Source: Rhodospirillaceae bacterium | GTDB taxonomy: Bacteria; Pseudomonadota; Alphaproteobacteria; Rhodospirillales; Casp-alpha2 | DNA: 64,000 bases | Assembly: GCA_018665815.1 (NCBI GenBank) | Contig: JABJBP010000021.1 | Coordinates: 1 to 64,000, forward strand | Direction of reading: 5' to 3' | Part shown: in pieces, positions 1 through 64,000 of the stretch | Position numbering within the stretch: the stretch's first letter is position 1 | Layout: every line of letters begins with the position of its first letter | Notes under the pieces: generated by a model | Databases searched by the model: none | Told to the model about the DNA's origin: nothing | What the model saw: only the letters and a program-made list of their open reading frames with translations | Position numbers and translations under genes: made by a program

Positions 1-447
1 CCGCCAGCCCTCAATCGACAGATCGTTGGGCCGCGCACGGGGGAAACTTTCCGCCGCCATGTGCATGCGCGCCAACACGCGGCCCAATTCGGCGCAGTGC
101 TCGACCCGCTGGCGCTTCGGCCACATGCCGGCCAGAAAGGTGACGACGGCGGCAGGCTTGCCGCAAAGGGTGCGCAACACTTCGCCATCGCGGCCCGCCA
201 CCGGCACCGGGCACGGCACGCCCTGGGCGGATAAATGCTCTAACAGCTGAAAGAAAAACGGCAACTCATCGGGGTTCACACGTTTCTCATAAATCGTCAG
301 GATATACGGGCCCTGGCCGGTATTCAGCAGGAAGTTGGAATTCTCCACGCCTTCGGCGATGCCGGTTAACGACAGTGCCTCGCCGATATCATATTCGGCG
401 CTAAATGTGACGAGTTCCTCGTCGCTGACTTCCGTATAGACAGCCAT
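1..447 (-). CDS. thrB: Homoserine kinase, type ThrB/APH fold (partial, C-terminus beyond window)
   Basis: The first 149 residues of a kinase that phosphorylates homoserine to O-phosphohomoserine in threonine synthesis, in the cytoplasm. The ATG lies at 445-447. The N-terminus (MAVYTEVSDEELVTF) and the motif GIAEGVENSNFLL, followed by ILTIYEKRV, match the alphaproteobacterial homoserine kinase branch of the aminoglycoside phosphotransferase fold, in which this stretch forms the nucleotide-binding N-lobe. The family is about 320 residues long, so roughly half is cut off by the window edge; the catalytic loop is not visible. It is divergent from the exported protein at 597. Another APH-fold kinase is possible, but the N-terminus is characteristic. 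Confidence 0.9.
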   Translation of the reverse strand, partial: MAVYTEVSDEELVTFSAEYDIGEALSLTGIAEGVENSNFLLNTGQGPYILTIYEKRVNPDELPFFFQLLEHLSAQGVPCPVPVAGRDGEVLRTLCGKPAAVVTFLAGMWPKRQRVEHCAELGRVLARMHMAAESFPRARPNDLSIEGWR

Positions 448-596
448 ACGCGTGTTTACGGAACCGTTTCGGCCCGTGCAAGTCCACGTTGCCACAGTTT
501 TGCCATCTGTGTCGATCATCACAGACGCTGTATGCTAGGCTAAGGCATATACACGACACATAACTGTTGAACCGATCTGGGCTGGGCACGAATGCC

Positions 597-1181
597 ATGA
601 ACGCGTTACGGCTTTTTGTATTGCTTGCGACCATCGCGGCTGCCTTGCCGGCGACGGCGAGTACACTTGCGCCGATTGAATTAGCCGCACGCCCGGCGGG
701 CGGTGAAATCGAGACGGACAAAGAGCCCTCCTCAGGCAAGACCGCCGGGCAGCGCTGGCGGTCCGGGAAAAGCGTCCAACGCCTGCAGCGCGCGCCCGCC
801 GATCTGGGGCTTTATCTGGGCCCGATCGACGGCCATTTGAATGTCGAAACCCGCGGCGCCATTCGGGTCTACCAACAAGGCGCTGGGCTGAAGACCGACG
901 GCAAGATTTCACGCGAACTGTTAAATTTATTACAGAACGCAGTCGAGGTACGGGCCTTGCTGAAACGCCTGGATAAGGCCCGAAAATCCGGCAAGGACGC
1001 GGCGCGCGATGCCCCCCTGAGTCACCCTGCAACCCGCGACCTGGTCAGCGCGGCTAACACGGAGCGCGCTGATCCCACCCGTGATTCCGCCGGCTGCCTT
1101 GGCAATCCGACGGTGCGTTGCCTGTTGAATGAAGCTTCGGAAAGCGTCAAGGCCGTGTTCCGCCCGGAGCTCCGCGATTGA
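597..1181 (+). CDS. Exported peptidoglycan-binding-like protein, N-terminal part of an interrupted gene
   Basis: The ATG at 597 starts a clear signal peptide (MNALRLFVLLATIAAALPATAS). A PG_binding_1-like segment follows at about residues 55-105, with the pattern QRLQRAPADLGLYLGPIDG and later AIRVYQQGAGLKTDGKIS. Such domains bind cell-wall peptidoglycan. The frame stops at a TGA (1179-1181), but the same frame stays open for another 394 codons with obviously related repeat sequence. The text around the stop reads ELRD-stop-ALGEILVTQARAGL. A TGG-to-TGA change at a tryptophan is the simplest explanation (inference). This is probably one protein of about 590 residues broken by a nonsense mutation or a base-call error. 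Confidence 0.7.
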   Translation: MNALRLFVLLATIAAALPATASTLAPIELAARPAGGEIETDKEPSSGKTAGQRWRSGKSVQRLQRAPADLGLYLGPIDGHLNVETRGAIRVYQQGAGLKTDGKISRELLNLLQNAVEVRALLKRLDKARKSGKDAARDAPLSHPATRDLVSAANTERADPTRDSAGCLGNPTVRCLLNEASESVKAVFRPELRD

Positions 1182-1184
1182 GCC

Positions 1185-2369
1185 TTGGGCGAGATATTAG
1201 TCACCCAGGCCCGCGCTGGCTTGACCGAATACGCCATGCTCACCGCCCGGCGTTTGCGCGACCCCCGGTTGATCATGGTGGCGCTCAGAGATATCGCCGA
1301 AGCCGTTGCCGCCGCGGGCATGTCCGGTGAGGCGCTTGAGGCGGCGAAGATTATCCCTGATCTGGATAAACGTATCGAGGCCATCGCCGCCATCGCCAAA
1401 ATTCAAATTCGCGCCGGCAAACCCAAAGAGGCCAGGCGCTCTACGGGTCAGCTCCTAATACAGCTGAAAAAGATCAAAGACGATATCAAGCGCATTTCCT
1501 ACCGCGCCAAAGCGGCCGTGATATTGGCGGAAGCCGGCGATCTCACGCGTGCCAATAGGCAAATGGTCACGGCTGAAAAAAATGCCCGCGCTCGCACTGA
1601 AGATGCTGAAAAAGGATTGGCACTTCGTTACGTAGCCTCGGCACTCGCCGATATGCAACGTCCTGATCAGGCGCTGAAAATGCTCGATGACATTACGTCG
1701 GCTTCGGAGCGCACGTCGGTTCTGGTCAGCGCCGCCAACGCCCAGGCACGCACCGGTGACGCGGCGGCCGCACTGGCCACCGCGGACAACATCGAAGAGG
1801 TTCGGTTCCGCGCCGTGGTTCTGGGTCACGTCGCCCTGGCGCAAGCCCAAAAGGGCCAATCGGAAGCCGCCGAAGCAACCTTGCAAATTGCCCTGGCCGC
1901 CGTCGAAAACATCAAAATCCCCTTCGCCCGGTCGTACGCCATCAGCCGCATTGCGCTGGCGATGGTGCGTCTGGCCAAACTGGGCGGCGCCAAGGAAAAG
2001 GACGCCGCGACGGCACTGACACCGCTGAGTTATGAAAAAGCCCGCGAGACCGCAGCGCTGATTGACGACAACCGATTGCGCGCCCAGACCCTTTGGGTGA
2101 TCGCTGAAGCCCAACGCCGGGCCGTGCCGGGCGGTAGCACGGATGACGCCCCTAATGCCGACGCCGGCGTCAAGGAAACCGAAAAGCAGGCCGAAGCCGC
2201 GACTGCCGCCATCGTCAGCCGCCTCAGTCGGGTTTGGATGTTCGGCGACATGCTGACACCCACGCGCGGCGCAAAGCCTGCTCACCGGCGAAGAAAACTA
2301 AATTTTGCCAGTCTTGGCGATGCGTCCCATCTTGCCGCCCAAGCAGGGGTCAACTACAACAGACGTTGA
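1185..2369 (+). CDS. Helical-repeat protein, C-terminal part of the same interrupted gene
   Basis: This continues in the same frame as the exported protein that ends at 1181, one codon after its TGA. If translated separately it would start at TTG 1185 or a later codon; no ribosome binding site is seen. The sequence is a series of degenerate alpha-helical repeats of TPR-like type, for example RDPRLIMVALRDIAEAVAAAG, AIAAIAKIQIRAGKPKEARR and RAVVLGHVALAQAQKGQ. The family is known from Rhodospirillales as secreted repeat proteins with an N-terminal peptidoglycan-binding domain (from memory). Without the upstream part it lacks a signal peptide, so as a separate product it would stay in the cytoplasm, which argues for a broken single gene. 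Confidence 0.65.
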   Translation: MGEILVTQARAGLTEYAMLTARRLRDPRLIMVALRDIAEAVAAAGMSGEALEAAKIIPDLDKRIEAIAAIAKIQIRAGKPKEARRSTGQLLIQLKKIKDDIKRISYRAKAAVILAEAGDLTRANRQMVTAEKNARARTEDAEKGLALRYVASALADMQRPDQALKMLDDITSASERTSVLVSAANAQARTGDAAAALATADNIEEVRFRAVVLGHVALAQAQKGQSEAAEATLQIALAAVENIKIPFARSYAISRIALAMVRLAKLGGAKEKDAATALTPLSYEKARETAALIDDNRLRAQTLWVIAEAQRRAVPGGSTDDAPNADAGVKETEKQAEAATAAIVSRLSRVWMFGDMLTPTRGAKPAHRRRKLNFASLGDASHLAAQAGVNYNRR

Positions 2370-2396
2370 TCACGGACGGTTAGGAACGATTGAGAC

Positions 2397-3002
2397 ATGC
2401 GGCGCATATTGATTGACAGAAAATTTACCACCGCAGCGCTGTTGGCTTCGGCCTTGTTGGTCGCCGGCTGCGAAGCCATGGACAAGACCGTCGAAACCGT
2501 CACGCTTCTGTGGAAGAACCCGATCGTTCTGCCCTGCCCTGATTACCGAATTCTGGCAGATGCGGCCCGCGTCGCGCAGTTTCGCGCAGGCTCCGGCCGC
2601 GACCTTGTCGATATTGATGCCGAGGGCGCCGTCGGCGACATCAGGATGGCTTGCGTGACGGATATAGATAAGAAAACCGGCGTCGGCAGCATGGAGATTG
2701 AGGTCGCCGTCGCATTCGGAGCAAAACGCGGCCCGGCAAACAAATCCAAGCGTGCGCTTCTGCCGTATTTCATTTCCGTCACTGACAAGAAACGCAATGT
2801 CCTCTACCGAGAGGAATTCAAGGTCGCCGTGCGTTTCCCAGGCAATCAGACCTCCATACAGTTTTTGGGTGAATCGGTAAAATTGGAAGTCCCCTTGACC
2901 GCCAAAATCACCAGCACGGATTACCTCATCTATACCGGCTTCATCTTGACCCGCGATCAGCTTGAGCATAATCGGCGCTTGAAAGGCCGCAAACAATTAT
3001 AG
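2397..3002 (+). CDS. Putative lipoprotein, conserved alphaproteobacterial type
   Basis: 201 residues. The N-terminus has charged residues (MRRILIDRKFT), a hydrophobic stretch (TAALLASALLVAG) and a lipobox LVAGC with Cys at about residue 25, so it is predicted to be lipidated and membrane-anchored after signal peptidase II cleavage. The mature part is a beta-rich globular domain with a conserved PCPDYRILADAA start and no catalytic motif that I recognise. It lies 27 bases after the interrupted repeat protein and could share its transcript. The function is unknown. Confidence 0.75.
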   Translation: MRRILIDRKFTTAALLASALLVAGCEAMDKTVETVTLLWKNPIVLPCPDYRILADAARVAQFRAGSGRDLVDIDAEGAVGDIRMACVTDIDKKTGVGSMEIEVAVAFGAKRGPANKSKRALLPYFISVTDKKRNVLYREEFKVAVRFPGNQTSIQFLGESVKLEVPLTAKITSTDYLIYTGFILTRDQLEHNRRLKGRKQL

Positions 3003-3059
3003 GCCACACCTATAGATGTGCTCTATGACGCGCATTGAACGGTTGTATCCCGCCTTCGG

Positions 3060-3088
3060 TTGACCGTCATTTCACCCCATGGGATAGT
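3060..3088 (+). promoter_or_regulatory. Predicted sigma-70 promoter of the gcv operon
   Basis: TTGACC (3060-3065), 17-base spacer, GATAGT (3083-3088). The expected start near 3095 lies just upstream of the first glycine aptamer. The decamer GTCATTTCAC occurs at 3066-3075 and again at 3087-3096, 21 bases apart, which could be a tandem operator overlapping the promoter. Confidence 0.5.
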
Positions 3089-3104
3089 CATTTCACGAAA
3101 CGCA

Positions 3105-3412
3105 GACACCCAGTCGACGGCTGTGGGAGAGACCGGCAAACTTACGGGTTCAAGCCGGCGCCGAAGGAGCAACCGCCCCGGAAACTCTCAGGCACCCGGA
3201 CCGCAGTTCGATGGGACTCTGGAAAGCGGGTGAGATGACCATCGTTTTCGAATGAAGGCCGTCCCACTCCACCGAAGATGTAAGCCGGGCCGTTGAAGCA
3301 ATTGATCTCACGATCACCCAACAGCCAAAAAGCCGCCACCGTAAAGTATTTCGGGCAAATGGCGACTGGTGAATCTTTCAGGTGCCGAGACAGAGGGGGC
3401 GCTTCTTGCTTG
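3105..3412 (+). ncRNA. Tandem glycine riboswitch (two aptamers) upstream of gcvT
   Basis: The first aptamer (about 3112-3230) has the family's conserved elements in order: GGGAGAGAC, a P2 hairpin closed by CCGGC/GCCGG, GCCGAAGGAGCAA, AAACTCTCAGGCA and GGGACTCTGG. The second aptamer (about 3231-3405) shows CACCGAAGATGTAAGCC, then GGTGAATCTTTCAGGTGCC and GAGACAGAGGGG. It is longer than usual because about 75 bases separate the CCGAAG core from the TCTTTCAGG core, consistent with an extended P3 arm. Glycine binding typically switches on glycine cleavage genes. The gcvT start follows about 60 bases later, leaving room for an expression platform that masks the ribosome binding site at 3463-3467. 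Confidence 0.9.
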
Positions 3413-3473
3413 AATTGCGGTGCTGCCGCAGCTCGGCGAGAGGTTGGCCCTTAACCTGTTGCCGGAGGTACCG

Positions 3474-4595
3474 ATGTCCGACGCACAAGACCCAGCCGAA
3501 GAGTTGAAGACGACGCCGCTCGATGCGCTCAACCGTGAACTTGGCGGCCGCATGGTGCCTTTCGCTGGCTATGCGATGCCCGTTCAATTCCCTGCCGGCA
3601 TCATTGCCGAACACAATCAAACCCGTGAAAAGGCCTCGCTGTTTGACGTTTCCCACATGGGGCAGCTGCGTCTGCACGGCGAGAGTGCGGCGACCGCATT
3701 GGAACGCCTCGTTCCCGGCAATCTTGAGGGCCTGAAGCCAGGCCGCATGCGCTATTCCATGCTAACCACCGATGCCGGCACGATCATCGATGATTTGATG
3801 GTGACCCGGGAAGTTGGCGGCTTGTTTGTTGTCGTCAACGCCTCCCGTTTCGATGCCGATCTGCCGCATATGGAAGCCAACATCGGCAGCGACGTAGAGA
3901 TCGAGGTCTTGGGTGGTCGCGCCCTGGTCGCCCTGCAAGGCCCGGCGGCGTCCGCCGCTTTGGCCGACTTGGCGCCGGACGCCGGCGCCATGCCCTTCAT
4001 GTCGTCGCTGGCACTGTCCATCGGCGGCATCGATGCGCTGGTCAATCGCTCTGGTTATACCGGCGAGGACGGCTATGAGATTTCCGTCGCCGGTGCCGAC
4101 GCGGAAGGTTTGGTAAAGAAACTGTTGGCCGACGAACGCGTCGAGGCCGCCGGTCTTGGGGCCCGCGACACGCTGCGCCTGGAAGCAGGCCTTTGTCTTT
4201 ACGGCCAAGACATTGACGACACCACGACCCCCATCGAAGCCGGTCTGAATTGGACGGTACCGAAACGCCGCCGCGAGGAAGGCGGTTTCCCCGGCGCCGA
4301 TATTATCATTGACCAATGGGAGAACGGCGCCGCTAGGAAGCTGGTCGGCATCCGCCCCGAAGGCCGTGCGCCGGCCAGGACCGGCACTGAGATCACTTTG
4401 GCCGATGGCACCCCCATCGGCATGGTAACCAGCGGCGCCTTCGGCCCGACGATCGGTGGCCCGGTGGCCATGGGCTACGTTCGATTTGACGCGGCCGAGA
4501 CCGGCACCAAACTGGAACTCCAGGTGCGCGGCAAGGGCAACCCAGCAGCCGTCGCCGACCTGCCGTTTGCATCGCACCGTTATTTCAAAGCTTAA
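3474..4595 (+). CDS. gcvT: Glycine cleavage system T protein, aminomethyltransferase
   Basis: 373 residues. GcvT transfers the methylene group from the aminomethyl-lipoyl arm of GcvH to tetrahydrofolate, releasing ammonia. The N-terminus [27 protein letters not shown], then [13 protein letters not shown] and [11 protein letters not shown], are hallmark T-protein stretches; [17 protein letters not shown] lies in the folate-binding core. The ATG at 3474 is chosen over an in-frame upstream codon at 3420 because GGAGG (3463-3467) sits directly before it and the upstream stretch is riboswitch leader. It is the first gene of gcvT-gcvH-gcvP, 23 bases before gcvH, and is controlled by the glycine riboswitch. 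Confidence 0.96.
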
Positions 4596-4618
4596 GCAGA
4601 CCAAAAGGGAGAGTAATC

Positions 4619-4987
4619 ATGACCACCAAATATTCCGAAGACCACGAATGGATCACCGTGGACGGCGACGTCGGTACGGTCGGCATCACCGACCACGCAC
4701 AGAGCCAATTGGGCGATATCGTTTTCGTCGAGCTGCCGGAAGTCGGCAGCGCGGTCGAGGCCGGCACCGACGCGGGCGTGGTCGAATCGGTAAAGGCCGC
4801 CAGTGACCTGATGACACCGGTATCCGGCGAAATTACCGAAACCAACGATGCGCTCGAAGCCGAGCCGAGCCTCGCCAATTCAGCACCGACGGGCGACGGC
4901 TGGTTCTTCAAGGTCAAACTGTCCGACACCAGCGAGCTTGACGGCCTCATGGATGAGGCCGCCTACAAAGCGTTCTGCGCCGACTGA
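4619..4987 (+). CDS. gcvH: Glycine cleavage system H protein
   Basis: 122 residues, full length for the family. GcvH carries the lipoyl group that shuttles intermediates among GcvP, GcvT and the dihydrolipoamide dehydrogenase. The N-terminus [21 protein letters not shown] is typical, and the lipoyl-accepting lysine is K59 in ESVKAASDL. Asp/Glu-rich surface and the C-terminal [12 protein letters not shown] fit the family. GGGAG precedes the ATG. It lies between gcvT and gcvP (42 bases). The L protein is not encoded here; the general dihydrolipoamide dehydrogenase is presumably used. Confidence 0.97.
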
Positions 4988-5029
4988 CGACGCCGTTCCG
5001 CCGCCGACCTGCCATTCAGGAGCAAGACC

Positions 5030-7915
5030 ATGACGAAGCCGACCCTCGAGACCTTGGAATTTTCCGACGAGTTCATCGGCCGCCATATCGGGCCGTCCGA
5101 TGCCGATATCGAGGATATGCTCAGCGCCATCGGCGCGGCGTCCCTTGATGATCTCATCGACAAGGCTGTACCTGACGACATCCGCGCCGCCGATCCGTTA
5201 ATGGCGCCGCCGATGACCGAAGCTCAAGTATTAGCGACGATCAGGGAACTGGCAGACCGCAACAAGGTGCTCAAATCGTGCATCGGCATGGGCTATCACG
5301 GCTGCCATCTGCCGCCGGTGATCTTGCGCAACTTGTTGGAAAACCCCGGCTGGTATACGGCCTACACACCCTATCAGGCGGAAATTTCTCAAGGCCGCCT
5401 GGAAGCACTGTTGAACTACCAACAGATGATCATCGACCTGACCGGGCTGGAACTGGCAAACGCGTCTTTGTTGGATGAAGGCACGGCGGCGGCCGAGGCG
5501 ATGACGTTGATGAAACGTGTCGGCAAATCGAAAAGCGATACGATCTTCGTCGCCAAGGATTGCCATCCGCAAACCATCGCGATTATTCAAACCCGCGCCG
5601 AGCCGATGGGCTATAGCGTCATCATCGGTGATCCGTCCACGGAGTTGAAGGCGGATGAAGTGTTCGGCATTGTCTTGCAATACCCGACAACCGACGGTCG
5701 CGTTGAAGATTACCGCGACCTTGTCACCCAAGCGCATGAAGCCGGCGCTTTGGTGACCGTGGCGGCCGATCCACTAAGCTTGGTTCTGCTGACGCCGCCC
5801 GGTGAATGGGGCGCCGACGTGGTTGTCGGTTCGGCCCAGCGGTTTGGTGTGCCCATGGGTTTTGGGGGGCCACACGCCGGCTACATGGCGACCCGCGATG
5901 CCTATAAACGCTCCATGCCGGGGCGTCTCATCGGTGTGTCGATCGATTCCCAGGGCAACCGCGCCTTGCGCATGGCCCTGCAAACCCGCGAACAACATAT
6001 CCGCCGGGAAAAAGCGACATCAAACATCTGTACCGCGCAGGTCCTGTTGGCCAATATCGCCGGGATGTATGCGGTCTATCACGGCCCCGACGGGCTGCGA
6101 ACCATCGCCAGGCGAGCGCACCGGTTGACCGCAATACTTGCCGCCGGGCTCAGCAAGCTCGGTTGCAACGTTGAGACAGGATCGTTCTTCGACACCATCA
6201 CCGTAGCCGTCGATGACGCCGCCGCTGTTCACGCCCGCGCCGTGGCCGCTGGCTTCAACCTGCGCCCGGCCGATGCCGGCCACGTTGGCATTGCGCTTGA
6301 TGAGACCACGACCCGCGAAGATGTCGCAGCCCTTTGGCAAGTCGTGTCGGGCAACGAGTCACCGGGTATCAGCGTCGAAGAATTGGACAATGATGCGCCC
6401 GAGGCGCTCCCCGAAGCGCTGAAGCGCACGTCTGACATTCTCGATCATCCGGTGTTCAACACGCACCATTCTGAAACCGCGATGATGCGCTACATGCGCG
6501 AATTGGAAGACAAGGATTTGGCGCTGAACCGCGCCATGATCCCCTTGGGCTCATGCACCATGAAGCTCAACGCGGCGGCGGAAATGATCCCGGTAACGTG
6601 GCCGGAATTCGGCAACTTGCATCCCTTCGCTCCAGCCGATCAGGTCGAAGGCTCGATGGCGCTAATCAAGGAACTGGAAGACCAGTTGGTGGAGATCACC
6701 GGCTATGACGCCGTGTCGCTGCAGCCCAACGCGGGCTCGCAAGGCGAATACGCCGGTTTGTTGTGCATCAAAAAATTCCACGAAAGCAATGATCAAGGCC
6801 ACCGCAATATCTGCCTGATTCCGTCCAGTGCACATGGCACCAATCCGGCCAGCGCCATCATGGCCGGGCTGAAGGTCGTGGTCGTGGCCTGTGATGAGGC
6901 GGGCAACATTGATTTGGATGATCTGAAGGCGAAGGTTGAAGCCAACAGCGTCAATCTGGCGGCGATCATGATCACCTATCCGTCGACCCACGGGGTTTTC
7001 GAAACCAGTGTCCGCGAAGTCTGTGACCTGGTTCACGACAACGGCGGGCAGGTCTATATCGACGGCGCCAACCTGCAAGCCATGGTCGGGGTCTGCAAGC
7101 CCGGCGAGTTCGGCGGTGACGTCTCACACCTGAACCTGCACAAGACGTTCTGCATCCCGCACGGCGGCGGCGGTCCGGGCGTCGGCCCGATCGGCGTCAA
7201 ATCACATCTGGCGCCATTCCTGCCGAACCACCCGATTGTGTCGGAAGCCGGACCGGACACCGGTGTCGGCGCGATTTCCGCAGCCCCTTGGGGCTCGGCC
7301 TCGATCCTGCCGATCTCATGGAGCTATATAAAACTGATGGGTGGCCCTGGCCTGTCCAAGGCCAGCCAGGTCGCGATCCTTGCCGCCAATTACATCTCAA
7401 AGCGCCTCGAAGGTCATTATGAAACCCTTTACAAGGGCGGCAATGGTTTCGTTGCCCACGAGTGCATCCTGGACACCCGCCCTGTTCAAGATAACGCCGG
7501 CCTCACCGTCGACGATATCGCCAAACGGATGATCGATTACGGATTCCACGCGCCAACAATGTCGTGGCCGGTGGCCGGGACCTTGATGGTCGAACCGACC
7601 GAGTCGGAACCAAAAGAGGAACTGGACCGTATCTGCGATGCAATGATCGCCATCGCCGGCGAAGCCAAACGCGTCCAGGCCGGCGAATGGCCCGTCGACG
7701 ACAACCCGCTGAGCAATTCGCCGCACACCATCGCCGTCGTCACCACGGAAGATTGGACGCACCCTTATTCCCGCGAGACCGCCGCATACCCGGTGGCCAG
7801 CCTGAAGCGCGCTAAATACTGGTCACCCGTCGGCCGCGTCGACAATGTCCACGGCGACCGCAACTTGGTGTGTTCTTGCCCGCCGCTGGAAAGCTACATG
7901 GAAGCGGCGGAGTAG
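5030..7915 (+). CDS. gcvP: Glycine dehydrogenase (decarboxylating), P protein, fused form
   Basis: 961 residues, the single-chain form that combines both halves (P1 and P2), as in Escherichia coli and unlike the split subunits of many bacteria. It decarboxylates glycine using pyridoxal phosphate and passes aminomethyl to GcvH. The N-terminal half begins [17 protein letters not shown]; the C-terminal half contains the PLP lysine K705 in [17 protein letters not shown] and the conserved [19 protein letters not shown] precedes the ATG. It is the last gene of the operon and ends 7 bases before the convergent hydrolase, with no obvious terminator between. Confidence 0.97.
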
Positions 7916-7922
7916 GCTGCCT

Positions 7923-8750
7923 TTAGGCCAAAAAATCAAGCAGCGCGCGGTTCACCTGATCGGCGCCCTCGATGGGGGCCATATGGCTGAGGCCTGACAA
8001 AATCAGCGGCCTCGCATCGGGCAGCGCTGCAGCTAAGCCTTCAGCCATTGCCGGTGTCGAGCCGGTATCATGCGCACCTGTCATCACAAGAGCCGGGCAA
8101 CTGACACCAGCCAAACCTTCGGCGGCCTCTTCGTCGCTGGTGGCAAAAACCTTGTAAGCTTTCAGGTAACCCTCTGGATCATTGCTCAGCATACGCCGGC
8201 GAACGGCATTCACGGCTGCCGGGTCGGTTTCGCGGAACGCATTTGAGAACCATCGCCCCAGTGCGGCTTCGGCCAAGTTTTCGATTTCGCCCGCAGCACT
8301 TTGCTCATAGCGCCCAAGCACGCCGGCGCGCTGTTCATCGCTGCGGCGAAACACCGTATTCATCAAAAACAGCTTCGCGACTTTTTCTGGATATGCCGCC
8401 GCATAGGCTTGAGCCACCATGCCACCCATGGAAAAACCGACGATGGCGGCGCGCGACACATTCAGGTTCATCAGCAATTGATCCAATTGCCGAACAAAGT
8501 CGATTAGGTGCCGGACGTCGGGCGGCTGGGCGCTTTGGCCGTGACCGAGCATATCGTAGGTGATGACTTGAAAATGAGTCTCCAAGGCCGCGACCTGCGC
8601 CGTCCACATGGCATGGTCGAGACCGACCCCGTGGATGAGTACCACGGGGTCGGTCTCGGAATTTGCAGCACCAAAGGTCCGGAAATAGGTGCCGCCGTGC
8701 ACACTTTCGCGCAACGTCGGCACCGGGTTTTCCTGCGCTTTGTCAGGCAT
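7923..8750 (-). CDS. Alpha/beta hydrolase, PcaD-like
   Basis: 275 residues. The alpha/beta-hydrolase core is clear: oxyanion region VVLIHGVGLDHAMW, nucleophile elbow GFSMGG with serine, acid region ALVMTGAHDTGSTP, and catalytic histidine in LSGLSHMAPIEG. Overall it resembles 3-oxoadipate enol-lactonase and related lactonases, but substrate cannot be read from sequence. No signal peptide, so cytoplasmic. It begins 2 bases after the stop of the flavin-dependent monooxygenase gene, so the two are almost certainly co-transcribed and may act on successive steps of one oxidative degradation. Confidence 0.8.
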   Translation of the reverse strand: MPDKAQENPVPTLRESVHGGTYFRTFGAANSETDPVVLIHGVGLDHAMWTAQVAALETHFQVITYDMLGHGQSAQPPDVRHLIDFVRQLDQLLMNLNVSRAAIVGFSMGGMVAQAYAAAYPEKVAKLFLMNTVFRRSDEQRAGVLGRYEQSAAGEIENLAEAALGRWFSNAFRETDPAAVNAVRRRMLSNDPEGYLKAYKVFATSDEEAAEGLAGVSCPALVMTGAHDTGSTPAMAEGLAAALPDARPLILSGLSHMAPIEGADQVNRALLDFLA

Positions 8751-8752
8751 CC

Positions 8753-9916
8753 TCAGACCGCCAGCTTGACGGTGCCGGGCTGGAAGCGCGGCAGGACCTC
8801 TTCATTGAAGAGCTGGATCGAACGCATGACCTTGTCATGCGGGACACCCGGAAAATTCGACCACAGCAACAATGTCTCCAGGCCCAATTCGTCGCGCAGT
8901 TCCTCGATCCGCTCGGCGATGTAATCCGGCGTGCCGAACAACAGGTTCCTGGGATGCAGCCAGTCGTAGCTCAGCAAGTCCAGCTTGCCGGGCGTTTCCG
9001 GCAGTTCCTCGCCCGGGTCCATGTGATTGCCGAGCCCACGGAAATGACAGACCCAGCGGAGATAACTGAGGATCCCTTCGCCGCCGTCGATCTTTGCGTC
9101 TTCCATGGTTTCCGCACAGAACATGTCACGGACCAATGCGACGCCTTCGCCCAGCGGCACGTCCTTGCCCTGTGCTTCCGATGCCTTTTCACGGTACATC
9201 TCAAACCGCCATTTCAGCGACTCCACTGTCGGAATCCACATCATCGCGCCGAGCCCGTTTTCGGCCGCCCATTGGATCGAGCCGGGCCCGTCGACGACCT
9301 GCCAAAGCGGCGGGTGGGGTTGCTGCAGCGGCCGGGGTACGATGGCGAGTTTTTCCAGCTCGTTGGTTTCCATGTTCATGAAAATTGCCGACTTCGGGCT
9401 TTCCGCATGGTTCCAGGTAAAGCCCGGTTCCGGATAGGTGAAAAATTCGCCGTCATGATCAACGAATTCCTGGCTCCAAGATTTTTTGAGGAACGCCATG
9501 GTTTGTTCGAACAAGCGGAAGTTCTGCGCCTGGTCATTCAAATCTGCGTCCTTGTTCAAGTGGATGGCTTCGCGGCCGTAAATACCGCGCCCGACACCAA
9601 CCTCGATTCGGCCATTCGACATGTGATCAAGCATGGCGATGTCTTCGGCCAAGCGTACCGGGTTCCAATAGGTGACGATGTTCGCCGCCTGACCGATCCT
9701 GAGCGTCGTCGTGCGCGCTGCGATATCGGCGCTCATCATGATCGGGTTCGGGCAGACCTCATAGCCTTCGTGGCCGAAGTGGTGCTCGGTGAACCAGATG
9801 GATTCCCAACCGGCGTCCTCGACGCAGGTCGCGATCTTGCGGGTTTCATCAAGGATTTGCGTGAAGGGCTTTTTCAGGCCCAGATTGGCGGTATTGGAGA
9901 AATATCCGAAACGCAT
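8753..9916 (-). CDS. LLM class flavin-dependent oxidoreductase (luciferase-like monooxygenase)
   Basis: 387 residues from the ATG at 9914-9916, which has GGGAGAC just upstream; an in-frame upstream start would add 13 residues with no ribosome binding site. The luciferase-like TIM-barrel family uses reduced flavin to oxidise varied organic substrates. Visible markers are MRFGYFSN at the first strand, DAGWESIWFTEHHF, TTTLRIGQAANIVTYWNPVRLAEDIAML-type sequence and RIEVGVGRGIYGREA. It is co-directional with the alpha/beta hydrolase 2 bases downstream. No dedicated flavin reductase is nearby, so reduced flavin would come from elsewhere. Confidence 0.85.
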   Translation of the reverse strand: MRFGYFSNTANLGLKKPFTQILDETRKIATCVEDAGWESIWFTEHHFGHEGYEVCPNPIMMSADIAARTTTLRIGQAANIVTYWNPVRLAEDIAMLDHMSNGRIEVGVGRGIYGREAIHLNKDADLNDQAQNFRLFEQTMAFLKKSWSQEFVDHDGEFFTYPEPGFTWNHAESPKSAIFMNMETNELEKLAIVPRPLQQPHPPLWQVVDGPGSIQWAAENGLGAMMWIPTVESLKWRFEMYREKASEAQGKDVPLGEGVALVRDMFCAETMEDAKIDGGEGILSYLRWVCHFRGLGNHMDPGEELPETPGKLDLLSYDWLHPRNLLFGTPDYIAERIEELRDELGLETLLLWSNFPGVPHDKVMRSIQLFNEEVLPRFQPGTVKLAV

Positions 9917-10065
9917 GGTGCGTCTCCCTCGTTTTGTTACAACAAGGACACACACCGTTTAGGCTCACTGCCGTCGGACTTGAGCGGCCAGCCGGAGAGA
10001 CTAGTTAACGCCGTTTAATCACATAACGGTTTTCCGATGCAAGGGGAAACGTGTGCGAGCGCCAA

Positions 10066-10488
10066 TCACATGTCTTCCAAATCCCAGCGCAGTTTCCATT
10101 CACCGTCCATGCATTTACCGGGCAAATGCGAGGACGCGGGGATGAGACGCGGTTTGGGGCCGCGTCCGGCAATTTCCAAAATCATCTTGCGGCGAATGGC
10201 GCGGGCGAAATCCTTAAACCCGTTGGCGACGACGATGAACGCCCCCGCGCCACCGATCACGCATTCGCGGTAATAACGATCCAGATTGGCAATCGGCACC
10301 GTACCATAGCGGCTGGGTCGGCCGTTGATGATCGGCAGACCGTTGATGGTGATCCGCTTGGCCAAGGTGCGGGCCCACACCCCCAGCACCGGGGCGCCGT
10401 TGTTGTTGGCACCATCGCCGGATATATCGATGACCCGACGCCGGCCTTGAAAGGGGCTGGCCGACAACACCAGCGCACCGAATTCCAT
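10066..10488 (-). CDS. DUF1194 protein, C-terminal part of an interrupted gene
   Basis: 140 residues from the internal ATG at 10486-10488. It contains the DUF1194 core GRRRVIDISGDGANNNGAPV, then ITINGLPIINGRPS, LDRYYRECVIGGAGAFIVV and ARAIRRKMILEIAGR. It is in the same frame as the fragment that ends at a TAG (10522-10524), with only 11 sense codons between; these read KVEFWTSISGA, which fits the family's continuous sequence. So this is the second half of one von Willebrand A-like protein and not an independent gene. On its own it would lack the metal site and signal peptide. Confidence 0.65.
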   Translation of the reverse strand: MEFGALVLSASPFQGRRRVIDISGDGANNNGAPVLGVWARTLAKRITINGLPIINGRPSRYGTVPIANLDRYYRECVIGGAGAFIVVANGFKDFARAIRRKMILEIAGRGPKPRLIPASSHLPGKCMDGEWKLRWDLEDM

Positions 10489-10521
10489 GGCGCCTGAGAT
10501 TGATGTCCAAAACTCGACCTT

Positions 10522-10863
10522 CTAGGGCAGACTTGCCAGCTCATTGGCGAAACGTTTGGCGCTGGCAGCGTCATGGATCATCGCCCAATCGACCAACAAT
10601 CGTTGATAATGATCGCCGGCCCACTCAAAATAAGCCAGTCCAATGCGGCCCCGCCGACCGGCCTTGATCGTTCTCACGACTTTCGGATCGGTGATCGCCT
10701 TGACGGAGCCCTGGCGCTGTAACGCCGCCTCTTCGTCGTCGATAGACCCGGATATGTCGACCGCCAGCACCAGCTCCAAATCAACCAGTTCGGCGCGCGC
10801 CGGTACCATGGCCACGAAACAAAGGCACCATCCGAGGATGCAAATTGCAGTCAAGCGTTCCAT
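10522..10863 (-). CDS. DUF1194 (VWA-like) exported protein, N-terminal part of an interrupted gene
   Basis: Starts at ATG 10861-10863 with a signal peptide (MERLTAICILGWCLCFVAM...ARA). The mature part begins VDLELVLAVDISGSIDDEE, the metal-ion-dependent adhesion site motif DxSxS of von Willebrand A folds, followed by LQRQGSVKAITDPKV and IGLAYFEWAGDHYQ, all typical of DUF1194. Translation ends at an in-frame TAG (10522-10524), after which the same frame resumes with the family's second half. The full product would be about 265 residues and periplasmic. Function of the family is not established. Confidence 0.7.
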   Translation of the reverse strand: MERLTAICILGWCLCFVAMVPARAELVDLELVLAVDISGSIDDEEAALQRQGSVKAITDPKVVRTIKAGRRGRIGLAYFEWAGDHYQRLLVDWAMIHDAASAKRFANELASLP

Positions 10864-10914
10864 ATTGTTGTATGTAAGCACCGCCGGACACGGCTCGGCA
10901 ACCGGGAGAGCACC

Positions 10915-11634
10915 GTGAGTCTCGACAATGTAAAGGTTTTGCTGTTCGACACCTTCGGCACGTTAGCCGACTGGCGCGGCTCGGTGACGCGCCGCGGCGA
11001 ACGGCTGGCGGCTGAAAAAAGCATCGACGGCGTCGATTGGGATGCCTTCGCCCGCGCCTGGCGGGCCGGGTATGCGCCGGGCATGGCGAAGGTCAAATCA
11101 GGGGAACGCTCGTGGACACCCATCGACGTCATCCACCGCGAGCGGCTTGATGAAATCGCCATTGATTTCGGCATCGCCGATGCCCTGAACGAGGCAGACC
11201 GCCAAGCCATGAACTTGTGGTGGCATCAATTGGACCCGTGGCCGGATACCGTACCGGGCCTGACCCGGCTAAAAACCAAATTCCTGATCAGCCCGCTTTC
11301 CAATGGCACGCTGGTCCTGCTGTCAGCCATGGCAAAACGTGCCGGCATGCCGTGGGATTTCATATTGTCGTCGGAAACCTTCAAATCCTACAAGCGCGAG
11401 CCGGCGGTGTATCTTGGCGCCATTGAATTGCTTGGCCTGGAACCGGCCGAGATCATGATGACGGCGGCCCATAATGACGATCTTGAAGCGGCCCGCTCGC
11501 ACGGTATGCGGACGGCGTACATCAACCGACCCTATGAATACGGCGCTGATCAAACCAAAGATATTCAGGCCGATGAAAAATGGGACATCATCGGCGAAAC
11601 CACCGAAGATATTGCAACAGCGCTTGGTGTTTAA
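10915..11634 (+). CDS. Type II haloacid dehalogenase-like hydrolase (HAD superfamily)
   Basis: 239 residues from a GTG at 10915 preceded by GGGAG. HAD motifs are in place: nucleophile D12 in LLFDTFGT, motif II SPLSNGT, the motif III lysine in FKSYKREPA and motif IV AAHNDDLEAA. The spacing and the GMRTAYINRP stretch place it with the (S)-2-haloacid dehalogenase group, which hydrolyses C-halogen bonds of short 2-haloacids; many members have other or unknown substrates. A paralogue lies at 51593. The VOC gene follows after 23 bases. Cytoplasmic, no signal peptide. Confidence 0.85.
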   Translation: MSLDNVKVLLFDTFGTLADWRGSVTRRGERLAAEKSIDGVDWDAFARAWRAGYAPGMAKVKSGERSWTPIDVIHRERLDEIAIDFGIADALNEADRQAMNLWWHQLDPWPDTVPGLTRLKTKFLISPLSNGTLVLLSAMAKRAGMPWDFILSSETFKSYKREPAVYLGAIELLGLEPAEIMMTAAHNDDLEAARSHGMRTAYINRPYEYGADQTKDIQADEKWDIIGETTEDIATALGV

Positions 11635-11657
11635 GCGTCAGTGCATGGGGAAAGCCA

Positions 11658-12122
11658 ATGATCAACGACAGCATTAATGACAACATGGCACCGGGCGACA
11701 ACGCAGCACCGGGGCCGCTCAATGTCACCGGACTGGATCACGTGGTTCTTCGAATACGTGACCGAGATGCCATGCTGACGTTCTATACCGACGTCCTCGG
11801 ATGTCCGATTGAGCGGTCTCTTGAAGAGTTGGGGTTATTCCAGCTTCGTGCCGGACGGTCACTGATCGACCTCATCGACGTTGCCGGCAGTCTGGCCAGG
11901 CCCGACGGCGATGTGCCAGATGAGACCAGCCGCAACATGGATCATTTGTGCCTGCGGGTTGATCCTTGGGATGAAGCAGCTATCCGTACCCATTTGGCGG
12001 TCAACGGTGTCACCGCGGGGAAAACAGAATCCCGCTACGGCGCCGAAGGCGCCGGACCGTCGATCTATCTTAGTGATCCGGAAGGCAACGTGGTTGAATT
12101 AAAGGGGCCGGCGACTGATTAA
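11658..12122 (+). CDS. VOC (glyoxalase/dioxygenase fold) family protein
   Basis: 154 residues from ATG 11658, preceded by GGGGAAAG. One vicinal-oxygen-chelate domain: VTGLDHVVLRIRDRDAMLTFYTDVLGC at the start, metal-ligand-type positions in MDHLCLRVD and SIYLSDPEGNVVELKGP at the end. The family includes lyases, dioxygenases and resistance proteins that use a divalent metal; which reaction applies is not visible. The first about 25 residues are low-complexity and may be flexible. It probably shares a transcript with the HAD hydrolase before it. Confidence 0.8.
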   Translation: MINDSINDNMAPGDNAAPGPLNVTGLDHVVLRIRDRDAMLTFYTDVLGCPIERSLEELGLFQLRAGRSLIDLIDVAGSLARPDGDVPDETSRNMDHLCLRVDPWDEAAIRTHLAVNGVTAGKTESRYGAEGAGPSIYLSDPEGNVVELKGPATD

Positions 12123-12184
12123 ATCAAAAGCGGCATGATCATCCGAAGACCGCCAACCGTCTGCGCCGCATCGATGGCAGCGGC

Positions 12185-12550
12185 CTAAAGCAAACCGCCT
12201 TCGCCGTTGTCGAATTCACCACCGTCTTCACCGAACAGGCCTTCGACATAGGATAGTTCTTTCCGCAATCCGCGCCGTTCACGCAGTTTCGTCTGGGCGC
12301 CTTCGGGGAAGTCGGTGAACAAAATCACCTTTTTCTCCATCAAGACCTCGATCAAATCCTCCAACACACGTGCCAGGGCCAAATCCGACTGGACCCATTC
12401 ATCAGAAAGAACATTGCCGGCTTGCGGCAGATTGCGGCGGATAAATTCGACCAACGCCGGGTCTGCGGGATCGACTTCTTCGGTGCCCTCGACGAATTCC
12501 TCATAGACCGCGAGGATGGTTCCTTCGGCATCACGATGAACGTAGGGCAT
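12185..12550 (-). CDS. Conserved small acidic protein, alphaproteobacterial
   Basis: 121 residues, acidic. The central part DLALARVLEDLIEVLMEKKVILFTDFPEGAQTKL is a predicted helical hairpin conserved in alphaproteobacterial proteins that databases often label 'tryptophan synthase beta-like'; it has no PLP-enzyme motif, so that label should not be read as function. The N-terminus is MPYVHRDAEGTILAVYEE and the C-terminus is Glu/Gly-rich. It converges on the VOC gene with 62 bases between. No function can be assigned. Confidence 0.65.
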   Translation of the reverse strand: MPYVHRDAEGTILAVYEEFVEGTEEVDPADPALVEFIRRNLPQAGNVLSDEWVQSDLALARVLEDLIEVLMEKKVILFTDFPEGAQTKLRERRGLRKELSYVEGLFGEDGGEFDNGEGGLL

Positions 12551-12718
12551 AAGCGGGTCTCCGTTGGTGCTGTCCTGACCATGCGAGTTTAAACCAGCCT
12601 GGGCGGCGGCGTAAGGGGGTTGCCGATCTAATCAACGACCCAATCTACGTCCGGTCTTAGCCATTCATTCACCTTTTCCAGCTAGCGTGTCACCAGACAC
12701 AATTCGGAGCACAGCATC

Positions 12719-13144
12719 ATGAAACACTTGATGGCCAACGCCATGCTGAGCCTAGCGGCGCTGACACTATCGGCCTTTCCAAGCCATGCCGAAGATGCAA
12801 GCAAAGCCGCACCCGTCTGGTTTTCCGCCATCGACCGGAATACCGATGGCATCATCACCTTGAAGGAAATGCATGACGCCCGCTATCAACGGTTCGCCTT
12901 TGTCGATGCGGACCGCGATGGTCTCCTCAGCCCCACAGAATTGAAAAAAGATCGACCATGGCTGCGGCGGTTCGGCTGGTTCGACGCGAACCGCGATGGC
13001 CGCATCTCCATTCATGAATTCGAAGCCAAGGGACAAACCCGTTTTGTCATGCTTGATGTCAACGGCGACGGGCGGGTCAGCCTGACGGAAGCATTGCGCG
13101 TCACCAAAGCTCAACGGCGGTCCCCAAGCGGCACGGCCGGTTGA
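12719..13144 (+). CDS. Exported EF-hand calcium-binding protein
   Basis: 141 residues. A signal peptide (MKHLMANAMLSLAALTLSAFPSHA) is followed by four canonical EF-hand loops: DRNTDGIITLKE, DADRDGLLSPTE, DANRDGRISIHE and DVNGDGRVSLTE. Each has the Asp, Asx and Gly ligand spacing and a terminal Glu. This predicts binding of up to four calcium ions in the periplasm or outside the cell. The stop overlaps the probable TTG start of the following carboxypeptidase, suggesting coupled translation. The role is unknown; calcium buffering or a calcium-dependent structural function are both plausible. Confidence 0.82.
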   Translation: MKHLMANAMLSLAALTLSAFPSHAEDASKAAPVWFSAIDRNTDGIITLKEMHDARYQRFAFVDADRDGLLSPTELKKDRPWLRRFGWFDANRDGRISIHEFEAKGQTRFVMLDVNGDGRVSLTEALRVTKAQRRSPSGTAG

Positions 13145-14751
13145 CGTTTCAGTTCAACATCGAGCCAATTGACGGACGTCGTTTCCGGCACCGTTCCGGA
13201 TATCATCAACGCCGCCCAACGGTCAGCCCGCCTGGCAAACACATTTTCAAGGCAAAGTCCGCGCTCACCGTATTTGTGATCGGGTTACTGACCACCAGCG
13301 GCTGCGCGCTGCAAAATAGTTCGCCGGACCCATCCGGGACGGAAACCACGTCACATACAGAACTCAATGTGCTGGCTGATGTGTCATCGCGGCACGGCGT
13401 CCTTGGTGCCCGCATCGGGTATCAAGTCGTCGATCTGGATTCCGGCGACATACTCACCGAACGCGCGCCCAACGATCTGTTCATTCCCGCCTCCACCGTC
13501 AAGCTACCAACCGCAGTCCGCGCACTCAGCGTGCTTGGCGCCGATTATCGCTTCACCACCAGCGTATTTGCCTCAGGCAAGGTAAAAGACGGCGTTCTGA
13601 ATGGTGATCTCTGGCTAAAGGGCGGTGGCGACCCGCTGCTGACAATCCACGATCTTATCGCCCTAGCACAACAACTTCAGGATCGGGGGTTAACAAAAAT
13701 CACCGGTCGATTTGCCTACGACCAATCGGCATTGGCGGACCACACGGAAATCAATCCAGATCAGCCGGAAGCCGCGGCTTACAATCCCGGCCTGTCGGCA
13801 TTGAGCATGGATTTCAACCGCGTCACCGCCCATTGGCGGCGGCGTGGTGATGGGACGTTTAACACCTACCTGTCGCCTGCGGATGGAATGCCGCCCATCG
13901 GGCGTGCAACAAACGACCCTGGGCCAGGCCAGGCTTTCATTCAAACAAAGGATGGCCCCGCCGATCAATGGTTGATGGCGCCTGGGCGACTGCCGACGGA
14001 GTCCGGTGCAGAGAATTTGCCGGTCAAAAACCCCGCCAAGCGGACCGCTTCCGTGTTTAGAACGCTGGCGCTTCGCCTGGGGCTTTCCTTGCCGGCGCCA
14101 GTCGCGGCGCCTCTGAGCGACATCGCGCGCCCCGTAGCCGCCGTGCACAGCGCCCCGTTGATCGAAATCTTGCGGCCGGCGTTGTTTTTCTCCAACAACA
14201 TGGTCAGTGAGTTGATCGGGCTACAGACGACACGCCGCCAACTTGGCCGGACCGTGGGTTTGGCGGAATCGGCAACCCACCAGCTGACCTGGCTGCGCAG
14301 CCAGGTCTCGGGACCTGATTGGTCCCGGGCACATTTGCCCAATCATTCCGGCCTGTCGGCCAGCGCGCGGCTGGCGCCGGCACATCTAGTCGGTGTCATC
14401 CGTCACGCCTGGCGGCGGCGTTACGGGGGCTGGCCATTGATTGCACTATTACCTGCTGGCGGCTGGCAGAACTCCTTAGCCGGGCGATTTACGGACCCCA
14501 GAACAACCGGCGCGGTTTGGGCGAAAAGCGGCACCATGCATTATGCAAAAGGCCTGGCCGGGATCCTCTTCACCCGTTCGGGGCGGCGCGCCGCGTTCGC
14601 GCTTCTCACCACGGACTATAAACGGCGTCAACGCTTCGACTCGGACCCGTCACGTCTGTCACCTCGGCATCAACACCATGCGAAATCATGGAGCACCCGC
14701 GCCGGTCAATTCGAGGAAGAGATGATCCAGGCGTGGATCAACACGCTGTGA
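13141..14751 (+). CDS. dacB: D-alanyl-D-alanine carboxypeptidase/endopeptidase, PBP4 (DacB/S13) family
   Basis: A class C penicillin-binding protein that trims peptidoglycan stem peptides in the periplasm. The three active-site motifs are visible with numbering from TTG 13141: S118-TVK121 in PASTVKLPTA, S351-N-N353 in FFSNNMVSELIG, and K462-SGT in WAKSGTMHYAKGLAG. A lipobox-like LLTTSGC near residue 58 suggests an outer- or inner-membrane lipoprotein. No ATG exists before the signal sequence; TTG 13141, overlapping the EF-hand stop by four bases, is the best of the available starts and the first about 35 residues may be untranslated. The family is usually about 450-500 residues. Confidence 0.85.
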   Translation: MTFQFNIEPIDGRRFRHRSGYHQRRPTVSPPGKHIFKAKSALTVFVIGLLTTSGCALQNSSPDPSGTETTSHTELNVLADVSSRHGVLGARIGYQVVDLDSGDILTERAPNDLFIPASTVKLPTAVRALSVLGADYRFTTSVFASGKVKDGVLNGDLWLKGGGDPLLTIHDLIALAQQLQDRGLTKITGRFAYDQSALADHTEINPDQPEAAAYNPGLSALSMDFNRVTAHWRRRGDGTFNTYLSPADGMPPIGRATNDPGPGQAFIQTKDGPADQWLMAPGRLPTESGAENLPVKNPAKRTASVFRTLALRLGLSLPAPVAAPLSDIARPVAAVHSAPLIEILRPALFFSNNMVSELIGLQTTRRQLGRTVGLAESATHQLTWLRSQVSGPDWSRAHLPNHSGLSASARLAPAHLVGVIRHAWRRRYGGWPLIALLPAGGWQNSLAGRFTDPRTTGAVWAKSGTMHYAKGLAGILFTRSGRRAAFALLTTDYKRRQRFDSDPSRLSPRHQHHAKSWSTRAGQFEEEMIQAWINTL

Positions 14752-14768
14752 CGTGCTAAGAGCCGACG

Positions 14769-15635
14769 ATGATTATTTGCAGTTACAATATTCAGTACGG
14801 CACCGGCAAGGACGGTAAAATCGATCTTGCACGCATCGCTCAAGAGATCGGTGACGCCGACATCGTGGCGCTTCAGGAAGTCGAGCGATTTTTTTCCACT
14901 ACCGGCCTGATCGATCAGGCGGCTGAACTTGGCGCCCTGTTTCCGAAACACTTCTGGGTTTATGGCGGCGGCGTCAATTTAGATGCCAGTCTGGTCGCTG
15001 ATGATGGCACGGTGACAAACCGCCGGCGCCAGTTCGGCAATATGCTGCTGTCGAAATCGCCGATCCTTTCAAGCCGCAATCATTTGTTACCGAAGTTCGG
15101 CCTTGTTGATCAATTGGCCTTGCAGCGCTCGGCCCTGGAAGGCGTCATCAAGACGGAATTGCTGGGCGATATCCGCGTTCATTCTGTGCATCTCGGCCAC
15201 GCCTCGGCACTTGAGCGACGGGTTCAGATCGGCACGCTAAACAGAATTTTACGCGAATCACCCGGCCAAGGTGGTGGCGTCTCGGGCCGCCAGGCAGCCA
15301 AACATTGGACCGCCGACGGCCCCCTCATCGACATGCCGCGCGCCGCCATGTTCTTAGGCGATTTCAATCTGACCCCTCAAGATTCGGAATACGAATTGCT
15401 GGCCGGTCCCTCCGATCCGAAGTACGGACGCATCGTCCGCATGGACGGTCTTGCCGACGTCTGGACAACCTGCGGCAACGATGAAAACGCCGGGCCGACC
15501 TGCGGCTCCGAAAATGGACCCGTCCGCATCGACTACGGCTTCATGACGCCCGACCTAGCCGGTCAGGCTAAACGCATGTGGGTCGACACAGACGCTCAAG
15601 GCTCGGATCACCAGCCGATATTTATTGAGTTTTAA
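14769..15635 (+). CDS. Endonuclease/exonuclease/phosphatase (EEP) family protein
   Basis: 288 residues, cytoplasmic by lack of a signal peptide. Metal-dependent phosphodiesterase fold with its conserved blocks: ICSYNIQYGTG, DIVALQEVERFF, FLGDFNLTPQDSEY, PVRIDYGFM and the terminal QGSDHQPIFIEF with the catalytic Asp-His. Members cleave nucleic acids, inositol phosphates or sphingomyelin; nothing decides the substrate here. It lies 17 bases downstream of the PBP4 gene and ends 22 bases before the large inverted repeat. Confidence 0.85.
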   Translation: MIICSYNIQYGTGKDGKIDLARIAQEIGDADIVALQEVERFFSTTGLIDQAAELGALFPKHFWVYGGGVNLDASLVADDGTVTNRRRQFGNMLLSKSPILSSRNHLLPKFGLVDQLALQRSALEGVIKTELLGDIRVHSVHLGHASALERRVQIGTLNRILRESPGQGGGVSGRQAAKHWTADGPLIDMPRAAMFLGDFNLTPQDSEYELLAGPSDPKYGRIVRMDGLADVWTTCGNDENAGPTCGSENGPVRIDYGFMTPDLAGQAKRMWVDTDAQGSDHQPIFIEF

Positions 15636-15657
15636 ATAGGGGTGGTGGTTATTTGAA

Positions 15658-15964
15658 CTCCTCTTTTTTGAGCCCCTCTTTTTTGCCTCCCTCAGGCGCC
15701 GGGCGGTCACTCCGTTCCCTTGGCTCTCGCGCTTTCGCGCGGCGCGCCGTCACGCTTGCCTCCGAGCAAAGCTCGTCGGTTTCATAGCCAAACAACAATA
15801 GTTCAGTTGCCAGATATTCGTCGGTTGGATGTGCGTGTTACCGACGGGCGTTAGCCCGGAGGCAAGCGCAACACACGCCGGGCCTAATGGCCCGTAAGCC
15901 AAGGGAACGGAGTGACCGCCCGGCGCCTGAGGGAGGCAAAAAAGCGGGGCATAAAAAAGAGGAG
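15658..15964. repeat. 307-bp REPIN-like inverted repeat between convergent genes
   Basis: Two long arms in opposite orientation. The core arms, 15678-15725 and 15897-15944, are perfect 48-base reverse complements. Outside them, 15658-15677 pairs with 15945-15964 with three mismatches; both parts carry T6/A6 tracts. Inside, each arm has two small hairpins: GCGC-TTTC-GCGC and CGAGC-AAA-GCTCG on the left, CGGGCC-ATTA-GGCCCG and CGGGC-TAAC-GCCCG on the right, separated by the shared CGCTTGCCTCCG/CGGAGGCAAGCG block. Stems differ in sequence but stay paired. It fills the gap between the 3' ends of the EEP gene and flgG, so bidirectional termination is possible too. No ORF is present. Confidence 0.85.
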
Positions 15965-15971
15965 CTATTAA

Positions 15972-16748
15972 TTAACGTCGCGTCGCCATCATTTGATCCG
16001 CCGTTGTCAGTACTTTGGCATTCATGGAATACGCCCGCTCGGCCTTGATCAGCGCGGAGATTTCTTCGATGGCGTTAACGTTGGAGCTTTCAACGAAGCC
16101 CTGCATCACGGCACCGGAACCGCCGGCACCCGGGTTGACCTGATTAGCCGCCCCCGAGCGATCGGTCGCCAGGAATAAATTATTGCCGACAGCGTCCAGG
16201 CCACCCGGATTGGCGAACAAGGCCAACTGCACAGTGCCCGCGTTGACCGGCGTATCGGTGCCGGCGATTTTCGCCTGCACGGTCCCGCCAACACTAATCG
16301 TCACATCGGTCGTGTTTGGTGGAATGATGATGCCCGGCTGAATGATGAAACCATCATGTGAGACCAGCTGAGCATTTTCGTTCACTTGGAAACTGCCGTC
16401 GCGCGTATAGCCGATCTCGCCGTTCGGCAACTGCACCTGGAAAAAACCCTCACCCTGAATGGCCATGTCAAATTTGTTACCGGTTTGCTTGGCGGTGCCT
16501 GCTTCGTTGACCCTGTAAACGGCCGCCATTTTGACACCAAGCCCTGAATGCACACCACCGGGCACCAGATCACCCGATTTCGATGACACGCTATTGGCGC
16601 GCGGATTGAATTTGTAAATTAGGTCGTTGAATTCGGTGCGGCGTTTTTGGTAGCCGCTGGTGTTCATGTTGGCGAGGTTATTGGCGACCACCTCGGTGCG
16701 CCGTTGCTGGGCCATCATGCCTGATGCGGCAATTGATAACGCTTTCAT
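15972..16748 (-). CDS. flgG: Flagellar basal-body rod protein FlgG (distal rod)
   Basis: 258 residues from ATG 16746-16748; an upstream in-frame start adds 9 residues without support. FlgG builds the distal rod of the flagellum. The rod-family N-terminus ALSIAASGMMAQQRRTEVV and NNLANMNTSGYQKRR, the central MAIQGEGFFQVQLPNGEIGYTRDGSF, and the C-terminal VESSNVNAIEEISALIKAERAYSMNAK are diagnostic; length and C-terminus favour FlgG over FlgF. It stands alone: no other flagellar gene is in the window. A sigma-54 type promoter at 16829-16844 reads into it. Confidence 0.92.
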   Translation of the reverse strand: MKALSIAASGMMAQQRRTEVVANNLANMNTSGYQKRRTEFNDLIYKFNPRANSVSSKSGDLVPGGVHSGLGVKMAAVYRVNEAGTAKQTGNKFDMAIQGEGFFQVQLPNGEIGYTRDGSFQVNENAQLVSHDGFIIQPGIIIPPNTTDVTISVGGTVQAKIAGTDTPVNAGTVQLALFANPGGLDAVGNNLFLATDRSGAANQVNPGAGGSGAVMQGFVESSNVNAIEEISALIKAERAYSMNAKVLTTADQMMATRR

Positions 16749-16828
16749 GTTTCTGTTCCACTTTTCCCGTTCCAATACCCAAACCGAACCGGTGTTTTCA
16801 CCGTGCGCAATTTGGTTTCTTCTTTCAT

Positions 16829-16844
16829 TGCAGAAGCCGTGCCA
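16829..16844 (-). promoter_or_regulatory. Predicted sigma-54 (RpoN) promoter for flgG
   Basis: On the minus strand TGGCACGGCTTCTGCA has the GG-N10-GC spacing of the -24/-12 promoter class and matches TGGCAC at the -24 box. It lies about 70 bases upstream of the flgG start. RpoN control of rod and hook genes is established in alphaproteobacteria such as Caulobacter. An enhancer site for the activator was not identified. Confidence 0.65.
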
Positions 16845-16924
16845 AGTTTTAATTTATATATTTCAATTGATTAGCATTGAAACTGTGTGAAATCCTGACC
16901 GATTTGCCGAAAACCCGGCAGGTT

Positions 16925-16954
16925 TTGCCGAGCCTGTATCGAGTAGGCTATAAC
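16925..16954 (+). promoter_or_regulatory. Predicted sigma-70 promoter for the RidA gene
   Basis: TTGCCG (16925-16930), 18-base spacer, TATAAC (16949-16954). The expected start is about 20 bases before the TTG start codon, with GAGGAGG as ribosome binding site between them. Confidence 0.45.
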
Positions 16955-16982
16955 CACGTAATCATAGCCCGAGGAGGATAAA

Positions 16983-17366
16983 TTGCTCACTCAACACACA
17001 CCGCCTGGCATTTCCGCTCCGTCATCCGCCTATAGCCACGGCGTCTCGGCACCCGCCGATGCGCGCTGGCTGCACGTTTCCGGCCAGGTCGGCCTCAATC
17101 CCGACGGCACACTCGCCGGTGACGGCGCCGCTCAAATGGCAGCCTGCTGGACACGAATTTTTGCCATTCTCGAAGATGCCGGGATGACCAAGGAAAACAT
17201 CGTCAAGGTCACGGCGTTTATTACCGACGCCGCATTGGTCGGCACCTACCGCGAGGTCCGTGATGCGCACATGGACGGCCATCTGACAGCCTCGACTTTG
17301 CTGGTGATTTCAGGCTTGGCGCACCCCGACTGGGTGGTTGAGATTGAAGCGGTCGTCGCCGGTTAG
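16983..17366 (+). CDS. RidA family protein (enamine/imine deaminase fold)
   Basis: 127 residues. Starts at TTG 16983, supported by a strong GAGGAGG at 16971-16977. RidA proteins hydrolyse reactive enamine/imine intermediates released by PLP enzymes. Typical segments: YSHGVSAPADARWLHVSGQVG, ENIVKVTAFITD and STLLVISGLAHPDWVVEIEAVV. The catalytic arginine of canonical RidA, normally in an R-x-x-V region near the C-terminus, is not present at the expected SxxxV position (STLLVISG), so this may belong to one of the Rid subfamilies without deaminase activity. Its end overlaps the convergent pirin gene by four bases. Confidence 0.85.
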   Translation: MLTQHTPPGISAPSSAYSHGVSAPADARWLHVSGQVGLNPDGTLAGDGAAQMAACWTRIFAILEDAGMTKENIVKVTAFITDAALVGTYREVRDAHMDGHLTASTLLVISGLAHPDWVVEIEAVVAG

Positions 17367-18070
17367 AATTTCAACGGCACATCGACCAGTACGGCTTCAG
17401 CGTCCTCGGCGGCGGTGATGGTGAGTGTTTCCGATGCGTTAATCATTACCCCGGCGCGCTGTGGGGCCACATGGCCGTTGATATCAATCGTGCCCTCAGC
17501 GACCACCAAATAGGCGCCGCGCCCGGTACCCACCGTGTGCGCAACGGCCTCGCCGGCTCTGATGCGCCCGCCCAACACCTGGGCATCCTGATGGATCATC
17601 AGCCCACCATCGGCATTGGGATTGCCTGATGCCAGTACCGGCAAGCGACCGTTGACCGGCGCCGTCGGGAATTCGCGAGTGTCCCAACGCGGCGTATGTT
17701 CGGGCGTGTCGGTGTGAATCCAAATCTGAAACAAGGTCGTCGGCGCATCACCCTCGTTGTGTTCGGCGTGTTCAATACCCGAGCCCGCCGACATGACCTG
17801 TACGTCGCCGGCCCGTGTGACGCCTGTGTTGCCCAGGTTATCGCGATGGCTGATCGCACCGCTTCGCACGTAAGTGATGATTTCCATGTCCTTATGGGGA
17901 TGGGTGTCGAAGCCCGTATGCGGCGCAATGGTGTCGTCGTTCCAGACCCGTAGTGGCCCCAGGCCCATGCGGTCCGGATCGCGATAGCTCGAGAAACTGA
18001 AATGATAGTGGGCATTCAGCCAATCGTTCTTATAGGTGCCGAGGGTTTCAAACGGTGTGACGGTAATCAT
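17363..18070 (-). CDS. Pirin family protein (cupin, putative quercetinase)
   Basis: 235 residues from ATG 18068-18070, preceded by AAAGGA. Bicupin fold: metal ligands of the N-terminal cupin are visible in HTGFDTHPHKDMEIITY and GSGIEHAEHNE. The first block RDPDRMGLGPLRVWNDD is characteristic. Bacterial pirins act as quercetin dioxygenases or redox-sensing regulators. It follows the azoreductase gene by 28 bases on the same strand, a pairing that suggests response to quinones or flavonoids. Cytoplasmic. Confidence 0.9.
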   Translation of the reverse strand: MITVTPFETLGTYKNDWLNAHYHFSFSSYRDPDRMGLGPLRVWNDDTIAPHTGFDTHPHKDMEIITYVRSGAISHRDNLGNTGVTRAGDVQVMSAGSGIEHAEHNEGDAPTTLFQIWIHTDTPEHTPRWDTREFPTAPVNGRLPVLASGNPNADGGLMIHQDAQVLGGRIRAGEAVAHTVGTGRGAYLVVAEGTIDINGHVAPQRAGVMINASETLTITAAEDAEAVLVDVPLKF

Positions 18071-18098
18071 CGGAAATGTCCTTTTCTCATCAATGGCA

Positions 18099-18725
18099 TT
18101 ACGCAGCTTGTTCGTCGGGCTCGCCGCGCGTGATGGCGTCGATTTGGGCTTCCGCCGCACGGATTCCTTCTTCTCCCTTGGCGACACCTTGGGCATGAAT
18201 GAAGGTAACGTCGTCCAAGCCGATGAACGCCAGCACGGTCTTTAGATACGGCGCTTGATGATCAAGGGCGTGGATCGGGCTGCTTTTCGCATAATCGCCG
18301 CCACGCGCGGTCACCACATAGACCTGCTTGCCCTTCAGCTGACCTTCGGGGCCGTTTTCCGTATAGCGGAAAGTCCAGCCAACACGCAGCACGTGGTCAA
18401 CCCAGGCCTTGAGGCCGGAAGCCAGGCCGAAATTATGCATCGGCGCACCGATGACAATGATGTCGGCGGCTTCCAGTTCTTCCACCAGCTCATCGGATAA
18501 GCCAATGATATCGGTTTGTTCGGGCGTCAGAGCATCGCTCGGCGTGTAGAAGGCACCAATGGTTGCCTGATCAAGATGCGGCGGCGGATTGACGCCAAGA
18601 TCGCGCTGCGTATGGGTGAGATCGCCATGCTTTTGGCGGAGGCCGTCGGCGAAACGTTCGACGAGGGCGGTGGAAATCGAGGCTTCCGAGTTGGGGCTCG
18701 ATGTGAGGGTCAAAAGCTGTGTCAT
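18099..18725 (-). CDS. azoR: FMN-dependent NADH-azoreductase
   Basis: 208 residues from ATG 18723-18725, preceded by AAGGA. Flavodoxin-like fold with LTSSPNSEASIS at the FMN phosphate site, IVIGAPMHNFGLASGLKAWVDHVLR at the conserved central block, and GWTFRYTENGPEGQLKGK. AzoR reduces azo dyes and quinones by two electrons with NADH and protects against thiol-reactive quinones. It is divergent from a LysR regulator, the common arrangement for a regulator and its target, and is followed by pirin. Confidence 0.92.
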   Translation of the reverse strand: MTQLLTLTSSPNSEASISTALVERFADGLRQKHGDLTHTQRDLGVNPPPHLDQATIGAFYTPSDALTPEQTDIIGLSDELVEELEAADIIVIGAPMHNFGLASGLKAWVDHVLRVGWTFRYTENGPEGQLKGKQVYVVTARGGDYAKSSPIHALDHQAPYLKTVLAFIGLDDVTFIHAQGVAKGEEGIRAAEAQIDAITRGEPDEQAA

Positions 18726-18796
18726 GGTCTGTTTCCTTCGCGGGAGATGGGTGGACGTCATCGTTGCGAGGAAGATAACGCGCTGGTTAAAAATAC

Positions 18797-18841
18797 ACAA
18801 TTAGGGTAAATAAAACATTATTGTTTCTTTAAATAAACAAT
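18797..18841. promoter_or_regulatory. Candidate LysR operator in the azoR/LysR intergenic region
   Basis: An AT-rich stretch between divergent genes holds a perfect inverted repeat ATTGTTT (18820-18826) and AAACAAT (18835-18841) with an 8-base spacer. CACAATTAGG at about 18797 recurs as AACAATTAGG at about 18838. Such dyads with T...A symmetry are typical LysR-type sites that serve both promoters. Confidence 0.55.
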
Positions 18842-18855
18842 TAGGAATTCACGCC

Positions 18856-19779
18856 ATGGACCATCTTTCCGGCATCGCGGTCTTCGCCAAGGTTGCCGAA
18901 CGAGCCAGTTTCACTGCCGCCGCCCACGATCTAGGCCTGTCGAAATCCGCTGTCAGCAAGCAGATTGCGCGATTGGAGGGCCGCCTTGGGGCAAAGCTAT
19001 TGAACCGAACGACGCGGCGTTTGCATTTGACCGAGGTCGGCCAGGCCTATTTTGAGCGTGCTCGTCAAATCGTCGCCGACGCCGAAGAAGCCGAACTGGC
19101 GGTCACCCGCCTGCACGCCGAACCCCGCGGCACGTTGCGGGTCAACGCGCCCATGAGTTTCGGCATTGCCCACATTGCACCTGCTCTGCCCGAATACATG
19201 GCGCGTTATCCCGACGTGCATGTGGACGTCAGCTTCAATGACCGCCAGATCGACCTTATTGAGGAAGGTTTTGATATCGGCATTCGGATTGCGCAATTGA
19301 CCAATTCGACCATGATCGCCCGCGTCCTGGCGCCCTGCCAATTGGCCGTTGTCGCCGCGCCGGCGTACTGGGATGCTCACGGCCGCCCCAAGCACCCGAG
19401 CGAACTGATAGACCATAATTGCCTTCTCTACGATTACCAGGCCAACCCCAACGAATGGGAATTCCAGGGGCCCGGCGGTGCAATCGGCGTCAAGGTATCG
19501 GGCCGCATGAAGACAAACAACGGCGAAGCCTTGCTGGCCAGCGCCATCGCAGGGTCGGGTGTCATCGTGCAGCCGACATTCATCTGCGGGCCGGCCTTAT
19601 GCGATGGCCGCCTGGAAAAGGTGCTTTCAGAATTTCAGCCTGGCCTCATCCACGTCAATGCTATTTGGCCAGAAAACCGGCATTTGTCGGCGAAGGTCAG
19701 GACATTCGCCGATTTTCTTGCCGAACGGTTCGGGCCCGAGCCTTATTGGGATTTACCCGATCCGGAAAACTGTGATTGA
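18856..19779 (+). CDS. LysR family transcriptional regulator
   Basis: 307 residues. N-terminal winged helix-turn-helix at residues about 3-60 (GIAVFAKVAERASFTAAAHDLGLSKSAVSKQIARLE), then the substrate-binding domain with a two-lobe periplasmic-binding-protein fold from about residue 90 (RGTLRVNAPMSFG...). It belongs to the branch that often controls quinone or redox genes next to it. It is divergent from azoR with a candidate operator between, so it most likely regulates azoR-pirin and itself. The inducer is unknown. Confidence 0.92.
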   Translation: MDHLSGIAVFAKVAERASFTAAAHDLGLSKSAVSKQIARLEGRLGAKLLNRTTRRLHLTEVGQAYFERARQIVADAEEAELAVTRLHAEPRGTLRVNAPMSFGIAHIAPALPEYMARYPDVHVDVSFNDRQIDLIEEGFDIGIRIAQLTNSTMIARVLAPCQLAVVAAPAYWDAHGRPKHPSELIDHNCLLYDYQANPNEWEFQGPGGAIGVKVSGRMKTNNGEALLASAIAGSGVIVQPTFICGPALCDGRLEKVLSEFQPGLIHVNAIWPENRHLSAKVRTFADFLAERFGPEPYWDLPDPENCD

Positions 19780-19790
19780 AGCGCACATGA

Positions 19791-20258
19791 TCATTCGCGT
19801 TGGTAATGTACTCGGAACTTATAACGCGGATCGTTCGCCGGATGCCCCAGGTTGGTGAACATGGTGGTATCGTTTTTCAGCCTGAGGACTTCCTTGATCG
19901 CCGTAACCTGATTGGAATCCAACTCGAACATCCCTTGGAACCGTTCCAGCATATTGTTCTCGCCGCTCAGCAACACGCCATCGGCAAGAGAGACGTCGTA
20001 AAGATTGGCATAAATGGACAGCCGCTGGCCGGGCGACATCTCCGGCGTCACCTCGGCCAAAAAGATATCCAGATTGATCACCTCGGCATAGGCAAACGCC
20101 GAAGTGACCAGAGTTTTCAAATGGGCAGGCTGCATTTCCTTCATATTGACGTGCTTTTGGATAACGCCCAGCAGCTTGGCGCGTTCTTCGGCTGAAATAT
20201 CGCCGTCACCGCCCATCAAATAAGCCATCGACGTAACCAAAACTTCCAACGGTGTCAT
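19791..20258 (-). CDS. TerB-like helical protein
   Basis: 155 residues from ATG 20256-20258, which overlaps the preceding stop in TGATG. TerB-type all-helical domain: MTPLEVLVTSMAYLMGGDGDISAEERAKLLGV and YANLYDVSLADGVLLSGENNMLERF, with the acidic DGDIS and ADG motifs of the family. TerB domains occur with tellurite-resistance and membrane-associated stress systems and are thought to bind metal. Here it is the last gene of the moxR operon, so a role with those membrane proteins is likely. The C-terminus (GHPANDPRYKFRVHYQRE) is basic. Confidence 0.75.
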   Translation of the reverse strand: MTPLEVLVTSMAYLMGGDGDISAEERAKLLGVIQKHVNMKEMQPAHLKTLVTSAFAYAEVINLDIFLAEVTPEMSPGQRLSIYANLYDVSLADGVLLSGENNMLERFQGMFELDSNQVTAIKEVLRLKNDTTMFTNLGHPANDPRYKFRVHYQRE

Positions 20259-22354
20259 CAGCGTCCTTCCTTCCACCATGCGGACATCAGCATAATCAGC
20301 ACGCCAGCCATGAACAACAACGGCGGCAACAGAGGGAATTCGGCGACACCGCTGACCACGTACGCTTTGTTAGAAATTAGGCCCAACCACCCCTTGCCCG
20401 CCCGGTCGCGGTCGGGCCGTACTTTGCGGAGATCGGGCAGGCCATCGCGGATCCACATCAAACCACCGCCTTTGGCGTCGGCGAGTGGTTTCAACAAGGC
20501 GGCCGTTGCCCGCAAATCGGCATATTCGGGTGGGTTTAATGATCCCGCGGCGGCCAAGACTTCGCGTTCGCCATCATTAACCCGGTAGAGCCCCGATTCC
20601 GTCACCGCCACATCCAACACGGCGGCACCGGTTTTCGCTGCACCGGCGGGGTAAGTCTTCTTTTCCCCCGACGGCGCGGTCACGGTGATTTTTGATGGTG
20701 CATCACGAAGCGAGCGCCTGACGACATGCAACTTGCCGTCGCGGACCTCGGCGCTCAGCCCCTCCTCTTCCAGGTCGGGCTCTTTCATCAGCCAATGGGC
20801 CAGGCGGCGCATCAGCTCGGCATGCGGGCCACCGCCCTCAAAGCCCCGCGCCCAAAGCCAAATATGATCGCTGAGCATGGCCGCCACCCTGCCTTCGCCG
20901 GATCGATCGAGCACCAGAAGCGGTCGTTTACCCGGCCCTTCCATGAGCGTATGGCCAGCCCTGGCAGCGGCTTCGACTTGGCGGAACCAGCGCCCCCAGT
21001 TGCCGGTGCCGCGGTTGGCGCGGCTTGGTCGGGCTTTCGGCAACGCCGCCGTGACCGGATGGCGTTCGCCGATATCGCTGACGCTGGGCCGGAAGGCACC
21101 TTCCACAACCTTGCCCGTGGGCGTCGCCGGCAACACGCCACCCAGCGGCGTGTTGAACAGACTGCGGTCCTCGGCGTACTCAGGCCCGACCGCCAGCAGC
21201 AACGCCCCCCCATCGTTCACGTATCCGATGATATTGCGCAAATAGGACGGCGGCAGCACGTCGCGGACCACATAGCGGTCAAACACGACCAAATCGAAGT
21301 CCTTGATCCTGACTTCGAACAACTCACGGGTCGGAAAGGCGATCAGCGAGATTTCATTCAACGGCGTAAAGTCATCTTTCTCCGGCGGACGCAGGATCGT
21401 AAAGTGTACCAAATCAACGGCTGGATCGGATTTCAATAAATTCCGCCAAACCCGCTCACCGGCATGTGGTTGACCCGAAACCAGCAATACTCGAAGACGT
21501 TCGCGCACCCCATTAATGGTCACCAATGCTTGATTATTGAGCGTCGATAACTCGCCCGGGGTCGGCTCCACCTCAAGGCGAAGGACCGTCGGACCGGCAT
21601 GGGCCAAGGGCACCTTGAAGGTATCCAACCGGCCAACCGGAACCTGGGCCGTCGCCAACACCTTATCGCCGTCTTTCAAGGTAACCCGAGCCAGGTTCCC
21701 AAGGCCCGGCGCACCGGGACCCAACCGGTCTTCGACCCGAAACGCGATGGACGCCTCTTGACCGACAAGGCCGTAAGCCGGCGCCTTGTCGATAACCAGC
21801 CGACGATCGACTTCGCCGGGTTCACCGCTCAGCAGAACATGAACCGGTGCATCGATAACGTCCAAGCCAATCACCGCGTCGGCATCGTGAACCTGGCCGT
21901 CAGTGATCACCACGGCGCCAGCAATCCGCTTGCGCGGAATGGCACTCAACGCTTGGCGCAAGGCCCCGACCAACACCGTGCCTTCTTCGCCGCCGGCGGA
22001 TAAGGGTGCGGTTTCGTGAGCTTCAATGACCCGCATTTCCAACTGATCCAAGGCCGCGACTTGTCGGCGGACATGGGCCAAGGCCGTATCCGTTTGACGG
22101 GTTCTTTCGCCGACCCGTTGACTGGCGCTGCGGTCAATGACAACGGCAACAACGTCGGATTGCGGTTCACGTTCTTCATCGACAATACGCGGGTTGGCCA
22201 ACATCAAAGCCAATGCTGCAGACGCGGCCAACCGCCAGAATGCACCCGGCCCGCCGCGCCAGCCCATGAACAAGCTAAGTCCGATCGCCACGAACGCAAA
22301 ACCGATCACCCATGGCATCGGGATCATCGGTGCGAATGCAATGGTACCGCTCAT
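20258..22354 (-). CDS. Large membrane protein with glutamine-amidotransferase-like domain, moxR operon
   Basis: 698 residues. Two N-terminal membrane helices (PWVIGFAFVAIGLSLFMGW; WRLAASAALALMLANP), a periplasmic part with a VWA-like start (VVAVVIDRSASQ), a class I glutamine-amidotransferase-like segment around residues 340-400 (FDLVVFDRYVVRDVLP; VNDGGALLLAVGPEYA) that lacks a recognisable catalytic cysteine, and a C-terminal helix (LLPPLLFMAGVLIMLMSAWW). This topology is usual for the protein that sits beside BatA-like partners in moxR loci. Its ATG overlaps the upstream stop by four bases, so it is translationally coupled. Molecular function is unknown. Confidence 0.78.
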   Translation of the reverse strand: MSGTIAFAPMIPMPWVIGFAFVAIGLSLFMGWRGGPGAFWRLAASAALALMLANPRIVDEEREPQSDVVAVVIDRSASQRVGERTRQTDTALAHVRRQVAALDQLEMRVIEAHETAPLSAGGEEGTVLVGALRQALSAIPRKRIAGAVVITDGQVHDADAVIGLDVIDAPVHVLLSGEPGEVDRRLVIDKAPAYGLVGQEASIAFRVEDRLGPGAPGLGNLARVTLKDGDKVLATAQVPVGRLDTFKVPLAHAGPTVLRLEVEPTPGELSTLNNQALVTINGVRERLRVLLVSGQPHAGERVWRNLLKSDPAVDLVHFTILRPPEKDDFTPLNEISLIAFPTRELFEVRIKDFDLVVFDRYVVRDVLPPSYLRNIIGYVNDGGALLLAVGPEYAEDRSLFNTPLGGVLPATPTGKVVEGAFRPSVSDIGERHPVTAALPKARPSRANRGTGNWGRWFRQVEAAARAGHTLMEGPGKRPLLVLDRSGEGRVAAMLSDHIWLWARGFEGGGPHAELMRRLAHWLMKEPDLEEEGLSAEVRDGKLHVVRRSLRDAPSKITVTAPSGEKKTYPAGAAKTGAAVLDVAVTESGLYRVNDGEREVLAAAGSLNPPEYADLRATAALLKPLADAKGGGLMWIRDGLPDLRKVRPDRDRAGKGWLGLISNKAYVVSGVAEFPLLPPLLFMAGVLIMLMSAWWKEGR

Positions 22355-25116
22355 TGGCCCAACCTTCGGATAATCGCCGGCATGTGAACCTGATCGGCCT
22401 TGTAATTGCCGGTCAGTGTATACATCACCAAATTGACGCCGAACCGGTAGGCCATTTCGCGTTGCCGTTCGCCGCCAGGCACCACCGGGAAAATAGGCCG
22501 CTGATTTTCATCGATAGCCCAGGCCGCGGCCCAATCATGGCCGCCGGCGATAACCGGCGAGACGCCGTCATTGATCCGCTCACCGGCTTTTTCGACCCAC
22601 AGGGCACCGCCGGTCCAGCGTCCCGGAAATTCTTTCAACAGATAAAATGACCGCGTCAGGACATGGCTCGGCCCAACCGGCACGAGCCTTGGGATTTCCA
22701 GTTCCCGGGCAAGCCGGGACAAGGTCGCGCCGCCGGCGTTTTCCGCCTGGTCGCGGGTATCGAATAAGATGGTGCCGCCATTCCTCAGATAATTAACAAC
22801 GTTCGGCGCCGCACCTTGCGGCAACACATAGCCCGAAACCACCGGCCAATAGAGCAACGGGAAGAAACTTAGATCATCGACGCTGGGATCAATCCCCTGC
22901 GGCGGGCCAAGTTCGGCGGCCGTGCGCCGCCATAAGATCGTATTGAGGCCGGTCAGGCCGGCATCGCTGATATTGTCGACATTCCGATTGCCGGTAATCA
23001 CGTATGCAAGTCGGGTTTCGAGACTGTTTTCGCGGGCAAATGTATCATCACCATGGGCCGCCGCCGCCAAGGTGATGCAAAAAACCATAACACCCGAACC
23101 GAGCGCCGGCCGGAACATACGGGCATTCAATCCTCGGCCTAGCAATCCACGGATCATCATGCTGGCAACCAAATCGACGAGAAAAAGCAACGCCGCGAAC
23201 GCCAACAGCCAAGCTTGCAAGTCGCGCGCCAAGGACCGCGCATAACTGCGCGTCTCAACGCCGGCAGGCAAGTTGCTGATCGCCTGAAGCCGACCCGTTG
23301 TATCTGAAAGATTAAGCGCGCGCCGTGCCACGGCCGTGCCATAAAGCCCGGGGGGATGAGCCGGTGAAACCTTGGCCTTGGTAAATGTGTCGGCGGCGAT
23401 GGCGGTCGCGCCGCCCGGTGGATCACCAAGGCGCCCAAACGCGTCCAAATTGGCGATCGGCGGCAGTGGCGCGCCGCTACCATCGGCCGCGACCCCTTGC
23501 GAAAGCTGCACCAAGCGCCGAAGCATACCGACAAACAATCCTGAAAACGCTAAATCCGACCATTCCGCATTGGCCGTTGTGTGCACCAAAACCAACCAGC
23601 CCTGGCCACGCTTTTGCGCCGTCACCAGTGGCGTGCCGTCGCTCAATCGGGCCCAGGTCCTGTCGGCCAAATCCAATGAAGGCTGGGCCAGGACCTGACG
23701 CCGCACCTTGATATCGGCCGGCACGTCCAATCCGTGGAAAGGGCTGGTCCGGGCAAAGGGTGCGGGTTGTTCCGGTTTGCGCCAAGACAGCGCGCCGCCA
23801 ATGGCCCGGTCACCACGGCGCAATTGCACTGGCAACAACGGGTCCCCAGCACCAGCCTCGCGGGCCAGCCGTGGCCCGGCGAAACGCAGCACCACGCCGC
23901 CCTGATCCAACCAAGCCTCAACGCCTTTCAACTCCGATAGCGGCAATCGCCCCGGGTCGGCAAGCATCAAGACAGCCAAACCACGGCCCAGTAGTTCTGA
24001 TACACTGCCCTTGCGGATTTCAGTGAACGGCTCAATAGCCTGACCCAAATAGTGGAAGGCATCGAGCAAAGGCTGTTCCGCCTGGCCGCCCGATGAGGTC
24101 ATCAAGCCGACGGGGCGCCGACGCCAGCGTTCATCGACAAGAACCACAGCAGCCGCGGATTGGATGCCTTCGATTTCTAGCCTGGCCAACCGATTGCGAA
24201 GTTCCGCCGGCAGATCAAGCCTCGCTGACGCGGATCGCTTGCCGGCGCTGAAAACCACCGGCACGCGGGCCAGTGTTTCACCATCCGCCGCCAAGGCGCG
24301 GACCTGAATGCCCCGCCCGCCGACAGCATCCACGCGTTCAGCGCGAACCTCCAACGCGGGCCCGTCCGTCACCGGCTGGCGCAAAACAATTGGCCGCTGG
24401 CCTTCCGACGCGGAAAACAAGGTAACGGCGCCCAGGGCCCGCAACCTTTGGGTCAACGCCGCCATGGTGACGATGCCGCCCGCCGCAGTTTTTGCGCTCT
24501 CGGCGCCAGTTGGTTGTTCAATGGCGTTGCCCAACCACATAACATCCCCCGGTCGCTGACCTCTGAGTGTGCTGTCGGCCAATAGGTTGTTGATCGCGGC
24601 AGCGCGGTCCGACGGCCAGGGTTTGGGTTGCAGAGTCTGAATCGCGCGGCGTGCTTGATCGGCGCTCATCAATGCCGGCGGCGGCGGTGCGGCGCCCTCC
24701 GGCGCCGGGGCCGTCGGCACAAGAACGATGGGCCGGCCCTGGCGTTCGGCATGATCAATCATATCGCCGGCGGTGGATTGACGCGCCGCCCAACCGGCAG
24801 CGGCAGCCCAATCGTCATCAATAATCAAATATAGTGGCCCTTCGCCGAACAATTTGGTTTCGGCGTTCAGCAATGGCCGAGCGATACCGGCAACAATAAA
24901 GGCCGCCAGCAATAGCCTGAGCGCCAGCAACCACGGCGGAATTCGGGCCGGGCTCTCGCGCTTTGAGGTCAGGCGCTGTAGTAAAACAATCGGTGGAAAG
25001 ATAATCCTACGAGGCAACGGCGGTTTGAGCCGCAAAATCCACCAAATAACGGGGAGCGAGATCAGGCCCGCGAGAGCCCAGGGAACGGCGAAACTGAGGG
25101 CGCCGACGGTCCACAT
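22351..25116 (-). CDS. BatA/DUF4159 fusion membrane protein
   Basis: 921 residues. The N-terminus is a BatA-type double membrane segment (FAVPWALAGLISLPVIWWIL, then RIPPWLLALRLLLAAFIVAG). A long periplasmic region follows, another membrane segment near residue 640 (WLLAFAALLFLVDLVA), and a C-terminal DUF4159 domain (LAYVITGNRNVDNIS..., FDTRDQAENAGG, RFGVNLVMYTLTGNYKADQ). It lies between DUF58 (4-base gap) and the 698-residue protein (4-base overlap). Such proteins are thought to assemble with MoxR ATPases in envelope maturation; the client here is unknown. Confidence 0.85.
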   Translation of the reverse strand: MWTVGALSFAVPWALAGLISLPVIWWILRLKPPLPRRIIFPPIVLLQRLTSKRESPARIPPWLLALRLLLAAFIVAGIARPLLNAETKLFGEGPLYLIIDDDWAAAAGWAARQSTAGDMIDHAERQGRPIVLVPTAPAPEGAAPPPPALMSADQARRAIQTLQPKPWPSDRAAAINNLLADSTLRGQRPGDVMWLGNAIEQPTGAESAKTAAGGIVTMAALTQRLRALGAVTLFSASEGQRPIVLRQPVTDGPALEVRAERVDAVGGRGIQVRALAADGETLARVPVVFSAGKRSASARLDLPAELRNRLARLEIEGIQSAAAVVLVDERWRRRPVGLMTSSGGQAEQPLLDAFHYLGQAIEPFTEIRKGSVSELLGRGLAVLMLADPGRLPLSELKGVEAWLDQGGVVLRFAGPRLAREAGAGDPLLPVQLRRGDRAIGGALSWRKPEQPAPFARTSPFHGLDVPADIKVRRQVLAQPSLDLADRTWARLSDGTPLVTAQKRGQGWLVLVHTTANAEWSDLAFSGLFVGMLRRLVQLSQGVAADGSGAPLPPIANLDAFGRLGDPPGGATAIAADTFTKAKVSPAHPPGLYGTAVARRALNLSDTTGRLQAISNLPAGVETRSYARSLARDLQAWLLAFAALLFLVDLVASMMIRGLLGRGLNARMFRPALGSGVMVFCITLAAAAHGDDTFARENSLETRLAYVITGNRNVDNISDAGLTGLNTILWRRTAAELGPPQGIDPSVDDLSFFPLLYWPVVSGYVLPQGAAPNVVNYLRNGGTILFDTRDQAENAGGATLSRLARELEIPRLVPVGPSHVLTRSFYLLKEFPGRWTGGALWVEKAGERINDGVSPVIAGGHDWAAAWAIDENQRPIFPVVPGGERQREMAYRFGVNLVMYTLTGNYKADQVHMPAIIRRLGQ

Positions 25117-25120
25117 TTCT

Positions 25121-26068
25121 TTAGTTCCCCAACGTGCCGGATAATTGCTGATAGAGCGCCATCAAGGCGCCTTCCGGTGAACGATCCGTGCGGTGGGTGA
25201 CGAAACTCCATCCGTAGCGTCGGGTAATTGCTTCAAGTCCAGCACGGTGCCGGGCCAATTCACCTAGGTATCCGTCGCGCAACGATTCGACATGCGAAAT
25301 TAACACTTCACCTTCGGCCTCGGGGCCGTCGAACACCACCCGACCGTCATAGGGTAGCCGTTCCTCGGCCGGATCCAATACCTGGACTATATGGCCGCGC
25401 ACGCCACGGTGCGCGAACCCATCGATTGTCTCCGCGATTTCATCCAACCCTGAGAGAAAATCACCGACCAGCACGACCCGCGCATAGCGGGGCAGAACTT
25501 CGTGGCCGGGCAAGCTGTTGGCGGGCGTCTTGCCGCCCTCGATCATCGCCCACATGCGATTGAGAACGGCGCGCCCCGAAGCCGGCATCATGCCACTGCC
25601 CAGAAGGGCAACGCGTTCGCCACCGCGGATCAGCAACGACGTCAGTGCCAACACCAAAAGGTCAGCCCGCACGCGCTTGTCTTCCAGGTTGGCGTCGGAA
25701 CTGAAATCCATGGACGGTGAACCGTCGCGCCAAATCCACACACTTTGCGCCGCTTCCCACTCGGTTTCGCGGACGTAGACCGGATCGGATTTAGCTGAGC
25801 GGCGCCAATCGATTTGCTGTACTGAATCACCAAACTCATAGCGCCGGTATTGCCAGAAAGTTTCCCCTTGGCCGACCCGGCGTCGCCCATGAACACCTTG
25901 CGAGACCGTTGAGGCGACACGCTCCGCTGCGACCAGCAACGGCGGCAGACTGGCCGCCAATTGCTCCGCACGATGATGTGTACCTGCATGGTGGGACTTG
26001 GGGCGCCATTTGGCACCCATATCTGTTTCCAACGCCAAGCCTGCACGCGCCTCAACCAACACGCTCAC
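25121..26068 (-). CDS. DUF58 domain-containing protein
   Basis: 315 residues, starting at a GTG (26066-26068) that overlaps the moxR end by 17 bases. The DUF58 signature YEFGDSVQQIDWRRSAKSDPVYVRE lies at about residues 77-103. A VWA-like Asp-x-Ser-x-Ser element is seen in WRDGSPSMDFSSDANLED. No membrane segment is apparent, so it is probably a cytoplasmic adaptor between the MoxR ATPase and the membrane proteins. The order moxR-DUF58-BatA/DUF4159 is widely conserved. Confidence 0.88.
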   Translation of the reverse strand: MSVLVEARAGLALETDMGAKWRPKSHHAGTHHRAEQLAASLPPLLVAAERVASTVSQGVHGRRRVGQGETFWQYRRYEFGDSVQQIDWRRSAKSDPVYVRETEWEAAQSVWIWRDGSPSMDFSSDANLEDKRVRADLLVLALTSLLIRGGERVALLGSGMMPASGRAVLNRMWAMIEGGKTPANSLPGHEVLPRYARVVLVGDFLSGLDEIAETIDGFAHRGVRGHIVQVLDPAEERLPYDGRVVFDGPEAEGEVLISHVESLRDGYLGELARHRAGLEAITRRYGWSFVTHRTDRSPEGALMALYQQLSGTLGN

Positions 26069-27110
26069 AGAGACTATCGATGATCGATGTCAGCGTGACG
26101 CCTTCCGCACGCGCCGCGAAACTCAGCGCCATGCGATGGCGTAGAATGGGATGAGCAAGTGCCAACACATCATCGATACTGGGCGACAAGCGCCCTTCAA
26201 TGACCGCACGCGTCCTGACCCCCAGCATCAGGGCTTGACTGGCGCGTGGGCCGGGACCCCACGAAACGTGCTCGCGGACCATGTCGATATCGGTCGTCTC
26301 AGGGCGGCCGGCACGGACCAATTCTAGGATCGCCTCGGCAACACTTTCGCCGACCGGCACGCGGCGCACCAAGCGCTGGCCGGCCATCAGTTCATCGGCG
26401 CTCATGACACGCTCGGGCGTACCTTCATCAGCGCCCGTGGTATTGATCAGAATATCGCGCTCCGCCGCCAATTCCGGGTAATCCACATTGATCTGCATGA
26501 AGAACCGGTCGAGCTGCGCCTCCGGCAAAGGATAGGTGCCTTCCTGTTCCAGCGGATTTTGGGTGGCCAGCACATGGAACGGCTCGGGCAGGGCGTGATA
26601 TTCGCCGGCCACTGAAACACGGTGTTCCTGCATCGCCTGCAACAGTGCCGATTGGGTCCGCGGGCTAGCGCGGTTAATTTCGTCGGCCATCAGGACCTGG
26701 CAAAACACCGGCCCTTTGATAAAACGGAAGGCACGGCGGCCCGAGTCCGCTTCTTCCAGCACTTCCGAGCCCAAAATATCAGCCGGCATCAAATCGGGTG
26801 TGAATTGAACCCGGCGGCTGTCCAGTCCAAAGACCATACCCAGTGTTTCCACCAATCTGGTCTTCCCGAGGCCCGGCACGCCAATAAGCAGGACATGGCC
26901 ACCGGCCAAGAGCGTGATCAAGGTTTCCTCGATGACTTGATTTTGGCCATAGATAAAGCCGCCAATAGCCTTCCTGGCGGCCGCTAAGTCTCGGCCTAGT
27001 TTATCAACGGCATCTAGCAACGCATCGGAATTGATTGCCTCCGAGGTTTCATTATCCTTGGACTTGGCTTTATTCTTGGGCGTCGTCTTCGTTTGGGCTT
27101 TTGGGCTCAC
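26052..27110 (-). CDS. MoxR family AAA+ ATPase
   Basis: 352 residues from GTG 27108-27110, which has GGAGG just upstream; a longer frame to 27200 would run through the promoter of the divergent gene. Walker A GVPGLGKT lies at residues 77-84, Walker B is in VLMADEINRASPRTQSALLQAMQE, and sensor 1 in LATQNPLEQEGTYPLPEAQLDRF. MoxR ATPases act as chaperones that activate or insert metal cofactors or remodel membrane complexes with VWA partners. The N-terminal 25 residues are Lys-rich. It heads the operon that runs down to 19791. Confidence 0.93.
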   Translation of the reverse strand: MSPKAQTKTTPKNKAKSKDNETSEAINSDALLDAVDKLGRDLAAARKAIGGFIYGQNQVIEETLITLLAGGHVLLIGVPGLGKTRLVETLGMVFGLDSRRVQFTPDLMPADILGSEVLEEADSGRRAFRFIKGPVFCQVLMADEINRASPRTQSALLQAMQEHRVSVAGEYHALPEPFHVLATQNPLEQEGTYPLPEAQLDRFFMQINVDYPELAAERDILINTTGADEGTPERVMSADELMAGQRLVRRVPVGESVAEAILELVRAGRPETTDIDMVREHVSWGPGPRASQALMLGVRTRAVIEGRLSPSIDDVLALAHPILRHRMALSFAARAEGVTLTSIIDSLCERVG

Positions 27111-27150
27111 GTGTGGGCCTCCGGGTTTTTCAAAATGGGTTACGGCGATT

Positions 27151-27756
27151 ATGAACAAAAACGAGCCAAACCTCAGCAATTTGTCGCAAGGCTCCGTCAA
27201 ACGTGATCACGGCACCCGCAATATTCAAGGTCCCGTGGGCATCACGCCACGGCCTAGTCAGGTCATATGCGGCGACATCGGCATGCATATCGACCGGCAC
27301 GGTGTCTGGTTTTACCACGGCACACCCATTCCCCGCAAAGAACTGGTGAAGCTTTTCTCAACCGTGCTCCGGCGCGACGAGGCCGGCGATCATTGGTTGA
27401 TTACGCCGGCGGAAATGGCCCGCGTCGATGTCGAGGATGCGCCCTATTTAGCGGTAGAGATGTTCACTGATGGCACTGGCGACGAGCAAATCATCCGGTT
27501 TCGCACCAATATTGACGGCGAATTCACCTTATCCGATGATCATCCCTTGCGGGTCGAGAACGCGCCGGAAACCGGCGAACCGGCGCCCTATCTGGCATTG
27601 GATCACGGCCTGGAAGCGAAACTGAACCGGGCGGTATTTTATCAATTAGTTGATCAAGGTGTTGAACAGCGCGTCGAAGAAGAGCACATCTTTGGTGTCT
27701 GGAGTTGCGGACATTTTTATCCGATCGGCAAATGGCCCGCTGATGAAGCCGCTTGA
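27151..27756 (+). CDS. DUF1285 domain-containing protein
   Basis: 201 residues from ATG 27151. DUF1285 hallmarks: CGDIGMHIDRHGVWFYHGTPIPRKELVKLFSTVLRR and DHPLRVENAPETGEPAPYL, ending with a short FGVWSCGHFYPIG. Structures of the family show a two-domain beta-rich fold of unknown role. It is divergent from moxR across about 40 bases and 9 bases ahead of the CoA pyrophosphatase gene. The order DUF1285-nudix-DUF6111-CCA enzyme is a known conserved alphaproteobacterial neighbourhood (from memory). Confidence 0.85.
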   Translation: MNKNEPNLSNLSQGSVKRDHGTRNIQGPVGITPRPSQVICGDIGMHIDRHGVWFYHGTPIPRKELVKLFSTVLRRDEAGDHWLITPAEMARVDVEDAPYLAVEMFTDGTGDEQIIRFRTNIDGEFTLSDDHPLRVENAPETGEPAPYLALDHGLEAKLNRAVFYQLVDQGVEQRVEEEHIFGVWSCGHFYPIGKWPADEAA

Positions 27757-27765
27757 GGAGTACGC

Positions 27766-28365
27766 GTGGACCGAAATTTAATTATTGAGAAACTGAAAAC
27801 CTGGCAGCCGGGCCAGGGTCCCGACCGTGGCGATTATCAATTGAACCCGGGCATGAGCCAATCGGGCGACTTGGTGCCGGCGGCCGTGCTGGTGCCGTTG
27901 GTTGAGCGGCCTGACGGGATCACTACGATGTTGACCCAACGGACCAATCATCTTGCCCATCACCCAGGCCAAATCAGCTTTCCCGGCGGCCATGTCGACC
28001 CCGGTGACGGCACCCCGGAGGAAACCGCGCTGCGCGAGACCGAAGAAGAGGTCGGCGTGCATCGCCGCCATATTGAAATTATTGGCCGGTTGGACGAATA
28101 CCGGGTGCGGACCGGGTTTTCGGTGACGCCCGTCGTCGGACTGCTCACCCCGCCCTTTGAAGTGACACCCGAAGCCTATGAGGTCGCGGAGGTTTTTGAA
28201 GTGCCGCTTGATTTCCTCATGAACCCGGATAATCACGAACGCCACAGCCGTGACTACAAAGGCAACACCCGGAAATTCTACGCCATGCCCTATGACGATT
28301 ATTATATCTGGGGTGCAACGGCGGGTATGCTGGTTAATCTTTATGATGTATTGAGCGCGCCATGA
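27766..28365 (+). CDS. NUDIX hydrolase, CoA pyrophosphatase type
   Basis: 199 residues from a GTG at 27766, with GAGGAG upstream. The Nudix box is intact: GGHVDPGDGTPEETALRETEEEVG at about residues 75-98. The preceding LTQRTNHLAHHPGQISFPGG is the UPF0035 motif of coenzyme A diphosphohydrolases (NudL/PCD1), which hydrolyse CoA to 3',5'-ADP and phosphopantetheine. Cytoplasmic. Its stop overlaps the start of the DUF6111 gene by four bases. Confidence 0.9.
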   Translation: MDRNLIIEKLKTWQPGQGPDRGDYQLNPGMSQSGDLVPAAVLVPLVERPDGITTMLTQRTNHLAHHPGQISFPGGHVDPGDGTPEETALRETEEEVGVHRRHIEIIGRLDEYRVRTGFSVTPVVGLLTPPFEVTPEAYEVAEVFEVPLDFLMNPDNHERHSRDYKGNTRKFYAMPYDDYYIWGATAGMLVNLYDVLSAP

Positions 28366-28640
28366 GCAGATTGTTGATCAATTACGCCCTGCCCTTGCTG
28401 TTGCCGCTGGCGGTTTACGTCACCTACATGTGGTGGCGGCGCGGCCGGGCCCGCAAAGACGGCGCCGATATTCCCACGGTCGAGCGTACGCACATATTCA
28501 TCTCTTTGATCGTCGGCATCGTCCTCATGCTTGCGGGCCTCACCTGGGTGGCCGTTTCCAGCGGCGAAGGCCCTGGCGACGGCAATTATCAATCGCCGCG
28601 TTATGAGGGCGGAAAGATCGTCCCGCCAAGCTTCAAATGA
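28362..28640 (+). CDS. DUF6111 small membrane protein
   Basis: 92 residues. Two predicted membrane helices: INYALPLLLPLAVYVTYMWW near the N-terminus and IFISLIVGIVLMLAGLTWVAV in the middle, with a basic loop (RRGRARKDG) between and a polar tail (GDGNYQSPRYEGGKIVPPSFK). It overlaps the genes on both sides by four bases, so it is translated in a coupled operon between the CoA pyrophosphatase and the CCA-adding enzyme. Its function is unknown. Confidence 0.82.
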   Translation: MSRLLINYALPLLLPLAVYVTYMWWRRGRARKDGADIPTVERTHIFISLIVGIVLMLAGLTWVAVSSGEGPGDGNYQSPRYEGGKIVPPSFK

Positions 28641-29968
28641 CCACCTCGGTTTCGCAAGTCACCCTGGTTCCCGATGCGACCCGGTCAACGGGCCAACTGT
28701 CGCCTCAAACCTGGATGGCGGCGGCGGAGACCAAGACCGTCATCAAGGCCCTGGAAGCCGGCGGCAGTGCCGTCAGGTTTGTCGGCGGCTGCGTGCGTGA
28801 CGCGATGGCGCACCGGACAATAAAGGATATTGATATCGCAACCCCGGACCCACCGGACCGGGTCATCAGGTTGCTTGAGGATGCCGGCCTGAAGGCCGTA
28901 CCGACGGGCATTGAACACGGCACTGTGACGGCCGTGTCGGGCGGCCAGAGCTTTGAAGTCACGACGTTGAGGCGCGATGCCGAAACCGACGGCCGCCATG
29001 CCGTCGTCGAATTTACCGATGATTGGCTGGAAGATGCGAAGCGCCGCGACTTCACCTTCAACGCCATGTCGGCGACGCCCACGGGCGACGTCTTCGACCC
29101 CTATGACGGCATGGCCGATCTGGCCCACGGCCGGGTCCGGTTTATCGGATTGGCCACCGATCGGGTGCGCGAGGATTACCTTAGAATATTACGTTTTTTT
29201 CGATTTTTCGGTAATTATGGCCGCCCGCCCATCGACAAGAACGCCCTGGTCGCGTGCCGGTTCAACGCCGAACATTTGCAGGAATTGTCCGGCGAACGGA
29301 TCCGATCTGAATTGCTGAAGATTTTGGTTGTGCCCGATCCTGCCGACGTCGCCATACGGATGCGCGGCGAACGGATATTCGACCATATCCTGCCCGAAGC
29401 CGGAGACATTAATAGCCTCAGGATGATTAATTGGTTAGAGACCCGAGCTGTCAATATTGACGGTATCGCACCGGAACCCATTCGCCACCTGGCCATGCTG
29501 TTGGATACGGAAACGGATGCGGCGGGCGCCGAGGGCGTAGCCAAGCGGCTCAAATTGTCAAACACCGACGCGGCCCGGCTGATCGCCATTGTCGGGCGGT
29601 CGGGTGAAGTATCGGTCGATATGGGCAAGGCCGACGAACGCCGCGCCATACGCCGCCTTGGCGCGGAACCGGTGCGTGATCTAACACTGGCGGCTTGGGC
29701 CCGCGAATTGACGGACACGCCGCGACTGCCACGCCAGCGCACCCAAGCCTATGTCGGGTTGCTCGAGCAATGCGCTCAGTGGATACCCCCCCGATTCCCG
29801 CTCAAGGGTTCTGATGTGTTAGCCTTAGGTGTGCCGCAAGGACCCGGCGTCGGGGATTTACTTTCCGAAGTCGAGGACTGGTGGGAAAACCGAGATTACA
29901 AACCCGGTCGCCAGGATTGCCTTAACCGGCTGATGAAGGTGATCGGGAATCATCCAGGCGAGGATTGA
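28637..29968 (+). CDS. cca: CCA tRNA nucleotidyltransferase (class II CCA-adding enzyme)
   Basis: 443 residues. Adds or repairs the 3'-terminal CCA of tRNA. The nucleotidyltransferase head has VRFVGGCVRDAMAHR and IKDIDIATPDPPDRV (catalytic Asp-x-Asp), then TGIEHGTVTAV and FEVTTLRRDAETDGRHA. The neck region contains FNAMSATPTGDVFDPYDGMADL and VREDYLRILRFFRFF. The C-terminal body is less conserved. Four-base overlaps with both neighbours. Essential housekeeping function unless CCA is encoded in all tRNAs. Confidence 0.93.
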   Translation: MTTSVSQVTLVPDATRSTGQLSPQTWMAAAETKTVIKALEAGGSAVRFVGGCVRDAMAHRTIKDIDIATPDPPDRVIRLLEDAGLKAVPTGIEHGTVTAVSGGQSFEVTTLRRDAETDGRHAVVEFTDDWLEDAKRRDFTFNAMSATPTGDVFDPYDGMADLAHGRVRFIGLATDRVREDYLRILRFFRFFGNYGRPPIDKNALVACRFNAEHLQELSGERIRSELLKILVVPDPADVAIRMRGERIFDHILPEAGDINSLRMINWLETRAVNIDGIAPEPIRHLAMLLDTETDAAGAEGVAKRLKLSNTDAARLIAIVGRSGEVSVDMGKADERRAIRRLGAEPVRDLTLAAWARELTDTPRLPRQRTQAYVGLLEQCAQWIPPRFPLKGSDVLALGVPQGPGVGDLLSEVEDWWENRDYKPGRQDCLNRLMKVIGNHPGED

Positions 29969-29970
29969 AG

Positions 29971-30609
29971 ATGAAAGAACTGCGCATATGTTTTGTCGGC
30001 GACAGTCTGTTGCTGGGCACCAATGATGACAATTATCTGGGATGGCCGGGCCGCTTGTGCCGGCGCGAGCGCGAGGCGCGTCATGATGTCAGTCTCTACA
30101 ATCTCGGTGTCCGTGCCGACACGTCGGAACAGATTGCCGCGCGTTGGCGCGCCGAATGCCAGGCCAGGTTGCCGGAAATTTCACCGGCGGCGCTGGTATT
30201 TTCCTTCGGCGCCAACGATTGCGCCGACTTGGAAGGCCATGGGCGCCGCGTGCCACTGGAGCGTTCCGTCGCGGTCGCCAAGGGCATGCTGGCATCGGCC
30301 ACCGCCTGGCTGCCGACGCTTTGGATTGGACCACCGCCGGTCGATGATTCACGCCAGCCGTTTCGCGCCGCTCCTTCCGTCGTTTACCATTTTCCAAGCT
30401 CGCGTATTGCCGAACTGAGCGAAGCCTACGCCGAGGTCGCCGCAGAATTGGATATTCCGTATTTCGATCTTTACCGTCATTTGGTCGATGATCCCGCCTG
30501 GCCCGGCATGTACGAAGAGGACGATGGCGTCCACCCGATCGCTGCAGGTTACGATATTGTCGCCGAGCATATTTTCAGTTGGGACGGATGGCGCGGTTGG
30601 TTTGATTAA
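29971..30609 (+). CDS. GDSL-type esterase/lipase (SGNH hydrolase)
   Basis: 212 residues from ATG 29971; a TTG at 29965 overlapping the cca stop is the alternative. SGNH blocks: CFVGDSLLLGTNDDNYLGWPGRL (catalytic Ser in GDS), YNLGVRADTSEQIA (Gly), FSFGANDCADLEG (Asn) and DDGVHPIAAGYDIVAEHI (Asp-x-x-His). It lacks a signal peptide, so it acts in the cytoplasm, unlike many family members. It probably belongs to the cca operon and ends overlapping the convergent PilZ gene by four bases. Confidence 0.88.
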   Translation: MKELRICFVGDSLLLGTNDDNYLGWPGRLCRREREARHDVSLYNLGVRADTSEQIAARWRAECQARLPEISPAALVFSFGANDCADLEGHGRRVPLERSVAVAKGMLASATAWLPTLWIGPPPVDDSRQPFRAAPSVVYHFPSSRIAELSEAYAEVAAELDIPYFDLYRHLVDDPAWPGMYEEDDGVHPIAAGYDIVAEHIFSWDGWRGWFD

Positions 30610-30908
30610 ACGCCGTCAACAAGCTCCCTAAGCACCGAGGCAGCCTGATCATCGCGGTGTAGAAAATCAATTGCCGCAGCGCCCTCATCAGTAACCCGGG
30701 CGACTCGGCCACGGATGCCAATATCCTGCAATCGCTTCTTCGACAGCCCGACGGCATCAATGGTGATCAGCGCGCCGATGGTGTAGGCGCCGTCGGCCTC
30801 CAGCAATAAATTGCCCTCGCTCCATTCGTGGCTCTGAAAGAGATTGCCGTTGGCGCGGACGTGCAGGGGCGGCTGTGGTTGGCGGGTGTGTTCGCGTCTT
30901 TCATCCAT
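30606..30908 (-). CDS. PilZ-domain protein
   Basis: 100 residues, a single PilZ-like domain. RREHTRQ at residues 4-10 resembles the RxxxR cyclic-di-GMP contact, and the body has the beta-barrel pattern (GNLLLEADGAYTIGALITID, RGRVARVTDEGAAAIDFL) where the second motif D/N-x-S-x-x-G appears degenerate. It may therefore bind c-di-GMP weakly or not at all. It overlaps the GDSL gene end-to-end. No other c-di-GMP enzyme is in the window. Confidence 0.65.
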   Translation of the reverse strand: MDERREHTRQPQPPLHVRANGNLFQSHEWSEGNLLLEADGAYTIGALITIDAVGLSKKRLQDIGIRGRVARVTDEGAAAIDFLHRDDQAASVLRELVDGV

Positions 30909-30989
30909 AAACCGAGCTTACACAGGGTAGGCGTTGCGCGCAGCGACCGACGTCACGCCCTTGAAAACATTGAGGGAATCATTCGACAC

Positions 30990-31841
30990 CTAGGAGTGCG
31001 TGTCGCCGGCGATGGTGATCCGGTGCATCACGCGCCGGGCGTCGTAATCATTAATTGCGAAGTGCTGTACGGCCCGGTTGTCCCAAATCGCCACCGAACC
31101 CGGACGCCAGGCAAATCGGCAGGTAAATTCTGGCTTTGATAAATGTTTGAGCAGAAAATCCAGCAACGGGCGGCTTTCCGCCTCGCTCATGCCATCGAAC
31201 TTCAGAGTATGCGCGGAGTTCACATACAGACCCTTGGCGCCGGTCTCCGGATGGGTGCGGACGGCCGGATGAACATGCGTTGTCGCCACGTTGCCCGCGC
31301 CCTTCATCTTGACGCTCTTGAATTGGCCCTTGCGCGTTTCACGGGTTTCATCGCCGCCGTAGCGTGCGCCTGACGATTGCACCACACGCAGGCCTGACAA
31401 CAGGCCTTGCATACCCACCGACAAGGTCTGGAAGGCCAACGCCATGTTGGCGAACTGCGTGTCACCGCCGGCCGTCGGCGTCTCGCGCGCTAACAGCATC
31501 GTCGCCATTGGCGGCTTTTCCATATAAGTGGTATCGGCATGCCACAGCGCGCCGAAGGCGTTGGTCTCGCCCGGGTTCTTGATGACCTCGGTGATCTCCA
31601 GATGGTCTTCCAACCCGACCGCGAATGGATAATCCGCCAGCGCCCCAAACCGCCGAGCGAAGGCGATCTGTTGATCTGGCGTCATGTCCTGATCACGAAA
31701 GAAAATCACTCCGTAATCCAAAAACGCCCGATGCACCGCAGCCCAGGTGGCGTTGTCCAAATCACCGGCGATATCGACACCGAAGATCTCGGCGCCCAAG
31801 GCGCCGACAATAGGGCGGATAGTGATCGCGGCAGCGTTCAT
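30990..31841 (-). CDS. TauD/TfdA family Fe(II)/2-oxoglutarate dioxygenase
   Basis: 283 residues from ATG 31839-31841 (an in-frame extension upstream is not typical). The iron ligands are H101 and D103 in GALWHADTTY and H273 in VMHRITIAG; R274 and the nearby SVAIWDNRAVQHFA block fit the 2-oxoglutarate site. The N-terminus RPIVGALGAEIFGVDIAG is typical of TauD-like enzymes that hydroxylate sulfonates, phenoxyacetates or alkyl sulfates. Substrate unknown; no transporter adjoins it. Divergent from the TfoX gene with 93 bases between. Confidence 0.9.
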   Translation of the reverse strand: MNAAAITIRPIVGALGAEIFGVDIAGDLDNATWAAVHRAFLDYGVIFFRDQDMTPDQQIAFARRFGALADYPFAVGLEDHLEITEVIKNPGETNAFGALWHADTTYMEKPPMATMLLARETPTAGGDTQFANMALAFQTLSVGMQGLLSGLRVVQSSGARYGGDETRETRKGQFKSVKMKGAGNVATTHVHPAVRTHPETGAKGLYVNSAHTLKFDGMSEAESRPLLDFLLKHLSKPEFTCRFAWRPGSVAIWDNRAVQHFAINDYDARRVMHRITIAGDTHS

Positions 31842-31934
31842 GATGCCAAACCATGGCGCACTCAGGTTCGTGCGGTCAAGTGATGGCCAAAATTGAATTC
31901 CTGAACCGGCCTGTGCGGGTATACTCACGCCACC

Positions 31935-32318
31935 ATGACCATGAGCCCTGAGTTCCGCAATCACCTGCTTGATGTGTTTCAACCGCTTGGCGCCGTCACG
32001 GCGCACCGCATGTTCGGCGGCGGTGGGCTGTTCTTGGACGGCGCCATGTTCGCGCTGGTTGCCGACGACGTGGTGTATCTGAAGGCCGATGATGAAAACC
32101 GCGCCACCTTCGAGGCCGCCGGCATGGGGCCGTTTACCTATGAGCGGCGTGGCAAACCGGCGGCGCTATCCTACTGGCGTATCCCCGATGAATTACTGGA
32201 TGACGAAGATGAATTATGCGCCTGGGCGAAACGGGCTTGGGCGGCGGGTCGGCGGGCGGCGGCAATGCGCCCAAAGAAACGCCCGAAAAAACGCCGCAAG
32301 GCGAAAGCCGGCGCATGA
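31935..32318 (+). CDS. TfoX/Sxy N-terminal domain protein
   Basis: 127 residues. The TfoX N-terminal domain is recognisable from VTAHRMFGGGGLFLDGAMFALVADDVVYLKAD and YWRIPDELLDDEDELCAWAKRAW. In gammaproteobacteria TfoX/Sxy activates competence genes, while this single-domain alphaproteobacterial type has no proven role. The C-terminus is very basic (RPKKRPKKRRKAKAG), which could bind nucleic acid. The stop overlaps the next ATG in ATGA, so it forms a translationally coupled pair with the ribbon-helix-helix protein. Confidence 0.85.
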   Translation: MTMSPEFRNHLLDVFQPLGAVTAHRMFGGGGLFLDGAMFALVADDVVYLKADDENRATFEAAGMGPFTYERRGKPAALSYWRIPDELLDDEDELCAWAKRAWAAGRRAAAMRPKKRPKKRRKAKAGA

Positions 32319-32590
32319 CCCAGTCCATGACATTGGAAATTCCCGCCATTGAAGGGGCCCGGGTCCGCAAGCACTCAGTGCGTATTGCCGGCCATCGGAC
32401 CAGCGTTTCCATGGAAGATGCGTTCTGGAACGCGCTGGGGGAAATCGCCAAGGCGGAAAATCTGTCCGTAAACGAATTGGTTGCACGCATCGATGCAGCC
32501 CGCACCGGGGCGCTATCCAGCGCTGTGCGGGTTTATGTCTTAGAGAAATCCATCAGCGCGGCGCGGCGCGGTCATCTCGACGGCGGCTAA
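32315..32590 (+). CDS. Ribbon-helix-helix domain-containing protein
   Basis: 91 residues from ATG 32315 in the four-base overlap with the TfoX gene. The pattern KHSVRIAGHRTSVSMEDAFWNALGEIAKAENLSVNELVARIDAAR is the ribbon-helix-helix type found in many alphaproteobacterial proteins (beta strand, then two helices). A DNA-binding role is likely but not shown. Its end converges on the AsmA gene with a four-base overlap. Confidence 0.85.
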   Translation: MTQSMTLEIPAIEGARVRKHSVRIAGHRTSVSMEDAFWNALGEIAKAENLSVNELVARIDAARTGALSSAVRVYVLEKSISAARRGHLDGG

Positions 32591-35500
32591 AGCTTGAACA
32601 GTTTTTTCAGCAAATCCTGAGGCTTAATTTGTTGCTGTGGCTCGCTCGGCGGTGGCGGCGGCGGCGTGTCGGCGGGCGCCGGTGGGCTGCCTGAGGCCGG
32701 CGGTGGCGAAGGTGGCTGATCTTGGGATTCTTGACCGGTCACGCCCCCCAAAATTCCCTTCAGAATTCGGCTGACGCCTTTCGGGGCTTTGTTGAGTAAG
32801 GCATCGGCGCCGGGAATGGGAATACCGGCGCCCAACAGCGCCCCCGTATCAACCTTGACGTTCGGCGCATCAAGCGGGCCCTTGATGGCAAAGGGCACGG
32901 CCTGGCGTGATTCACGGACCTTGGCGCGGAGAATTTTGGTTAACGTGCTTTGCGCCAACTCCACCTTTCCACCCATGTCGATGGTCCAGTTCGGTAGGTT
33001 AATATTGCCAGCGGCGGTCCCGTTGCCATAGGCCGACGTCAATTTCAAATTCGATGTTTCGGCCACGCCGTTTTTGATATCGAAATTGGCGCTCATGGCG
33101 GCACGGTCATCGGCCTTGGCGCCGCCCAGCCGGTTCAGCGACGTCAGTAGCCCCAACAGGCCCGCCATCATCGTGCCTTTGCCGGCCTTGCGCACATCAA
33201 CGTCGGAAAGATTGACCGAACCAACACCGCCGAGCCCGCCCACAAAGTCGAACACGCTTTGCCCGGTTGTATTGACGTCGAAATCCAGGTTCATGCGGCC
33301 ATTGGCCATGGCCTCGCCGGTGATCGCCGTCAACGATTGTGAGATATCGATGTTCTCGGCCTTGAGGTGGGTTTTGACTTGGTGGCGGCCGCCGGCCGTC
33401 ACTTCCGCGCTACCGCCCAGGCTGCCACCAAACGTCTGGGTACTGAGGCGGCTTGTCTTCAGCGTCCCGTTCTTCAATGTCGCCGCGACATCCGGTTTCT
33501 CAAACAAGTAGCGCTCATAGATGATGGCCGGGGCCTCAAATGTGATATCCGCGTCGAATTCATTAAGCACCGACAGATCGATCTTGTCTTTCGGCCAACG
33601 AGATATTTTTGCCGCCGCGTGTTGGCGAAGCGGCGAGCCTGGTGCCGCGGGCGACTGCGTCACGGGTCGCCAAGCAGCCGGCAAAATGGTTTGCAGTGCG
33701 CGCTCAAGACCTGCGCGGCGTTCGGCAGGTAAGAACGGCTTGATGTCGATGGCATTGCTTTTCAAGTTCGCGGTAATGATAGGTTTGGCGCCGCCAAGGG
33801 CAACGTTCCCTTTGCCGCGAACCGTAACTTTTCCAACTGTCGCTTTGACGTTTGATAGATCAACGCGGCTGGGGGAAATCTTGGCATCAGTACTGAAATT
33901 CAACAACCCGATCTTACCGGCGGGGCGATATCCGATCTGAAATCGTTTCAGCAGCTTGGCCGCATTTTTGTGACTGACCGTGACACGGGCATCCAACAGA
34001 TCGGAAATCGGCAACACGGAAGCCCGGCCTCTAACGCCGATCACCGCACCCGCGACTTTAGTCGTCATGTTCACGGACGGACGAAGCAGATTGCCGTTCA
34101 GCCGGTTATCAATTTTGACTGTGCCGAGCTTCGTGAGTTCCTTGGGCAAAGTGGTTTTCGCCAATTTCGCCAGCCGGTTCAAATCGGTAATGGTTGCGTC
34201 GATGGACAACTCTTTCGCCGATGGAATGGCATCGAGGTCATTCAGCTTGCCTTTGATGGTAAGCGATGCGCCCACAGCCTTAGCAATGCTGAAATTTTCA
34301 ATATCAAGATTGCTGCCATAGAGGGTCGCGTCGAGCTTCAAATCTTTGATCGGATTGCCGCCATATACCAGATTTGTAACCTCAACAATCAGATCGGCAT
34401 CAAAGGTGGAAAGCGCGCTGAGGGCGGCCAGCGGATTGGCGGCATTATCAGGTTCGGCTTTAACCTTCACAGTGCCTTTTTTGTTCGTGTCCGAAGCCTT
34501 CTTCTTGGCCGCTGGTACTGGCTTGCCATTCCCTTTAGGCCGCGGCAAATAGGCATCAAGGTCAATCCGGTCCAAATACAAGGCCGCACCAAACGACGGC
34601 CGATCGAAGCTTGCGATGTTCACGCCACCGGTCAACTTCGAACTGTCGAAGTTTACTTTGATATCTTTGAACGCCAGGAGCTTTGGCGTGCTTGATATCG
34701 CGGCCTTGATGCCCAATTTCCGTAACCGGTCCGCCGGCACACCCGGCAGTTTCACATCCAACCATTTCAATACACCGCGAAGATCACTGACCGTGCTATC
34801 AATATTTCCGTTAAACGTCGGCACGCCATCCGGGGTTTGAAATTCTCCATCTAGCGTGATGTCCGAACCACCCGGGAATTGCGCCGATACCTGGGTAATG
34901 TCCACAATACCGGCCTTCGCGCCAACATTGATGAACAGATCGCGTATGAGCCCGTTATTGTAATCAATGCCATCGACGTTAACAGTATAAGAACCCTCAA
35001 TATCTTTCGGTATATTGAATTTTAGCGGCGCAGCCCCGCCAGCCGTATTGTCCGGTATCTTTAATGACTTGGTGTCAGATTGTGCCGCGCCCGTAGGCGC
35101 CATTTTCATCGGCTCTGTGCTTTTCGCGGGAGGCGCAAGCAATTCATTCGCATCGATCTTCGTGATTGCCAAGTGTCCGCCGACAATGGTTTTTTCCGGC
35201 ATTTCAACACGGATATCGCCCTTGCCACGGACCGAACCAAACGCAACGCTAAGTTCCTGAACATCAATAATTTTGGCCGTTGCGTTCAATTCGCCCGCCA
35301 CATCAAAATTCCGAGCCAAGATTTGGGACTGTGCCGCGCCGCCCAGTTTTATCAATATGGCGGCCAAATCAGTGCCCCCCACCTGCACAGTTCCCTTGAA
35401 TTTCGGTTCCGTCTCTAGATTGACCAGCGTGCCGCCAAGCACAGAATCGAACCCACCCACAGGCGAATTTAATTGCACCGTTAACCGCACGGTGCGCCCG

Positions 35501-36165
35501 TGAATAATCTCACCGACGCCAACGGTGAAATTCAGCGGAACGCTTTTGATGACGACGGACCCCGTAGTATTCAGCGGGCCCTTCAGTGAGGCTGCGCCAA
35601 TTTTCGCGTTAAATTTCTCAAACCGTTCCGACGTGCCGGTAATCGAGTCACGGTAAACCAACGTCGCATTCTTGATTTGGATGTCCTCAAGGGCGATCGC
35701 CGGCAAGGATACGGGAGAATCTTCTTTAGATGCAGTGTTGGAGGACGGTTCGGTCGCCGTCGCAGGTTTCCTTTCAACCGGCTTGAAGTCCCAATTGCTC
35801 GAACCATCAGACAGGCGTTCCAAATGAACGACGGGGTCAATAACTCTGATTGTTTCAACTTTAACCTGGCCGCCCAATAAGGGGCCGAGCGCCACCTTGA
35901 CTTCGACCGACTTGATGGTAGCCATGTGACGTGACGCCGCGCCATCGGGATTGGAGAATGAAATATCTTCAGCCACGAGTGCTGGTGCGGGCAGAACCTC
36001 GATGCGGACATTGCCATTGATCAGAAGTTCGCGGCCCGTCATTTCCATCACGCGTTGCGACAATTGACCTTTGTAGGCGTTCCAATCAACGAAGTTGGGG
36101 CCGATGAGAACGGCCGCCACGACGAGGAGGACCAATCCACCCAATAAACTGAGAAATTTCTTCAC
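32587..36165 (-). CDS. AsmA family protein (bridge-like lipid-transport superfamily)
   Basis: 1192 residues. An N-terminal membrane anchor (FLSLLGGLVLLVVAAVLIGPNFVDW) is followed by the AsmA start NAYKGQLSQRVMEMTGRELLINGNVRIEVLP and a long periplasmic beta-rich region with repeating groove-like strands. The AsmA C-terminal domain is near residues 980-1110 (LKAENIDISQSLTAITGEAMANGRMNLDFDV). The last about 50 residues are proline-rich and end in a basic QDLLKKLFKL. Members are implicated in phospholipid traffic to the outer membrane. It is 65 bases downstream of the glycerate kinase gene and may be the last gene of that run. Confidence 0.9.
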   Translation of the reverse strand: MKKFLSLLGGLVLLVVAAVLIGPNFVDWNAYKGQLSQRVMEMTGRELLINGNVRIEVLPAPALVAEDISFSNPDGAASRHMATIKSVEVKVALGPLLGGQVKVETIRVIDPVVHLERLSDGSSNWDFKPVERKPATATEPSSNTASKEDSPVSLPAIALEDIQIKNATLVYRDSITGTSERFEKFNAKIGAASLKGPLNTTGSVVIKSVPLNFTVGVGEIIHGRTVRLTVQLNSPVGGFDSVLGGTLVNLETEPKFKGTVQVGGTDLAAILIKLGGAAQSQILARNFDVAGELNATAKIIDVQELSVAFGSVRGKGDIRVEMPEKTIVGGHLAITKIDANELLAPPAKSTEPMKMAPTGAAQSDTKSLKIPDNTAGGAAPLKFNIPKDIEGSYTVNVDGIDYNNGLIRDLFINVGAKAGIVDITQVSAQFPGGSDITLDGEFQTPDGVPTFNGNIDSTVSDLRGVLKWLDVKLPGVPADRLRKLGIKAAISSTPKLLAFKDIKVNFDSSKLTGGVNIASFDRPSFGAALYLDRIDLDAYLPRPKGNGKPVPAAKKKASDTNKKGTVKVKAEPDNAANPLAALSALSTFDADLIVEVTNLVYGGNPIKDLKLDATLYGSNLDIENFSIAKAVGASLTIKGKLNDLDAIPSAKELSIDATITDLNRLAKLAKTTLPKELTKLGTVKIDNRLNGNLLRPSVNMTTKVAGAVIGVRGRASVLPISDLLDARVTVSHKNAAKLLKRFQIGYRPAGKIGLLNFSTDAKISPSRVDLSNVKATVGKVTVRGKGNVALGGAKPIITANLKSNAIDIKPFLPAERRAGLERALQTILPAAWRPVTQSPAAPGSPLRQHAAAKISRWPKDKIDLSVLNEFDADITFEAPAIIYERYLFEKPDVAATLKNGTLKTSRLSTQTFGGSLGGSAEVTAGGRHQVKTHLKAENIDISQSLTAITGEAMANGRMNLDFDVNTTGQSVFDFVGGLGGVGSVNLSDVDVRKAGKGTMMAGLLGLLTSLNRLGGAKADDRAAMSANFDIKNGVAETSNLKLTSAYGNGTAAGNINLPNWTIDMGGKVELAQSTLTKILRAKVRESRQAVPFAIKGPLDAPNVKVDTGALLGAGIPIPGADALLNKAPKGVSRILKGILGGVTGQESQDQPPSPPPASGSPPAPADTPPPPPPSEPQQQIKPQDLLKKLFKL

Positions 36166-36230
36166 GTCACCAATCCAGAAGTTCGGCTGAAACCTAGGGC
36201 CAGAGGCCTGACTCTAGTGTCCTTGCCCGC

Positions 36231-37508
36231 CTAGGACAACACCAGCACGGCCCGAAAATCGTTCACATTCGTGTAGGTCGGGCCGGTCATAACCAAATCA
36301 TCCAAGGCCTTGAAAAAATGATAAGAATCATTGTTTTCTAGATATTTAGATGGATCCACACCAAGTTGGGCAGCGCGTGACAATGTCTCGGGCCCGATGA
36401 TCGCGCCGGCATTGTCTTCCGATCCGTCGATGCCGTCCGTATCAACGGCAAGCGCATGGATACCCGGATCGGCATTGAGCGCCGGCACCATCGCCAACAT
36501 ATACTCGGCATTGGGCCCGCCACGCCCGTCACCCTTCATGGTGACGGTCAATTCCCCGCCGGAAAGCAGAACCATCGGCAATTGATTGACGCCCTCAGCA
36601 ACCCTTAGAGACATGGCTTGGCGGGCATGTTCGGCGGCCACAACCCGGGCTTCGCCTTCCAAGGCGTCACCTAAAATAACCGGCGTCACGCCGGCGCGCA
36701 GTGCAACGTCCGCCGCCGACTCAAGACTAGCTTGTGGTCGCGCGACGATCCGGGTTTCAGCGTCAGCAAATATAGGATCGCCCGGCTTAGGAGTCTCGAC
36801 GGCGCCCTGGATAAGATGCGCGCGGATTGCCGTCGGCAACGCGATTGCGTATTTTTCGACGATGCCAAGCGCTTCGGCATAAGTCGTCGCGTCCGGAACC
36901 GTCGGCCCCGACCCGATGACCCCCGGATCATCACCCGGCACATCGGAAATCAGCAAGGAAACGACCCTTGCCGGTGCGATGGCGCGGGCCAAATACCCAC
37001 CCTTGATGGCCGACAGATGTTTGCGGACGCAATTCATCTCGGTGATCGTTGCGCCGGAGCGTAACAACAGCCGATTGACCTCTTGTTTGTCTTCGAAGGA
37101 AATGCCGTTGGCCGGTTGGGTCAGCAACGCCGACGCACCGCCGGACATCAGCGCGATGCACAGACCATCAGGACCAAGACCTTCGCAGATTTCGAGCATC
37201 CGCCCCGCCGCATCGCGTCCCGCCCGATCAGGCACGGGATGAGCGGCTTCAACGATCTCTATATGTTTGCACGGCGCGCCGTAGTCATAGCGCGTGACCA
37301 CCAGCCCTTCGATGGGGCCGGACCAATTGTCCTCGACCGCCTTGGCCATCACGGCGGACGCCTTGCCAGCCCCGATGACGACAGTGCGTCCTTTCGGTGG
37401 TGCGGGCAAATGCGGCGGTACGGCTTTCGATGGATCAGCAGCGGCGATGGCGGCGCGCATCAGCGCGTCGAGGAAGGCCTGTGGTTGATTGGGATCGAAG
37501 TCAGTCAT
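36231..37508 (-). CDS. Glycerate 2-kinase (MOFRL family)
   Basis: 425 residues. Phosphorylates D-glycerate to 2-phosphoglycerate, feeding glycolysis. The N-terminal domain has VVIGAGKASAVMAKAVEDNW and ALMSGGASALLTQP; the substrate region TEMNCVRKHLSAIKGGYLA and DVPGDDPGVIGSGPTVPD; the C-terminal MOFRL domain LLSGGELTVTMKGDGRGGPNAEYMLA and DTDGIDGSEDNAG. It is 27 bases after the FAD-linked dehydrogenase and in the same run as glcDEF, so it likely closes a route glycolate-glyoxylate-glycerate-2-phosphoglycerate. TtuD/GckA-type. Confidence 0.93.
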   Translation of the reverse strand: MTDFDPNQPQAFLDALMRAAIAAADPSKAVPPHLPAPPKGRTVVIGAGKASAVMAKAVEDNWSGPIEGLVVTRYDYGAPCKHIEIVEAAHPVPDRAGRDAAGRMLEICEGLGPDGLCIALMSGGASALLTQPANGISFEDKQEVNRLLLRSGATITEMNCVRKHLSAIKGGYLARAIAPARVVSLLISDVPGDDPGVIGSGPTVPDATTYAEALGIVEKYAIALPTAIRAHLIQGAVETPKPGDPIFADAETRIVARPQASLESAADVALRAGVTPVILGDALEGEARVVAAEHARQAMSLRVAEGVNQLPMVLLSGGELTVTMKGDGRGGPNAEYMLAMVPALNADPGIHALAVDTDGIDGSEDNAGAIIGPETLSRAAQLGVDPSKYLENNDSYHFFKALDDLVMTGPTYTNVNDFRAVLVLS

Positions 37509-37535
37509 GGAAAAGTCCTGTGAAATTCGAGTCGA

Positions 37536-38924
37536 TTAAATGCGAACAATCTTGCCAGGGTTCATGATGTTGTCCGGATCAAGCGCCATTTTCATCGCTC
37601 GCATGACACTGACGGCCTCGCCGTGTTCAGCGACAAGGAAGTCAATTTTCCCAGACCCCACGCCGTGCTCGCCCGTGCACGTCCCATCCATGGCAATCGC
37701 CCGCATGATCATCCGTTCATTCAACGCCTTGATCCGGGCAATTTCGTCAGTGTCATCAGGATCCATCAGTAGGACCAAGTGAAAATTACCGTCCCCGACA
37801 TGGCCGACAATGGGTGCGATCAATCCCGATTGATCGATGTCCTTGCGTGTCTCGACGATGCATTCAGCCAGGCGTGACAGGGGCACGCAGACATCCGTCG
37901 CCATGCCTTTGGAACCCGGCCGCAAGGCCAAGCCGGCATAATAGGCATCATGGCGGGCCTGCCAGAGCTTGGTCCGTTCTTCGGCCTTGGTTGTCCATTG
38001 AAAATCCGCGGCGCCGAATTCCTTGGCGATGTCCTGGACCATGGCGGACTGTTCCTCGACGCCCGAAGGCGTGCCGTGAAACTCGAAAAACAACGTCGAC
38101 TGTACCGGATAATCAAGATCCGAATACCGGTTCACGGCGTCCATCTGCACATCATCCAGCAATTCAACGCGGGCCACAGGAATGCCAGACTGGATGGTCA
38201 AAATGACCGTGTTCACGGCAGCCTCCAAATCGGGAAAGGACGCCACGGCAGCCGACACGGCTTCGGGGATGCCATATAGCCTCAGTGTGATTTCGGTGAT
38301 CACACCCAGTGTCCCCTCGGAACCCACAAATAACCGCGTCAGATCATAGCCGGCAGCCGATTTCCGGGCCCGGCGCGCGGTCCGGATAATCCGCCCATCC
38401 GCCATGACAACGGTGAGCGCCAAGACGTTTTCGCGCATGGCCCCATAGCGTACCGCATTGGTCCCCGATGCGCGCGTCGCCGTCATGCCGCCAAGCGACG
38501 CGTCGGCGCCAGGATCAATGGGGAAAAACAGACCTGTATCGCGCAAATATTCGTTCAGCTGCTTGCGCCGAACGCCGGGTTGAACGGTGACGTCCATGTC
38601 TTCGGCGTTGACCTGAATGACCGCGTCCATTTGCGACAGGTCAATGCAAACACCGCCGTGCAACGCCGCCACGTGGCCTTCCAATGAAGTGCCCGTACCA
38701 AACGGGATCACCGGCACACCGCGCGCCGCGCAGGCCTTGACCACGGCACTGACCTCTTCGGTGGAATGGGCAAAGACAACAGCGCCCGGCGGATGGCCGA
38801 GATGATACGATTCGTCGTGACCGTGTTGTTCGCGGATCGCCTCGGATGTCGACAATCGCTGCTCAACAATGCCGCGAAGCTCACTCAGAAGATCGTCACT
38901 CAGTTCGACAGGTTCCGCCGTCAT
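37536..38924 (-). CDS. FAD-binding oxidoreductase, D-lactate dehydrogenase (cytochrome)-like
   Basis: 462 residues from ATG 38922-38924 (AGAGGA 10 bases upstream); longer in-frame starts exist. PCMH-type FAD domain: VIPFGTGTSLEGHVAALHGGVCIDLS and DPGADASLGGMTATRASGTNAVRYG. C-terminal FAD-oxidase domain: APIVGHVGDGNFHLVLLMD and TCTGEHGVGSGKIDFL, with DPDNIMNPGKIV at the end. It is closer to D-lactate dehydrogenase Dld-type enzymes than to GlcD of this same window. It sits between the TPR protein and glycerate kinase; oxidation of D-lactate or another D-2-hydroxyacid is likely. Confidence 0.88.
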   Translation of the reverse strand: MTAEPVELSDDLLSELRGIVEQRLSTSEAIREQHGHDESYHLGHPPGAVVFAHSTEEVSAVVKACAARGVPVIPFGTGTSLEGHVAALHGGVCIDLSQMDAVIQVNAEDMDVTVQPGVRRKQLNEYLRDTGLFFPIDPGADASLGGMTATRASGTNAVRYGAMRENVLALTVVMADGRIIRTARRARKSAAGYDLTRLFVGSEGTLGVITEITLRLYGIPEAVSAAVASFPDLEAAVNTVILTIQSGIPVARVELLDDVQMDAVNRYSDLDYPVQSTLFFEFHGTPSGVEEQSAMVQDIAKEFGAADFQWTTKAEERTKLWQARHDAYYAGLALRPGSKGMATDVCVPLSRLAECIVETRKDIDQSGLIAPIVGHVGDGNFHLVLLMDPDDTDEIARIKALNERMIMRAIAMDGTCTGEHGVGSGKIDFLVAEHGEAVSVMRAMKMALDPDNIMNPGKIVRI

Positions 38925-38987
38925 TCTTCGCTCGTCCTCTCGCATTTCTTCAGCGCAGGCCGCCGGCCCGCGCCACATAAATAGTCA

Positions 38988-39572
38988 TTAAGTAGGCTTG
39001 CCGGTCAACTCTCGCTTCAATTCCTTGAGGCGCGGAACAATGCCCTGCATATGCGGATGGACTTCCAGGGCACGCTCCCAGACCCGGACGGCGGCAGCAC
39101 CATTGCCGACGGCATCGAAAATCAGCCCCATGCCGGAAAGCGCGCCGAAATGCCGAGGCTCCAACGCTAAGGTCTTTTGGATATCGTTCACCGAGGCGTC
39201 ATAATTCCCCATCAAATAATGCACCGTGGCGCGCTTATTCCAGCCTTCGGCGAAGTTTGGCGCCATATCGACGATCTTATCGAATGACGCCAGTGAACGG
39301 TTCAACTGCCCGTGGTTAATAGACAAAATACCGATGGCCATACGACGGTCCACTTCCGGATCGCCATTGTGCACCCAAATTTGCCATATGCTCGCTTCGG
39401 CTTGCTGGGCGGCGGATGGTTCGGACGCCGCGCGCAATTGCCGGAAGAGACCATCGAGCTTGGAATCTGTTTGATCGGCGCGGACCGTGCCGGTGACCAC
39501 TCCTGTCATCAGGACCAGTATGACCATCAACAGCACGCCAAGGCGTTTCAACAGGGTTTCCCTCATCATCAC
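38988..39572 (-). CDS. Exported TPR protein
   Basis: 194 residues. A signal or anchor sequence (LLKRLGVLLMVILVLMTGVVTGTVRA) precedes at least three TPR motifs, for example GQLNRSLASFDKIVDMAPNFAEGWNKRATVHYLMGNYDASVNDIQKTLALEPRHFGALSGMG (cut here into continuous helices) and AAAVRVWERALEVHP. It is periplasmic and probably a protein-interaction scaffold. It follows glcF by 68 bases on the same strand. The same kind of TPR protein is common in alphaproteobacteria. Its link to glycolate oxidation is only positional. Confidence 0.85.
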   Translation of the reverse strand: MMMRETLLKRLGVLLMVILVLMTGVVTGTVRADQTDSKLDGLFRQLRAASEPSAAQQAEASIWQIWVHNGDPEVDRRMAIGILSINHGQLNRSLASFDKIVDMAPNFAEGWNKRATVHYLMGNYDASVNDIQKTLALEPRHFGALSGMGLIFDAVGNGAAAVRVWERALEVHPHMQGIVPRLKELKRELTGKPT

Positions 39573-39640
39573 CTAAACATATCAAAAGGCACCGCATTTG
39601 TCCGCCTTCAACCATGCATATGCCGATGCGGGAGGTTCGC

Positions 39641-40927
39641 TCAAATTCCAGCCGGCCGCGGCCCGCCGGTCGCCCAATCGAGAAGTTCAACCGTGTGGAC
39701 GACAGTCGGTCCGCCGTCAGCGGTCAATTGTTCCATGCAGCCAATGTTGCCTGCTGCCACGATATCTGCACCGGTGTTTTTTAGATTGCCGAGTTTTCGT
39801 TCTCGCAACTGGTTGGCCAGTTCCGGCTGCATGATGTTGTAAGTCCCGGCCGATCCGCAGCACAGATGCCCTTCCCGTGGCTCGCGGACCTCGAAGCCCG
39901 CGGCCATGAGAAGATCTTTCGGCGTTGCCGTCAATTGCTGGCCATGCTGCATCGAGCACGCCGAGTGATAAGCAACGGCGGGGGCCTCATCAATCACCCG
40001 ATCACCCAAACCCAACGTCGTCATGACTTCTGTAATGTCGCGGGTACGTTCCGAGACCCAGGACGCACGGTGTGCCCAATCGGCGTCGTCGCGTAGCATG
40101 AAACCATAATCCTTAACCGTCGTGCCGCAACCCGACGCATTGATCACGACGGCATCCAAGCCGCCTTCATCGACACCCAGTTTTTCCCACGCCGCGATAT
40201 TGGCTTTCGCCGCCCCGTGCGCGGCGCCTTCGCGACCCATATGATGGACCAGCGCACCACAGCATCCGCTACCTTTCGAGACAATGACCTCACAGCCATG
40301 CCGGGTCAGCAGCCGCACCGTGGCTTCGTTGATAGCCGGCTTAAGCACTTGTTGCGCACAGCCGTTCATCAACGCGACACGCATCCGGCGTTTCCCAATA
40401 GCTGGAAACACCTGCGGCCGATCGACGTCGGAAAGCCCGGCGATACGGGCCGGCGCCATCGACACCAAACCTTTCAACCGCCCCGGTAACAGCCCGGCGA
40501 ACGGCTTCGCAAACCAGGCCCCAATCAACGACAACCGGAAGATTTTCGGATGTGGCAAAACGGCAGCGAGGACCATTCGCAGCAAACGTTCCGCCAACGG
40601 CCGGGTATGGGTTTTTTCAATCCGCGCGCGGGCGTGATCGACTAAATGCATGTAATTGACGGACGCCGGGCATGTCGTCATACACGATAAACAACTCAGA
40701 CAGCGATCCACATGGGTGACCAAGGACGGCTTCGCTGGCTGATCGCTTTCCAACATTTCGCGAATTTGATAGATGCGGCCGCGCGGGCTGTCCAATTCAT
40801 CGCCCAGCAAAACATAGGTCGGACACGTCGCGGTGCAAAACCCGCAATGCACGCATTTTCTTAAAATGTCGTTGGCGGCGGAAATATCCGGGTCAGCTAA
40901 TTGAGCCAGAGTGAAGTTCGTCTGCAC
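39641..40927 (-). CDS. glcF: Glycolate oxidase iron-sulfur subunit
   Basis: 428 residues. Two [4Fe-4S] motifs CVHCGFCTATCP (about residue 25) and CLSCLSCMTTCP (about residue 76), then two CCG domains (GCAQQVLKP...GSGCCGALVHHMG and YHSACSMQHGQQL...HLCCGSAGTYNIMQP). GlcF passes electrons from the GlcD/GlcE flavin subunits to the quinone pool. It begins 5 bases after glcE, in the standard glcD-glcE-glcF order. Confidence 0.95.
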   Translation of the reverse strand: MQTNFTLAQLADPDISAANDILRKCVHCGFCTATCPTYVLLGDELDSPRGRIYQIREMLESDQPAKPSLVTHVDRCLSCLSCMTTCPASVNYMHLVDHARARIEKTHTRPLAERLLRMVLAAVLPHPKIFRLSLIGAWFAKPFAGLLPGRLKGLVSMAPARIAGLSDVDRPQVFPAIGKRRMRVALMNGCAQQVLKPAINEATVRLLTRHGCEVIVSKGSGCCGALVHHMGREGAAHGAAKANIAAWEKLGVDEGGLDAVVINASGCGTTVKDYGFMLRDDADWAHRASWVSERTRDITEVMTTLGLGDRVIDEAPAVAYHSACSMQHGQQLTATPKDLLMAAGFEVREPREGHLCCGSAGTYNIMQPELANQLRERKLGNLKNTGADIVAAGNIGCMEQLTADGGPTVVHTVELLDWATGGPRPAGI

Positions 40928-40932
40928 GGGCT

Positions 40933-42168
40933 CTAAACCCCTTCGTACATGCGTCCCGGATTGAGGATGCCGTGGGGGTCGAACCCTTCTTTAATGCGTT
41001 GGGTGATGTCAGCCATCGTCCCGTTCTGGGGTTCAAACACCGGAACCCGGGCCCGCACGTCAGCCGGCGCACGCATCAGCATGGCATGGCCGCCAACGGC
41101 CGCCACGTGCTGGCGGACGATATTAGCACAGGCGTCGGGGGCCGGTGCCAAAGCCAGCCAGATCAATCCGCCACTCCAATCATAAAGCGCCTCGCCGGGG
41201 CGTCCTTCGAGAATTTTCAGGGCAACGCGCGAGCCCTCCGTCGGCGGCACCGAAACCCGCCAGATGTAGCGGTCCTGATTTTCGACGAAACACTGCACGT
41301 CGCGAACATCGCACCAAAACGCGGTCGAATTTTGAGTATGCAGTTCCTCAATGTCGCCATATTTGCCAAGCAAATTTTTCAAGGCTTCACATCGATGCGC
41401 CACCGAAGGTTCCGGCCCCTCGACCCGGAGCGCCGTCACCGCGCGGCCGCTATCGCCGACATAGCTGACTGACGAACGCTCGGCGATGCCTGCCGGCATA
41501 TGGGCGGCGCCCGACACTTCATGAGGGCTGGCCATAGCGTCGGTCATCGCCTTGACGCCACCGTGGTCGTAAATGCCGTCCTTGGCCCACGAAATCAAAA
41601 CGGTGCGGATCTTTTCGGGCGCCGGCAAAACCTTAATCGTCAATTCCGTCATCACCGCCAGAGTGCCGTACGATCCAGCCATAAGCTTCGACAAATCAAA
41701 TCCGGTGACGTTCTTGACCACACGCCCGCCAGACTTGAACACTTCGCCGCGCCCGCTGACCGCGCTGAAGCCAAGAAAATGGTCGCGCGCGGCACCGGCC
41801 TTGACGCGCCGGGGGCCCGCCAGATTACACGCCACTAGGCCGCCCAAAGTCCCCTGCCCAGCCTCGCCGCCCAAAAGCGGACCCAAATCCGGTGGCTCGA
41901 ATGCCAGTTGCTGGCTCTTGTCCGCCAGCAAGTCTTCAACTTCGGCCACCCCCGTGGCCGCACCGGCGCTGAGCACCAGTTCGGCGGGTTCATAAAAATT
42001 GACGCCGCCAAGCCCCGATACATCCAGCACGTGGCCAATATCGGTCGCCCGGCCCAAACCGGCTTTCGATCCGTTCGCCCGGACGTCCAAGGCAATCTTA
42101 TCGGACGCTGCCGATTTGACCGCGTCGAGGACCTGTTGTTCGTTTTCCGCTTTTAAATTATCCGTCAT
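40933..42168 (-). CDS. glcE: Glycolate oxidase FAD-binding subunit
   Basis: 411 residues from ATG 42166-42168, 4 bases after the glcD stop. Shorter PCMH-type flavoprotein: VLSAGAATGVAEVEDLLADKSQQLAFEPPD, LGGLVACNLAGPRRVKAGAARDHFLG and GGRVVKNVTGFDLSKLMAGSYGTLAVMTELTIKV-type sequence in order. It has the truncated C-terminal domain that distinguishes GlcE from GlcD. It works as part of the membrane-associated glycolate dehydrogenase GlcDEF. Confidence 0.94.
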   Translation of the reverse strand: MTDNLKAENEQQVLDAVKSAASDKIALDVRANGSKAGLGRATDIGHVLDVSGLGGVNFYEPAELVLSAGAATGVAEVEDLLADKSQQLAFEPPDLGPLLGGEAGQGTLGGLVACNLAGPRRVKAGAARDHFLGFSAVSGRGEVFKSGGRVVKNVTGFDLSKLMAGSYGTLAVMTELTIKVLPAPEKIRTVLISWAKDGIYDHGGVKAMTDAMASPHEVSGAAHMPAGIAERSSVSYVGDSGRAVTALRVEGPEPSVAHRCEALKNLLGKYGDIEELHTQNSTAFWCDVRDVQCFVENQDRYIWRVSVPPTEGSRVALKILEGRPGEALYDWSGGLIWLALAPAPDACANIVRQHVAAVGGHAMLMRAPADVRARVPVFEPQNGTMADITQRIKEGFDPHGILNPGRMYEGV

Positions 42169-42172
42169 GTCA

Positions 42173-43660
42173 TCAAAATCTGGGGAGTTCGGGGAATGGC
42201 AGTTGTCCGTTGTGGACATGCATCTTACCCAATTCCGCACAGCGATGCAGTATGGGATAGACTTTGCCGGGATTCAGGAGGTGGCCGGGATCGAAGGCGC
42301 ATTTCAAGCGCTGTTGGTGTTTCATATCGTCTTCTGTAAACATTTCGCCCATCAAATCGCGTTTTTCGATACCAACCCCGTGTTCGCCGGTCAACACGCC
42401 GCCAACCTCGACACACAGCCTGAGAATATCGGCACCGAATTTTTCAGCATTATCCAATTCACCGGGCACGTTCGCATCAAACAATATCAGCGGATGCAGA
42501 TTGCCGTCGCCGGCGTGGAAGACATTGGCAACCCGGAGGCCGTATTTTTCCGACAATTCCTCCATGCGGGTCAACACATAGGCCAGTTGCCCGCGCGGGA
42601 TGGTGCCGTCCATGCAAAGATAATCGGGTGACAAACGACCGACGGCTGGAAAGGCGGCCTTCCGCCCGGACCAAAATTTTTGGCGCTCGTCTTCGCTTTC
42701 GCTGACTTTAACGTAGCGCGCGTTCTGCTGGCGCGCGATCGTCTCGACCCGGCCGATCAAATGCTCGACCTCGGGCGCCGGCCCATCCAATTCAACAATC
42801 AACAACGCCGTCACGTCTTGCGGGTAGCCGGCGTGAACGAATTCCTCGGCGGCCTGGATGGCGAAGGTGTCCATCATTTCCATGCCGCCCGGAATAATTC
42901 CGTCGGCGATAATCGCAGCCACGCAATCGCCGCCTTTTTGATTACTGTCGAAGCCCAGCAACACTGCCTTGGCGGTTTCCGGTTTTTGTAAAATACGAAC
43001 GGTGACCTCGGTAATCACCCCCAACAGCCCTTCGGAACCGGTGATCACGCCCAGCACATCATAGCCACCGGCATCCAGATGCTTGCCGCCGATCCTGACA
43101 ATATCGCCGTTCATCAGCACAATCTCGGCACCCAGCACGTTGTTGGTCGTCAGGCCGTACTTCAGGCAATGCACGCCGCCGGAGTTTTCCGCAACGTTGC
43201 CGCCGATGGAACACGCGATCTGGCTGGACGGATCGGGCGCATAATAGAATCCAGCGTGCTCAACTTCCTGGGTCAGGGCCAGATTAGTGACGCCCGGCTG
43301 GGTGACGACGCAGCGGTTTTCAAAATCGGTTTCTAAAATCTTGTTGAACTTGCCAAGCCCCAGTGTGATCGCGTCGGCCAACGGCAACGCGCCACCCGAT
43401 AGCCCCGTGCCGGCGCCCCGAGGAACGATTTTCACGTCGTTGTCATGGCAATATTTGAGAACGTCCGAGACCTGCTGGGTGGTTTTCGGCAAAACGACGA
43501 TCATCGGCAATTGGCGGTACGCCATCAGGCCGTCGCAGTCATAGGCCCTAAGCTCATCGTCATCGATAATCACGCCTTCACCCGGCACGATGGAGCGCAT
43601 GGCGGCGATAATTTCCTCGCGCCGGGCAATCACATCACTATCGGGTTTCGGCATCAGCAT
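42173..43660 (-). CDS. glcD: Glycolate oxidase subunit GlcD (FAD-linked)
   Basis: 495 residues. Catalytic flavoprotein that oxidises glycolate to glyoxylate. PCMH domain: IVPRGAGTGLSGGALPLADAI and PDPSSQIACSIGGNVAENSGG. FAD-oxidase C-terminal domain: NVFHAGDGNLHPLILFD and GGVLTGEHGVGIEKRDLM, ending in CAFDPGHLLNPGKVYPI. Start at ATG 43658-43660 with a possible second start two codons later. It is the first gene of a minus-strand run (glcD, glcE, glcF, TPR, dehydrogenase, glycerate kinase). No promoter was identified in the 110 bases upstream. Confidence 0.95.
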   Translation of the reverse strand: MLMPKPDSDVIARREEIIAAMRSIVPGEGVIIDDDELRAYDCDGLMAYRQLPMIVVLPKTTQQVSDVLKYCHDNDVKIVPRGAGTGLSGGALPLADAITLGLGKFNKILETDFENRCVVTQPGVTNLALTQEVEHAGFYYAPDPSSQIACSIGGNVAENSGGVHCLKYGLTTNNVLGAEIVLMNGDIVRIGGKHLDAGGYDVLGVITGSEGLLGVITEVTVRILQKPETAKAVLLGFDSNQKGGDCVAAIIADGIIPGGMEMMDTFAIQAAEEFVHAGYPQDVTALLIVELDGPAPEVEHLIGRVETIARQQNARYVKVSESEDERQKFWSGRKAAFPAVGRLSPDYLCMDGTIPRGQLAYVLTRMEELSEKYGLRVANVFHAGDGNLHPLILFDANVPGELDNAEKFGADILRLCVEVGGVLTGEHGVGIEKRDLMGEMFTEDDMKHQQRLKCAFDPGHLLNPGKVYPILHRCAELGKMHVHNGQLPFPELPRF

Positions 43661-43770
43661 CAGCGCGGGGCCTCTGAGTGAGAAATGACGTTCAATTCAA
43701 TTTTTAACGGTTCTAGTGCTTTTGACCTAGGCCGTTGGCTGTATTCTCGCACGCCATAGTCGATCCGTCA

Positions 43771-44994
43771 TCAGGCATTTGCGGCTTCCGGCACGGTTTC
43801 TTCGTTTATCGGCCAGTGCAAAAGCGCCGCCAATAGGCCGACGACGATGCCGGCCCACCACACAGGGTCATAGGTGCCGTAGGTGTCGAAAAAGTATCCC
43901 CCCAGCCAAACGCCCAGGAAACTGCCGATTTGATGATTGAGAAAGACGATGGCGAACAATGTCCCCATGTAGCGCGTGCCAAACATTTGGGCGACGAGGC
44001 CGGAGGTGAGTGGCACCGTGCTCAACCACAAGATCCCCATGGCAGCGGAAAACACCATGACGCTGGTCAGCGTGATTGGCATCACGATGAACAATAAAAT
44101 GGCAATGGAGCGTAGGGTATAGAGAATACTGAGCAGATATTTCTTGCTCCAGCGCCCGCCGAGATAGCCCGCCGCCATTGAACCGATGACGTTGAACAGG
44201 CCAATCAGCGCCAGCGACCATGCGCCGGCTTGCGCCGGCAGGCCGCGGTCGGAAAGGAACGCCGGCATATGGACACCGATGAAGGCGACGTGGAACCCGC
44301 AAACGAAAAACCCTGCCGTCAACAACCAGAACCCCCGGTGGCGCCGGGCGACACGCAGCATTTCACCCATGCTGGCGGGGGCTTCGCCCGATTGGTTCAC
44401 GGATGTGCCAACCGCTGGCTTGCCACGCAAAAACGCCGCGCAGACAAGAATACTCAAGGCCATGACGGCCAGCAGAAAACAAGATGTCGACCAACCATAT
44501 TGGCTAAGAAAAACTTGGCCAATAGGGACCACGGTGAATTGACCCGCGGCACCCGCTGCCGTGACGACACCAAGTCCCATGGAGCGTTTGTCTTCGGGCA
44601 GCGTGCGTCCGACGGCGCCCAACACAACAGCCAGCGCGCAGCCCGACTGCGCCATACCGACTAACAACCCGGCGCTGAGATGGAACATTGCCGGTTGGGT
44701 GGCTTCGGCCATCATATAAAGGCCGACGAAATAGAGTGCGCCACCACCGGCAACGACCCGGCCGGCGCCCCACCTGTCGGCGGCAGCCGCCGCGAACGGC
44801 TGAAAGACGCCCCACAGCAGATTTTGCAGGGCCATCGCCAAGGCAAAGACCTCTCGGCCCCAGCCCAAATCGACACTCATGGGCTTCAAATAAAGCCCCA
44901 TGCTGGCGCGCAGCCCCATCGCCATCAACACGCACATGGACCCGGCGACAAGGATGGTCATCGGCAGCGATAGCTTTTGATCTTGAGTAGACAT
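43771..44994 (-). CDS. MFS transporter (monocarboxylate/oxalate-formate type)
   Basis: 407 residues from ATG 44992-44994, which has AGGAG upstream; a frame extension to 45114 lacks one. About 12 membrane helices are visible as hydrophobic blocks (MTILVAGSMCVLMAMGLRAS, LAMALQNLLWGVFQPF, LLTAGFFVCGFHVAFIGVHM, VMVFSAAMGILWLSTVPL). The RWGAGRVV loop after helix 2 and helix 4 region fit the MFS A motif. It resembles the OFA/monocarboxylate branch, so uptake of a small organic acid is a reasonable guess. It is 110 bases from glcD, on the same strand but downstream in the opposite sense of reading, so not in that operon. Confidence 0.85.
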   Translation of the reverse strand: MSTQDQKLSLPMTILVAGSMCVLMAMGLRASMGLYLKPMSVDLGWGREVFALAMALQNLLWGVFQPFAAAAADRWGAGRVVAGGGALYFVGLYMMAEATQPAMFHLSAGLLVGMAQSGCALAVVLGAVGRTLPEDKRSMGLGVVTAAGAAGQFTVVPIGQVFLSQYGWSTSCFLLAVMALSILVCAAFLRGKPAVGTSVNQSGEAPASMGEMLRVARRHRGFWLLTAGFFVCGFHVAFIGVHMPAFLSDRGLPAQAGAWSLALIGLFNVIGSMAAGYLGGRWSKKYLLSILYTLRSIAILLFIVMPITLTSVMVFSAAMGILWLSTVPLTSGLVAQMFGTRYMGTLFAIVFLNHQIGSFLGVWLGGYFFDTYGTYDPVWWAGIVVGLLAALLHWPINEETVPEAANA

Positions 44995-45187
44995 CTGGGG
45001 CTCCTGTGTCCCTGAACAGGGATGTCGGGACAATGTTACAGCGACGCAGTCTATCCTAGGGAACCCGGCCAACGAAGTTGGCATTCCGGCTTTCACCTTT
45101 AACCCTATGGACAAAATGAAACGGGCGAAACGTCATAAATGTTACGCGGCAATTGTTGCGGGGGCCGCGCGCCCACCAAACGGTCAA

Positions 45188-45213
45188 CAAAAAACCGCGC
45201 AAAAAGCGCGGTT
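45188..45213 (-). terminator. Rho-independent terminator of rpmJ
   Basis: On the minus strand AACCGCGC, loop of five T, GCGCGGTT, then a run of T. The hairpin is perfect (8 base pairs) and lies about 37 bases beyond the rpmJ stop. It separates rpmJ from the MFS gene farther down on the same strand. Confidence 0.85.
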
Positions 45214-45249
45214 CCCGTCGTTACGCCCAAGGGCTTTATTAGGGTATTC

Positions 45250-45375
45250 TCAGCCCTGGCGGACCTTGAAACGCGGGTTGCGCTTATTGATCACGTAAAC
45301 CCGGCCACGGCGGCGCACGATGCGACAGTTTTTGTCACGTGTCTTGGCTGATTTCAGCGAATTTCTGACTTTCAT
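45250..45375 (-). CDS. rpmJ: 50S ribosomal protein L36
   Basis: 41 residues, too short for simple length-filtered gene calling. The sequence begins [17 protein letters not shown], continues [19 protein letters not shown] and ends KVRQG. This is the L36 variant of 41 residues lacking the four-cysteine zinc site (only one Cys remains), as in other alphaproteobacteria and the YkgO type. AAGGGC lies upstream of the ATG (45373-45375). A strong promoter and a perfect terminator frame it, so it is monocistronic. Confidence 0.95.
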
Positions 45376-45435
45376 GGCACTTGCCCTTAAACTCAAAATG
45401 GCCGTATCCGTGGCCCCTTGGCCAGCGGAGCGCGG

Positions 45436-45464
45436 AACTTAGGCGTTCGGTTCATGTTTGTCAA
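45436..45464 (-). promoter_or_regulatory. Predicted sigma-70 promoter of rpmJ
   Basis: Minus strand: TTGACA (45459-45464), 17-base spacer, TAAGTT (45436-45441). Start expected near 45429, about 55 bases before the rpmJ ATG. The same -35-like hexamer recurs 22 bases upstream within the repeated GTTTGTCAACG (45456-45466 and 45478-45488). Confidence 0.6.
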
Positions 45465-45520
45465 CGCTGTCGCTGGGGTTTGTCAACGTTGCGAACGGGG
45501 CTTACTGTCGCCGCCGCATC

Positions 45521-46447
45521 ATGTCAACAGACCCCACGCATTCGACCAACCAGGCGAACGGTAATCTCACCGCCATGGACCCCATGAAAGGCATCCTTTG
45601 GATGCTGGTCTATGGGCTGTTCATATCGATGATGCACGTCACCATCCGCCATGTCTCAGCCGACATGCATCCCTTTGAAATTGCCTTTTTCCGCAACCTG
45701 TTCGCGCTGATCGCCATCGGCCCCTGGTTCATCAAACTCGGCTGGTCGGTCCTCAAAACAGACCGTCCGGGCATGATGATCGCGCGTGGTGGCGTCAATA
45801 CCTTGTGCATGCTGGGCTATTTTACCGCCATCACTATAGCACCTCTGGCCGAGGTCACGGCACTAGGGTTCACCGCGCCCATCTACACGACCTTGCTGGC
45901 CATGCTGGTCTTCAAAGAGCGTATCGGGTTGCGGCGCTGGTTGGCGATTCTCAGTGGTTTCCTAGGCGTCTTTGTCGTTCTCAGGCCGGGCTTCCAGGAC
46001 ATTGGCACGGGCCAGGTTCTGGTGCTGTTTTCAGCCATGGGCTGGGGCATCTGCATGCTGATGATCAAGGATATGGCACGGACAAATTCCAGTGTAACGA
46101 TCACCGCCTGGATGTCGCTGGTCATGGCGCCCCTATCGCTGATCCCCGCATTATTCTATTGGACCTGGCCCAGCTGGGAACAACTGGGGTGGCTGGCATT
46201 GTTGGGGACACTCGGCGGGATTGGCCAGATGGCCATGGCACAATCACTCAAGGTGGCGCCGACGCATGTCGTCATGCCGATCGATTTTTCGCGCTTGCTG
46301 ATCGTCGCGTTCTTCGGGTTCGTGTTTTTCGGCGAAGTGCCTGACGCCTACGTCTGGTTGGGCGGCATCATGATTTTCGCTGCCACGGCGTTCATCGCGT
46401 ACCGAGAACACGTGCTCAAGCAGGCAAATTTGCGAGACACGCCCTGA
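45521..46447 (+). CDS. DMT superfamily transporter (EamA)
   Basis: 308 residues from ATG 45521; longer in-frame starts run into the rpmJ promoter. Ten membrane helices in two EamA repeats, e.g. GILWMLVYGLFISMMHVTI, LCMLGYFTAITIAPLAEVTA, VLVLFSAMGWGICMLMIKDM and LLIVAFFGFVFFGEVPDAYV. EamA proteins export or import metabolites such as amino acids or nucleosides. It leads a plus-strand run of metabolic genes (46499-52306), so its substrate may be linked to them. Confidence 0.88.
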   Translation: MSTDPTHSTNQANGNLTAMDPMKGILWMLVYGLFISMMHVTIRHVSADMHPFEIAFFRNLFALIAIGPWFIKLGWSVLKTDRPGMMIARGGVNTLCMLGYFTAITIAPLAEVTALGFTAPIYTTLLAMLVFKERIGLRRWLAILSGFLGVFVVLRPGFQDIGTGQVLVLFSAMGWGICMLMIKDMARTNSSVTITAWMSLVMAPLSLIPALFYWTWPSWEQLGWLALLGTLGGIGQMAMAQSLKVAPTHVVMPIDFSRLLIVAFFGFVFFGEVPDAYVWLGGIMIFAATAFIAYREHVLKQANLRDTP

Positions 46448-46498
46448 GCCGCCTATAGTCAGCCGCCGATAATTCTGGCGGGCCATCAAGGAGAGACA

Positions 46499-47647
46499 AT
46501 GACAATGCCGCTCGACAATCAACGCCACCTGTTCGACATCGAGGACGGAATCACTTATCTCAACTGCGCCTCGCATGCGCCGCACCTGAAAACTACTTAT
46601 GAAGCCGGCGTGCAGGCATTGGGCCGGAAATATCACCCTTGGACCATCGACAATTCAGAAGCGCCGGCCGAGGCCGAGCGCCTGCGCGGCTTGTTCGCCG
46701 GACTGATCGGGGCGACAGCCGATGACGTCGCGCTCATCAACTCAACGTCTTACGGCGCGGCCACGGCGGCTAAAAACCTGCCCGCCGCCACCGGCCAAAA
46801 CATCGTGGTGATCACCGACCAATTCCCATCGAACTTGTTCAGCTGGCGGAGATTGGCCCAGGATAGTGGTGCTGAGCTGCGTGCCGCCGCGTGGCCCGAC
46901 GACGGCAATTGGACGCCGAACGTGTTGGATTGCATCGATGCGGATACGGCCATCGCCGCGCTGCCACCGTGTCATTGGTCGGACGGTGCGAAGCTGGATT
47001 TGATGGCCATCGGACAAAAGTGCCGCGACGTTGGCGCGGCGCTGGTTATCGATGCCACCCAGGCCGCCGGCGCCATGCCCATAGACGTCGCCGCCATTCA
47101 ACCCGATTTTCTGATCGCATCGGCCTACAAGTGGTTGCTCTGCCCCTACACATTGGCGTTTCTTTATGCCGCACCGCACCGCCAGAATGGTGCGCCATTG
47201 GAAATGCACCGCTGGAACATGGCCGAACCGGCGCCAGATGCCATCGCCGTCGAATACCCGGACGATTTCAACACCGGCGCCCGGCGCTACGACATGGGTG
47301 AGCGCAATAATTTCGTCAATCTGCCGATGTCGATTAAATCCCTGGAACAATTGACCGCTTGGACGCCGGCGGCGATCCAGGAAACGCTGAGCAAACTGAC
47401 GGCGGCGGCGGCGAGCATGGCGCGTGAACGCGGCTGGCAAGTGGCCGACGACGCCCATCGGGTCGGCCATTTCATCGGCGTGCGGCCGCCTCAAACGCCA
47501 CCAAGCGACATCGGAGCCAGGTTAAAGACACGGGGCATTCACATCAGCCTGCGCGGCTCAACCTCGCTGCGCCTCAGCCCGCACCTGTTCAGTGATGTTG
47601 CGGATATTGGGCGCGTATTCCAGGCGCTGGACGAAGAACTCGGGTAA
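46499..47647 (+). CDS. Aminotransferase class V-fold PLP enzyme
   Basis: 382 residues; AAGGAGAG precedes ATG 46499. Fold-type I PLP enzyme of the cysteine desulfurase/kynureninase/isopenicillin epimerase group: GITYLNCASHAPHLKTTY at the start, LINSTSYGAATAAKNLP at the phosphate region, ALVIDATQAAGAMPIDVAAI with the ring-contacting Asp, and the Schiff-base lysine in IASAYKWLLCPYTLAF. It lacks the mobile Cys loop of a true desulfurase. Substrate is unknown. It is 5 bases ahead of the LeuC-like gene, so they are almost certainly one operon. Confidence 0.82.
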   Translation: MTMPLDNQRHLFDIEDGITYLNCASHAPHLKTTYEAGVQALGRKYHPWTIDNSEAPAEAERLRGLFAGLIGATADDVALINSTSYGAATAAKNLPAATGQNIVVITDQFPSNLFSWRRLAQDSGAELRAAAWPDDGNWTPNVLDCIDADTAIAALPPCHWSDGAKLDLMAIGQKCRDVGAALVIDATQAAGAMPIDVAAIQPDFLIASAYKWLLCPYTLAFLYAAPHRQNGAPLEMHRWNMAEPAPDAIAVEYPDDFNTGARRYDMGERNNFVNLPMSIKSLEQLTAWTPAAIQETLSKLTAAAASMARERGWQVADDAHRVGHFIGVRPPQTPPSDIGARLKTRGIHISLRGSTSLRLSPHLFSDVADIGRVFQALDEELG

Positions 47648-47652
47648 TTATT

Positions 47653-48918
47653 TTGGGCCAAGGGCGGACCATCGCGGAGAAGATCTTAGCCGCCAAGTCC
47701 GGCACCGAGGCGCGCGCCGGCGACACGGTTATCTGCACCGTTGACGCGGCGTTGGGCACCGACGCCTCAGGGCCCATGGCCATAGACTATTTTCGCCAGA
47801 TGGGCGGCGACGCGGTCAAAGACCCAGCGCGGCTGGTGTTCGCCCTCGACCATTATGCCCCGCCACCGACCCAAAAAGCCGCTGGGCATCTGAAAACCGT
47901 CCGTGAATTTTGCGCCGCACAGAATATCGCCGTGCACGAGATCGGCGAAGGTATCGGCCATCAACTCATATTAGAGACCGGCCGCGCCCGGCCGGGCGCC
48001 CTGGTCGTCGGCGCCGACAGCCATGCGGTGACCTATGGGGCGCTGAATTGCTTCGGCACCGGTATTGGATCGTCGGACTTGGCCGGCGCCATGCTGACCT
48101 CGAAGGTCTGGTTGCGGATACCGGAAACCATCCGCGTCAATTTGGAAGGCTGCCTGTCGCCGGGGGTTTCGGCGAAGGACGCGGCGTTGGCCTTGATCGG
48201 GGAATTAGGCGCCGATGGTGCGGCCTACAAAGCACTGGAATTTTCGGACGTTGGTGCCGCGGAGTTGTCCATGGACGATCGCTTCGTGCTCGCCAATATG
48301 TCGATGGAATGCGGCGCCAAGGCGGGCCTGTTAGATGCCGATGCCAAAACCGACGCCTACCTGTCCGGCCGCACCATCGAGGCTTACGCGCCGGTCAGCG
48401 CCGATATCGATGCGGTCTACGCCGAGACCATCAATCTTGATCTTTCCAACTTGGCACCACAGCTGGCTGAACCGCATCACGTCGACAACGTCGTCGGTAT
48501 CGAGGCCGGCTTGGGCCAGGTTGTGGATATGGTCTATTTGGGTACGTGCACCGGCGGGCGGGCGTCGGACTTCCATGATGCTCTCCGTGTTTTGGAGGCT
48601 GCCGGCGGCACGGCCCCTGGCGTGAACTTGGTGATTACGCCGGCGTCCCGCGAAGTGCACATGGCACTTTTGGCCGATGGCACATTGGCCGGTTTCGCCG
48701 AAATGGGGGCGATCATTCAAACGCCGGGGTGTGGGTCGTGCTGCGGCACCTGCGGCTCGGTCGTCGCCGATGGCATGACAGTCATCTCCACCGCCAATCG
48801 GAACTTCAAGGGCCGCATGGGCAACCCGAACGCCGAGATCTGGCTGGCCTCGCCGGCCAGTTGCGCCATGGCGGCGGCGCGCGGCGTGATTGCGGACCCG
48901 AGAGAAGTATTATCATGA
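47653..48918 (+). CDS. Aconitase-family hydro-lyase, large subunit (LeuC-like)
   Basis: 421 residues from TTG 47653. Iron-sulfur hydro-lyase of the 3-isopropylmalate dehydratase/homoaconitase group. The three [4Fe-4S] cysteines are C299 in YLGTCTGGR and C360 and C363 in TPGCGSCCG. VVGADSHAVTYGALNCFGTGIGSSD is the conserved substrate-site block. It overlaps the small-subunit gene in ATGA. No leuA or leuB is near, and its partners are two PLP enzymes, so it may act on a different 2-hydroxyacid (for example a dimethylmalate- or homoaconitate-type substrate) and not in leucine synthesis. Confidence 0.85.
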   Translation: MGQGRTIAEKILAAKSGTEARAGDTVICTVDAALGTDASGPMAIDYFRQMGGDAVKDPARLVFALDHYAPPPTQKAAGHLKTVREFCAAQNIAVHEIGEGIGHQLILETGRARPGALVVGADSHAVTYGALNCFGTGIGSSDLAGAMLTSKVWLRIPETIRVNLEGCLSPGVSAKDAALALIGELGADGAAYKALEFSDVGAAELSMDDRFVLANMSMECGAKAGLLDADAKTDAYLSGRTIEAYAPVSADIDAVYAETINLDLSNLAPQLAEPHHVDNVVGIEAGLGQVVDMVYLGTCTGGRASDFHDALRVLEAAGGTAPGVNLVITPASREVHMALLADGTLAGFAEMGAIIQTPGCGSCCGTCGSVVADGMTVISTANRNFKGRMGNPNAEIWLASPASCAMAAARGVIADPREVLS

Positions 48919-49436
48919 GCACATTGTCCACGGGCCGGGCCCGGAAGTTGGGCGACGACATTGACACCGACACGATCATCCAATCGCAGCGTAAACGCGA
49001 GACACTCGATCCTTTAGTGCTGAGGAATTTCTTACTGGAATCATGGGACCCGAATTTCGCCGCGACAGTTCGGGACGGTGACATCTTAGTTGCCGGCAAG
49101 AACTTCGGCTGCGGCTCGGCCATGGAGGTTGCCGTGACGGTTGTCCTGGGCGCCGGCATCCGGGCCGTCGTCGCCAAGAGCTTTGCCCGGACTTACTTCC
49201 GCAATGCCATCAACAACAGCCTGTTGCCGGTAATCTGCGACACCGATGCGATCAGCGACGGCGCCGACATTGAGGTCGCCGCATCGACGAACGGGCTCGT
49301 TGTAATTGCCGGCGGCAATGAAATCCCCGCATCCCCCTTGCCCGACGCGGTGCGCGCCATTGTCGACGCCGGCGGGTTGGTGCCCTATCTGAAGCATCAC
49401 GGCGACTTTCAAACCTTGCCTCATCCTGCTACCTAA
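48915..49436 (+). CDS. Aconitase-family hydro-lyase, small subunit (LeuD-like)
   Basis: 173 residues from ATG 48915 in a four-base overlap with the large subunit. Swivelling domain: GRARKLGDDIDTDTIIQSQ at the start, then VAGKNFGCGSAMEVAVTVVLGAGIRAVVAKSFARTYFRNAINNSLLP-type sequence with the substrate loop NFGCGSA. In standard LeuD the loop reads NFGCGSSRE; here SSRE is replaced by SAME, so a serine and an arginine that contact substrate differ, supporting a different substrate. Forms a heterodimer with the preceding LeuC-like subunit. Confidence 0.85.
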   Translation: MSTLSTGRARKLGDDIDTDTIIQSQRKRETLDPLVLRNFLLESWDPNFAATVRDGDILVAGKNFGCGSAMEVAVTVVLGAGIRAVVAKSFARTYFRNAINNSLLPVICDTDAISDGADIEVAASTNGLVVIAGGNEIPASPLPDAVRAIVDAGGLVPYLKHHGDFQTLPHPAT

Positions 49437-49486
49437 CTGAGACAACTTTCACTGCATCGAAAGCTCCGACAACGAAGGCCTGAACC

Positions 49487-50692
49487 ATGACGCATATTGC
49501 CGAACGCACGACCCGCATTGAAACTTCCGCCAGTTCCGTCGCCACCCAAAAGGCACGCGCGTTACGCGCCGAGGGCCACGATATTATTTCCCTGACCCAG
49601 GGTCAGCCCGATTTTCCGACGCCCGACAACGTCAAGCAGGCCGCCATTGCCGCCATGGAGCGCGATGAGACCGCCTACACGCCGGTCGGCGGCACGCCGG
49701 CGTTAAAAGACGCCATCGCCGAAAAATTCCGCCGCGAAAACGGCCTGGAGTACAGCCACGACCAGATCATCGCGTCGAACGGTGGCAAGCAGGTTATCTA
49801 CAACGCCATCATGTCTTCGGTTGAGCCCGGCGACGAGGTCGTCGTCGTCGCACCCTATTGGGTGTCATACCCGGAAATGACCAAGTTCGCCGAAGGCATC
49901 CCGGTGATCCACGAATGCAAGGAAGAGAACGATTTCAAGGTGACGCCTCAGGAATTGGAAACCCTGCTCACCGACAAGGCCCGTTGGTTGGCGCTGAATT
50001 CGCCGAACAACCCGACCGGCGCCGTCTACTCAGCGGATGATTATCGGGCGCTCGGCGACGTCTTAATGAATTATCCCAACTGCATGCTGATGAGCGACGA
50101 TATTTATGAACACATCTTATTCGATGGTGCCGAGTTTGCGTCGCCGGCCGCCGCCGATCCCAGGCTTTTTGAGCGCACCCTAACCGTCAACGGGGTTTCC
50201 AAGGCCTACGCCATGACCGGTTGGCGCATGGGCTACGCGGGCGGTCCGGAGCCGCTGATCAAGACCATGCACAAATTGCAGAACCAAAGCACCGGCAATC
50301 CCTGTTCCATTACCCAGGCCGCCGTCATCGAAGCCCTGAGCGGGCCTCAGGATATCCTGGCCGAGCGCTCGGCCGCATTTCAGGAACGCCGCGATTTGAT
50401 GCTGGATCGTTTGAACAACTGCCCGGGCCTGAGCTGCATAAAACCCGGCGGCGCGTTTTATGTGTACCCCAGCTGCGCCGGCGTCATCGGCAAAAAGACA
50501 ACGTCAGGGAAGGTTATTGAGACCGACCAGGATTTCGTCATCTATTTGATGGAAGAACACGGCATCGCCGCCGTCCACGGTGCCGCCTACGGCCTGAGCC
50601 CACATTTCCGCCTGTCGTTCGCGGCGTCCACTGAAGAGCTGGAGGAAGCCTGCCGGCGTATTCAGGGGGCGTGTCAGGCGTTGAGCGGATGA
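49487..50692 (+). CDS. Pyridoxal-phosphate aminotransferase, class I (aspartate aminotransferase-like)
   Basis: 401 residues. Class I/II aminotransferase, Ib subgroup: DIISLTQGQPDFPTPDNVKQA, TAYTPVGGTPALKDAIAEKF, SNGGKQVIYNAIMSSVEPGDEVVV-type region, SPNNPTGAVYSADD, SDDIYEHILFDG, and the PLP lysine in VNGVSKAYAMTGWRMGYAGG, with the C-terminal arginine in FRLSFAAS. It is the general aspartate/branched group that accepts several 2-oxoacids. It lies 50 bases after the LeuD-like gene; the two could act in sequence on a 2-oxoacid. Confidence 0.92.
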   Translation: MTHIAERTTRIETSASSVATQKARALRAEGHDIISLTQGQPDFPTPDNVKQAAIAAMERDETAYTPVGGTPALKDAIAEKFRRENGLEYSHDQIIASNGGKQVIYNAIMSSVEPGDEVVVVAPYWVSYPEMTKFAEGIPVIHECKEENDFKVTPQELETLLTDKARWLALNSPNNPTGAVYSADDYRALGDVLMNYPNCMLMSDDIYEHILFDGAEFASPAAADPRLFERTLTVNGVSKAYAMTGWRMGYAGGPEPLIKTMHKLQNQSTGNPCSITQAAVIEALSGPQDILAERSAAFQERRDLMLDRLNNCPGLSCIKPGGAFYVYPSCAGVIGKKTTSGKVIETDQDFVIYLMEEHGIAAVHGAAYGLSPHFRLSFAASTEELEEACRRIQGACQALSG

Positions 50693-51576
50693 GCCCCGTC
50701 GCCACCGTCAATTTAATTGCGGCGGCGAGCCTCCTTGCGTTTGCTCTCACGACACCGCCGGCCCTGGCGAAATCGCCGAAGTCGGAAAAAATTCTATTCG
50801 CCAGTGCCAATCCTGAAAAGACCGAGCTCAGCGGCCATTTGTATCGCCCCAAAGGCGACGGACCGTTTACCGCCATCGTGATGTTGCACGGCTGCGGTGG
50901 CATGCTGACACCGAAGAAGGGGTATTTGAAAAAGCGCGAGAAGTTTTGGGCGAATTGGTTGGTGGCGCGCGAGCATCTGGTGTTGTTAGCGGACAGCTTT
51001 AACCCACGCGGCTTCCGGTCCATTTGCAAGCTCGAAAAGCGGCCGGTCCAGCCCTACCGAGAACGCCCCTTCGATGCTTACGGGGCGCTGACCTATCTGC
51101 AAGCCCGTGACGACGTCAGGCCCGATCAGATCGTGCTGATGGGTTGGTCGAACGGCGCCATGACGGCGCTCTGGACCATTCGCGCCGGCGCCCAACAGCG
51201 GCCCGATGGCTTGGCTCACGATTTCCGCGCCGCCATCGCTTTTTATCCGGGCTGCGTGAAATTGTACAAATCCGATTACGTGACCTGGGTACCAACATTG
51301 CTGCAATTGGGCGGTTCTGACGACTGGACACGACCCAAGCCTTGTCTGAAGTTGGTCAAACAGGCGGTGCGAAACGGCTCATCGATAACGGCGGATGTCC
51401 ATGACGGCGCCTACCACGGATTTGATCATCCCTCGTCGAAGGTCCGCACCGTCACCACCCGCAACAGCGTATACAAATCCGGCGAGAAACAAGTCCATGT
51501 GGGCAGCAATCATGCGGCCCGGGACGCGGCATTGCGCAATGTCGCGGTGTTCCTGGACACCCACCTCGGGCAATAG
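50689..51576 (+). CDS. Exported dienelactone hydrolase-family protein
   Basis: 295 residues from ATG 50689, in a four-base overlap with the preceding stop. Signal peptide: VNLIAAASLLAFALTTPPALA. The alpha/beta-hydrolase core has GPFTAIVMLHGCGGML (oxyanion), the nucleophile in VLMGWSNGAMTAL (serine in GWSNG), and the catalytic His in DVHDGAYHGFDHP. It belongs to the DLH-like group, where the classical enzyme uses Cys; here Ser is present, as in esterase-like members. Periplasmic. Substrate unknown. Confidence 0.85.
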   Translation: MSPVATVNLIAAASLLAFALTTPPALAKSPKSEKILFASANPEKTELSGHLYRPKGDGPFTAIVMLHGCGGMLTPKKGYLKKREKFWANWLVAREHLVLLADSFNPRGFRSICKLEKRPVQPYRERPFDAYGALTYLQARDDVRPDQIVLMGWSNGAMTALWTIRAGAQQRPDGLAHDFRAAIAFYPGCVKLYKSDYVTWVPTLLQLGGSDDWTRPKPCLKLVKQAVRNGSSITADVHDGAYHGFDHPSSKVRTVTTRNSVYKSGEKQVHVGSNHAARDAALRNVAVFLDTHLGQ

Positions 51577-51592
51577 ATAGAAAGATACAGTG

Positions 51593-52306
51593 ATGGATTT
51601 CTCAAACGTCCAAGCCTTGGTTTTCGATACCTACGGCACCGTCGTCGATTGGCGCGGTACGATGATCGCCGAGGGCGAGGCGTTGAATATCAGAAAAAGC
51701 CTGAATGTGGATTGGGCGGCCTTTGCCGCCGAATGGAAAAGCCATTACCGCCCAGCCATGGACGCGGTCAACGCCGATGAGCGCCCATGGACCAAGGTTG
51801 AAGCGATATACCGCGAGAAACTCGAAGACATGTTGCCCGTCTATGGCCTGGAAACATTGTCAGCGGCCGAAATTGACCACCTCAATCGGGTCTGGTCGCG
51901 CTCGCTGCCCTGGCCGGATTCGCGCGCCGGCTTGAAACGAATGAAATCAAAGTTCGTGCTCTCGACATTATCCAACGGCGATTTCATTTGGCTGGCGCAA
52001 ATGGCCAAGCTGGGGGATCTGCCCTGGGATTGCATCCTGTGCGCGGAGAACGCCAAACGCTACAAGCCGGCACCGGAAATCTATGAAATGGCGATTGAAC
52101 TTCTGGGTCCGGCGCCCGACCAGGTGATGCTTGTCGCGTGTCACAATTACGATCTCAAGGCGGCGCGTGGCCACGGCATGCGCACGGCGTTCGTTCCCCG
52201 CTCCTATGAGTTCGGCGCCGGCCAGAAGACTGATCTCAACGCCGAAGAGGACTGGGATATTGTTGCCGAAAATTTAGAAGATCTGGCCACCCGGCTCGAA
52301 TGTTAG
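51593..52306 (+). CDS. Type II haloacid dehalogenase-like hydrolase (second paralogue)
   Basis: 237 residues from ATG 51593; a GTG one codon earlier is the alternative. HAD motifs: nucleophile Asp in LVFDTYGTVVDWRGT, motif II STLSNGD, motif III lysine in AKRYKPAPEIY, and motif IV ACHNYDLKAARGHGMRTAFV. It is clearly paralogous to the HAD protein at 10915, sharing the start (FDT(F/Y)GT..DWRG) and the end (EDWDI(V/I)...LEDLAT), but lies in a different gene neighbourhood. (S)-2-haloacid dehalogenase or related phosphatase. Confidence 0.85.
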   Translation: MDFSNVQALVFDTYGTVVDWRGTMIAEGEALNIRKSLNVDWAAFAAEWKSHYRPAMDAVNADERPWTKVEAIYREKLEDMLPVYGLETLSAAEIDHLNRVWSRSLPWPDSRAGLKRMKSKFVLSTLSNGDFIWLAQMAKLGDLPWDCILCAENAKRYKPAPEIYEMAIELLGPAPDQVMLVACHNYDLKAARGHGMRTAFVPRSYEFGAGQKTDLNAEEDWDIVAENLEDLATRLEC

Positions 52307-52312
52307 GTCTTC

Positions 52313-52426
52313 ATGAAAGCGGTCGCAGCAGCCGGCGTGATCGCCAACCCGGCGTTAGATTCCAAATTATCTCAGGAGTGTATCGACGCGACCCGAGACG
52401 TGGCCGAAATTTTACGAAGCTGCTAG
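52313..52426 (+). CDS. Possible 37-residue peptide, doubtful
   Basis: A short open frame (MKAVAAAGVIANPALDSK, then LSQECIDATRDVAEILRSC) in the 223-base gap between the second HAD gene and the histidine kinase. It has no clear ribosome binding site (TAGGTCTTC precedes the ATG) and no membrane segment; an amphipathic helix near the C-terminus could form. It may simply be a chance frame. The rest of the gap shows no promoter or terminator that I can support. Confidence 0.2.
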   Translation: MKAVAAAGVIANPALDSKLSQECIDATRDVAEILRSC

Positions 52427-52529
52427 GATGGCCATCGAGTGACGGAAGAAAGTTTGGCGGGATTCGCGTTCGGGCAGGATTCACATTCAACCGTCAGCCC
52501 TTGGGCGCCAAGGCAAGGCCACCACGATA

Positions 52530-54077
52530 ATGAATGATGAAGGGCACAATCCAAAAGTTTCAATTTCTCCCGCCTCGCAAGTCGGCGAGCCGGTCGGGGA
52601 GAGTGCATGGACAAAATTATTTCCAAGCCTGCGGACCCTTCAGGCCCGATTTTTAGCAGTTAACGTTCCATTGATATTGCTGTCTTTGCTGACGGTCTTT
52701 GGCCTGTTCGAATATTACACCTATCGCGTCTCGATCAACGAGCTTCAAAACCGTATAAGCGACATGGCAAGAAGCCAGAGCGAGGTGATTGCGGAATCGC
52801 TTTGGCATTTGGATAACGAACGCATCAACGTCATCTTGAAGGCGATCATGGTTGATCGCGATGTTGTCGCCGCCTCGGTTGACGATGAGTTGGGCAAACC
52901 GCTTGCGGCGATCGGCAAGCCCGGCAAGTTTGCTGACATTCCCGGGCATACACACAGACATGAAATTACCTTCAGATCTACAGACCGCGACGAGGTTATT
53001 GGCAATCTGATCATCATTCATGGTGACGCGACAATTGTAGAGAATGCCAAACGGCGGTTGATTTCAGGTGCTCTTCTTTGTGTGTTGCTTTTGGTATCAG
53101 CCGTGATCAGTGCTTTGGTCGCAAATTGGCGGACCATTGGTGTCCCCATGGGGCGATTGTTGGGCGCCATTAAGGCCGCAGAGCAAAGCGGCACGCATGA
53201 AACAGTGGATTGGAAAGTTCGCGATGAATTCGGCGATCTGGTCGCCGCCTTCAACCGCATGCAGCGCCAGCAGCAGCGCTATGAGACGGAATTAACCGAG
53301 GCCCGCGAAGATCTGGAGCGCCGGGTTGAGGAACGGACCGGCGAATTACGTCAGGCCCGGGATGAAGCGGAAACCGCGAACCGTGCGAAAACTCAATTCC
53401 TGCAAGGCATGAGCCACGAACTGCGAACTCCTTTGAACGCCATATTGGGATTTTCAGATATGATCCGCATGCAGGCCATGCGCCCGGGCAGCGAGATTGA
53501 ATACGCCGGCGACATCAACAAAAGTGCGCATTTCCTCCTTGATATCGTCAACGATCTTCTTGATCTCTCGCGAATTGAGGCGGAAGCCTATCAGCCCGAT
53601 GACCGGCTCATTGACCCACTCTCGGCGATCCACGAATGTATCGAAATGATGCGCCCCGACGCCGAGGCCAAAACCATTCGCCTGACCGGTGTATTGCCGG
53701 ACAAGGCGCCTTCAATTCGTGCCGATGAGCGGATGCTTAAACAGGTCTTCGTGAACGTGTTATCGAACGCCGTAAAATTCACCGACCACGGCGGACATGT
53801 TGAGATTGCATTCAACACCGACAATGACGGCAATGTCTCCATCCGGTTCTCTGATATCGGCCGCGGCATCGCGCCCGACGATATGGAAGGTATTTTCAAG
53901 CCCTTCAATCGAATCCATGCCCCCCTGGTCAGCCGCGAAGAAGGGACCGGTCTGGGTTTGCCCCTGGCAAAATCCCTGATCGAACTTCACGAAGGCGAAT
54001 TGATCATTGAAAGCGAACTCAATATCGGGATGACCGCTTCAGTCCACATCCCGCGAACGCGCGTCTATATCGGCTAA
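52530..54077 (+). CDS. Membrane sensor histidine kinase
   Basis: 515 residues. Two membrane helices (LLSLLTVFGLFEYYTYRV near residue 55 and LLCVLLLVSAVISALVANW near residue 190) flank a periplasmic sensor of about 115 residues. A HAMP-like segment and a coiled coil (ETELTEAREDLERRVEERT) lead to the H-box GMSHELRTPLNAI with H296, then N-box FVNVLSNAVKF, G1 FSDIGRGIAPDD, F-box and G2 EEGTGLGLPLAKS. ATP-driven autophosphorylation of H296 is expected. No response regulator gene is adjacent; the nearest receiver protein is at 59366. Signal is unknown. Confidence 0.92.
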   Translation: MNDEGHNPKVSISPASQVGEPVGESAWTKLFPSLRTLQARFLAVNVPLILLSLLTVFGLFEYYTYRVSINELQNRISDMARSQSEVIAESLWHLDNERINVILKAIMVDRDVVAASVDDELGKPLAAIGKPGKFADIPGHTHRHEITFRSTDRDEVIGNLIIIHGDATIVENAKRRLISGALLCVLLLVSAVISALVANWRTIGVPMGRLLGAIKAAEQSGTHETVDWKVRDEFGDLVAAFNRMQRQQQRYETELTEAREDLERRVEERTGELRQARDEAETANRAKTQFLQGMSHELRTPLNAILGFSDMIRMQAMRPGSEIEYAGDINKSAHFLLDIVNDLLDLSRIEAEAYQPDDRLIDPLSAIHECIEMMRPDAEAKTIRLTGVLPDKAPSIRADERMLKQVFVNVLSNAVKFTDHGGHVEIAFNTDNDGNVSIRFSDIGRGIAPDDMEGIFKPFNRIHAPLVSREEGTGLGLPLAKSLIELHEGELIIESELNIGMTASVHIPRTRVYIG

Positions 54078-54181
54078 CGCCGAAATGGAATTTCGTGTAT
54101 TTCAGCGGCATAAGCGTCGCGGGACTTGGCTGTTGGGCGAAATTTTGGCACTAAGGCGCCAGACAAAGGACAATCATCTGC

Positions 54182-55876
54182 ATGAGTACCAACGAAAACA
54201 CCGCGCCCGAACAGCCTGGCGATTTTATCCGTGATGTCATCAGCACGGATGTTGCGGCTGGGCGGACCGACGTTGTCACCCGGTTCCCACCGGAACCGAA
54301 CGGGTATCTGCATATCGGCCACGCCAAGTCGATCTGTCTGAATTTTGGCGTTGCCGAAGAATTCGGCGGCCGCTGTCATTTGCGATTTGATGACACCAAT
54401 CCGGCAAAAGAAGAGCAGGAATTCATTGATGCCATTCAAGCCGACGTCCGGTGGCTGGGCTTCGATTGGGGTGATCATCTTTATTTTGCGTCAGACAATT
54501 TTGAACGGCTTTATGAATGGGCCGAGCATCTGATCAGCGAAGGCAATGCTTACGTCGATGACTTGTCTGCCGATGAGATTAGGGAATACCGCGGCACCTT
54601 GACTGAGCCCGGCCGCAACAGTCCGCACCGTGACCGCACACCGGATGAAAACCTGGATTTGTTCCGCCGCATGCGGGCCGGGGAATTTGACGATGGCGGG
54701 CGCGTGCTGCGTGCCAAGATTGATATGGCGTCCGGCAACATCAATCTTCGCGATCCGGTTCTTTACCGAATTTTGCGGGCCCCCCACCCGCGTACCGGCG
54801 ACGCCTGGTGCATTTATCCGACTTACGATTTCGCCCATGGCCAGTCCGACGCCATCGAGGGCGTCACCCATTCGCTGTGCACCCTGGAGTTCGAAGACCA
54901 CCGGCCACTCTATGACTGGTTGGTCGAAAACCTGCCGACGCCAGCGACACCGCGCCAATATGAATTTGCGCGGCTTAATCTGACCTATTCAATGTTATCC
55001 AAGCGCCGGCTGACCGCCTTGGTCAACGATGGCCACGTCGACGGCTGGAATGATCCTCGCATGCCGACCTTGGCCGGTCTGCGCCGGCGCGGCCTGCCGC
55101 CCGAGGCCTTACGCGATTTCGCCGGCCGGATCGGGGTGACGAAAAGCGATTCCGTTGTTGAGATGGCGCTCTTGGATCACTGCGTGCGGGAATATCTGAA
55201 CAAACACGCGCTACGCCGGATGGCAGTTCTCGATCCGTTAAAAGTCGTGATTGAGAATTATCCCGAGGGCGAAACCGATGAGTTAGACGCCGTCAACAAC
55301 CCCGAGGACGAAAGCGCCGGCAAACGCGTGGTGCCGTTTTCCCGTGAACTTTGGGTCGAGCGCGAAGATTTCATGGAAGATCCGCCAAAGAAATTCTTCC
55401 GCCTGGGGCCGGGCCGCGAGGTCCGACTACGCTATGCTTTTTTCATTACGTGCACCGACGTGATCAAGGATGCGGCCGGCAATATCACCGAACTGCGCTG
55501 TACCTACGACCCCGAGACCCGGGGCGGTAATGCGCCCGACGGCCGCAAGGTCAAAGCGACGCTGCATTGGGTCTCGGTTGCCCACGCGATCCCGGCCGAA
55601 GTTCGATTGTATGATCATCTGTTCACCCGTACCGACCCCGGCGCCGAGGGCGATATGGCCGACGACATCAACCCCCAGTCGCTAACCGTCCAAGCCGATT
55701 GCCAGTTGGAGCCGGCCTTGGCCGACGTGGCCGCCGGGGAAACGATTCAGTTTGAGCGCTTGGGGTATTTCTGCGCCGACCCGGACGCCACACCCGATCG
55801 CCTGGTCTTCAACCGGACCATCGGCCTCAGGGATGCCTGGGCGAAGATGCAGAAACAAAGCGGTGGAAAAAAATAG
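54182..55876 (+). CDS. glnS: Glutaminyl-tRNA synthetase
   Basis: 564 residues. Class I synthetase of the Glx group: HIGH at residues 44-47 in [15 protein letters not shown], the KMSKS counterpart LSKRR at about 272-276, and the Gln-type blocks [17 protein letters not shown] and [17 protein letters not shown]. The C-terminal beta-barrels follow ([32 protein letters not shown]). The residue pattern and the [15 protein letters not shown] region are those of GlnRS, not of GluRS. Many alphaproteobacteria lack GlnRS and make Gln-tRNA by amidation, so its presence is notable. ATG 54182 follows CAATCATCTGC with no strong ribosome binding site. Confidence 0.95.
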
Positions 55877-55890
55877 CAGCAGCGCGTCGC

Positions 55891-56508
55891 CTATTCCCCG
55901 GCGAGGACGCCAGCCGCCAACTTGCGCGCTTCATCGGGTTCCATTTCGTCGAATGTAAACCGGACATAATCAGCCAACGATCTCGCCTCCGCGTCACCGC
56001 TCTGCAAGAGAATTGCGCAACGGGCGATCGTTTCCATGTACTTCTCAGGCACCTGAACCTCGAGAGTTAGGTTCTCGCCGACACTCGCGTCGGCCGGTTC
56101 CATCAGCGCCTCGCCGGCGCCATCCAGAAACGGGATGTAATCGCGATCCGACCCGAGGATATGACGCAATAGCCATCCGCGCAGAAATTCCACCAGCTTC
56201 ACAAGATCAACGCTATCGGGGTCTTCGTGATAGATTTTCCGAATCGCCAAAACCTTCCGCGTGAAGGCGTCATGTTTAGCCTGATGTTCATCGAATTCCG
56301 GGTAACCGACGCCACGCATCAGCCGTTCTTCGCGTTGAAAATGGGTGCGTGTATAGTTAATCAGGGTTTCGAGTATGACGGCAATATCTTCGGGATTTGG
56401 CCATTTTGCCGCGCTCTCCAGGGAATTCAGCGTATCGAACAGGCCTCGGTGATCATTATCAATGATCTCGTTGCCGACCGAATAACTCTCGTTCCAGGTA
56501 AATTCCAT
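55891..56508 (-). CDS. Bacteriohemerythrin-domain protein
   Basis: 205 residues from ATG 56506-56508, preceded by GGGGGAGAG. The di-iron oxygen-binding site is complete: H20, H56, E60, H75, H79, H116 and D121 (in DNDHRGLFD, THFQREE, DEHQAKHD and HILGSDRD). The C-terminal about 70 residues form an additional helical extension not found in plain bacteriohemerythrins. Hemerythrins bind O2 and deliver or sense it. It lies downstream of a 34-residue membrane peptide and both appear to be driven by an FNR-type promoter, which fits low-oxygen expression. Confidence 0.9.
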   Translation of the reverse strand: MEFTWNESYSVGNEIIDNDHRGLFDTLNSLESAAKWPNPEDIAVILETLINYTRTHFQREERLMRGVGYPEFDEHQAKHDAFTRKVLAIRKIYHEDPDSVDLVKLVEFLRGWLLRHILGSDRDYIPFLDGAGEALMEPADASVGENLTLEVQVPEKYMETIARCAILLQSGDAEARSLADYVRFTFDEMEPDEARKLAAGVLAGE

Positions 56509-56548
56509 ACTCTCCCCCAGGTTTTGCGCTGCACGCACCCTGGCCGCA

Positions 56549-56653
56549 TCAGTCAAGATCACGGGTTTGCTTCTCTGCCCACATTAACAACCCCAAAAAT
56601 CCGACCATAATGGCGGTTGAGATGGAAACGACGATGACAGCAGCTGTGGTCAT
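56549..56653 (-). CDS. 34-residue single-span membrane peptide upstream of hemerythrin
   Basis: Starts at ATG 56651-56653 with GGAGTT 8 bases upstream. It begins MTTAAVIVVSISTAIMVGF, continues LGLLMWAEKQTRDLD and ends at a TGA, 40 bases before the hemerythrin start. One membrane helix of about 22 residues with a short charged tail is predicted, probably N-out/C-in. I do not recognise the family. Its position between an FNR-type promoter and the hemerythrin gene suggests a role with respiration or oxygen sensing, comparable in size to small subunits of terminal oxidases, but this is inference. Confidence 0.6.
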   Translation of the reverse strand: MTTAAVIVVSISTAIMVGFLGLLMWAEKQTRDLD

Positions 56654-56687
56654 GGGGAACTCCTAAGTTCTTGGATTGAACACCGCC

Positions 56688-56729
56688 ACGATACCGCCGG
56701 CCCCGTTCAGGGGCCTTGATCCAAGTCAA
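56688..56729 (-). promoter_or_regulatory. Predicted FNR/FixK-dependent promoter
   Basis: TTGACTTGGATCAA on the minus strand (56716-56729) matches the FNR/FixK box TTGAY-N4-RTCAA. TATCGT lies 22 bases further, ending about 35 bases from the box centre, which gives a centre at about -41.5, the position of class II FNR activation. It points at the 34-residue peptide and hemerythrin genes, whose first ATG is 63 bases from the box edge. Confidence 0.7.
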
Positions 56730-56902
56730 TTGAGCAGTACGGCCGGAAATCAGTTCAAGCAACCGTGATCCGCGTACCACTAATTTCTCCATTGCACCGA
56801 AAGGGTACGGTGGGCCACAGTATTCCAAGGAAGTGGCACGACGCGCCGACGAACAAGGTGGCGCCGCTTCGCAAGGACAATTACAACCAGGGAGACCGAC
56901 AA

Positions 56903-57694
56903 ATGCTTCGTAAATTGTCATACGCAGCCGCCGGCTTGGCGATGCTGGCCACCATGAGCGCGGAAAAAGCCATCGCCGCCGATGTTCTATGGTACGGCCA
57001 GGCGGTCTTCAAGATCACCTCGCCCAAAGGCAAGGTAATCATGATCGATCCGTTCATTTCGAAAAACCCAAATACGCCCAAGGCACTCAAGGACATTTCG
57101 AAGATCGGCAAAATCGATATGATTTTGGTGACCCATGGTCATGGCGACCATGTCGGCGACACCGTTGCTCTGGCCAAACAAAGCGGCGCCAAGGTACTCA
57201 TCAACGCCGACATGGGCCGCACTTTCGCCTCACTCGGCTGGCTCGGCTACAAGCAAATGATCCGCTTCAACAAGTCAGGTCCGGTGAAACCGGCTGAAGG
57301 CATCACCGTCACCATGGTCCGCGCCGAGCATTCCTCGGAAGTCCGCTCCAAGGATAAGGACGGCAAGGAAACCATGCATCCCGGCGGCGAGCCGGCCGGC
57401 TACACCATCTATCATGCGGGCGACACGGGCGTGTTCGCCGATATGAAATTCATCGGTGAATACTACAAACCGGATCTGGCATTGCTGCCCATCGGCGGCC
57501 ACTTCACCATGGACCCGGCGCATGCCGCCTACGCCGTCAAAAATCTTTTAAAGACCAAGACGGTCATGCCCATGCACTACGGCACTTTCAAGCCGTTGAA
57601 GGGCACACCGGCTCAGTTTAAAGCTGCGCTGGGTGACTTCCCAACAAATGTCGTTGTCATGCAGCCCGGTGACAGCCGTAAATTCGGCGGTTAA
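56903..57694 (+). CDS. Exported metallo-beta-lactamase-fold hydrolase (UPF0173-like)
   Basis: 263 residues from ATG 56903, preceded by AGGGAG. Signal peptide: LSYAAAGLAMLATMSAEKAIA. The metal motif HxHxDH is H78-G-H80-G-D82-H83 in VTHGHGDHVGD. Further ligands lie in VRAEHSSEV (about residue 152), YHAGDTGVFADMK (Asp in GDTG) and MPMHYGTFKP. This arrangement is that of the UPF0173 metal-dependent hydrolases, here secreted. Substrate is unknown. A rho-independent terminator follows at 57740. Confidence 0.88.
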   Translation: MLRKLSYAAAGLAMLATMSAEKAIAADVLWYGQAVFKITSPKGKVIMIDPFISKNPNTPKALKDISKIGKIDMILVTHGHGDHVGDTVALAKQSGAKVLINADMGRTFASLGWLGYKQMIRFNKSGPVKPAEGITVTMVRAEHSSEVRSKDKDGKETMHPGGEPAGYTIYHAGDTGVFADMKFIGEYYKPDLALLPIGGHFTMDPAHAAYAVKNLLKTKTVMPMHYGTFKPLKGTPAQFKAALGDFPTNVVVMQPGDSRKFGG

Positions 57695-57739
57695 CCATCG
57701 GACGCATTTAGTCGCGGCATTAGCTGCGAAATCCCCTAC

Positions 57740-57771
57740 AAAAACCCTCGGGCCGAACCCCGGGGGTTTTT
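57740..57771 (+). terminator. Rho-independent terminator after the metallo-hydrolase gene
   Basis: Stem of about 13 base pairs, AAAAACCCTCGGG on the left and CCCGGGGGTTTTT on the right, with one G:T pair and a short loop; the T-run forms the tail on the plus strand. The A-tract makes it potentially active in both directions. Confidence 0.85.
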
Positions 57772-57794
57772 ACTTTAATTGATCATCTCGAAAT

Positions 57795-57816
57795 CATGTT
57801 AACAGTTGTTAACATG
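57795..57816. promoter_or_regulatory. Perfect palindrome, candidate operator upstream of the SNase-like gene
   Basis: Arms CATGTTAACA and TGTTAACATG around a central GT, perfect over 10 bases. It lies about 85 bases upstream of the SNase-like start and just after the terminator. A dimeric helix-turn-helix repressor site is likely; the protein is not identified. It could also be a short hairpin. Confidence 0.5.
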
Positions 57817-57898
57817 AAGCGCCCCAATCGTTCATTCCCCAGCAACGCCGAACCTTCATAAACCCCGCCAGAGTGCATTCACGAATGTGCACGCGAGG

Positions 57899-58534
57899 AT
57901 GATGGATCTGGCTGAAATGCACACCGCGACAACATCCATACCGGTTCCCCGATGGTGCGCACTAGGCGCCGCGTTCTGCGTGGCGTTAGTATTCTGGGCA
58001 TCAAATGGACAGGCCGCTGAGCCGTCACCCGCACAAGTACACGAACCTGCAACAGAACAAGCTTACGCACCCGACGTTTCGCCTGCCGCCATGGAAACAG
58101 TGCAAGGCCAGGCATGCGTGATCGATGGTGATACCTTGGCCATTGGCGGCCAGCGCACACCGCAAGGTTGTGCGGGCGGGCGGATCGTTGATTTGATCGG
58201 CGCCGACGCGCCGGAACTCGGCCAAAAATGCCGGCGTCATCCTTTCGTCGCTTACGCCTGCGGCCGGTTTGCCCGGACACGCTTGACCCAATTGACCCGA
58301 AAGAATGAGATCCAGTGCATTGCCCGCCTGGGTCGTGGCGGGCGCTACCTTGGCCAATGTTTTGTTGGCGAAAACAATCTCAGCGCCCAAATGGTCGAGG
58401 CTGGTTTCGCCGCCGTGGACCCGAAGGGTTCCAAAATATTCTCGACCCAGGAACAAGAGGCCAAGCGAGGCCGCCGGGGTATTTCGCGGACCGAGTTCGA
58501 TCTACCATGGGATTGGCGTCGCAAGCCAACCTGA
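57899..58534 (+). CDS. Thermonuclease (SNase)-like protein with N-terminal membrane segment
   Basis: 211 residues from ATG 57899 (ATG 57902 is also possible). A membrane segment or signal peptide (WCALGAAFCVALVFWASNGQA) precedes an SNase-like OB-fold: CVIDGDTLAIGGQ, then GRIVDLIGADAPELGQKCR, and ACGRFARTRLTQL. The block DGDTL and DAPE are the family's calcium-site features. Cysteines (about six) suggest disulfides in an exported domain. The catalytic arginine positions are only partly conserved, so nuclease activity is uncertain. A palindrome sits upstream at 57795. Confidence 0.75.
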   Translation: MMDLAEMHTATTSIPVPRWCALGAAFCVALVFWASNGQAAEPSPAQVHEPATEQAYAPDVSPAAMETVQGQACVIDGDTLAIGGQRTPQGCAGGRIVDLIGADAPELGQKCRRHPFVAYACGRFARTRLTQLTRKNEIQCIARLGRGGRYLGQCFVGENNLSAQMVEAGFAAVDPKGSKIFSTQEQEAKRGRRGISRTEFDLPWDWRRKPT

Positions 58535-58598
58535 TCACCCACGGTTTCTTGAAAAATACCGTATTGTGTGCCCGGCGTAGGACGTTACCATCCGCGCT

Positions 58599-59261
58599 AT
58601 GAAACGCGTTACCCTTACTTTTGATAACGGCCCCGACCCGGACACCACGCCGGTAGTCCTCGACATCCTGGAACGCCACGGCATTCTCGCGACCTTCTTT
58701 TTGGTCGGCGAGAAACTCCGCGCCGGACCTGACGCCCAAGCCTGCGCCCAACGCGCCGCCGACGCCGGTCACTGGCTTGGCAATCACACCGACACTCATG
58801 GCACGCCGCTGGGCCTCTTGGACCCGCCCGATGGGGCGCGGGCCGAGATCATCCGGGCACAATTCAGCCTGGGCACGGCGGTTCATGATGACAAATTGTT
58901 CCGGCCGTTTGGCGGCGGCGGCAAACTGGGGCCGCACCTTCTTAATGAAACCGCTTATGAAGTGCTGACACGGGGCGGCTATACCTGTGTGCTTTGGAAT
59001 TCGATTCCTAGGGATTGGGATGATCCCGTGGGTTGGCTTGAGCGCGCCCAGGCGCATTGCCTGGACCTCGATTGGGCCTTGGTGGTGCTTCACGATATTC
59101 CAGGCGCATGCGCCGAACGGCTTGATGAGTTCCTGACATGGTTGAAAGCCGAAGACTTCGAAATCCGTCAAGATTTTCCCGACGATTGCCTGCCTATCAA
59201 GTGCGGTGTCGCATCGCCAGCGGCGGACGACATGGTCGCCGGACGACATACCCCCGTATGA
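58599..59261 (+). CDS. Polysaccharide deacetylase-family (NodB-fold) protein
   Basis: 220 residues. NodB-fold motifs: motif 1 TLTFDNGPDPDTTPVVLDIL, then ATFFLVGEKL, motif 2 GNHTDTHG (metal His-x3-His), motif 3 FRPFGGGGKLGP and motif 4 LVVLHDIPG. In classical members motif 1 reads TFDDG, where the second Asp binds metal; here it is Asn (TFDNG), as in a subset of alphaproteobacterial homologues. So it may use a different metal set or substrate. No signal peptide is seen. It is 65 bases from the SNase-like gene. Confidence 0.82.
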   Translation: MKRVTLTFDNGPDPDTTPVVLDILERHGILATFFLVGEKLRAGPDAQACAQRAADAGHWLGNHTDTHGTPLGLLDPPDGARAEIIRAQFSLGTAVHDDKLFRPFGGGGKLGPHLLNETAYEVLTRGGYTCVLWNSIPRDWDDPVGWLERAQAHCLDLDWALVVLHDIPGACAERLDEFLTWLKAEDFEIRQDFPDDCLPIKCGVASPAADDMVAGRHTPV

Positions 59262-59365
59262 CCTTTCTGTAAGGCCTTTGTAAGGTTGTCAGGTCAAAAC
59301 CGCGTCAAATAGGCATAGTTTTCACTTAACTGCAGCCTAAAAAAAGTCTGACAGTGAGGGATGCA

Positions 59366-59887
59366 GTGAACGCCATCAACAAAGCGGACGGGCGCCGCCA
59401 ATTGCCCGCCTACGATATTTCCAGCCTCAAAATCCTGATTCTCGAGAAACAGTCCTTGATGCGGAGCCTGATGAAACAGGTGTTCCGCGAATTCAGGGTC
59501 TCCGAGGTAGAGATCACCGCTGACCCCGTTAAGGCCTTTGAGTTCGTCACCCAGATGGCCCCCAATCTGATCTTGTCGGATTGGAGCCATGATCTGGATG
59601 GATTGGCATTTCTCGAACAAGTCCGTTGGTCGGAAGAATCACCCAATCCTTACGTGCCGGTCATCGTCGTCACCGCGCATTCGGAGATGCGTCACGTCTG
59701 CCAGGCGCGCGATGCGGGGATGTCGGAATTTTTGGCCAAGCCGGTCTCGCCCGAGACCATTTATCGGCGCATTTGCGCAGTGATCGACCAAACCCGGCCT
59801 TTCGTGCGCTGCGATGCCTTCTTCGGCCCCGACCGCCGACGCCGCAAAGCCGAATTCGCCGGTGCCGAACGGCGCGACGCGGCTTAA
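59366..59887 (+). CDS. Single-domain receiver (CheY-like) response regulator
   Basis: 173 residues from GTG 59366, which has GAGGG five bases upstream; GTG 59354 is an alternative. Receiver domain: ISSLKILILEKQSLMRSLMKQVF at the start, phosphoacceptor Asp D72 in NLILSDWSHDLDG, VTAHSEMRHVCQARDAGMSEFLAKPVS with the conserved Thr and Lys. The tail RPFVRCDAFFGPDRRRRKAEFAGAERR is the basic extension common in alphaproteobacterial stand-alone receivers. No output domain. It may serve an orphan kinase such as the one at 52530. Confidence 0.88.
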   Translation: MNAINKADGRRQLPAYDISSLKILILEKQSLMRSLMKQVFREFRVSEVEITADPVKAFEFVTQMAPNLILSDWSHDLDGLAFLEQVRWSEESPNPYVPVIVVTAHSEMRHVCQARDAGMSEFLAKPVSPETIYRRICAVIDQTRPFVRCDAFFGPDRRRRKAEFAGAERRDAA

Positions 59888-59893
59888 AGTTGC

Positions 59894-60727
59894 CTATCCC
59901 TGACGATCCGAAAAGCGATTTACAAATCCAACCACTTGATCCGTGACTTCGGCCGGGCAGTCCAGGCTCGGAAGATGGGCAGTGTCAGCCAGCACATGGC
60001 CCGTCCCGTTCGGAATTTCCGCGGCGATTTGACGGCATCGATCTTGGATGTGCGGGAACTCAAGATCACCCCAGATCACAAGCGTTGGCGCCTCGATCTC
60101 GCCCAGACGGTGAAAGGCCGGGACTTCTCCTATGACATCCAAGTCTGAACCGGTCGGTGATGAACGAAGCTTGATGGCATTCATATCAAGAAGCAGTTGG
60201 CGCGCCGGACCCGCAACTCGGCCCTCGGCTGCCAGCGGACCATCTAGCCAAAGCCGAGCCTTGATCGCATTCACTTGATCCAGGTCGCCGGCTTCTTCAG
60301 CGTCCTTCAATTGGTCCAGCACACCGGTGATGTCAGGCGGGTAAACCGCCGCTGGTTCGCCGGTTACGTTGGGCGCAATCAGGACTAAACCAACGATACG
60401 TGACGGATAACGAAGGGCCGCGTCGACGGCAATTCTGCCGCCTTGCGAACATCCAACAAGTATTGCCGGCGCGCCGTCCGTCAAGGCGCCCATCACCGCT
60501 AACAAATCCGCGACTTCGGAAAAATCCTCCGTCCCGGCGTGCGTTTCGCCAAAACTCCGTCGATCATAGGCAATCGCCAGATTGTTTTCACCGACGCCCG
60601 CCATTTGCGCACGCCACATGCGATTATCGGCGACGTTGGCGTGCAAAAATACGACAGGGGCGCCGGTTCCGACGACATTCGCGGCCAACGTGGCAAGCCC
60701 GGACGCAATGCGATGATCAGAATTCAT
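59894..60727 (-). CDS. Alpha/beta hydrolase
   Basis: 277 residues. Core motifs: PVVFLHANVADNRMW (oxyanion hole), the nucleophile in ILVGCSQGGRIAVDAAL (serine of GCSQGG), LVIWGDLEFPHIQ (acid region) and the catalytic His near TAHLPSLDCPAEV. No signal peptide, so cytoplasmic. It is similar in layout to the hydrolase at 7923 but clearly a separate subfamily. Its gene converges on the response regulator with only 6 bases between. Substrate unknown. Confidence 0.82.
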   Translation of the reverse strand: MNSDHRIASGLATLAANVVGTGAPVVFLHANVADNRMWRAQMAGVGENNLAIAYDRRSFGETHAGTEDFSEVADLLAVMGALTDGAPAILVGCSQGGRIAVDAALRYPSRIVGLVLIAPNVTGEPAAVYPPDITGVLDQLKDAEEAGDLDQVNAIKARLWLDGPLAAEGRVAGPARQLLLDMNAIKLRSSPTGSDLDVIGEVPAFHRLGEIEAPTLVIWGDLEFPHIQDRCRQIAAEIPNGTGHVLADTAHLPSLDCPAEVTDQVVGFVNRFSDRQG

Positions 60728-60874
60728 GGATCACTTTTGTAGCTATTTTGAAACGACTTGGAGAGTTCTCTCATTAAATGGAAAACCTGACAACCGCCGC
60801 GCCGCTGGTGTCGTGACAGGCGCCTTGCGCCGGATTAATCTGCCGGGCGATTACACCTGCCCCGGGCTTGATGC

Positions 60875-61942
60875 ATGAACGAACCAAAATCCTCTGCCGA
60901 ATTTCTGACCGGCGCCGGCGAGATCACCCAGGATTGGGGCGAACTGGCACGGCACCTGGCCACAAACGGTTGGGAGCTGACCACCGACCCCGCGCCCCGG
61001 CAATTCTCCTCAGGGCTCGGCAATCTCAATTATCTGATTGAACTGGACGCAACGCCCATGGTGCTGCGCCGCCCACCCATGGGGCCCATTCCGCCTGGCG
61101 CCAATGACATGGGCCGCGAAAGCCGGATACTGATGCGGCTCTGGAAGAAATTTCCGCTGGCGCCGCGGGCTCATCATTTTTGTGATGACGCCGCCGTCAT
61201 CGGCGCGCCATTCTTTATCATGGAATATCGCCCGGGTCTGGTGATCGGCGGCACCATGCCGCCGCAAATGGCGCCGGACGCTGGCGCCGGCCTGGGCCAA
61301 ATGATGGCGGAACAATTGGCGGCTTTTCACGGCGTCGATCCGGCCGCCGTTGATCTCGACACGCTGGGCAATCCCGCAGGCTTTGCGGCTCGCACCCTGA
61401 AGGGCTGGACCAAACGCGCCCAAGCAGCCTGGGGCGGGGCGGCACCGGCAACACTCGAAATGCTGGCCGAATGGCTTGGTCTGCGGGTCCCCGAAGACGG
61501 CGCGGTGACGTTGCTGCACAATGATTTCAAGCTCGACAACCTGATCCTGGATCCCACGACACTCGCCCCCATTGCCTTGATTGATTGGGACATGGGGACG
61601 CGCGGTGACCCGCTATGGGATTTGGGCGTGCTATTGAGCTATTGGACCGAAGCCGGCGATCCCGCCGCGATGGCGGAATTGGACCAAATGCCCACTGCCG
61701 GCCATGGCTTCCCCAGCCGCGAAGCCATGGCCCAGGCCTACGCGGCGATCAATGGCATTGATTTGACGCATTTACGTTTCCATCGTGTGCTGGCTATGCT
61801 GCGGGTCGCGGTGATCTTTCGCCAACTGTTCAATAGATTTGTCGAGGGCGCCACCGACGACCCGCGCTTTCAGCGTTTCGGCGAGACCGCCGACGGCCTG
61901 TTGGCATTCGCCGGCGACGTCGCCCATGAGAAATATTTCTAG
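60875..61942 (+). CDS. APH-fold phosphotransferase (ACAD10/LvaA-like)
   Basis: 355 residues from ATG 60875. APH kinase fold: GLGNLNYLIELDATPMVLRRPPMG with the ATP-side Lys/Arg region, FFIMEYRPGLVIGGTMPP, the catalytic loop HNDFKLDN (H215, D217) and metal-binding DWDMGTRG (D237). The sequence belongs to the branch that is fused to acyl-CoA dehydrogenase in animal ACAD10/11 and is LvaA in bacteria, where it phosphorylates the 4-hydroxyl of 4-hydroxyacyl-CoA. It is 9 bases before an acyl-CoA dehydrogenase gene, which supports that role. Not an antibiotic resistance enzyme in my view. Confidence 0.87.
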   Translation: MNEPKSSAEFLTGAGEITQDWGELARHLATNGWELTTDPAPRQFSSGLGNLNYLIELDATPMVLRRPPMGPIPPGANDMGRESRILMRLWKKFPLAPRAHHFCDDAAVIGAPFFIMEYRPGLVIGGTMPPQMAPDAGAGLGQMMAEQLAAFHGVDPAAVDLDTLGNPAGFAARTLKGWTKRAQAAWGGAAPATLEMLAEWLGLRVPEDGAVTLLHNDFKLDNLILDPTTLAPIALIDWDMGTRGDPLWDLGVLLSYWTEAGDPAAMAELDQMPTAGHGFPSREAMAQAYAAINGIDLTHLRFHRVLAMLRVAVIFRQLFNRFVEGATDDPRFQRFGETADGLLAFAGDVAHEKYF

Positions 61943-61951
61943 GAGGCCCCA

Positions 61952-63121
61952 TTGATCGATTTCACCCTGACCGACCCCCAACAAGACCTGAAGGAACGGA
62001 TCGACGCCTTCATCCGCGAAACCATCATTCCTTATGAGACGGATGAACGGAACACCGTGCACGGGCCGACGGAAGATTTGCGCGTTGAGATGAACGACAT
62101 GGCCAAGGCAGTGGGGCTGTTTGTGCCGCAACTGCCCACCGAATGGGGCGGACAGGGCCTCGATCACGTGAGCACGGCGATTGCTTTGGAGGCCGCCGGA
62201 TATTCGCCCCTGGGTCCCGTCGCCATGCACTGCGCGGCACCCGACGAGGGCAATATGAACCTGTTGGTCCGGGTCGCCACCGAAGCGCAACAAGATAAAT
62301 GGTTGGGGCCGCTGTCGGGCGGTGTGTTCCGTTCGTGCTTTGCGATGACCGAGCCCGGCGGGGCCGGCGCCGACCCTACATTGAAGACCACCGCCGTGCC
62401 CGACGGAGACGACTTCGTCATCAATGGCCGCAAATGGTTCATTACCGGGGCCGAGGGCGCCGGCGTGATGATCATCATGGCCAATGTCCCGGGAGGCCAT
62501 GGAGTGACGGCGGGCGCCACTATGTTTATGACCAAACCCGATGCCGAAGGCATCAACATGATCCGCGCCATGGACACTATGGATTCCAGCTTCACCGGTG
62601 GCCATTGGGAAATTGAATTCGACAATCTGCGTGTGCCGGCCAGCGAGGTGCTCGGCGACGTTGGCGAAGGATTCCGCAACGTCCAGGTCCGCCTGGCGCC
62701 TGCCCGATTGACGCACTGCATGCGCTGGCTGGGCGGTGCGGTCCGGGCGCATGATATTGCCTTGGATTACGCCCGCACCCGCGAGGCGTTCGGCAAAACC
62801 ATCGGCAAGCATGAAGGCGTCGGATTCATGCTTGCCGACAATGAAATGGACCTCACGCAGGCGCGGCTCCTGACATGGTGGGCCTGTGATTCCATGGACA
62901 AAGGTGCGCAGGGCCGCCACCAATCATCCATGGCCAAAACTGCCGTCTCCGAAGCTCTGTTCCGGGTTGCCGACAATTGCGTTCAGGTCTTGGGCGGCTT
63001 GGGCGTGGCGTCGGATACCGTGGTCGCGCAGATGTTTAAGGAAATCCGCGCGTTTCGAATTTACGACGGTCCGTCGGAAGTCCACCGCTGGGCCATTGCG
63101 CGGCGCATTCTCGGAAGCTGA
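61952..63121 (+). CDS. Acyl-CoA dehydrogenase
   Basis: 389 residues from TTG 61952, preceded by AGGAGG. Standard four-helix/beta-barrel/helix acyl-CoA dehydrogenase: the N-terminal helices, the FAD/substrate block CFAMTEPGGAGADPTL, the beta domain KWFITGAEGAGVMII, and the C-terminal domain with DGPSEVHRWAIARRILGS. The last block is of ACAD10/11 type. It likely works with the phosphotransferase just before it and the acyl-CoA synthetase 8 bases after. Electrons pass to ETF. Confidence 0.93.
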   Translation: MIDFTLTDPQQDLKERIDAFIRETIIPYETDERNTVHGPTEDLRVEMNDMAKAVGLFVPQLPTEWGGQGLDHVSTAIALEAAGYSPLGPVAMHCAAPDEGNMNLLVRVATEAQQDKWLGPLSGGVFRSCFAMTEPGGAGADPTLKTTAVPDGDDFVINGRKWFITGAEGAGVMIIMANVPGGHGVTAGATMFMTKPDAEGINMIRAMDTMDSSFTGGHWEIEFDNLRVPASEVLGDVGEGFRNVQVRLAPARLTHCMRWLGGAVRAHDIALDYARTREAFGKTIGKHEGVGFMLADNEMDLTQARLLTWWACDSMDKGAQGRHQSSMAKTAVSEALFRVADNCVQVLGGLGVASDTVVAQMFKEIRAFRIYDGPSEVHRWAIARRILGS

Positions 63122-63129
63122 GCGTTCCC

Positions 63130-64000
63130 ATGCAACGCGTCCCGATGGAAAATTATGAAGCCGCCCATCAGGCGTTCCAATGGGACGTGCCGGACACCTT
63201 CAACTTCGGCACCGATGTGGTCGACAAATGGGCGGATGAACCCGATAAGCTGGCGCTGATCTGGTGCGACGCGGGCGGCCATGAAGAGCGCCTCACCTAC
63301 GCCGACGTCGCCCGGCTGTCGAACCAGGTTGCCAATTTGCTGCGCGCCCAGGGTGTGCAAAAAGGCGAGCGAGTCATCGTCATGCTGCCGCGCATCCCGG
63401 CCTGGCAGATCGTTACCGTCGCGTGCCTGAAACTCGGATGTGTGCCGATCCCGTGCGTCACCATGTTGACCGAAGGCGACATCGATTACCGCATCAACCA
63501 CGCTAGCGCCGTGGCCGCAATCACAACGGCGGAGAACACCGCGAAGATCAGCCCCGGGCATGACCTGAAGGCACGGATCAGCGTCGGCGGAAATACCCAA
63601 GATTGGATCGACTACGACACCGAAGTCCCCCTGCAACCCGCCGCCTTTGATGCCCCCGTCATCAACGCCGAAGACCCGGCGATCCTCTATTACACGTCAG
63701 GCTCAACCGGTAAGCCGAAGGGCGTGCTGCATTCGGCGCGAGCCATCTTCACCTGGCGAGTGTCGGCGTGGTATTGGCTGACGCTATCGGAAGACGACAC
63801 GATTTGGTGTACCGCCGATACCGGCTGGTCGAAGGCCGGCACGTCTATTTTGTTTGGGCCGTGGAGCACGGGTTCGACGGCGCTGTTTTATGATGGGCCG
63901 TTTGAGCCCGCGGCGCGATTTGAGTTGTTGGAGAAATACAGCGTCAGCGTCTTTTGCGCGGCGGCGACAGAACTGCGCCAACTCATCGGCGAGGATGTTT
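63130..64000 (+). CDS. Acyl-CoA synthetase (AMP-binding), partial at right edge
   Basis: 290 residues visible from ATG 63130; the C-terminal part lies beyond the window. Adenylate-forming domain: LALIWCDAGGHEERLTYADV, VIVMLPRIPAWQIVTVACLKLG and the P-loop-like A3 motif ILYYTSGSTGKPKG at about residue 185. The opening QAFQWDVPDTFNFGTDVVDKWA is like medium-chain acyl-CoA ligases. It would activate a carboxylic acid to its CoA thioester for the upstream dehydrogenase. The chain-length preference cannot be judged without the rest. Confidence 0.9.
   Translation, partial: MQRVPMENYEAAHQAFQWDVPDTFNFGTDVVDKWADEPDKLALIWCDAGGHEERLTYADVARLSNQVANLLRAQGVQKGERVIVMLPRIPAWQIVTVACLKLGCVPIPCVTMLTEGDIDYRINHASAVAAITTAENTAKISPGHDLKARISVGGNTQDWIDYDTEVPLQPAAFDAPVINAEDPAILYYTSGSTGKPKGVLHSARAIFTWRVSAWYWLTLSEDDTIWCTADTGWSKAGTSILFGPWSTGSTALFYDGPFEPAARFELLEKYSVSVFCAAATELRQLIGEDV

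Follow-up and report, generated by a model that had tools for sequence, protein, structure and literature searches.

The stretch of DNA analysed here, which we refer to as the window (64,000 nucleotides), contains a long inverted repeat at positions 15658–15964 that lies between two genes: an endonuclease/exonuclease/phosphatase family gene (Exo_endo_phos; 14769–15635, + strand), the stop codon of which is found 22 bp before the element, and a gene for a flagellar basal-body rod protein of the FlgE/F/G type (15972–16775, − strand), with its stop codon 7 bp after the element. Both genes converge on the element, which fills the gap between them save for these 22 and 7 bp. At the corresponding locus three of four congeners have 82–89 bp and no element, as judged across flanks that are only about 70–74% identical, and the fourth congener matched one of the two genes only. 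A second long convergent gap is present in the window (32319–32586; 268 bp according to our own gene calls), in which no inverted repeat was found, and an Rfam search identified a glycine riboswitch aptamer at 3114–3213 (+ strand; 65.9 bits, gathering score 32).

The composite element consists of two modules joined head to head together with T-rich/A-rich outer extensions, as delimited by the inverted repeat and the predicted fold. A preliminary description had reported perfect arms of 48 bases with near-matching extensions, and both hold: 15678–15725 is the exact reverse complement of 15897–15944, and an inverted-repeat search extends complementarity to arms of 75 nt (15658–15732/15890–15964; 69/75 positions, 92%). 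The RNA fold of 15658–15964 has a predicted energy of −226.5 kcal/mol (z −19.2) and the fold with DNA parameters a z-score of −18.8, with 0/100 shuffles as low in either case; the inverted repeat is thus real and far beyond chance. Given the site between convergent genes and the large G+C-rich hairpin, a bidirectional intrinsic terminator might be considered here, but the T-run lies on the 5′ side and the A-run on the 3′ side, which is the reverse of a hairpin followed by a U-tract. A scan of 15000–16700 for intrinsic terminators returned none (shuffle mean 2.5), albeit with loops of 3–8 nt only, so that the long hairpin is invisible to it. We rejected this candidate and consider a terminator of this type very improbable.

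Each module is about 90 nt long, begins with CCCTCAGG and contains a 17-nt constant core and up to four hairpins, in the order CCCTCAGGCGCCGGGCG, H1, CTTGGCT, H2 and H3, followed in the genus of the window by H4. The arm A module (15689–15780, + strand) recurs in copies from the same genome and its outer part also in other genomes; it comprises the core block CCCTCAGGCGCCGGGCG (15689–15705, from an arm scan; exact core match 15690–15705), H1 (15706–15718; of the tandem-mismatch type here, as in arm B), H2 (15728–15741; CGCGC-TTTC-GCGCG) and H4 (15763–15775; CGAGC-AAA-GCTCG), all on the + strand. Following a central spacer (15781–15839) that is partly conserved in an alignment of the own-genome copies, the arm scan places the arm B module at 15840–15933 on the − strand, with H4 (15845–15858; CGGGC-GTTA-GCCCG), H2 (15879–15894; CGGGCC-TAAT-GGCCCG), H1 (15904–15916; GGAACGGAGTGAC, typed by its tandem G.A mismatches on the + strand) and the core block (15917–15933, from the arm scan; exact core match 15917–15932), all likewise on the − strand. 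The block common to both arms, CGCTTGCCTCCG, is present at 15753–15770/15851–15868 as described before. Two hairpins per arm had also been proposed, of which the H2 pair is found in the predicted RNA and DNA folds while H4 can be recognised as sequence only: in the minimum-energy fold, with RNA and DNA parameters alike, they pair with the opposite arm, although each H4 could form a hairpin of its own. The stems do differ between the arms, with the amendment that the differences are those of two arm types, A and B, that recur in other copies. H1 is identical in both window arms and of the type usual in arm B in both, and it is for this reason that the perfect arms of this copy are unusually long.

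Searching the source genome (3.89 Mb in 157 contigs) at the DNA level gave 47 matches at E-values up to 10, many of which are chance matches or a single place matched on either strand. Among them are 11 copies that are full, near-full or truncated by a contig end (the window copy, L002–L006 and L008–L012), the truncated ones being L009 and L012, which show one arm each in the arm scan, as well as the shorter copies L013, L015, L022, L024 and L025, at about 75–91% identity. The element therefore belongs to a repeated family, as had been suspected. Nine copies are two-armed in the arm scan and every one of these pairs a type A arm (H2 CGCGC..GCGCG with H4 CGAGC..GCTCG or a TCGCAA variant) with a type B arm (H2 GGGCC..GGCCC with H4 CGGGC..GCCCG), small variants of both types occurring. 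The composites are accordingly A and B modules in opposite orientation, in agreement with the head-to-head joining proposed for the window arms, and the opposing possibility of arms found only here with private hairpin differences does not apply, since these differences recur elsewhere. About 1.2 kb from one copy, the sequence at L006 1–345 resembles the cspA thermoregulator, but at 57.6 bits this match stays below the gathering score of 78.

The two arms also differ in H1. In the source genome, perfect H1 stems were found in six type A arms and tandem G.A mismatches in one, against none and seven, respectively, in type B arms (Fisher p 0.005; single arms included and 6/20 arms classed as "other" left out). 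The corresponding values in f6, a different family of the window's order represented by the genomes G086 and G073, were 20 and three for arm A and three and 32 for arm B (p 1e-9; 11/69 arms left out, nine "other" and two unassigned), where the loci of the two genomes are largely orthologous, so that the joint counts are not independent. Arms were assigned to A or B by H2/H4 or by interior motifs, and the f6 loci had been chosen by the core pattern or by likeness to one composite. The f6 composites measure about 180–190 bp and their arm interiors differ from those in the window genus; their three B arms with a perfect H1 (L195, L225 and L235) seem to be extra A-like units outside a B arm. In the congener G004 both composites pair one perfect-H1 arm with one G.A arm. 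Exceptions to the rule include the window copy and L198, in which both H1 are of the G.A form, and at one locus (L192/L231) the order of A and B is reversed. In a collection of 84,980 species, for which the search favours single modules, H1 was perfect in 134/173 cases among the matches listed, and close module pairs among these matches were arranged head to tail in 34/36 cases and head to head in 2/36. As the arms of both head-to-head pairs are alike (two G.A arms in L091, two perfect arms in L160), the A/B rule does not hold in that collection. In the genus of the window and in f6, the composites are head-to-head heterodimers in which H1 is usually perfect in arm A and of the tandem G.A type in arm B.

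The arms are structured units in which pairing is kept through changes of the stems, as the preliminary description had argued from the two window arms alone. The 126 unique modules carry 80 distinct H1 sequences, and yet 412/436 H1 stem positions pair (94.5%; 405 Watson-Crick and seven G-T), compared to 61.3% in 1000 controls with half-swapped H1 (sd 2.2, maximum 67.4%). In a 46-sequence alignment the H1 covariation score was 0.519 versus 0.104 for shuffled alignments, with 0/500 shuffles reaching it and slid partners giving at most 0.071; the numbers of pairs with two-sided changes (4) and of pair types (14) in this alignment were not above those of the shuffles. In case of H2, a perfect stem, 6 bp or longer and anchored at CG, was present in 78/118 modules (shuffled mean 3.1, maximum 8), and parsing of the modules indicated that H3 varies between them. 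Recurrent mismatches in the 13-nt H1 are adjacent T.C and C.T, which read as tandem G.A on the other strand. From a MAFFT alignment, RNAalifold retrieved no more than H1 with its outer stem, as H2 exists in 6- and 7-bp forms. Both H2 appear as separate hairpins in 5/9 composite folds from the source genome. Four-way junctions at H1 were considered as well but are not put forward: in the predicted folds of 21 composites it is frequently the CTCCG/CGGAG centres of H1 that pair. Since G-T (7) and A-C (5) are about equally frequent among the 436 H1 stem positions, they lend no support to selection on an RNA strand over a role of the DNA; with transcription of both strands, such near equality would be expected whether the role is one of RNA or of DNA. 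The covariation itself could also arise from DNA-level hairpins or from template-switch repair of palindromes.

The sister species G086 and G073 are closer to each other than the congeners compared at the window locus, their flanks being 81–91% identical. For 13 of 20 G086 loci fetched, the loci fetched from G073 include a counterpart that bears modules, in some cases a single arm, and a further one (L225) is probably the fourteenth, its counterpart being cut at a contig end. Three of the remaining six were searched in G073: two show 5 and 6 bp there against 240 and 302 bp in G086, and for the third (L197) one flank only was found. The extra DNA exceeds the composite at both loci (240 against 185 bp and 302 against 184 bp, that is 55 and 118 bp more), such that the ends of an insertion are undefined, and no target-site duplication was seen at either. 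The difference at these two loci is unrooted, and a deletion in G073 is as possible as an insertion in G086. At one site (L227 in G086:C4 against L242 in G073:C195) the composite lies between a stop codon and the next ATG together with additional sequence that contains a new ribosome-binding-like site, while in G073 the same gap measures 6 bp beyond the shared flank; control signals of the downstream gene may have been introduced or displaced in this way. In another genus (G056:C53, L239) the locus matching the composite L189 has a shorter gap and a single arm instead of the composite.

Within 20 orthologous arms, 32/95 H1 positions have changed, 10 on one side and 22 on both; 14 of the 22 two-sided changes lead from one Watson-Crick pair to another and eight do not keep Watson-Crick pairing. 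The core blocks of the same arms differ at 23/408 bases (5.6%), the flanks at about 9–19%. The arms were compared by type, skipping seven (five without a single partner and two with more than one arm copy), and the pair L225/L233 was left out as its likeness exists only through a stretch shared with L190. These data bear on the proposal that the element is a neutral, decaying repeat without function, in which template switching and gene conversion in palindromes preserve the pairing mechanically. Such a process would suit the apparent block-wise exchange of H1 types between arms and orthologues (L222/L198 and L228/L237), the identity of both window H1 and the near absence of G-T intermediates. 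However, the orthologous core has changed less than the flanks, the difference between A and B persists where conversion would erase it, and the core is common to the class, even if its exactness was imposed by the search in the pattern-defined set; we regard a purely neutral repeat as unlikely.

In order to describe the distribution of the family, an exact outer-arm pattern was scanned over the genome collection of 84,980 species, in which the identity of the core block is therefore imposed by the search pattern. At least 119 stretches matched, and the 80 listed belong to Alphaproteobacteria or to metagenome bins titled only Proteobacteria, with Magnetospirillum, Azospirillum, Niveispirillum, Caenispirillum, Roseomonas, Erythrobacter and others among the genera of the matches listed. 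A core pattern (GCGCCGGGCGN{8,18}CTTGGCT) was then applied to genome samples and was present in 81/248 genomes from the order of the window, 31/289 from the class and 12/299 from the phylum, compared to 3/248, 9/289 and 4/299 for a backwards control pattern; outside the class it was found in 1/213 genomes, and that match lacks the hairpin. Many single matches in the class and phylum samples are without hairpin and probably due to chance, so the firm evidence comes from genomes with several hairpin-bearing copies. On this distribution the window was assigned to the Alphaproteobacteria. The highest copy number was 156 exact core-pattern matches in G046, where the places listed include at least two sequence classes of H1, one of them GGTTTC-TCC-GAAACC. 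Modules that are alike were also observed in head-to-tail tandem arrays repeating about every 90–115 bp (L030, G038:C110:205-672; L083, L138, L141 and L160).

The preliminary description had likened the element to REPIN doublets, which are tied to RAYT transposases (available text of PMC3116915). A search for Y1_Tnp (PF01797) gave 0 matches in the source genome, a draft of 98% completeness, with the positive control detected in 5/14, and among 20 genomes with the core pattern that were tested, the source genome included, 11 are without Y1_Tnp and nine possess it. A RAYT/IS200 enzyme as a requirement for the family was consequently rejected on account of these 11 genomes, and the element is not a REPIN in the strict sense; nor does the arm, which measures about 90 nt and has up to four hairpins, correspond to a 20–50 nt GTAG-tagged palindrome. 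No mobilising gene was found in this search, which covered the Y1_Tnp family only. The question of mobility can also be put in terms of a non-autonomous, MITE-like element, the hairpins of which would serve as single-stranded DNA sites for a transposase acting in trans, with the 3′ position being merely a tolerated insertion site. In line with this, the window element possesses the terminal inverted repeats of a MITE, and the family has many copies, a patchy distribution, tandem arrays (L083, L088, L100, L138, L141 and L160), presence/absence between sister species, stems that are almost purely Watson-Crick (405 against seven G-T of 436), as would suit a DNA structure, and Y1_Tnp in 9/20 copy-bearing genomes. 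On the other hand, Y1_Tnp is missing from 11/20 of these genomes, the own genome among them, no target-site duplication was seen at the two loci (a weak test, as the extra DNA extends beyond the composite) and at least 13/20 G086 loci are also occupied in G073, which implies that turnover is slow. We consider such an element a possible, if less probable, explanation.

Of the 37 composites for which the gene context was callable, 25 are found in convergent and the other 12 in tandem gaps, all of them thus downstream of genes. In the source genome 8/9 composites with both flanks callable are convergent, the tandem one being L006, while only 10/60 adjacent gene pairs in the window are convergent, the pair around the element included (binomial p 5e-6 for 8/9); in f6 (n=28) 17 composites are convergent, 11 tandem and none divergent. 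L006 and the G086 copy L227 sit just before a start codon. For 142 single modules elsewhere the contexts are <M< 32, >M> 31, >M< 27 and <M> 13, with 19 inside a called ORF and 20 at an edge; with 13/142 between divergent genes, there is no confinement of the module itself to 3′ ends. In several cases the module stops about 9 nt short of a called start codon, which had suggested a 5′ leader or riboswitch; this candidate was rejected on the mixed contexts of the 142 modules. Genes were called with an ORF/codon caller of our own making, and a Pfam check of 20 neighbour proteins of own-genome copies left two without a family and one with a match below the cut-off only; no common function was apparent among these proteins (Pfam matches for 18/20). 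E. coli BIMEs are known to bind gyrase, and one could envisage a structural site at the DNA level, such as a cruciform or a binding site for gyrase or a nucleoid protein, that handles supercoils between convergent genes. The convergent preference, the very stable DNA fold and the absence of a strand bias in wobble positions would all be compatible with this, yet 12/37 composites lie in tandem gaps and single modules in all gene contexts, and a site of this kind appears quite unlikely to us, somewhat more so than neutral decay.

The absence of a named family, as stated in the preliminary description, was borne out in that no Rfam match in the window at gathering scores overlaps an element, and no match overlapping an element was obtained at E-values up to 1 for nine own-genome and eight other loci. 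Literature searches by topic returned papers on REP, BIME, REPIN and MITE sequences, none of which describes the element in the text available, few subscription journals being covered; the element is likewise not described in the available part of PMC12306157. The two longest core strings gave 0 occurrences in paper full text among the matches listed, none of which concerns bacterial repeats by title. This bacterial repeat family is seemingly unnamed and widely scattered.

Several known systems nevertheless resemble it in part, going by the available text of the papers cited. The BIME/REP sequences of enterobacteria share two unlike palindromic units in opposite orientation, a mostly intergenic position that is often downstream of genes, and units able to fold singly or together (PMC8266576, PMC3733652), and E. 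coli y-z mosaics are described in PMC8266576. REPs are 20–50 nt long and GTAG-tagged (PMC8266576), whereas the window unit measures about 90 nt, has a 17-nt core and lacks both the GTAG tag and a Y1 transposase. Alternating unlike palindromic units downstream of genes are therefore found here as in BIMEs, but the units are not REPs. REPINs are similar in being dispersed inverted doublets with a spacer that fold as one hairpin and also occur as singles (PMC3116915), although the RAYT link belongs to the REPIN and is not a feature of the window family as a whole (11/20 genomes Y1-free). The CGTC-tagged REPs are similar in that they are Alphaproteobacteria-rich, mostly head-to-head dimers, often heterodimers, and without a dedicated transposase; they differ in having a single stem of 8–9 bp that nearly always begins with A/T and an unpaired tail that is mostly CCA (PMC3733652), where the module described here has several hairpins and another constant sequence. 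In the window, CGTC is present after H4 (GCTCGTCGG), partly within the stem, and inspection by eye revealed neither an A/T-first stem nor a CCA tail. Dimers of some REP families are exclusively or mostly heterodimers, and heterodimers of short REPs have been suggested to be protected from palindrome-cleaving enzymes (both in the available text of PMC3733652), an argument similar to the one we make for the unlike arms. By description, the modular hairpin plan and the constant core distinguish the present family from ERIC, NEMIS, other bacterial MITEs and the RIME of rhizobia. These are intergenic palindromic repeats of 100–300 bp, some of them transcribed with their neighbours. The best reading of these comparisons is that the family works most like a BIME, while RAYT, GTAG and unit size separate it from REP and REPIN.

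With a probability of about one in two, we interpret the window feature as a copy of an interspersed multi-hairpin repeat family of Alphaproteobacteria that acts in a BIME-like manner at mRNA 3′ ends. This interpretation builds on computed observations (family membership, kept pairing, the A+B rule, the position downstream of genes and presence/absence between sister species), from which we infer the role. The composite would become part of the mRNA 3′ end of one gene, or of both where the genes converge, and its RNA would form a large bipartite hairpin that blocks 3′-to-5′ decay and limits read-through into the opposite gene. Copies may arise, convert, invert and disappear by recombination or copying, through the host machinery or a mobilising enzyme in trans, for which a RAYT would not be needed, and the unlike arms would limit perfect pairing from arm to arm. 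More tentatively, the family could represent a class found throughout the Alphaproteobacteria that combines a fixed core with freely changing, pairing hairpins, is dispersed without Y1 enzymes and has two-part lineages serving as a convergent 3′ end; if true, this would constitute a category of its own beside REP and BIME.

Large head-to-head palindromes are usually unstable, and the element recurs in spite of this, often retaining its sites from one species to another, with unlike arms that would limit perfect pairing between them. The module is a structured sequence without an Rfam match, the core pattern of which is present in 81/248 genomes of the order, and the family thus offers a natural system of many copies in which palindrome tolerance, the building of convergent 3′ ends and the RAYT-free spread of REP-like repeats come together.
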